Origin: a virus
DNA length: 21,086 bases
Strand: one strand, 5' to 3'
Virus record (IMG/VR): IMGVR_UViG_3300050821_006875
Location: 1-21,086 of that record
The notes below the pieces were generated by a model. That model saw nothing but the letters and a program-made list of their open reading frames with translations, did no database searches and was not told where the DNA came from. Of this stretch, positions 1 to 21,086 are shown piece after piece. The position numbers were made by a program, and so were the translations under genes. Position 1 is the stretch's first letter, and each line of letters opens with the position of its first letter.

Positions 1-901
1 TGATGTTCTGGTTCACGGTGGTCAGGGCCGCGGTCTGGTTGATCGAATTGATCGTGGTGACGGCCTGGAGGGTCTGGTTGCCGCTGGTGCCGATGAACCA
101 GGCGTAGGCGACAGCGCCCGTGATCGCCGGCACGGTCGCCGTGATCAGGTTCGTGGAACCAGACAGCGCGCCGGTGGTCTGGCCCGCGGCATTGGCGTTG
201 CTGGTGCCGCCATTCAAGGTATAGGTCAGGCCGTCCGCACCGGTGATGGTCTGCGAGGTGGGCAAGCTGCCCAGAGTCTGACTGCCGGTGGGGGCGGTTG
301 ACTGCCAGTTGCGATAGCCCTCGTAGGTCAGCGCCACAACGGACACGAGGTAGGTGCCCGCCGTGATGAAGCCGCCGGTGGCTGCCGATCCCACGGTCGG
401 GTTCGACGGGACGCCCAGCGCAATGCTGGAATTGCCGCCCAAGAGCGCCTCGTCTTCCTTGATGCGCATTTTCTGAAGCAGGCGGATGGCAGCCGTGGCG
501 CGGATGTCTTCATACCCGCGCGCAGCGGTCACGGACTCGAAGCTGACCTGGTCTTCCTCGCCCACCGTCACATAGGTGGCAGCCTTGCTCGAGGTCGTGT
601 AGGACATGCGCGCCGAGCGCTGGCCTTCCGGGATCCAGCCCATGGCGTTGTAGCCGGAGCCGTTGATCGCCGAGACCACGTTCCAGTGGGTGGCAAGGCC
701 GGTTTCTCCCATCTCGCGCGGAATTTCCTTGACTAGCGGCGCAAGGTATGGGTACAGGTTCTTGGACGGTGCCTGCAGGTCGTAGCCGACCAGGCCCGTA
801 CCGGTGGTGACGCTCTTGCGCAGGTCATCGACGCTGCCATAGCCGCCCAGGGCCTTGTGGAACAGCCCGAGCGTTTCGCGGGTGACTTCTGAGTTCAACA
901 T
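1..901 (-). CDS. Major capsid protein, HK97-like (3' end outside window)
   Basis: The reading frame starts at ATG 901 (reverse strand), with a GGAG ribosome site about seven bases upstream, and runs open through base 1, so about 300 residues are visible and the C-terminus is missing. The N-terminal part (EVTRETLGLFHKALGGYGSV, then LYPYLAPLVKEIPRE) and the central region on T-rich, E-loop-like sequence (VTVGEEDQVSFESV, RLLQKMRIKEDEALLGG) look like phage major capsid proteins that build the head shell. After about residue 175 the protein turns into a Thr/Ser/Gly-rich, beta-strand stretch that resembles an inserted Ig-like module (AYAWFIGTSGNQTLQ). It lies directly downstream of the protease/scaffold gene, as expected for a head operon. 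The family call rests on composition, position and short motifs, not on a database search. Confidence 0.75.
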   Translation of the reverse strand, partial: MLNSEVTRETLGLFHKALGGYGSVDDLRKSVTTGTGLVGYDLQAPSKNLYPYLAPLVKEIPREMGETGLATHWNVVSAINGSGYNAMGWIPEGQRSARMSYTTSSKAATYVTVGEEDQVSFESVTAARGYEDIRATAAIRLLQKMRIKEDEALLGGNSSIALGVPSNPTVGSAATGGFITAGTYLVSVVALTYEGYRNWQSTAPTGSQTLGSLPTSQTITGADGLTYTLNGGTSNANAAGQTTGALSGSTNLITATVPAITGAVAYAWFIGTSGNQTLQAVTTINSINQTAALTTVNQNI

Positions 902-922
902 GTGCGTTTCTCCAAGCAAAGG

Positions 923-952
923 CAGCTCGGCCCGGTTTTCACCAGGGAGCTG
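923..952. other. Imperfect hairpin between protease and capsid genes
   Basis: Arms CAGCTC (923-928) and GAGCTG (947-952) enclose a second, imperfect pairing (CCGGT with ACCAGG). It lies in the 94-base gap between the protease stop and the capsid start. There is no U-run after it on the minus strand, so it is more likely an mRNA structure or processing site than a terminator. Function is inferred only. Confidence 0.3.
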
Positions 953-995
953 TGAGAGATGCGAAAGGGTTAGTTAGGTCGGGTGGCCCAGCTGC

Positions 996-2597
996 TCACC
1001 GCTGGCGTGATGGTCGGTAGTACGCGGATACCATGGGTCCGTCAGAGTGGATTTGCTTCACCTGCGTCGCGGCGACATTGACGCTGCCATCATCATTGAG
1101 CACCGGCTGCACGCCGGACTTTGTGATGGGTTCACTGCCGTTGTCCTGGGTCTTATCGACCACCACGACCTTCTGCACGCCCTTGGCGGGTAGTGGCTGA
1201 TCCTCAATCGCCTTCAGGCGCGTGGTGAGGTCAGCGATCGTCGTGTCACGCTTGGCGAGCTCGGACTGCAGGACGGCGACGGCAGAATCGGTTGCGGCCT
1301 TCAGCAAGTCTCCCGGCAGCAGCACCTTGTCGGTCTCATCATCCTTCTTCGGCGGCTGGCGCGGCGTTTCGGCCTCATCCTCGTAGCCGGTTTCGTTCAT
1401 GGCGCTGTCGGCCTTACCGATGCACTTCTCGCACTTGTCCAGATGCGCGGAGGCCTCGCCCATCGGCGCGCCCTTGGCTTTGGTCATGTGCTCGGCGGCC
1501 TTCTTGATATGGCCGTGCGCCTCGGCCAGCTTGGCCTTGGTGGCGGCGCTGAATTTCGCGCCGGCCTTGGTAAGGTCGCCGGCCGAGGCGGCAGCCTCGA
1601 TGACCTCAACGTCCTTGACGCCCATGAGCTCGGCGGATTCCTCGCTGACCATGGAGGAGAGGATCTTCAAGCCCTCTCCCAGCCACGCCTTGAGTGCTTC
1701 CGGGCACTCACTGTCCTCATCACCCTCGACGCCCTGCTCAAACTCGTTTTCCCGTTGCAGGCAAGCGATGGAGTCCAGCAAGTTTGAAAACCAGCCGACC
1801 TGGTATAGGCCCTTGCGCAGCGAAGTCGCAGCATCGGCCTTCTCCTCTTTGCCTGAGGGCTTCCAATCATCCGGCAGTTCATCGGTGGCGCCGAGCTTCT
1901 TTGCGCGCTCGATGATGTGCGCCTTCGCCGCCTTCTTGTCCTTGGCGCGACCGAAGGCCTTGATGGCGTTCTTCAGGTCGGAGACGTTCTTGATAGGGAA
2001 GCTGCCATCGGGCAATGCCTCACCGGCATCAGCCGCATCCTGGCGTTCCTTCTCTGAGAATTTGCGCTTGGCGAGCTCCAGTAGCACCGTGGGACTGACG
2101 GCGCCGGCGTTGACCATGGAGGCAAGCTCACCCACGGCTTCCTTCTCGATCGCGGCCGTCATCGCCTTGTAGAACGGTGTCTCCGCATCCGCCTTCCACG
2201 CATCAATCACCGCTTCCGGGTTAGCCGGGCGGTCGACCACTGAGATCTCGGTCAGCTTCATCTTCGTGATGGTGCCGTCGACTTTGGTCAGCGACTTACC
2301 GCCGATCGAGAAGCCCTTGTATACGCCCTCCACCACTTTGTTCCACGCATCGTCATCGACGATCTTCGCCTGGATGTACAGACCCTTCTCGTCGATCTCG
2401 GCGGACTTCGTGACGCCCACCGCTGACATCTGGTGCATCTCGCGCACGTTGCCGAAGCGCATATAGTCAGGGAGCGCCTCCTCGATGGCACCCTTGGAGA
2501 CCCGTTCTTCCTGGGCGTCCAGCGCTTCGGTGGAGGCGTAACCATAGACCATGCGCTTGGCGTCATCACGCTTGATGATCTCGGCAAAAATCTTCAT
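996..2597 (-). CDS. XkdF-like prohead protease fused to a scaffold-like region
   Basis: The 533-residue product starts at ATG 2597 behind a GAGAGG ribosome site. Residues 1 to about 130 match the XkdF-type (S78-like) prohead proteases: a VYGYAST opening, a His in REMHQ (about residue 55), a Ser in KGFSIGG (about residue 97) and the closing EISVVDRPANPEA. These enzymes trim the scaffold and capsid proteins inside the immature head. The rest is charged and Ala/Lys-rich. It includes a segment (AFGRAKDKKAAKAHIIERAKKLGA) that recurs in such proteins and a late predicted coiled coil (SELAKRDTTIADLTTRLKAIED), so it probably serves as the internal scaffold. It is followed at once by the capsid gene. 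Protease assignment is fairly firm; the scaffold role is inferred from length and position. Confidence 0.8.
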   Translation of the reverse strand: MKIFAEIIKRDDAKRMVYGYASTEALDAQEERVSKGAIEEALPDYMRFGNVREMHQMSAVGVTKSAEIDEKGLYIQAKIVDDDAWNKVVEGVYKGFSIGGKSLTKVDGTITKMKLTEISVVDRPANPEAVIDAWKADAETPFYKAMTAAIEKEAVGELASMVNAGAVSPTVLLELAKRKFSEKERQDAADAGEALPDGSFPIKNVSDLKNAIKAFGRAKDKKAAKAHIIERAKKLGATDELPDDWKPSGKEEKADAATSLRKGLYQVGWFSNLLDSIACLQRENEFEQGVEGDEDSECPEALKAWLGEGLKILSSMVSEESAELMGVKDVEVIEAAASAGDLTKAGAKFSAATKAKLAEAHGHIKKAAEHMTKAKGAPMGEASAHLDKCEKCIGKADSAMNETGYEDEAETPRQPPKKDDETDKVLLPGDLLKAATDSAVAVLQSELAKRDTTIADLTTRLKAIEDQPLPAKGVQKVVVVDKTQDNGSEPITKSGVQPVLNDDGSVNVAATQVKQIHSDGPMVSAYYRPSRQR

Positions 2598-2621
2598 GTC
2601 GGTCCTCTCAATGGTTCCGTT

Positions 2622-3950
2622 CTAGCGAACGGGTATGGTGCCGGTGAGTTCAAGCACGATCAGCGGATCGTTCGTATTCACCACGACGCGCACAGCGTAG
2701 TCGCATTCAGTTAGGCCGCCGATCACCGGCACGATGACCTGCGTAGCCGCCGCATTCAGTAGCGGCGTGCCGTTCTGCGTCAGCGCCGGACCCGGATCCG
2801 TGCCATAGGCCGTGCTGATGGCAATCGATGCGATTGTCGTCAGCACAGTGCCAGATACTGGCAGGGTGGCGAGTTGTGCCGTGAAGTCAAAGGTGAGCTT
2901 GACGGCCTCGCTCGGATCCTTTTGCTGGAATCGTCCCTGTGGCATGGTGATCGTGAAGTTCCTTGCCGGTTCAGTCACAGTGAAGTTGCGAGCCGGCTCA
3001 TAGACGATCCACCGGTCGCTGCCGATCCAGAATTTCGGGAACGACCAAATGATGGTAGACACCGCATCCACAGCCCCACTCAGCGCTACGCTGACCCGGG
3101 CGGCTGCTGACAGCTGTGCATCGGCGGCGCTCGTGCCGCTCAATGTGATGGCGTTGCCGAGAATGCCGCGGATCGTGGCCGCAGCAGCTGAAGTGCCTGC
3201 GATCTGCCCCACTAGCGTGATCGTGAGCGATCCAAGATCGGTCGCTACCGCATATGACACGCTGGACAATTGAAGCGCGTCGGCCATGAAGCCGGTCAGC
3301 GAAGCGACGGAGCCTTCTGTACCGGTCATCGCCACGGCGTTCGAGAGCGCGCCGCCAATGGTTGTGACAGCCGCCACACTGCCAGTCAGCGCATAGGCGC
3401 CTCCGGAAGTCATCGACCCAGTGAAGGTCGCGACTGCACCTTCAACGCCGCTGAGCGAGATGGCTAGTGCCATCGTGGCGCCATTGGCTGCGACAGCGGC
3501 AACCGTCCCGGCCATGGCTACTGCATTCGACAGCGTGCCATCGATGGTCGCAGTCGCAGCGAGCAGCCCGGACAGCGCTGCGGCAGAGCCCGATGACAAT
3601 GAACCCAATATCGTCGCTACTGCACCATCGACCCCTGAGAGTGCGATGCTGACGCTCAGGGTGCCAGTATCGGTGGCGACCGCACGAAGCAGCCCCGTCA
3701 GCGAGTTTGCAATGCTGATGGCCGGCAGGTCCGTTGCAACCGCTGCGACCGTTCCAGAAATGGCATTGGCAATGGAAGACGTGCCAAGGTCGGTCGCTAC
3801 GGCCGCACATAGGCCTTGCATCGACAACGCGACAGATGCTGAGCCCGTCAGCGTCGCAACTGATCCGACCAGGCCCGATAGCGCTGTCGTCCCGCCGCCA
3901 GAGGGGCTAAGGAATTCCTCGTCGAACCATTTTGCGACATCTAGTTCCAC
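2622..3950 (-). CDS. Repeat-rich phage structural protein
   Basis: The 442-residue product starts at a GTG (3950) that overlaps the region of the upstream stop, with no clear ribosome site, which suggests translational coupling. Residues of about 24 to 296 are 13 or 14 imperfect repeats of about 20 residues, pattern (S/T)G-x3-AVAT-x2-G-x-LS-x-A-x-AL. A regular Gly/Ala/Val/Thr repeat of this kind is likely to form an elongated beta fold. A nine-residue duplication (EPARNFTVT / EPARNFTIT) follows, then a C-terminal beta domain (about residues 345-442: KDPSEAVKLTF to LELTGTIPVR) of a sort found in phage virion proteins. It has no signal peptide. It is probably a head- or spike-associated surface protein, but the exact role is unknown. 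Confidence 0.6.
   Translation of the reverse strand: MELDVAKWFDEEFLSPSGGGTTALSGLVGSVATLTGSASVALSMQGLCAAVATDLGTSSIANAISGTVAAVATDLPAISIANSLTGLLRAVATDTGTLSVSIALSGVDGAVATILGSLSSGSAAALSGLLAATATIDGTLSNAVAMAGTVAAVAANGATMALAISLSGVEGAVATFTGSMTSGGAYALTGSVAAVTTIGGALSNAVAMTGTEGSVASLTGFMADALQLSSVSYAVATDLGSLTITLVGQIAGTSAAAATIRGILGNAITLSGTSAADAQLSAAARVSVALSGAVDAVSTIIWSFPKFWIGSDRWIVYEPARNFTVTEPARNFTITMPQGRFQQKDPSEAVKLTFDFTAQLATLPVSGTVLTTIASIAISTAYGTDPGPALTQNGTPLLNAAATQVIVPVIGGLTECDYAVRVVVNTNDPLIVLELTGTIPVR
3062..3881 (-). repeat. About 60-bp coding repeats in the structural protein
   Basis: This stretch encodes 13 to 14 imperfect tandem repeats of about 20 residues, each containing a variant of AVAT-x2-G-x-LS. 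The DNA copies have diverged, so the repeat is clear in protein and weak in DNA. It is a protein repeat, not a DNA signal. Confidence 0.65.
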
Positions 3951-3953
3951 GGG

Positions 3954-5720
3954 CTAGAACCAGAATTTCACATTGAGATCAGAAGGGAAATCATCCTCTC
4001 CAAACTCATAGTGGTTGAGCTGCAGATTTCCGAATTGCGGGGCAATCGGCGCCGCCTGCTGGGGCTGGACGTAAGTCAGATTCGATTCGAGCGAGAATAT
4101 GACCTGAGCACTCGCAGTGCGGTTGGCGCCATTGCTGTCGGTTATCAGGCAGTACCAGTTCGCACCGTAATCGGCCGGGAAATTGGGCGCGAACGTATAG
4201 GTAGCGCTTGTTGCCCCACTCACGCTGCTGCCGTTGCGATACCACTGATAGGTCAGGCTCCCAGCGCTCGCCGTTGCTGCTGCGGTAAACGATACCGACT
4301 GGCCGGGCGAAGCCGACTGATTGCTCGGGTTCCCGGTGATGGTCGGCCCGAGCGTGAAGGTCGCAATGACAGCATCGTATCCGGCAGAAGGTCCACCGGC
4401 GTCGTGGAAGACCCAGCTCTGCGTGGCATTGCTGGAAAACACGTAATGGCCGAAGCAGTCGCCATTATCCATCGTGGACGTATCGGATTCGCCGGTATAA
4501 GTGCCGCTCAATAGAACTGCGCCACTGGGTGTGACTACCGAGTCCGGCGGCCCTGTGTCCAGGCCCATGATGGCGATGGCGACGCCAGATGAGGCGACCG
4601 GGGTTATCTGCGCTGCTGGCGTCGTATTGCCAGGCCCGAAGCTGGTGGTGCCCTGCGTCGCGGCCCACGCATCGAAGTTTCCAACTCCGACCCAATCCCA
4701 AACGATCCCTTGGAAATACTGATGGCTCGCCGGATCGCTCGAATTGATCGTGAGCATCTCCACGGCGCTTGGCACGCTCTGGGTGCGATAGCCGAACTGC
4801 GCATCCCCGCTCGCTGCAGCGCGCATCGTCCAAGGACCGGCGACGGCGCCGCTTACGCCGAGCAAATTGGTTGAACCCAGAGGGTCTGAGCAGCCAATCA
4901 TCTGCGTCGTACCCAGGGTCGGCACCTGAAGCGGATAATTCAGCGCCGGGCCACCTGTCACGCCGGCAAAGCGATAGTGATAGGTCCCGACGCACCGCGC
5001 GCCAGCCGATGGCGCGGTTCCGGCGCTGGCCGTTTTGAGGCCATAGGTGATCGAGGTCCATCCACTGTTGGATATCAGATCCGTAACCAGGGCAGTCGGG
5101 TTGACTCCCGCCGCGACACCTTGCACCAGATACTGGCAGAAGAAGCCCTGTATCAGGCATACCTGAGCCAGCTGAAACGCCGGATCGGCCGTGACCGAGA
5201 TCAGGCCGTCAGTCTGCCCACTGAAGTCACCTCCTCCGGTGTCGCAGCACTCCTGGAATATCAAGTCCCCGCTTGTTGTCGGGACGTATTCGGCGCCGGA
5301 GTTGATTTGCTGCGTGCCTTTTGAGCCCACTCCCACGTTGAACGTGGTGATGGCTGTTCCGTCGATTGCCGATGAGGTCGCGATGTTGTTCCATTCCTGG
5401 AACGAACCGGACAACGTCGCGATCGACGCGCTACAGGTGACCGTGATAGAGACAGCGCCAGCCGTACCCCCGAATACATGGAATTTTCCATGCACGATGT
5501 TATTGCTGGTGTCAGTTGCACTGACATCTGGTGTCGTCGGATAGTTGTTCCCGGCACTATCGACGATGCTCGTAAAGGTCGTGCCGCTCGGATACCGCAG
5601 CTTCAGTATGTAGCAGTTGTTGCTGAGCGTCGGCCATGCCAGTTTGAGAACGAAGGCGTTTCCTGATTCACCTTGCGGCACCCAGATCACTTTCTGGATG
5701 CACTGTGGAATGTTCGCCAC
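3954..5720 (-). CDS. Phage surface protein with C-terminal Ig-like domain
   Basis: The 588-residue product starts at GTG 5720 with GAGGG about seven bases upstream. Two related beta-rich halves of about 215 residues each (one with VGVGSKGTQQ, the other with WVGVGNFDAW) are followed by an Ig-like domain at roughly residues 455-545. The domain is recognised by its Cys/Trp core: PGQSVSFTA, LTYQWYRNG, YGANWYCLITDSNG. Ig-like domains on phage virions often bind weakly to cell surfaces. The C-terminal tail (YVQPQQAAPIAPQFGNLQLN) is Pro/Gln-rich. It lies in a run of four such genes between the Mu F and protease genes. It could be a head decoration or spike protein; the sequence does not decide. Confidence 0.6.
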   Translation of the reverse strand: MANIPQCIQKVIWVPQGESGNAFVLKLAWPTLSNNCYILKLRYPSGTTFTSIVDSAGNNYPTTPDVSATDTSNNIVHGKFHVFGGTAGAVSITVTCSASIATLSGSFQEWNNIATSSAIDGTAITTFNVGVGSKGTQQINSGAEYVPTTSGDLIFQECCDTGGGDFSGQTDGLISVTADPAFQLAQVCLIQGFFCQYLVQGVAAGVNPTALVTDLISNSGWTSITYGLKTASAGTAPSAGARCVGTYHYRFAGVTGGPALNYPLQVPTLGTTQMIGCSDPLGSTNLLGVSGAVAGPWTMRAAASGDAQFGYRTQSVPSAVEMLTINSSDPASHQYFQGIVWDWVGVGNFDAWAATQGTTSFGPGNTTPAAQITPVASSGVAIAIMGLDTGPPDSVVTPSGAVLLSGTYTGESDTSTMDNGDCFGHYVFSSNATQSWVFHDAGGPSAGYDAVIATFTLGPTITGNPSNQSASPGQSVSFTAAATASAGSLTYQWYRNGSSVSGATSATYTFAPNFPADYGANWYCLITDSNGANRTASAQVIFSLESNLTYVQPQQAAPIAPQFGNLQLNHYEFGEDDFPSDLNVKFWF

Positions 5721-5729
5721 AGCGCGCCC

Positions 5730-6629
5730 TCAGAAGTTCTCTAGCCGGCTCTCAACCTGCTGCACTGTCCACGCCGCCGACGTACCGCCATTGACGGACA
5801 CGCCAATGATGGAATTGGCGACGCTTGAGGCAAATCCAGAGGAAACCGCCTCAACCACTTTCACCGCATTGGAGAATCCGGTAGTGGTCAGATTGTTGGT
5901 CAGATTCGCCGTCGCCGCGACAACTGCCGAGGTGCCGGTGCCGACAGTGCGAAACAGGACGTCCACTTCAAACCAACCGGTATCCGCCGCAGCCGTGCCG
6001 GCCGCGAAGGTCAATGTCGCGATCGATGCATCGGCAGTGGTCCCAGCTGTGCCATATCGTACATTGATGATCGGCGTCGCAGTGCCGGCCGCAGTCTTGG
6101 CAACCTGAAACTTCAGCGTGTATAGCGTGCCGACTTTCGGAAAGCTTGATGGCACCGCAATTGCGGATCCGGTCAAATAGGTATCGGAAGAAAATCCAGC
6201 GCCCTGGGAGGCGGTACTGCTATTGAACAGCGCCGTCGCCTGCGGCGCGGCCTGGTAGATGCCACCGAACTTATCGTAGTGCAGCCATTGGCCACCTTGG
6301 GTGAAGGTGATTTTCTCTCCGATTCCGAGATTGCATGAGAACAGCGGCTCGACATTCGTGCCGTCGGTGTGCTGCACCGTAATCTGACAGGAATTGGCCG
6401 AATCGTTGTTATAGACGCTGATCGAACGCACATTGCGATAGGTGCTCGCCGCCGGCGAGCCGACAATCGTGGTCGTGGTGGCCGTGGAGATTGTCGGGGT
6501 ATTTGTACGCCCCGGCGTATAGGTCGGGCCGCTCGCCACGTAATCGACGAAGTCGGCGCGCACATTGATCGTGCTCGCCGCGCCGGTGATGACCTGCACC
6601 AGGTCGGATGTGCTGGTGAGCAGCAGCAT
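5730..6629 (-). CDS. Beta-rich phage structural protein, unknown role
   Basis: The 299-residue product opens with MLLLTSTSDLVQVITGAAST. The first 110 residues include strands ending in GEKITFTQGGQWLHYDKFG, a small beta-sandwich seen in phage structural proteins. Residues of about 130 to 299 form a second Thr/Ala/Gly-rich beta domain (FPKVGTLYTLKFQVAK to WTVQQVESRLENF) that looks like a jelly-roll. No signal peptide, membrane segment or catalytic motif is visible. It sits between two other surface-type genes with only a few bases of spacing on each side and is surely cotranscribed with them. I recognise the type but not a named family. Confidence 0.55.
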   Translation of the reverse strand: MLLLTSTSDLVQVITGAASTINVRADFVDYVASGPTYTPGRTNTPTISTATTTTIVGSPAASTYRNVRSISVYNNDSANSCQITVQHTDGTNVEPLFSCNLGIGEKITFTQGGQWLHYDKFGGIYQAAPQATALFNSSTASQGAGFSSDTYLTGSAIAVPSSFPKVGTLYTLKFQVAKTAAGTATPIINVRYGTAGTTADASIATLTFAAGTAAADTGWFEVDVLFRTVGTGTSAVVAATANLTNNLTTTGFSNAVKVVEAVSSGFASSVANSIIGVSVNGGTSAAWTVQQVESRLENF

Positions 6630-6635
6630 GGCTTC

Positions 6636-7538
6636 TTAGTTGTCTTGCTTGACGGTGAGCGCTCCGCCTGCAAATGACGGCGTGTTGCCGCTGGCGCTGA
6701 TATTCTGCGGAACAGCCAGCACGCCAAAGCCCTGATAATTGCCGCCCGTCAAAGCGTCATAGAGCGCCAGCGCGCCCACTATGCCCCACGCGGCGCTGGA
6801 AGTTGGGAATGTGATGGTATTGGAATTTGAGGTCGTCGCGGTCGTGCCGGTACTCGATGAGCTTCCGCCTTGCGTCGCCGCCCAGTCCGTCAGCGCCGGC
6901 CACGCACCCGCCTCCACCTTTACGCGCGCATAGCTGCCGCCTGTGGCTTCAGCCAGGCCTGCAGGGAAGCCTGTGCCAGTCTTGAGCACTGGGGACAGTT
7001 CGGTGAATACCGCCGAGCCGTCAGTGATGACTTCGCCATCAACGCCGAGATAGGTGGTGGGCTGGGAACTGTTGGAGCTGCCCGCAGTGGTGCAGCGGTA
7101 CAGGTGTTGATTCGTGTCACCGTTCGCACCTCCCGTGGGAGTAAGCGAAATGCAGTCGCCCACGCTGTAGGAAGTCGAATTTGCGCGCAGCCCTTTGTTA
7201 ATCGTAAGCAGCGCCACGTAGTGACACAGATCCGCGGGGATCCCAGCCACCGCTGTCCACGTCACTGTGTTATCGGTGAGCGTGGAACCTGGGTTAGGAA
7301 CCGCGAGCGTGTTCGTGGTGCCGGACGTGCCGGCGGTCGTGCACTGCAAGAACTTGCCGCCGGCGCCGGTCATATTCGCATGGGGCACTACTCGGTCGCC
7401 CAAGCTATAGGAGGTGCTCGCCGTCCAGACCCCCTTGTTGCACACAGCGGTGCTGCCCGCCGCGCCAGCGGACGTAAGCGCGCCGCCGCGGAACATGCCG
7501 TCGAGCAACTGATTGGTCTTCGCGTTCGAAAGATTCAT
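6636..7538 (-). CDS. Tail-fibre/decoration-like protein with inserted carbohydrate-binding-like modules
   Basis: The 300-residue product starts at ATG 7538 behind AGGAG (eight-base spacing). Its two ends match a common phage structural family: MNLSNAKTNQLLDGMFRGG at the start, then HYVALLT, SYARVKVEAG, SNTITFP, AAWGIVGALALYDALTGGN and FAGGALTVKQ. Two extra modules interrupt this frame, at about residues 35-100 and 112-180. Each begins W/L-x-A-(S/N)STSY-S-(L/V)GD and runs to LQCTTAGTSG or LYRCTTAGSS, resembling the small Trp-rich modules of chitin-binding type. This points to polysaccharide or cell-surface binding. It is the first of four consecutive surface-type genes. The framework call is good; the sugar-binding role is inferred. 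Confidence 0.6.
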   Translation of the reverse strand: MNLSNAKTNQLLDGMFRGGALTSAGAAGSTAVCNKGVWTASTSYSLGDRVVPHANMTGAGGKFLQCTTAGTSGTTNTLAVPNPGSTLTDNTVTWTAVAGIPADLCHYVALLTINKGLRANSTSYSVGDCISLTPTGGANGDTNQHLYRCTTAGSSNSSQPTTYLGVDGEVITDGSAVFTELSPVLKTGTGFPAGLAEATGGSYARVKVEAGAWPALTDWAATQGGSSSSTGTTATTSNSNTITFPTSSAAWGIVGALALYDALTGGNYQGFGVLAVPQNISASGNTPSFAGGALTVKQDN

Positions 7539-7570
7539 GGTTTGGCTCCTGGGCCTAAAAGCAGTTCAGG

Positions 7571-7786
7571 TCAATCAGTTTTCTGGCAGCTGAAGCGTTC
7601 GACCGTGACTGCAACACCATCAAATGTGGTTGGAACAGTTGCGACTGCTGACTCACACGCTGCACGAGTCTCATACCCCGGCACGCTCACCTTCACGCTG
7701 CCGCCCTCAAGAGTCGCGTTCATGCCGTCAAGCTGCGCGACGTTTGGAACGGCCGCGAATTGCAGCACGAGTATTAGCGTCCACAT
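7571..7786 (-). CDS. Small phage protein with hydrophobic N-terminus
   Basis: This 71-residue protein starts at ATG 7786 with AGGAG eight bases upstream, a good ribosome site. The first 12 residues (MWTLILVLQFAA) are hydrophobic and could be a short signal or anchor. The rest contains two Cys (AACES and RFSCQKTD). That may form a disulphide if the protein is exported. I do not recognise a family. It lies between the Mu F gene and the fibre-like gene and overlaps the end of the preceding small reading frame. Confidence 0.55.
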   Translation of the reverse strand: MWTLILVLQFAAVPNVAQLDGMNATLEGGSVKVSVPGYETRAACESAVATVPTTFDGVAVTVERFSCQKTD

Positions 7787-7928
7787 TCACTTTGCTCCTG
7801 CGCCGGGTCAGTTCAGCGCAAATCAGGTACCACTCGGCCTCGCTGTATGCCCGCAGAATTGATTTCGTGCCCCCACAGGTCCACCCGGGCATGAACCATA
7901 GGTGTACATACAGGGTCGTGCGTTTCAT
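7728..7928 (-). CDS. Possible small protein following the Mu F gene
   Basis: This 66-residue frame starts at ATG 7928, overlapping the stop of the Mu F gene as ATGA, the coupling used throughout this operon. It contains a short Trp/Cys-rich start (HLWFMPGWTCGG) and a basic end. It overlaps the next gene by 59 bases, more than is usual here. It may be real or only a chance frame; I recognise no family. Confidence 0.35.
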   Translation of the reverse strand: MKRTTLYVHLWFMPGWTCGGTKSILRAYSEAEWYLICAELTRRRSKVNVDANTRAAIRGRSKRRAA

Positions 7929-8572
7929 TCACTGAGCACCGGCACCACATCGCAGCGGCAGTTCGGGTGAAGCGGCGGCCCGTCGCCCCCGTCATCCGGG
8001 AACTCCTCATCCAGGCCGACCGTCACGCCGTCCAGGTCCTGGCAGTCATCGCAGCATCCATCGCCAACAATCCACTGCTTGGAGGCGACCTGGCCGCTGG
8101 CCGCCCAGGCGTTTAAATTGCCCGCGACATCCGCAAACGCGGTTTCGGTGCGCGCAATAGTCTCGGCGCGGGCATCCGAGAAGGCGTAATTGTCGGTCAA
8201 GGCAGAGGCGAGACGATCATTCGACCAGCCCTCATCCTCTGCGGTCTCGACATCGACGCGCAGCAGCTCGCGCGTCGCATCCGCAATCTGCCACTGCCCG
8301 TTTGGATTGGGCACGAGCTCGCCATCGACGTATTTCATGCCCACCATCTCGGCCGCTCGATCGGCCGCGTAGTCAATGGCGAACTGGTTGGCTTGCTCGG
8401 TGATGTCCTGGTCGGACAGTTCCAGCTGCGCGATCGCTGCGGCGCCGCCTTCGGCTGCCAGCTGCTGTAGCAGCGGCTGCGCCTCTTCCATGACCAGCGC
8501 CAACTGCCCGGCGTTGATAGCGCCGGTGATCTGCTCGAGGCGGGACTTCTTGTCCTTGCCGAGCGTGTGCAC
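7925..8572 (-). CDS. SPP1 gp7/Mu F-type minor head protein
   Basis: The C-terminus carries the family hallmark: GDGCCDDCQDLDGVTV, then PPLHPNCRCDVVPV, preceded by ARAETIARTETAFADVAGN. Mu F/gp7 proteins bind the portal and act in head assembly, with a few copies packaged. The frame shown begins at GTG 8572, but this lacks a ribosome site. The same frame stays open upstream to at least 8692 and there reads as family sequence (RPIDRDRNAL, LRNALLKRFAIW). No ATG, GTG or TTG occurs between 8701 and 8572. So the true N-terminus probably comes from the portal gene by a -1 shift at the A-run at 8690-8698, or the sequence carries an indel there. Family call firm, start uncertain. Confidence 0.8.
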   Translation of the reverse strand: MHTLGKDKKSRLEQITGAINAGQLALVMEEAQPLLQQLAAEGGAAAIAQLELSDQDITEQANQFAIDYAADRAAEMVGMKYVDGELVPNPNGQWQIADATRELLRVDVETAEDEGWSNDRLASALTDNYAFSDARAETIARTETAFADVAGNLNAWAASGQVASKQWIVGDGCCDDCQDLDGVTVGLDEEFPDDGGDGPPLHPNCRCDVVPVLSE

Positions 8573-8610
8573 GCGCGCGACAACACCATCGCGCCAGATT
8601 GCAAAGCGCT

Positions 8611-10128
8611 TCAGTAGCGCATTGCGAAGCGCTTCACGCGGCGCGGTGAGTGCGTTGCGATCCCGGTCGATGGGACGGACACGGCTGCGTTTTTTTTTAA
8701 GCGCGCGCGGGCGACCTTGCTGGTCTTGGCGCCCATGACATCGTTTGGATGACCAGCCGGCACAGGATTGCCGTCCTCATCTGCCCCGACTGGCGACGGC
8801 GGAGGGTTGAGTTCTTCCTTCTGCGCCGGCGTCAACGGGTCCATGCCAAGGTTTTCGCGCACCTCATCGGGCGTGACAACCGAGGTCTGAAGGTAGATCT
8901 GGTCGATCTGCGCCTGAGTCAGCTGGTCAAGCTCGGCGTCCTGCTGCCAGTCGAAGGTGAGGTCCGGACGCTTGAACCAGCGGGTGATGATCTGGTTCAT
9001 GAATCCAGTCACCCACTGCATGAGCGGCGCCAAGCCTTCCTCCAGCGCGACATCCTGGGCAGACTCGGCCGTGGCCCGGTTGACCTGCTTGATGAAGGCG
9101 TTGGGTGGCAGGCTGAAGGCATAACACACGACGCGCGCCAGCCACTCATCGTACTGGTCCATGAGCGCGCCTTCCTTCACATCGTAGGGCTTCATTCCCC
9201 CGGGTATGAAGCGCGCCTTGCGACGCTCGGCTGTGTTGCCGGCCAGCAGCGCATCGAAGTATTCCTGCATCTGGCGGATCTGATCCGGCTGCCAGTCCTC
9301 GGGCACTGCGATCATCAGGTTCGGCGCAGAGCCTTCCGTGTAGAACTGCAACTTGTCCAGCTGGCGTCGCAGCGCAATGTTGACCGTCATCACGATCTGC
9401 TCGACGGGAGACAGGCCGTAGAGCCGGTCCACCCGCGGGTTGCGCGGCATGTACAGCAGTTCATCGCGCGAGTAGTCCACCGCTGGCAGGCCCTTGATGA
9501 TCTGCTGATAAGCCGGGTCAGGAGCGATGGGCGTGCGACCGTCCAGGGACAGCAGCCGCTTGAACATCGCCCCGTCCATCAGGTCCAGCGAGTAGACACC
9601 CTGGCCGCGAGTCATCCGCGGATATACGGCCGGAGCGTCGATGACGAGCAGCTCCTCGAGCAGCATCCGAAGCCACGTCGACCAGTCGTGCTCGCGGTCC
9701 GGGAACGCCAGGAAATCGGTGATTTGCTGCACACCGGCATCAGGTGTCGCCTTCAGATCCTTCGGCTTGATCAGCCACTCCAGCCGGCCCATCTGGTCCT
9801 TGCGGGTCTCCACGGCCAGGCGCACCAGGTCGCAGGAATTGGCGAGGGAGCGCAACTGCCAGAAGCTGACGTTCTGGACGTTCTCATCCAGCCGCGGGAT
9901 ATAGCGGGTGTTGACCGCCGCGGGATAGTCGTAGGCACGGCCCTGCGCGTCGGCCTGCGCCTGCGGGACGAGCGGTTGGCTCGGGCCGAAGAACGTGTCA
10001 GGCGGCTTGCCGGTGAAGAGGTACCGCACGCCTTGCGTCAGGCGCGTCAGTACGCTCGCATCCAGCGGAATCTTGGTGGCATCAGGGCCCGGCATGGCAT
10101 CAGGTATCGAGGATGGGCCACTGACCAT
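8611..10128 (-). CDS. Phage portal protein
   Basis: The 505-residue frame encodes a portal protein, the dodecameric ring at the head vertex through which DNA passes. Typical segments are visible: LRSLANSCDLVRLAVETRKDQMG, the DYSRDELLYMPRNPRVDRLYGLSPVE region, and AFSLPPNAFIKQVNRATAES before a C-terminal helix region. The start at 10128 overlaps the previous gene by 29 bases; an alternative ATG at 10095 would lie five bases past that gene's stop. The last 26 residues after the A-run (NAAVSVPSTG...) look unlike family sequence, while the -1 frame continues into the Mu F protein. A shift would give a 734-residue portal-Mu F fusion. Confidence 0.85.
   Translation of the reverse strand: MVSGPSSIPDAMPGPDATKIPLDASVLTRLTQGVRYLFTGKPPDTFFGPSQPLVPQAQADAQGRAYDYPAAVNTRYIPRLDENVQNVSFWQLRSLANSCDLVRLAVETRKDQMGRLEWLIKPKDLKATPDAGVQQITDFLAFPDREHDWSTWLRMLLEELLVIDAPAVYPRMTRGQGVYSLDLMDGAMFKRLLSLDGRTPIAPDPAYQQIIKGLPAVDYSRDELLYMPRNPRVDRLYGLSPVEQIVMTVNIALRRQLDKLQFYTEGSAPNLMIAVPEDWQPDQIRQMQEYFDALLAGNTAERRKARFIPGGMKPYDVKEGALMDQYDEWLARVVCYAFSLPPNAFIKQVNRATAESAQDVALEEGLAPLMQWVTGFMNQIITRWFKRPDLTFDWQQDAELDQLTQAQIDQIYLQTSVVTPDEVRENLGMDPLTPAQKEELNPPPSPVGADEDGNPVPAGHPNDVMGAKTSKVARARLKKNAAVSVPSTGIATHSPRRVKRFAMRY
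8690..8698 (-). other. A9 slippery run, possible -1 frameshift site joining portal and Mu F
   Basis: On the coding (minus) strand the portal codons read TTA AAA AAA AAC. This contains the slippery heptamer A AAA AAA of the type used by bacterial -1 frameshifting. A -1 step here leaves the portal frame and enters the Mu F frame, which has no start codon of its own for the family-like N-terminal 40 residues. A homopolymer sequencing error would give the same picture. Confidence 0.5.
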
Positions 10129-10492
10129 CAGCTGGCGTTCCAGCAGTCCACCCGAAGGCCTGGAACTGCGCCCCCCAGGTGCCTTGGAAGTCGCAGCATC
10201 CCTTGGCGTCCAGGCACAGCTCCACGCCCTGCGGAGCGTTCAGCCCCAGCAGCGGCTCGACCCAGAATGGCGGGATGTAGATCCATGATGGCCCGAACTG
10301 GTCAGGCAGCGTGAACAGCTGCGAGCTTGGGTTGATCAGTGCCGCCACCGCCGCATTGCCGCTGAGGTTCTGTGGCTGGCTGCCACCTTGTGGATTGGTC
10401 TCCACGATCTGCAGCACACCGGCCGGCGGTGTGGCACTCCCGGCAAGGGCGACGAGAGCCGTCCAGAACGATGATGGTGCCTGCAGGATCAC
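10100..10492 (-). CDS. Hypothetical phage head-region protein
   Basis: The 130-residue product starts at GTG 10492, overlapping the upstream stop as GTGA. It has a mixed composition with many Pro, Gly and Trp residues (FWVEPLLGLNAPQGVEL, CCDFQGTWGAQFQAFGW). No signal peptide or catalytic motif is visible and I do not recognise a family. The gene sits between the large terminase and the portal, tightly coupled on both sides, so a virion or packaging accessory role is plausible. Confidence 0.6.
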   Translation of the reverse strand: MILQAPSSFWTALVALAGSATPPAGVLQIVETNPQGGSQPQNLSGNAAVAALINPSSQLFTLPDQFGPSWIYIPPFWVEPLLGLNAPQGVELCLDAKGCCDFQGTWGAQFQAFGWTAGTPADGQWPILDT

Positions 10493-10779
10493 GTCACGGC
10501 ACCGGTGAGCAGATTACGCCACTGGGTGCTGTCGCAGATGATTGCGGCGTTTAGCGTCGTGTCGATGTAGATCGTGCCCTTGGGAACCGTCAGAGGATTC
10601 GGGCGCGTGGCAGTTGTGACGACGATGCCGTGAAGGAACCAGCCGTTGTAGCCCAACTGCTGCGCGTCCTGGTCCGGCACGTCCTGCGTTGAGCCCACGG
10701 CGACGTTGTAGGTGCGCCCGAACACCGTGCACGGGTTGACGCCCAGTTTGTTGACGGGCGGTGATACGCGGGTGGTCAT
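10489..10779 (-). CDS. Hypothetical phage protein downstream of terminase
   Basis: A 96-residue product from ATG 10779, which overlaps the terminase stop as ATGA. The longer frame to 10905 is open, but its extra residues are a shadow of the terminase end and begin without a ribosome site. The protein holds FGRTYNVAVGST, GWFLHGIVVTTATRP and a closing IYIDTTLNAAIICDSTQWRN, typical of a small beta-rich structural protein. I do not recognise a named family. It is coupled to both neighbours. Confidence 0.6.
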   Translation of the reverse strand: MTTRVSPPVNKLGVNPCTVFGRTYNVAVGSTQDVPDQDAQQLGYNGWFLHGIVVTTATRPNPLTVPKGTIYIDTTLNAAIICDSTQWRNLLTGAVT

Positions 10780-12080
10780 GACGGTTGATGCTCCTGCGCC
10801 TGGCGCGCTTTCATGTCCTCCACGGCCTGGCGGGCGTACTGGAGGAATCCTGTGTTGGCGGTGCGGATCAGCGGCTGCAGGGCATACCGCACCGAATCCC
10901 AGCAATGGTTGTGCTTATCGACGATGTCCGTGAGGATCAGCGACGGATCGAGCTTGTCGACCTTGAAGCTGTACAGCAGCGCCTCATCGGCCGTGTGCAC
11001 GCAGCGCGGGTGAATGACCACCTGCTCGTAGCTTCGAATATGGGCGATGCCGTCCTCGACGCTACCCGTCCATTTCTCACACGGCACCATACGCGGATAA
11101 CCGTGCTGCACCAGGTCGCTGATGGTCTCGGGCCGCGCGTTGTCACCGCGGGTCTGGTACCTGCGAGCGTCCGGCACCGCATCGAATAGCTCCGGCAGCT
11201 TTCGCGTATCAACGCCAATGCCATACGCTTCGTGCTCGATGTAGAGCTTGCGTTCATGCACCCAGCAGCGAATCAGGACTGAGGGGTCTTGGCTGAATCC
11301 CCAATCTGCGCCCTGGTATGGTCCGTTCCACGTCTTCGGGTCAGGCGTGAACTCCGCGATGATGTACTTGCCCTTGAAGATCTGCGCGGCGCTGTTTTTG
11401 CGGAACTTGCCCTCCCACACGTGCTGGTAGGCGTCCACATCGACGCGGGCGAGGTAGTCCTTGTCCCGCTGCAGCTTCTCGGGGAACCACGGGTTGTCGC
11501 GCCAGTTCGTCTCGATGATCCTGGCGTGCGGCATCGGATTGACGATGAAGCGCTTGGAGGTCGGATCTGAGGCAAGGTCCGGATTGAAGCTGCACCAGAT
11601 CTCCGACCCAGCATTGCGCACCGTCGGGGTGATGGTAAGCCAGCTATTCTCGGTGACCTTCTCCCCTTCCTCGATCCACAGGATGTCGATGCCTTCTGTG
11701 GATTTGAACTTAGCCGGGTCAGTCTTGATGCCCGCGAAGAAGAACTCGCTGCCGTCGTAGGCGCGGATCTCCTGCTGCCCGATGTGGAAGTAGCGGCTGT
11801 ATCCCAGCTGCACGATCTGCCCGGCGACCGTCTGGTGCACCGATTCGCGGATCGAGGTCTGGTACTCGCGCGCGCAGGCAATGCGCAGCGGCCGCGGCTT
11901 TTTCCTGGCGGCCAGGATAACCGCCATACGTGCGAATCCCCAGCTCTTCAGGCCACCACGGCCACCGTGCATGACCTTGTAGTCTGAAGGGATCCAGTTA
12001 CCGCTCGCGTCGAAAAATAGGTCACGAACCTTCGGTGCCAGAGTCAGGCTTTGGCTGGGGGTCGACACCTGGGCCGCCAT
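10776..12080 (-). CDS. Terminase large subunit, PBSX/Terminase_3 type
   Basis: The 434-residue product is the packaging motor: an ATPase followed by a nuclease that cuts the DNA concatemer. The Walker A motif is GGRGGLKS at residues 39-46 and Walker B is ILWIEEGEK at about 133-141, with the acidic pair in place. Nuclease-domain acids are visible in GADWGFSQDPS (about 250), RGDNARPETI and HNHCWDSVRYAL. The length is normal for the family. It overlaps the small subunit gene by 59 bases, an arrangement common for terminase pairs. This is the best supported assignment in the window. Confidence 0.95.
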   Translation of the reverse strand: MAAQVSTPSQSLTLAPKVRDLFFDASGNWIPSDYKVMHGGRGGLKSWGFARMAVILAARKKPRPLRIACAREYQTSIRESVHQTVAGQIVQLGYSRYFHIGQQEIRAYDGSEFFFAGIKTDPAKFKSTEGIDILWIEEGEKVTENSWLTITPTVRNAGSEIWCSFNPDLASDPTSKRFIVNPMPHARIIETNWRDNPWFPEKLQRDKDYLARVDVDAYQHVWEGKFRKNSAAQIFKGKYIIAEFTPDPKTWNGPYQGADWGFSQDPSVLIRCWVHERKLYIEHEAYGIGVDTRKLPELFDAVPDARRYQTRGDNARPETISDLVQHGYPRMVPCEKWTGSVEDGIAHIRSYEQVVIHPRCVHTADEALLYSFKVDKLDPSLILTDIVDKHNHCWDSVRYALQPLIRTANTGFLQYARQAVEDMKARQAQEHQPS

Positions 12081-12552
12081 TGGGGAATCCGAAGTTGACT
12101 ACCGGCGGATCGACGAGCTCGCCGTCCTTGCCGAGGATCCCGTGAGCCGTGCGATCGCCGTACACCTTGGGTAGCATTCGCGCCGCCACCCACTTGCGTG
12201 CATCGACCCGGTTGCGCTGGTGCTGCACGTAGCCATTGTCAACGCGGGTGATGCGGTCGCCATCCTCGCTGATGATCGTGACGTGCTTTGGCGGCTCATC
12301 GGCAATTGCGATGATCTCCTCGACCTGTGCGTGCGTGCGCGCCTCGACAGCCTCCAGGTACTGCTGGCGCAGATCCTCGTACTTGACGATCCACCGGCGT
12401 GCGGTCCTGTAATTGGGCGCACCCTCCAGCAGCGGCGGATGCGGATTCTCAGCACGCCCGCATATAGCCAGCAGAGACAGGCGCTGGTTCGCGATGAGGT
12501 CGCAGATCTGTTCCCAGACCCTGGCGCGTTGTTCGGCGGTGAACTGGGACAC
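12022..12552 (-). CDS. Terminase small subunit, Sf6-like
   Basis: The 176-residue product starts at GTG 12552, five bases after a weak GGGG site. It holds an N-terminal helical DNA-binding part (QICDLIANQRLSLLAICGRA, then TARRWIVKYEDLRQQYLEA) and the segment EEIIAIADEPP followed by VDARKWVAARMLPKVYGDR, which is characteristic of Sf6-type small terminases. These rings recognise the packaging site and load the large subunit. The acidic, Pro/Gly-rich tail is likely disordered. Position directly before the large subunit agrees. Confidence 0.88.
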   Translation of the reverse strand: MSQFTAEQRARVWEQICDLIANQRLSLLAICGRAENPHPPLLEGAPNYRTARRWIVKYEDLRQQYLEAVEARTHAQVEEIIAIADEPPKHVTIISEDGDRITRVDNGYVQHQRNRVDARKWVAARMLPKVYGDRTAHGILGKDGELVDPPVVNFGFPNGGPGVDPQPKPDSGTEGS

Positions 12553-12571
12553 CGGTACCCCACAGACGACA

Positions 12572-12592
12572 AAGCCGGCGCAGGGCCGGCTT
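12572..12592 (-). terminator. Hairpin before the small terminase gene, possible terminator
   Basis: A perfect 8-bp stem (AAGCCGGC / GCCGGCTT, five-base loop) is followed on the minus strand by TGTCG, so the stem's own TT gives a short TTT. It lies about 20 bases before the terminase start and 60 bases after the possible late regulator gene, so it may end early transcription of the left operon and be read through after antitermination. The U-run is short, so this is tentative. Confidence 0.4.
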
Positions 12593-12652
12593 GCAGAAAC
12601 ACTTCCCCGTGTATCGGGTTAGGCGCGGTTGTAGGCCAATTCTGACGCCGTG

Positions 12653-13093
12653 TCAACTGCCAAGCCCCGAGAATTGCAGCCCCAGAGGTGTCCGGACATC
12701 TTCGACCAGGCGTAACCCGGTTTGGACAGCTTCCTCGCCCTTCTCCAGCTCCCCCCAGTACTGGGTGCGCGAGATGCCGATTTCGGACGCTTGCACCTTC
12801 GCCGGCGTGAACCAGGGGCCAGTCAGCAGGTAGTAGCACGACAGCACCAGCCGCGGCGTTTCGCTCATGCGCACCAGGATCCGCTGCACCAGAAGGCCAT
12901 CACCGGTGTACACCTCGGCCCACCGCTGGCGACGCTTGCCGGTCTCGCCAGCGGCGGGGCCCTGGTCCTTCAGTCGGCCGAGCAATGATGGGACCGATGA
13001 CACGCCGGTGATGATCGAGCGACGCTGGTATGCCCAAGTCCGAATCGCAGACTCCGTGGTGACGTCGACGTTGCGTTGACGGCGAGGTTTCAT
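12653..13093 (-). CDS. Possible late-gene regulator (antitermination Q-like)
   Basis: A 146-residue product from ATG 13093, two bases past the upstream stop; the frame is open back to 13129 but that start lies inside the previous gene. After a basic start (KPRRQRN) the middle (LVQRILVRMSETPRLVLSCYYLLTGPW) and the helix-turn-helix-like segment KVQASEIGISRTQYWGELEKGEEAV resemble phage late regulators, which have an aliphatic 'L..YY' helix before a DNA-binding helix pair. The place just before a hairpin and the terminase genes fits a late antiterminator or activator. The family call rests on motif and context only. Confidence 0.45.
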   Translation of the reverse strand: MKPRRQRNVDVTTESAIRTWAYQRRSIITGVSSVPSLLGRLKDQGPAAGETGKRRQRWAEVYTGDGLLVQRILVRMSETPRLVLSCYYLLTGPWFTPAKVQASEIGISRTQYWGELEKGEEAVQTGLRLVEDVRTPLGLQFSGLGS

Positions 13094-13094
13094 G

Positions 13095-13418
13095 TCAGCG
13101 GCGAATAATCGACCCGACCGACTGCGCAATACTGGGCTTGCGCAGCTCCTCGGTCTGGGCCTCGATGTTTTGTGTGAATCGCCTGATAAGCGTCACTGTC
13201 GGTAGACCAGCCTCAGCGAGCACCTCAATCAGCGTGCGCACGTGAATGAACAGCAACCGGTGCTGCACCAGAAGCGCTGCGGGGTCGTACTCGAAGACCA
13301 TGTTGCCGTTGGTCTGGCTGCCGATGAGACGCTGCGCGAATGCCTCCATGGCCGCCTTCAGCCGCTCATCAGGCGTCGGCTCCCCAGGTGGCGCTGCGCC
13401 ATTGGTGCTGTAGATCAT
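13095..13418 (-). CDS. Hypothetical phage protein
   Basis: A 107-residue product from ATG 13418, which overlaps the stop of the preceding small membrane gene as ATGA; the longer frame to 13493 is a shadow of that gene. The N-terminus (NGAAPPGEPTPDERLKA) is likely flexible. The rest is helical (MEAFAQRLIG, LLFIHVRTLIEVLAEAG) with a basic C-terminus. No family is recognised. Confidence 0.55.
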   Translation of the reverse strand: MIYSTNGAAPPGEPTPDERLKAAMEAFAQRLIGSQTNGNMVFEYDPAALLVQHRLLFIHVRTLIEVLAEAGLPTVTLIRRFTQNIEAQTEELRKPSIAQSVGSIIRR

Positions 13419-13588
13419 CGTGACGCCCAATGACCGATGAAATATCCGACAATGGCACCTACGGCACACGCGTACATCGCAATCCACATCCAACGTCCGG
13501 ATGTCTGCTCGATGCGTTCAGCGTACTTGCTGACGTAGGCATGGAATTCCGCGCCGTCCATCTTGTTCGTGTCTTCAAGCGGGTTCAT
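13415..13588 (-). CDS. Small single-pass membrane protein
   Basis: A 57-residue product from ATG 13588. Its start overlaps the stop of the nuclease-like gene (ATGA) and its stop overlaps the next start (ATGA), and GGGAGG lies about ten bases upstream. These links on both sides make it convincing despite its size. The first 30 residues are polar (MNPLEDTNKMDGAEFHAYVS, then KYAERIEQTSG) and residues of about 33 to 54 form one membrane segment (WMWIAMYACAVGAIVGYFIG). Function is unknown. Confidence 0.65.
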   Translation of the reverse strand: MNPLEDTNKMDGAEFHAYVSKYAERIEQTSGRWMWIAMYACAVGAIVGYFIGHWASR

Positions 13589-13902
13589 GAGCAGTCAACC
13601 TCCCTGAGCGTCCATCGGCTTCCCACTTTTCGCCATCCGTGTACAAGCAACCGGATGCCAGCTTTACGCAACACCGGTGTCGCCGCGCTGTCCTCGATCT
13701 TGTGAATGCGGCTTGAGACATTCGCCGCGCTGGTGGCCTGGACCGCGACAATCTGCGTCTCACTCACCGCCAGCACGTCGACAATTCCGAACAGGTCCTG
13801 GCGCACCTTCGCGAACTGATTCCAGCGCTCAGTCACCTGCACAAGCGGGAAGCCTTGCTTGCGCAGGTGCTTGAGCGTCAGCTGCGTTGGCGAGGTGGCC
13901 AT
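13585..13902 (-). CDS. Small nuclease-fold (PD-(D/E)XK-like) protein
   Basis: A 105-residue product from ATG 13902, coupled to the preceding gene through TGATG. Motifs resemble the small restriction-endonuclease/resolvase fold: a leading helix (LTLKHLRKQGF), VTERWNQFAKVRQDLFGIVDVLAV with a candidate acid in the D of GIVDVL, then IVAVQATS and NVSSRIHKI, ending in a GIRLLVHGWRK strand. Gln stands where many members have the second acid-x-Lys motif, so activity is uncertain. It could resolve recombination or replication intermediates. It lies in the replication part of the left operon. Confidence 0.5.
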   Translation of the reverse strand: MATSPTQLTLKHLRKQGFPLVQVTERWNQFAKVRQDLFGIVDVLAVSETQIVAVQATSAANVSSRIHKIEDSAATPVLRKAGIRLLVHGWRKVGSRWTLREVDCS

Positions 13903-14597
13903 CAGTGCCCAGCGCGCGGCTGCGTCGCCTTGCCTCTGGCGCGACTCGCAGCAGTGGTGCCATCGATGGGCTTGCGTTCACCATTGCCGGCGTTGTTGAG
14001 CGCCGCATCGCGCTTCTCCTGGCCATCACCATCATCGGCCTGCTTGAACAGATCCGGCTGCGCGCCCTTCTTGGCGATGACCGACATGTCGCCCAGAGTG
14101 ATGGTGATCGGGCGGCACTGGTGCTCGAGCAGCAGCGGCACCTGCTTTTTCAAATCCGGGCGCACGGACAGATGAAAACTCAGCAGCGTGAGTCCGCCGA
14201 CTTGTGGCTCCAGGCGAATATGCGTCAGGCGTGCCGCAGGGCGTGTGTCGTCGTCATCGGTGTCTTCAGCCTCGAATGTGAGCTCGCGGTTGCCGCTGAC
14301 GATGATTTCCACGTCCTCGACATCGAACTCATCATCGATCGCGAGCACACCACCGTTACAGCGCTTCACCCACGGCATCGGCGCCCAGAGTTTATCGGCG
14401 CCCTGGTTGTACAGGCTGCGATGTGTGTACTTGCCGAGGAACGCATCGATCTGCTGTTCGGTCAGCGGCACGCCTTCGATGGGCATCGTGAACGCGGTGA
14501 CTTTGTCCTCACCGAAGTTCAGCAGGTTGTTTGAGATTTTGCGCATGGTGCATTCGACGCTATCGAGCTGCAGACCGATGCTGGTGGTCTTCGTCAT
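13902..14597 (-). CDS. Hypothetical phage early protein
   Basis: A 231-residue product from ATG 14597 with AGGGGAA about eight bases upstream. Residues 1 to about 170 look like one mixed domain (NLLNFGEDKVTAFTMPIEGVP, LTLLSFHLSVRPD, CRPITITLGD) with an acidic stretch (EAEDTDDDDT). The last 60 residues are polar and basic and probably disordered. No catalytic motif or membrane segment is seen. The place after the replication gene suggests a DNA metabolism role, but I recognise no family. Confidence 0.6.
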   Translation of the reverse strand: MTKTTSIGLQLDSVECTMRKISNNLLNFGEDKVTAFTMPIEGVPLTEQQIDAFLGKYTHRSLYNQGADKLWAPMPWVKRCNGGVLAIDDEFDVEDVEIIVSGNRELTFEAEDTDDDDTRPAARLTHIRLEPQVGGLTLLSFHLSVRPDLKKQVPLLLEHQCRPITITLGDMSVIAKKGAQPDLFKQADDGDGQEKRDAALNNAGNGERKPIDGTTAASRARGKATQPRAGH

Positions 14598-14788
14598 CGT
14601 GATTCCCCTTGAGTGGTGGTTCGAGATTTGGAATTGGACCAGGTCGACTCGGAGGCAAAGGCAATGCGGCCGATGGCCCCTGCGGCCTCAATCCGCAGCG
14701 TGCAACTGCGGCCGAAAGTGCTGAGGCCAGCGGCGATGAAACTGAGGAAATCCTCATCCGGCACGCGCGTAGTTGGGTCCGGTGTCAT
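14594..14788 (-). CDS. Small hypothetical protein
   Basis: A 64-residue product whose start overlaps the replication gene stop (ATGA) and whose stop overlaps the next start (ATGA). The middle (EDFLSFIAAGLSTFGRSCTLRI to RIAFASEST) is compact and the C-terminus polar. Coupling on both sides supports a real gene; no family recognised. Confidence 0.5.
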   Translation of the reverse strand: MTPDPTTRVPDEDFLSFIAAGLSTFGRSCTLRIEAAGAIGRIAFASESTWSNSKSRTTTQGESR

Positions 14789-15669
14789 GAGGCCTGCCCC
14801 GTGACACGCTCGTACGCCGCGCGAAATCGCGCCTCCAGGTCCGCCTGAGTGAAGCGGTCCCGGTCTGCGATCAGCCTGCAGCCGTGCCCGAAGTCGCCAT
14901 CGCCGAGTGCTTCAATCGCCGCGAGCGCCATCTGGTCCTCCTGCAGCTGCTCACGCACATGCAGCCAGGTCAGGCGCTGGGGTGCCGGCAGTGTCCCTGT
15001 GGCAGCGACGTACTCGATGGGCGCCGTGACCGATCGCCATGCCTCCAGGCTCTGGTTGCGTTGAGCCCGTGGATTGGTCCCGAGCGCTCTGGGGTTGGTA
15101 CCCGTTGCCCGGGGGTTGGTCCCGTTCGCTTTGCGACCCCGCGGTAGCGGAGCATCAGCTCCTTCCACCGCGTCAGCGGTGGAAGGTGGGGAAGGTTCTT
15201 GATCCGATCCGATCCTTCCGATCCGATCCTTCCGATCCGATCCTTCCGATCCGATCCGATCCCCGACGACTCGTCGCTGATCGATCGACGACTGATCGTC
15301 GATAGCCTCTGCTTTTGCCCCGGGTGGCAGACCATGATCAGGCGGCGGGTAGGTGCTTTTCTTCGCTCGGTCTATTTTCTGGTGAGACCTCCATGACGGT
15401 AATTCGTAGAGTAATCCGTGGCTTGCGGTTTCATAGAGAATGATCAGCGCCTGCGCTGCAAGCTCGTCGAGCCATCGACGAACGTTCGACGACGTAACAT
15501 CGTCTCCACCGAAGATGGAGGCCTTGAGGCGACGCGGGTCGGCAGTGCCCCTGCCCTCGTCATCGGCCTGGGTAATCAGCCCTATGAACAGCAGCCTCGT
15601 CGAATGCTCGACGTTCATGATCTGGGGTGACATCCAGATCTCCGGCTTCAGTGATCTGATCCGAGCCAT
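14785..15669 (-). CDS. Phage replication initiator-like protein
   Basis: The 294-residue product opens with MARIRSLKPEIWMSPQIMNV and RLLFIGLITQADDEGRG, then GGDDVTSSNVRRWLDELAAQ. This is the N-terminal winged-helix type of phage replication proteins acting in lambda O-like or DnaT-like roles, which bind the origin or load the host helicase. The middle (about residues 130-225) is low-complexity and corresponds to two sets of DNA repeats. The C-terminal 80 residues form another helical domain (RLTWLHVREQLQEDQMALAAIEAL). In lambda the origin lies inside gene O; the same may hold here. Start at ATG 15669 overlaps the previous stop (TGATG). Confidence 0.7.
   Translation of the reverse strand: MARIRSLKPEIWMSPQIMNVEHSTRLLFIGLITQADDEGRGTADPRRLKASIFGGDDVTSSNVRRWLDELAAQALIILYETASHGLLYELPSWRSHQKIDRAKKSTYPPPDHGLPPGAKAEAIDDQSSIDQRRVVGDRIGSEGSDRKDRIGRIGSDQEPSPPSTADAVEGADAPLPRGRKANGTNPRATGTNPRALGTNPRAQRNQSLEAWRSVTAPIEYVAATGTLPAPQRLTWLHVREQLQEDQMALAAIEALGDGDFGHGCRLIADRDRFTQADLEARFRAAYERVTGQAS
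15061..15123 (-). repeat. Three 21-bp coding repeats (GTNPRA)
   Basis: Three in-frame tandem units of 21 bases encode GTNPRAT, GTNPRAL and GTNPRAQ in the linker of the replication protein. Each unit holds GG(G/T)ACCAA(C/T)CC. The length is a multiple of three, so the repeat may act in protein as a flexible basic linker, in DNA as part of the origin, or both. Confidence 0.6.
15201..15262. repeat. 14-bp iteron array, candidate replication origin
   Basis: Three exact tandem copies of a 14-bp unit, GATCCGATCCTTCC, occupy 15206-15247, with partial copies (GATCC multiples) before and after. The array lies inside the replication initiator gene. Because 14 is not a multiple of three, successive copies are translated in different frames, so the conservation is at DNA level. 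This resembles the origin iterons inside gene O of lambdoid phages. Confidence 0.6.
15264..15301. repeat. Two inverted repeats beside the iterons
   Basis: CGACGA-C-TCGTCG (15264-15276) and CGACGA-CTGA-TCGTCG (15286-15301) share the same arms and lie directly next to the iteron array. Such hairpins could be further initiator sites or a primer/assembly signal. Function inferred from position. Confidence 0.45.
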
Positions 15670-15872
15670 CAGCCTCTCCCGTTTAAGGGGCCGAGCCCGC
15701 GCGGCGTGCGACAGATGAAGCCATCGAGTAACCGGAATTCACCTCTGGCGATGAGGCCCTGCAGCGCGTAGTCAAAGGGCTGCGCAGGAAGGTCCGCGAG
15801 GTTCTCACGCAGCGTCTTGATGTCGATGCCGGCTTCCGGAATGGCCGTGATAATCCGGTCCTGGATACGCAT
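15669..15872 (-). CDS. Small winged-helix-like protein
   Basis: A 67-residue product from ATG 15872. It reads like one winged helix: ITAIPEAGIDIKTLRENLAD, then QPFDYALQGLIARGEFRLLDGFICRTP. Such small proteins are common next to phage replication genes. It is coupled to the replication gene by TGATG. A regulatory or accessory replication role is likely; the family is not identified. Confidence 0.5.
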   Translation of the reverse strand: MRIQDRIITAIPEAGIDIKTLRENLADLPAQPFDYALQGLIARGEFRLLDGFICRTPRGLGPLNGRG

Positions 15873-16002
15873 CAGCTGAGCCTCGGCGCAGGAATTGGCT
15901 GACAGCGGCTATGTACGGTTTCGCACTGAGCGGGCGCTGTAGATGTGGCTATGCTCGCCCCGCGGCGGAGCTGTGGCCGGCGTCCCACAAATCCAAAAAA
16001 AA
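15873..16002. other. Gap without a convincing gene
   Basis: This 130-base gap separates the ribbon-helix-helix-like gene from the winged-helix gene. It begins, in the sense of transcription, with eight T directly after the stop codon (15995-16002), preceded at 16020-16031 by the palindrome CGGCAGCTGCCG. The 17-base distance is too large for a normal terminator. No promoter stands out. The overlapping frame on the minus strand (to 16150) looks like a shadow. Confidence 0.35.
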
Positions 16003-16272
16003 TCATGGTTTGCGCCCTCCGGCAGCTGCCGACGTCTTCCGCGAAGTTCCGTTGTCTACCGGCTCGTCTCCGAAGAGTTCCGGCTGCAATCCGTTGGCCT
16101 GCAGCTTGCGAGTGGCTACCGTATAGGCATGTTGCTTTGCTTTGGCCCAAGCCTTGAGCACGTCGCGGACGATCACCGTCTTGTCGTGGCCGGTCGACGC
16201 CGCCTCAATCTCAAGCCACACATCGACCGATTCAGGGATCGAGGTGCGACAGTCTTTCAGCGGCAGACTCAT
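16003..16272 (-). CDS. Ribbon-helix-helix-like protein after the Cro-like gene
   Basis: An 89-residue product from ATG 16272, overlapping the preceding stop as ATGA. The first half has a strand-helix-helix pattern (CRTSIPESVDVWLEIEAAST, then KTVIVRDVLKAWAKAKQ) like small ribbon-helix-helix DNA-binding proteins. The second half (PELFGDEPVDNG to basic AAAGGRKP) is probably disordered. As second gene of the left operon it takes the place of a lambda CII-like or early regulator. The fold is inferred by eye. Confidence 0.5.
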   Translation of the reverse strand: MSLPLKDCRTSIPESVDVWLEIEAASTGHDKTVIVRDVLKAWAKAKQHAYTVATRKLQANGLQPELFGDEPVDNGTSRKTSAAAGGRKP

Positions 16273-16475
16273 GCTGCTGACGTGCCGTCTGCCGCGCTTT
16301 CGCGGTACCGATGCAGCTCCGCCAGCTGTTCAATGGTCGGATTGTCGATTTCTCCGCGCCGGAATTTGGAAAGCCACGACCTATTGAGCGTCGTGGTCCT
16401 CTCTATCTCCGCCAAATTGATCGCCTCGGAGTTCAGAAAGTCACGCAGCTCATCGCGCATTGCTAAAGGGTCCAT
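16269..16475 (-). CDS. Cro-like HTH regulator, first gene of left operon
   Basis: The frame is open to a TTG at 16511, but the better start is ATG 16475 (68 residues), since the longer form would place operator 16486-16503 inside the gene and neither has a clear ribosome site. The protein holds a helix-turn-helix: MRDELRDFLNSEAINLAEIE, TTTLNRSWLSKFRRGEIDNP, TIEQLAELHRY. Its gene is divergent from the repressor gene, and two operators lie between them, as with cro and cI. It likely represses the repressor gene and tunes the early promoters during lytic growth. Confidence 0.65.
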   Translation of the reverse strand: MDPLAMRDELRDFLNSEAINLAEIERTTTLNRSWLSKFRRGEIDNPTIEQLAELHRYRESAADGTSAA

Positions 16476-16485
16476 TTGTGCGATC

Positions 16486-16503
16486 TGAGCATAATTATGC
16501 TCA
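16486..16503. promoter_or_regulatory. Operator O1, perfect 18-bp palindrome
   Basis: TGAGCATAATTATGCTCA is its own reverse complement. It lies 11 bases before the likely ATG of the Cro-like gene. The half-site TGAGCA recurs in four other places near phage promoters, which marks it as a repressor site. Confidence 0.75.
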
Positions 16504-16530
16504 AAGGACAAGCCGGTTAGACCGGAACAG

Positions 16531-16548
16531 TGCGCAAAATAGTGCTCA
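16531..16548. promoter_or_regulatory. Operator O2
   Basis: TGCGCA-AAATAG-TGCTCA matches the TGAGCA-N6-TGCTCA form at 11 of 12 half-site bases. It is 23 bases before the GTG of the repressor gene, in the divergent control region. Confidence 0.65.
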
Positions 16549-16570
16549 AGCTCTGCCGTACGCTAAGTTC

Positions 16571-16927
16571 GTGGCGAAACGCAGACCCCCAACGCAGCAA
16601 AGCATCCGGGCCAATCTGGCGCAGCTAATGCAGATTGCCGGCTGGTCGCAACGCGAGCTCTCGACGAAGAGCGGCGTTTCCCAGCGCCAGGTCTCCAACA
16701 TCCTAACTGGCGCGACTTCTTGTTCCATAGAAACGGCAGCTGATCTGGCACGCGCTTTCGGCCTTACTAACTGGCACTTGCTCATGCCTGGCCTATCGAA
16801 GGACCTGCTGACTTCTCCGTCCCTCGAGCGCCTGGTGCGGGCTTATGTCGAGGCGCCACAGTCAGTGCGCGACTATCTCGACACCATTGCTGATCGCGAA
16901 CTCAAGGCGCCGTCTCCGAAGGGGTAG
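16571..16927 (+). CDS. HTH-XRE repressor, CI-like
   Basis: A 118-residue product from GTG 16571; the frame is open to 16460, but the earlier part overlaps the Cro-like gene and both operators, so the GTG is the better start though its ribosome site is weak. Residues of about 14 to 65 are a classical helix-turn-helix (LAQLMQIAGWSQRELSTKSG, VSQRQVSNILTGATSCSIET, AADLARAFGL). The C-terminal 45 residues are too short for an S24 autocleavage domain, so induction cannot be by LexA-type self-cleavage. It probably binds the five TGAGCA-N6-TGCTCA sites and keeps both operons silent in the lysogen. Confidence 0.75.
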   Translation: MAKRRPPTQQSIRANLAQLMQIAGWSQRELSTKSGVSQRQVSNILTGATSCSIETAADLARAFGLTNWHLLMPGLSKDLLTSPSLERLVRAYVEAPQSVRDYLDTIADRELKAPSPKG

Positions 16928-16975
16928 GTAGTGTCGCGAGCTGCTTAAAGATCCGAAATAACCAAGGAGGGGAAA

Positions 16976-17353
16976 ATGCGAAACGGAATACTTCTGGCCG
17001 CCATCGCGGCTGTTGCGATTTCAGGCTGCGCCACGGCGCCATCAGCGGATGAGGAGGCCAGGGCTGATTATGGCGAGATGCCCACGGACTTCCAGACTCC
17101 GATCAAGGCATATCTGGATCAGAATCTTAAAGACCCAGCGTCTGTGCAGCTTCGCAACTGGACCATACCGGTGAAGAGCTGGATCAGGGATGCGCCGATC
17201 GCCGGGCGCGCGCTGCATTTCGGTTGGGTGGTCAACGTCGATGTAAATGCCAAGAACTCGTATGGCGGCTATAGGGGCTTCCAGACCTACCAATTCATGC
17301 TCCACGGCAACATGATCGTGAATGAGGTCACGCCACAGGATCTGGTCAACTGA
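16976..17353 (+). CDS. Lipoprotein, candidate lysogenic-conversion factor
   Basis: The 125-residue product starts at ATG 16976 behind AAGGAGGGG, one of the strongest ribosome sites in the window. It has a signal peptide and lipobox ending in AISGC (Cys19), so the mature form is lipid-anchored. The mature part contains IKAYLDQNLKDPASVQLRNW, then ALHFGWVVNVDVNAKNSYGG, a small domain found in secreted bacterial lipoproteins. It lies directly after the repressor and before the rightward operators, so it is likely made in the lysogen. The place fits a superinfection-exclusion or other host-conversion protein. Export is well supported; function is inference. Confidence 0.65.
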   Translation: MRNGILLAAIAAVAISGCATAPSADEEARADYGEMPTDFQTPIKAYLDQNLKDPASVQLRNWTIPVKSWIRDAPIAGRALHFGWVVNVDVNAKNSYGGYRGFQTYQFMLHGNMIVNEVTPQDLVN

Positions 17354-17418
17354 TCCGCGCGCGCCTCCCTTCCTTGAGGGGCAATCTGATTATTTAGACA
17401 CCCAGACGGGCCGGACCT

Positions 17419-17436
17419 AGAGCACATTTGTGCCGT
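17419..17436. promoter_or_regulatory. Operator O3 (degenerate)
   Basis: AGAGCA-CATTTG-TGCCGT keeps the left half-site with one change but a poor right half. It is adjacent to O4 and O5 and may be a weak third site of the cluster. Confidence 0.4.
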
Positions 17437-17437
17437 G

Positions 17438-17455
17438 TGAGCAATTTTATGCTTG
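17438..17455. promoter_or_regulatory. Operator O4
   Basis: TGAGCA-ATTTTA-TGCTTG has a perfect left half and four of six bases in the right half. It overlaps the start of the -35 box at 17453-17458. Confidence 0.6.
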
Positions 17456-17481
17456 ACATGTCGGCCCGGGTTGAGCACTAT
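17453..17481 (+). promoter_or_regulatory. Early rightward promoter
   Basis: A consensus -35 TTGACA (17453-17458) is followed after 17 bases by CACTAT (17476-17481), a moderate -10. The -35 overlaps O4 and the -10 overlaps O5, so repressor binding would block RNA polymerase. The first gene of the early operon starts at 17508. Confidence 0.65.
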
Positions 17482-17489
17482 TCTGCTCA
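17472..17489. promoter_or_regulatory. Operator O5, perfect half-sites
   Basis: TGAGCA-CTATTC-TGCTCA has both half-sites perfect. It covers the -10 box of the early promoter and ends 18 bases before the first gene of the operon. Confidence 0.75.
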
Positions 17490-17507
17490 CTACCTCTGGG
17501 AGGCACC

Positions 17508-17996
17508 ATGTCACGCATTGCCGCTTCTTCGACCAAGCCCAGTCTCGCTGCATCCGCCGACCGCCTGATCAAAGTCAGCGCCGACGGGCAGCTGCTCCCG
17601 CATGACGCGCCGGAATGGGAAGGTATCTACCTTCCTGCCGCCTCGCTCATCGTCGCGCGCCGGCTGACGGCGAAGGCCCTGGGCTTCAAGGCGGCGAACG
17701 CTGCCTGCACAAAGATTGACCTATGTGGCGCGCCCGGCGAGCGCTCAATCTCGCTGCGCGAGTTCGTCAACCACCTCCTCGAGGACGACCGCACGGGCCC
17801 GGCGATCGATGCCGCCTTCTTCACGATTGACGATCCGTACCAGTGGATCTGGACCTGCGATGAGTGCGCCCCCTCGGGCTGCGCGTGGTACGTCGACCTC
17901 GGCGGCGGCTATTCGGGCCGCGGCAGCCAGGGCAATCGCGCTCGCGCTCTGGCGGTCCGCTCCGGTCAGTTCTCGGGCTTTGGGGAAGCGGCATGA
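17508..17996 (+). CDS. DUF1566-type variable protein 1 (DGR target)
   Basis: The 162-residue product starts at ATG 17508 with GGGAGG seven bases upstream and is the first gene after the early promoter. It is a paralogue of the protein at 20666: DRLIKVSADGQLLPHDA matches LTKIGVDGAELPDDA, PAIDAAFF matches PALDPVFF, and both then read WIWT. The C-terminus is the C-type-lectin-like DUF1566 (Lcl) end, SGCAWYVDLGGG to ALAVRSG. Nine residues (Y128, D130, G132, Y135, S140, Q141, N143, A145, R146) differ from the paralogue while the rest of this segment is identical. No signal peptide is visible, so it is probably cytoplasmic. Variable proteins of DGRs use this fold for ligand binding. It ends with GFGEAA and overlaps the next gene (ATGA). 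Confidence 0.8.
   Translation: MSRIAASSTKPSLAASADRLIKVSADGQLLPHDAPEWEGIYLPAASLIVARRLTAKALGFKAANAACTKIDLCGAPGERSISLREFVNHLLEDDRTGPAIDAAFFTIDDPYQWIWTCDECAPSGCAWYVDLGGGYSGRGSQGNRARALAVRSGQFSGFGEAA
17871..17964 (+). other. DGR variable repeat, copy 1 (VR1)
   Basis: Aligned without gaps to 20993-21086, 80 of 94 bases agree. The 14 differences fall in nine codons and only in codon positions one and two: TAC/GGC, GAC/CTC, GGC/GAC, TAT/GAT, AGC/GAC, CAG/CGG, AAT/TTT, GCT/TAT, CGC/CTC. All are explained by adenines in an unseen template (mostly AAC or AAT codons). Just upstream the two genes differ by a six-base gap and by ordinary changes, so the tract has a sharp left edge at about 17871. Confidence 0.8.
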
Positions 17997-18373
17997 GCGC
18001 CAAGGCCGTGACGAATTATCACCTGCTGGTCGCGCGCATCGCCGATGGATTCACGCCCGGCGACCTGGTGCGCGCCGATGATCTGCCGGAGCTCACGGCC
18101 TCTGACCTGGACCTCATCGGAAACGAGGAGGACAGCCTCGCCGCTGATGCCATTGCGGATGCCGCCTATTACACCGGCATCCTGAACTCTGGCGCCACTG
18201 AGGAAGCGCAGCTCGCCGCGATCGGTCGCAATCTGCGCGACCGGCTCATCAATGTGTGCCGAGTGTGGCTGGCGGGTGATGTAACGACGGAGCTCTACAA
18301 CCGCACCGAGCCGGGTGACTGGCGTGCAAAGGCCGCTGATGAGGCTGGCATCGCACTGGAGGGGCCGCTATGA
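17993..18373 (+). CDS. Hypothetical early protein
   Basis: A 126-residue product from ATG 17993, overlapping the previous stop (ATGA); the frame is open further back to 17864 but that part is antisense-free shadow of the variable repeat. It is acidic and helical: NYHLLVARIADGFTPGDLVR, EDSLAADAIADAAYYTGIL, LRDRLINVCRVWLAGDVTTE. No motif or family is recognised. It is coupled to both neighbours in the early operon. Confidence 0.65.
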   Translation: MSAKAVTNYHLLVARIADGFTPGDLVRADDLPELTASDLDLIGNEEDSLAADAIADAAYYTGILNSGATEEAQLAAIGRNLRDRLINVCRVWLAGDVTTELYNRTEPGDWRAKAADEAGIALEGPL

Positions 18374-18582
18374 GCGTCCTCACCAATGCGCGCCCCCAGG
18401 TTGAGCGCGCCGTGAATGAGGCGATGGGCTCACTCACGCGGCGCACATACTTCACTGAGCGCCAAGCAAATCTTATCCGCGAGAGCCTGCACTTCATCTA
18501 CCTGACCGGCGCTATCGAGGCCGTCAAGGCGGTGCGGGCCGAGGTGGCTACGCAGCGGCCAGCGCGAAGGCAGGCTCTGTGA
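18370..18582 (+). CDS. Small hypothetical early protein
   Basis: A 70-residue product whose ATG overlaps the previous stop (ATGA). It is basic and helical (RRTYFTERQANLIRESLHFI, AIEAVKAVRAEVATQRPARR). Its size and charge suggest a nucleic-acid or protein partner, but no family is recognised. Confidence 0.55.
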   Translation: MSVLTNARPQVERAVNEAMGSLTRRTYFTERQANLIRESLHFIYLTGAIEAVKAVRAEVATQRPARRQAL

Positions 18583-18863
18583 TGCGCGCCGCCATCATCG
18601 CACTTGCGCTTTCGCTCAGCGGTTGCGCCGTCGCGCCGGACAAGCTCATCGGGGGTATCGATCACACCTCCCACATCCTGCAGCACTTCGAGCACGAGGG
18701 CGACGGTGGGAACGAGGGCTGCACCGGCCCGATGCTCGGGCTGCGCTGGGAGGGCCCGCATTACTACGTGCAGGCGTCCGATATGTACTGCACTCAGGGA
18801 CGTATTGATTTGCAGCGGGAGGTTGCAAACCTGCAGGCCGGCGTCTCGGTGGATCTCAAATGA
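18579..18863 (+). CDS. Small predicted lipoprotein in the early operon
   Basis: The start is GTG 18579 (overlapping the previous stop as GTGA) or the next codon, ATG 18582. The N-terminus MRAAIIALALSLSGC is a short signal peptide with a lipobox (LSGC), so the protein is probably lipid-anchored. The mature part has two Cys (NEGCTGP and DMYCTQG) and a helix at the end (REVANLQAGVSV). An exported protein in an early operon suggests host-surface alteration or exclusion. Function unknown. Confidence 0.55.
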   Translation: MMRAAIIALALSLSGCAVAPDKLIGGIDHTSHILQHFEHEGDGGNEGCTGPMLGLRWEGPHYYVQASDMYCTQGRIDLQREVANLQAGVSVDLK

Positions 18864-19024
18864 GCTGGACCGCTTGCCTGATCTGGGCCTGCCTCGGCGG
18901 CATTGCCATCTGGGGGCTGGTGGAGATCTGCACCGCCATTCCGCAGCGCAGGCCGAAAAACCAACGGGTAGCGGGAGTGCTCAATAAGCCCTCGCCTGAC
19001 TGTGAACGGAGGTATGTGCCTTGA
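18860..19024 (+). CDS. Very small membrane protein
   Basis: A 54-residue product from ATG 18860, overlapping the lipoprotein stop (ATGA); its stop overlaps the TTG of the exonuclease gene. Residues 3 to 26 form a hydrophobic segment rich in Trp, Cys and Gly (WTACLIWACLGGIAIWGLVE), followed by a basic tail (PQRRPKNQR). Together with the lipoprotein before it, it forms a pair of envelope proteins. Function unknown. Confidence 0.5.
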   Translation: MSWTACLIWACLGGIAIWGLVEICTAIPQRRPKNQRVAGVLNKPSPDCERRYVP

Positions 19025-19872
19025 ACGGATCGCTCCAGTCGCGCGTCCCCTACGCCGACTATCTGAAACTGCCTGGGCTTTCAATCTCGCGTCTGAAGGA
19101 AATGAAGCGCTCACCGCAGCACTGCGAATACTTCATGACCCATCCGCGACAGTCTGCGCCGTTGACGCTGGGCACCGCAGTTCACTGCAAAGTGCTGGAG
19201 CCTGAGCGCTTCGCCGGCTCCTACCGCATCTGGGAGCGTCGCACCGAGAGCGGCCGCGTCGGTCCGCGCAGCGGAAAGCTGTGGGATGCCTTCGAGGCAG
19301 AGGCCTTGGCGGCGCGCTGCGAAGTGCTCACCATCGATGAAGCCGACACCGCGCAGGCCATTGCGGATGCCGTGCGCAGCAACACCGCTGCCGCACCCTA
19401 TCTGGAGGCCGGCGACCCCGAAGTGACCCTACAGTGGGATATGCAGGGACGCGCCTGCCGCGGTCGAGTGGACTGGCTCACCTTCATCCGCAGCCAGCCG
19501 GTGCTGGTGGGATTGAAGTCCTCGCGCGACTGCCGTCCTTTCTACTTCGGCAAGCAGGCGGCGCAACTGGAATACCCGCAGCAGTGGGCCTGGTATTTCA
19601 ACGGCTACCACTCCATCACCGGCAAGCGGCCGAAGATGGTGGAGATCGTCGTGGAATCTGCGCCCCCGTATGCGGTCGCTGTGTACGTCATCCCGGACGA
19701 CATCATTCTGCAGGGCGAGGAGGAGTACATGAAGCTCCTCGAGCAGTACGCGGAATGCGAGCGCACCGGTCAGTGGCCAGGGCCCGTGCCGCAGGAAACC
19801 GAACTCACGCTGCCCACCTGGTACTACGGGCCCGTCGATGATGTGTCGGACCTGGGCCTTGTCGCGGCATAG
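19021..19872 (+). CDS. RecE-like PD-(D/E)XK exonuclease (DUF3799), changed active site
   Basis: The 283-residue product starts at TTG 19021, with GGAGG nine bases upstream. It follows the phage RecE/exonuclease VIII-like family: SISRLKEMKRSPQHC, then GTAVHCKVLEPERF (about 51-64), the first active-site Asp in GRVDWL (D151) and the closing QxxxY motif in QQWAWY. Such enzymes chew 5' ends to make single strands for annealing. The family's second acid (usually DLK) is Gly here: VGLKSS, with G164 and K166. This could disable catalysis, unless it is a sequencing error or another residue compensates. It leads the recombination part of the early operon. Confidence 0.8.
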   Translation: MNGSLQSRVPYADYLKLPGLSISRLKEMKRSPQHCEYFMTHPRQSAPLTLGTAVHCKVLEPERFAGSYRIWERRTESGRVGPRSGKLWDAFEAEALAARCEVLTIDEADTAQAIADAVRSNTAAAPYLEAGDPEVTLQWDMQGRACRGRVDWLTFIRSQPVLVGLKSSRDCRPFYFGKQAAQLEYPQQWAWYFNGYHSITGKRPKMVEIVVESAPPYAVAVYVIPDDIILQGEEEYMKLLEQYAECERTGQWPGPVPQETELTLPTWYYGPVDDVSDLGLVAA

Positions 19873-19881
19873 GACAACACC

Positions 19882-20529
19882 ATGAACGACAAACAAGCCA
19901 AAGTGTTACCCGTGCCCGTTGACTGGGATGAACTGTATCCGGGGCGGTTCCTGAAAGCCGGGGAATTCAAGGGCCAGAAAGTCACCTTGCGCATCGCCTC
20001 CGTGCGCATTGAGGAACTCATCGGTGACAAGGGCCCACAGGTCAAGGGCGTCATCGCCTTCGAGCAGACGGAAAAGCAGTGGGCGCTGAACAAGACCAAT
20101 GGCTTCTGCCTGCGCGAAATGTTCGGCCGCAAGGTGCAGGAGTGGGTCGGCAAGCGCGTCACTCTCTTCGCCGGCATGTGGGACGGCGAGGAGTGCATCC
20201 GGGTATGGGGATCACCAGACATTGCCAACGACATGGAGGTAACGGTCGCGCTGCCTCGCAAGCGGCCATTCAAGATGCCCATGCACAAGATGTTGCCCAA
20301 GGGAGCGGCCCAGGTCGCCACCCCTAAGGCAGAATCTGGCGATGGCAGCGCGACGGTGCCGAGCATATCCGAAGCGCTCGCCAAAGTGCGAGAGGCGAAG
20401 ACTCTCGACTCCCTGGCCTCGGCGCGCAAGACGATCTGGGGCCTATACGCCGCCGCGCGCGAAGAGGTTCCGATCGATATTGAGGCGGCGGCCAATTATC
20501 GACGCGAAGAGCTGGAAGCGCAGCTGTGA
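19882..20529 (+). CDS. Exonuclease-associated phage protein, possible DNA-binding partner
   Basis: The 215-residue product starts ten bases after the exonuclease. It opens with a beta-rich domain (GQKVTLRIASVRIEELIGDK, KVQEWVGKRVTLFAGMWDGE, CIRVWGSPDI) that could be an OB-like fold, then a linker, then a helical C-terminus (SEALAKVREAKTLDSLASAR). Proteins of this layout are common next to phage exonucleases. A single-strand-binding or annealing partner is likely but not shown. No catalytic residues are apparent. Confidence 0.65.
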   Translation: MNDKQAKVLPVPVDWDELYPGRFLKAGEFKGQKVTLRIASVRIEELIGDKGPQVKGVIAFEQTEKQWALNKTNGFCLREMFGRKVQEWVGKRVTLFAGMWDGEECIRVWGSPDIANDMEVTVALPRKRPFKMPMHKMLPKGAAQVATPKAESGDGSATVPSISEALAKVREAKTLDSLASARKTIWGLYAAAREEVPIDIEAAANYRREELEAQL

Positions 20530-20678
20530 GCGATCCACGCTCACCTGGCCGCAGGTCTGGCCCGTATCTGCCACCAGACGACGACTATTTACTCTGGCTC
20601 GAGGGCGGCATCGACCGTGAGGCAGAGATCGAAGCGGACCTGGCCGATTCAATACCGGAGAACTCATGTACAAACTGA
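20526..20678 (+). CDS. Small acidic hypothetical protein
   Basis: A 50-residue product from GTG 20526, overlapping the previous stop (GTGA). It starts Pro/Arg-rich (SDPRSPGRRSGP) and then turns acidic (DDDYLLWLEGGIDREAEIEA). Its end overlaps the start of the second variable protein by 13 bases, which supports coupling. No family recognised. Confidence 0.45.
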   Translation: MSDPRSPGRRSGPYLPPDDDYLLWLEGGIDREAEIEADLADSIPENSCTN

Positions 20679-21086
20679 CCAAGATCGGCGTCGACGGCGC
20701 CGAGCTGCCCGATGATGCCGACGGCCATGAGGTTGTGCGCGTGGAGCGCGACCTGCTCGCGCGGCCGCTATTCGTGACCGCGGCGATCGCCACTGAGTCG
20801 ATGACCTGGAAGCAAGCCAAAAAGTGGGCTGAGAATCTCACGATCTATGGCTGGTCCTGGCGGCTGCCCACGGTCGAGGAGGCCTTCATGATCCCCGATC
20901 GGCAGCGCACCGAGGATCCAGCGCTGGATCCGGTTTTCTTTCCGCACAATGACGGCCGCTGGATCTGGACTTCCACTGAGGACGCACAAGTGCCCTCGGG
21001 CTGCGCGTGGGGCGTCCTCCTCGACGGCGGCGATTCGGGCCGCGGCGACCGGGGCTTTCGCTATCTCGCTCTGGCGGTCCGCTCCG
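20666..21086 (+). CDS. DUF1566-type variable protein 2 (DGR target), truncated by window edge
   Basis: The frame starts at ATG 20666 with CCGGAG five bases upstream and is cut by the window edge after 140 codons. It shows the complete DUF1566 pattern: LTKIGVDGAELPDD, MTWKQAKKWAENL, GWSWRLPTVEEAF, RWIWTSTEDAQVPSGCAW and ALAVRSG. It is paralogous to the protein at 17508, which has lost the Trp-rich RLPT motif and two codons near the variable repeat. Variable residues are G116, L118, D120, D123, D128, R129, F131, Y133 and L134. As the more canonical copy, and the one nearest the expected template and reverse transcriptase, it is the likelier principal target. Confidence 0.8.
   Translation, partial: MYKLTKIGVDGAELPDDADGHEVVRVERDLLARPLFVTAAIATESMTWKQAKKWAENLTIYGWSWRLPTVEEAFMIPDRQRTEDPALDPVFFPHNDGRWIWTSTEDAQVPSGCAWGVLLDGGDSGRGDRGFRYLALAVRS
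20993..21086 (+). other. DGR variable repeat, copy 2 (VR2), cut by window edge
   Basis: The partner of the segment at 17871-17964, with identity at all codon third positions and 14 differences at positions one and two of nine codons. At five of these 14 positions neither copy has A (for example T/G and G/C pairs), so both copies were changed independently from a common template base, as in adenine mutagenesis. The 3' end of the repeat lies beyond the window. Confidence 0.8.

Follow-up and report, generated by a model that had tools for sequence, protein, structure and literature searches.

Repeats of a predicted diversity-generating retroelement in two lectin-like genes of a temperate tailed phage

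Introduction

A diversity-generating retroelement (DGR) rewrites genes by error-prone copying of a template, the errors arising wherever the template has an A. In Bordetella phage BPP-1 the DGR has the arrangement mtd-avd-TR-brt, and the order of target, Avd, template repeat (TR) and reverse transcriptase (RT) is shared with the relatives of the locus described here, as are the A-specific changes and a C-type lectin target with a variable repeat (VR) at its 3′ end; the BPP-1 brt product is a detectable homologue, with 32% identity, of the RT of one of these relatives (L003). The DGR of Stenotrophomonas sp. SKA14 has several DUF1566 targets, two TRs and six VRs, and in the same survey 28.6% of DGRs carried more than one VR, in most cases alongside a single TR (PMC6642488). 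The nd4 and nd12 tentaclins represent phage DGRs with two targets and a different topology, one with a 5′ VR (PMC10743442). In structural group 3 of DiGReF, the TR overlaps an end of an RT open reading frame (ORF) (PMC3521204).

We analyzed an entire virus record of 21,086 nt, hereafter the window, whose two target genes carry variable repeats that almost certainly belong to one DGR of a temperate tailed phage. Unlike BPP-1, in which the target is Mtd, this phage and its relatives have Lcl_C/DUF1566 targets, two or three of them, located in what looks like an early operon rather than by the tail genes, and in the relatives the TR lies within the RT frame. The several DUF1566 targets resemble those of SKA14; however, one TR was found per relative, as opposed to two in SKA14. 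As in nd4 and nd12 there are two targets in the phage, but here they are paralogues and both have 3′ VRs. The close relatives of the window resemble DiGReF group 3 in that the TR occupies the 5′ part of the RT ORF, and differ from it in that the TR is wholly enclosed and is conserved in that position across the clade. It is thus a known kind of system, and what is unusual is that small proteins of apparently early, repressor-controlled genes are diversified and not an obvious tail fibre.

Results and Discussion

The window contains two direct repeats, VR1 and VR2 (Table 1), which make up its longest direct repeat by a wide margin; there was no third copy in the 21,086 nt. The repeats lie in frame with the ORFs of target genes 1 and 2, the second of which is open at the contig end, and are identical, ungapped, at 80 of 94 bases. 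The 14 differences (repeat positions 19, 20, 25, 26, 32, 40, 55, 56, 59, 64, 65, 70, 71, and 74) are spread over nine codons, and all of them fall at codon position 1 or 2; this recount was identical to the figures in the initial annotation, which had also reported third-position changes and a six-base gap between the genes just upstream. Comparison of the target genes confirmed both, as upstream of the repeats they differ by a two-codon gap and the third position accounts for 63 of 156 differences (40%); relative to the L003 orthologues, the third-position share upstream of the repeats was 56–61%. Based on these upstream shares (40% and 56–61%, respectively), the probability of finding no third-position change among 14 differences ranged from ~7e-4 to 2e-6, and under equal shares it was 3e-3.

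Table 1. Coordinates of repeats, genes and operator-like sites in the window
Feature	Coordinates	Strand	Remarks
Regulator gene	16269..16511	-	Weak transcriptional-regulator match, phrog_8 E=0.003
Operator-like palindrome	16486..16503	+	At divergent regulator genes
Operator-like palindrome, 1 mismatch	16531..16548	+	At HTH gene start
HTH (Cro/CI type) regulator gene	16544..16927	+	HTH_3 E=2.7e-11; start codon tentative, ORF open from 16460
Weaker operator-like site, 2 mismatches	17438..17455	+	Upstream of target gene 1; alone not above chance
Operator-like palindrome TGAGCA-N6-TGCTCA	17472..17489	+	Upstream of target gene 1
Target protein 1, 162 aa	17508..17996	+	Weak Lcl_C/DUF1566 match, PF07603 E=3.5e-4
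VR1 (variable repeat 1)	17871..17964	+	3′ end of target gene 1
VR-type 3′ boundary (IMH-like)	17962..17969	+	Sequence CCGGTCAG
Recombination exonuclease (exonuclease VIII-like, DUF3799)	19021..19872	+	Between target genes 1 and 2
Early protein, phrog_21613 (function not known)	19882..20529	+	Same operon as targets
Target protein 2, 140 aa visible, 3′ end absent	20666..21086	+	Lcl_C, PF07603 E=1.8e-14
VR2 (variable repeat 2)	20993..21086	+	Truncated by contig end

No TR, RT or avd gene was visible in the window, whose contig stops inside the repeat, at its last base. An exact pattern search of viral contigs for the window repeat gave no match; a relaxed pattern recovered relatives, and a protein search with target 2 retrieved L003, a 10.4-kb contig. 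L003 is syntenic with the window, carrying orthologues of target 1 (74% amino acid identity) and target 2 (71%), beyond which come another target (the third), an Avd-like gene, a TR rich in A and an RT of the DGR type. The RT matched phrog_1423 (E=7e-105) and has the motifs QLDIANFFPSL, IGNLSSQ, and YVDD; the Avd matched bAvd, the PHROG family “Avd protein of DGR” (phrog_3206, E=2e-10) and, below the cut-off of that model, the NCBIfam family DivGenRetAVD (E=1.6e-7). All 41 core mismatches between the L003 TR and its three VRs (13+14+14) lie on an A of the TR. The order targets-Avd-TR-RT was conserved among the relatives, most of those checked being complete; L097 and L099–L104 have one to three targets and then Avd-TR-RT. 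In L104, genes for RecT, exonuclease, targets, Avd, TR, RT, and integrase follow in one row, and the L100 contig ends in a serine integrase. To the picture drawn in the initial annotation the relatives add an Avd gene, often a third target, and, in the close ones, a TR enclosed by the start of the RT frame. From this synteny we infer that TR and RT lie to the right of position 21086, together with Avd and perhaps a third target.

With the L003 TR as reference, 13 of the 14 window differences sit on an A (hypergeometric p=2e-9); at the 14th, L003 has C and the window copies have A and G. Outside the A sites VR1 and VR2 share five bases that differ from the L003 TR (positions 4, 45, 66, 78, and 91), the pattern to be expected if both were copied from a single phage-specific template. 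These findings support the DGR interpretation of the initial annotation, L003 having the kind of template and RT that it predicted. Its suggestion of one template with codons such as AAC or AAT fits with respect to a common template, but the templates of the relatives also contain GAC, CAC, and CAG. The targets are paralogues, with ~40% amino acid identity upstream of the repeats, and one might ask whether they are ordinary paralogues modified by diversifying selection or gene conversion without a retroelement; with every difference avoiding the third position, with 13 of them on the A of a foreign template, and with DGR machinery and A-only changes in the relatives, we find this scarcely credible.

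The 3′ ends of VR and TR could be distinguished in 12 related cassettes, where, counting only VRs with a complete, in-register end, the VR ends in GTCAG and the TR in GTGAG. VR1 of the window has the VR-type end, GTCAG within CCGGTCAG; the end of VR2 is cut off, the contig stopping two bases short of where the VR and TR begin to differ. L096 likewise stops (position 11106) only a few bases away from the end of a VR. DGR repeats thus seem to break assemblies, and breaks at VR ends in these two contigs are a likely sign of further repeat copies beyond them. Contig ends in repeats can mix copies, and the end of the window could in that case be a chimera of reads from other copies; however, VR2 has residues of its own at nine codons, and the gene it belongs to corresponds in position and gene order to its orthologue at L003 7660–8091, which makes such an artefact very unlikely.

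Comparison of near-identical relatives showed recent change confined to a VR in one pair, L019 and L020: over the 12,363 bp common to the two there are 14 differences, every one of them in one VR at template A. A similar change is suggested for L094 and L095, both close to the window in the target genes; the 6,842 bp that they have in common contain 37 differences, of which 14 are in one VR (L094 9547–9598), and all 14 are at codon position 1 or 2. L094 and L095, and also L098, have kept their targets and lack the TR and most of the RT, a small unrelated gene being found in their place (L094 10160–10662; L095; L098 11017–11622). As there are two different junctions among these three, at least two losses of TR and RT must have occurred. 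The VR differences between L094 and L095, despite the missing sequences, could have arisen by an RT acting in trans or by recombination with an intact relative. The proteins of the replacement genes share the motif YGGRGI...C.RW..F..FLADMGE.P.G..LDR and are similar to L003 1897–2457; that of L094 had no Pfam match.

The existence of such depleted cassettes raises the possibility that the window repeats are relics, made by a DGR that has since died in this phage by deletion or replacement of TR and RT. Against this stand the complete cassettes in most relatives checked and the break exactly in the repeat, similar to that in L096, which suggests more copies past VR2; we therefore consider a dead cassette improbable.

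The initial annotation had named C-type-lectin-like proteins, DUF1566 among them, as the kind of protein that DGRs change, and the Lcl_C match and predicted fold of target 2 agree with this. Target 2 scored 54.5 bits with PF07603 (Lcl_C, formerly DUF1566), above the curated cut-off of 34.9, whereas target 1 scored 21.3, below it; 31 of 32 proteins of the target family had an Lcl_C match. An AlphaFold2 model of target 2 (mean pLDDT 91) has a C-type lectin fold, and its best match among solved structures was the C-terminal domain of Legionella Lcl (Foldseek E=1.4e-3; VIA-align Z 11.6, rmsd 3.1, 114 aligned). The repeat accordingly sits at the 3′ terminus of a gene for a predicted C-type lectin. 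Across the target family, invariant residues in the VR columns (A114, V117, G122, and A137) alternate with highly variable ones. Searching named phages by tblastn with target 2, and the PDB by sequence with the target-family profile, gave no match.

In L003 the TR (9123–9290) is wholly enclosed in the RT ORF, at its 5′ end, and the equivalents in L004–L007 and L097–L104 are placed in the same way. The RT frame in close relatives starts mostly in overlap with the avd stop codon (ATGA) and then reads through the TR; no ATG, GTG, or TTG occurs between the TR and the RT domain in any of them but L006. In the L005 TR the frame differs from the VR frame and is still open. In the RT alignment an N-terminal MT and one Y are invariant, which could also reflect constraint on the RNA, and in a model of the L100 RT residues 1–56, encoded by the TR region, had pLDDT <50. 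A TR in the RT ORF is not in itself new, as overlap with RT ORF ends is covered by DiGReF group 3 (PMC3521204). We tentatively propose, as somewhat less than an even chance, that in a clade of temperate phages the DGR diversifies two or three small, early, repressor-controlled lectin-like proteins that are not tail fibres, and that the RT is translated through its own TR, which would then also specify an N-terminal tail of the enzyme that looks disordered.

Diversification in the window phage would proceed as follows. The TR, past the contig end and inside the 5′ end of an RT gene downstream of avd, would be transcribed, and RT together with Avd would produce cDNA with random bases opposite template A. 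This cDNA would then replace the 3′ end of the target genes, with the shared sequence ending in CCGGTCAG as a probable anchor. Only chosen residues of the lectin domain would change, because A occupies codon positions 1 and 2 (AAC, AAT, GAC, CAC, and CAG), and AAY template codons would be unable to mutate to stops. The products would be small ligand-binding proteins, and their variable ligand would most probably be found on the surface of the host.

In the window the - strand carries the structural and replication genes (protease, portal, terminase, and replication initiation). The + strand carries the targets together with the exonuclease VIII-like gene, downstream of divergent regulators. 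The palindrome TGAGCA-N6-TGCTCA sits at these regulators and 19–36 bases before target gene 1, and the window has three sites with <=1 mismatch (shuffles averaged 0.07, and 0 of 100 had three). L003 has another palindrome, GTTAACA-NN-TGTTAAC, in the same two places (5762, 6245, and 6269); both palindromes were first spotted in these same sequences, and the site counts are to be read as post hoc. From this arrangement the targets look as if they belong to a repressor-controlled early operon resembling that of lambda pL. Scanning the operon gave no sigma-70 promoters. Hairpins after the VR are known for BPP-1; here, there were none after the VRs beyond those in shuffled controls. Two short genes, 16976–17353 and 18579–18863, flank target gene 1 and have, by eye, lipoprotein-type signal sequences (SGC-A).

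The location of the target genes bears on the role of the proteins, which may be adhesins of the virion or may bind their ligands inside the cell early in infection. Their position among the recombination genes of a putative early operon, downstream of repressor-type operators and away from the structural genes, would be consistent with action inside the host cell, in early takeover or in sensing or blocking host defence, and no signal peptide or membrane segment was seen in them by eye. On the other hand, phage DGR targets of known role are virion proteins (PMC8144416), and a protein transcribed early may still enter the virion. An intracellular role, which is compatible with the DGR interpretation, seems to us possible but rather less than probable. 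These phages add a DGR family whose diversified proteins are encoded alongside early genes for recombination and integration, with operators of the repressor type in front, and they raise the question of what a phage gains from varying proteins encoded apart from its tail. One relative, L030, is a prophage of the cultured bacterium Rhodanobacter sp. B04, and this host makes the question testable. As a minor observation elsewhere in the window, tandem 14-base repeats (TCCGATCCGATCCT) are present at 15203–15257, within the replication initiation gene.
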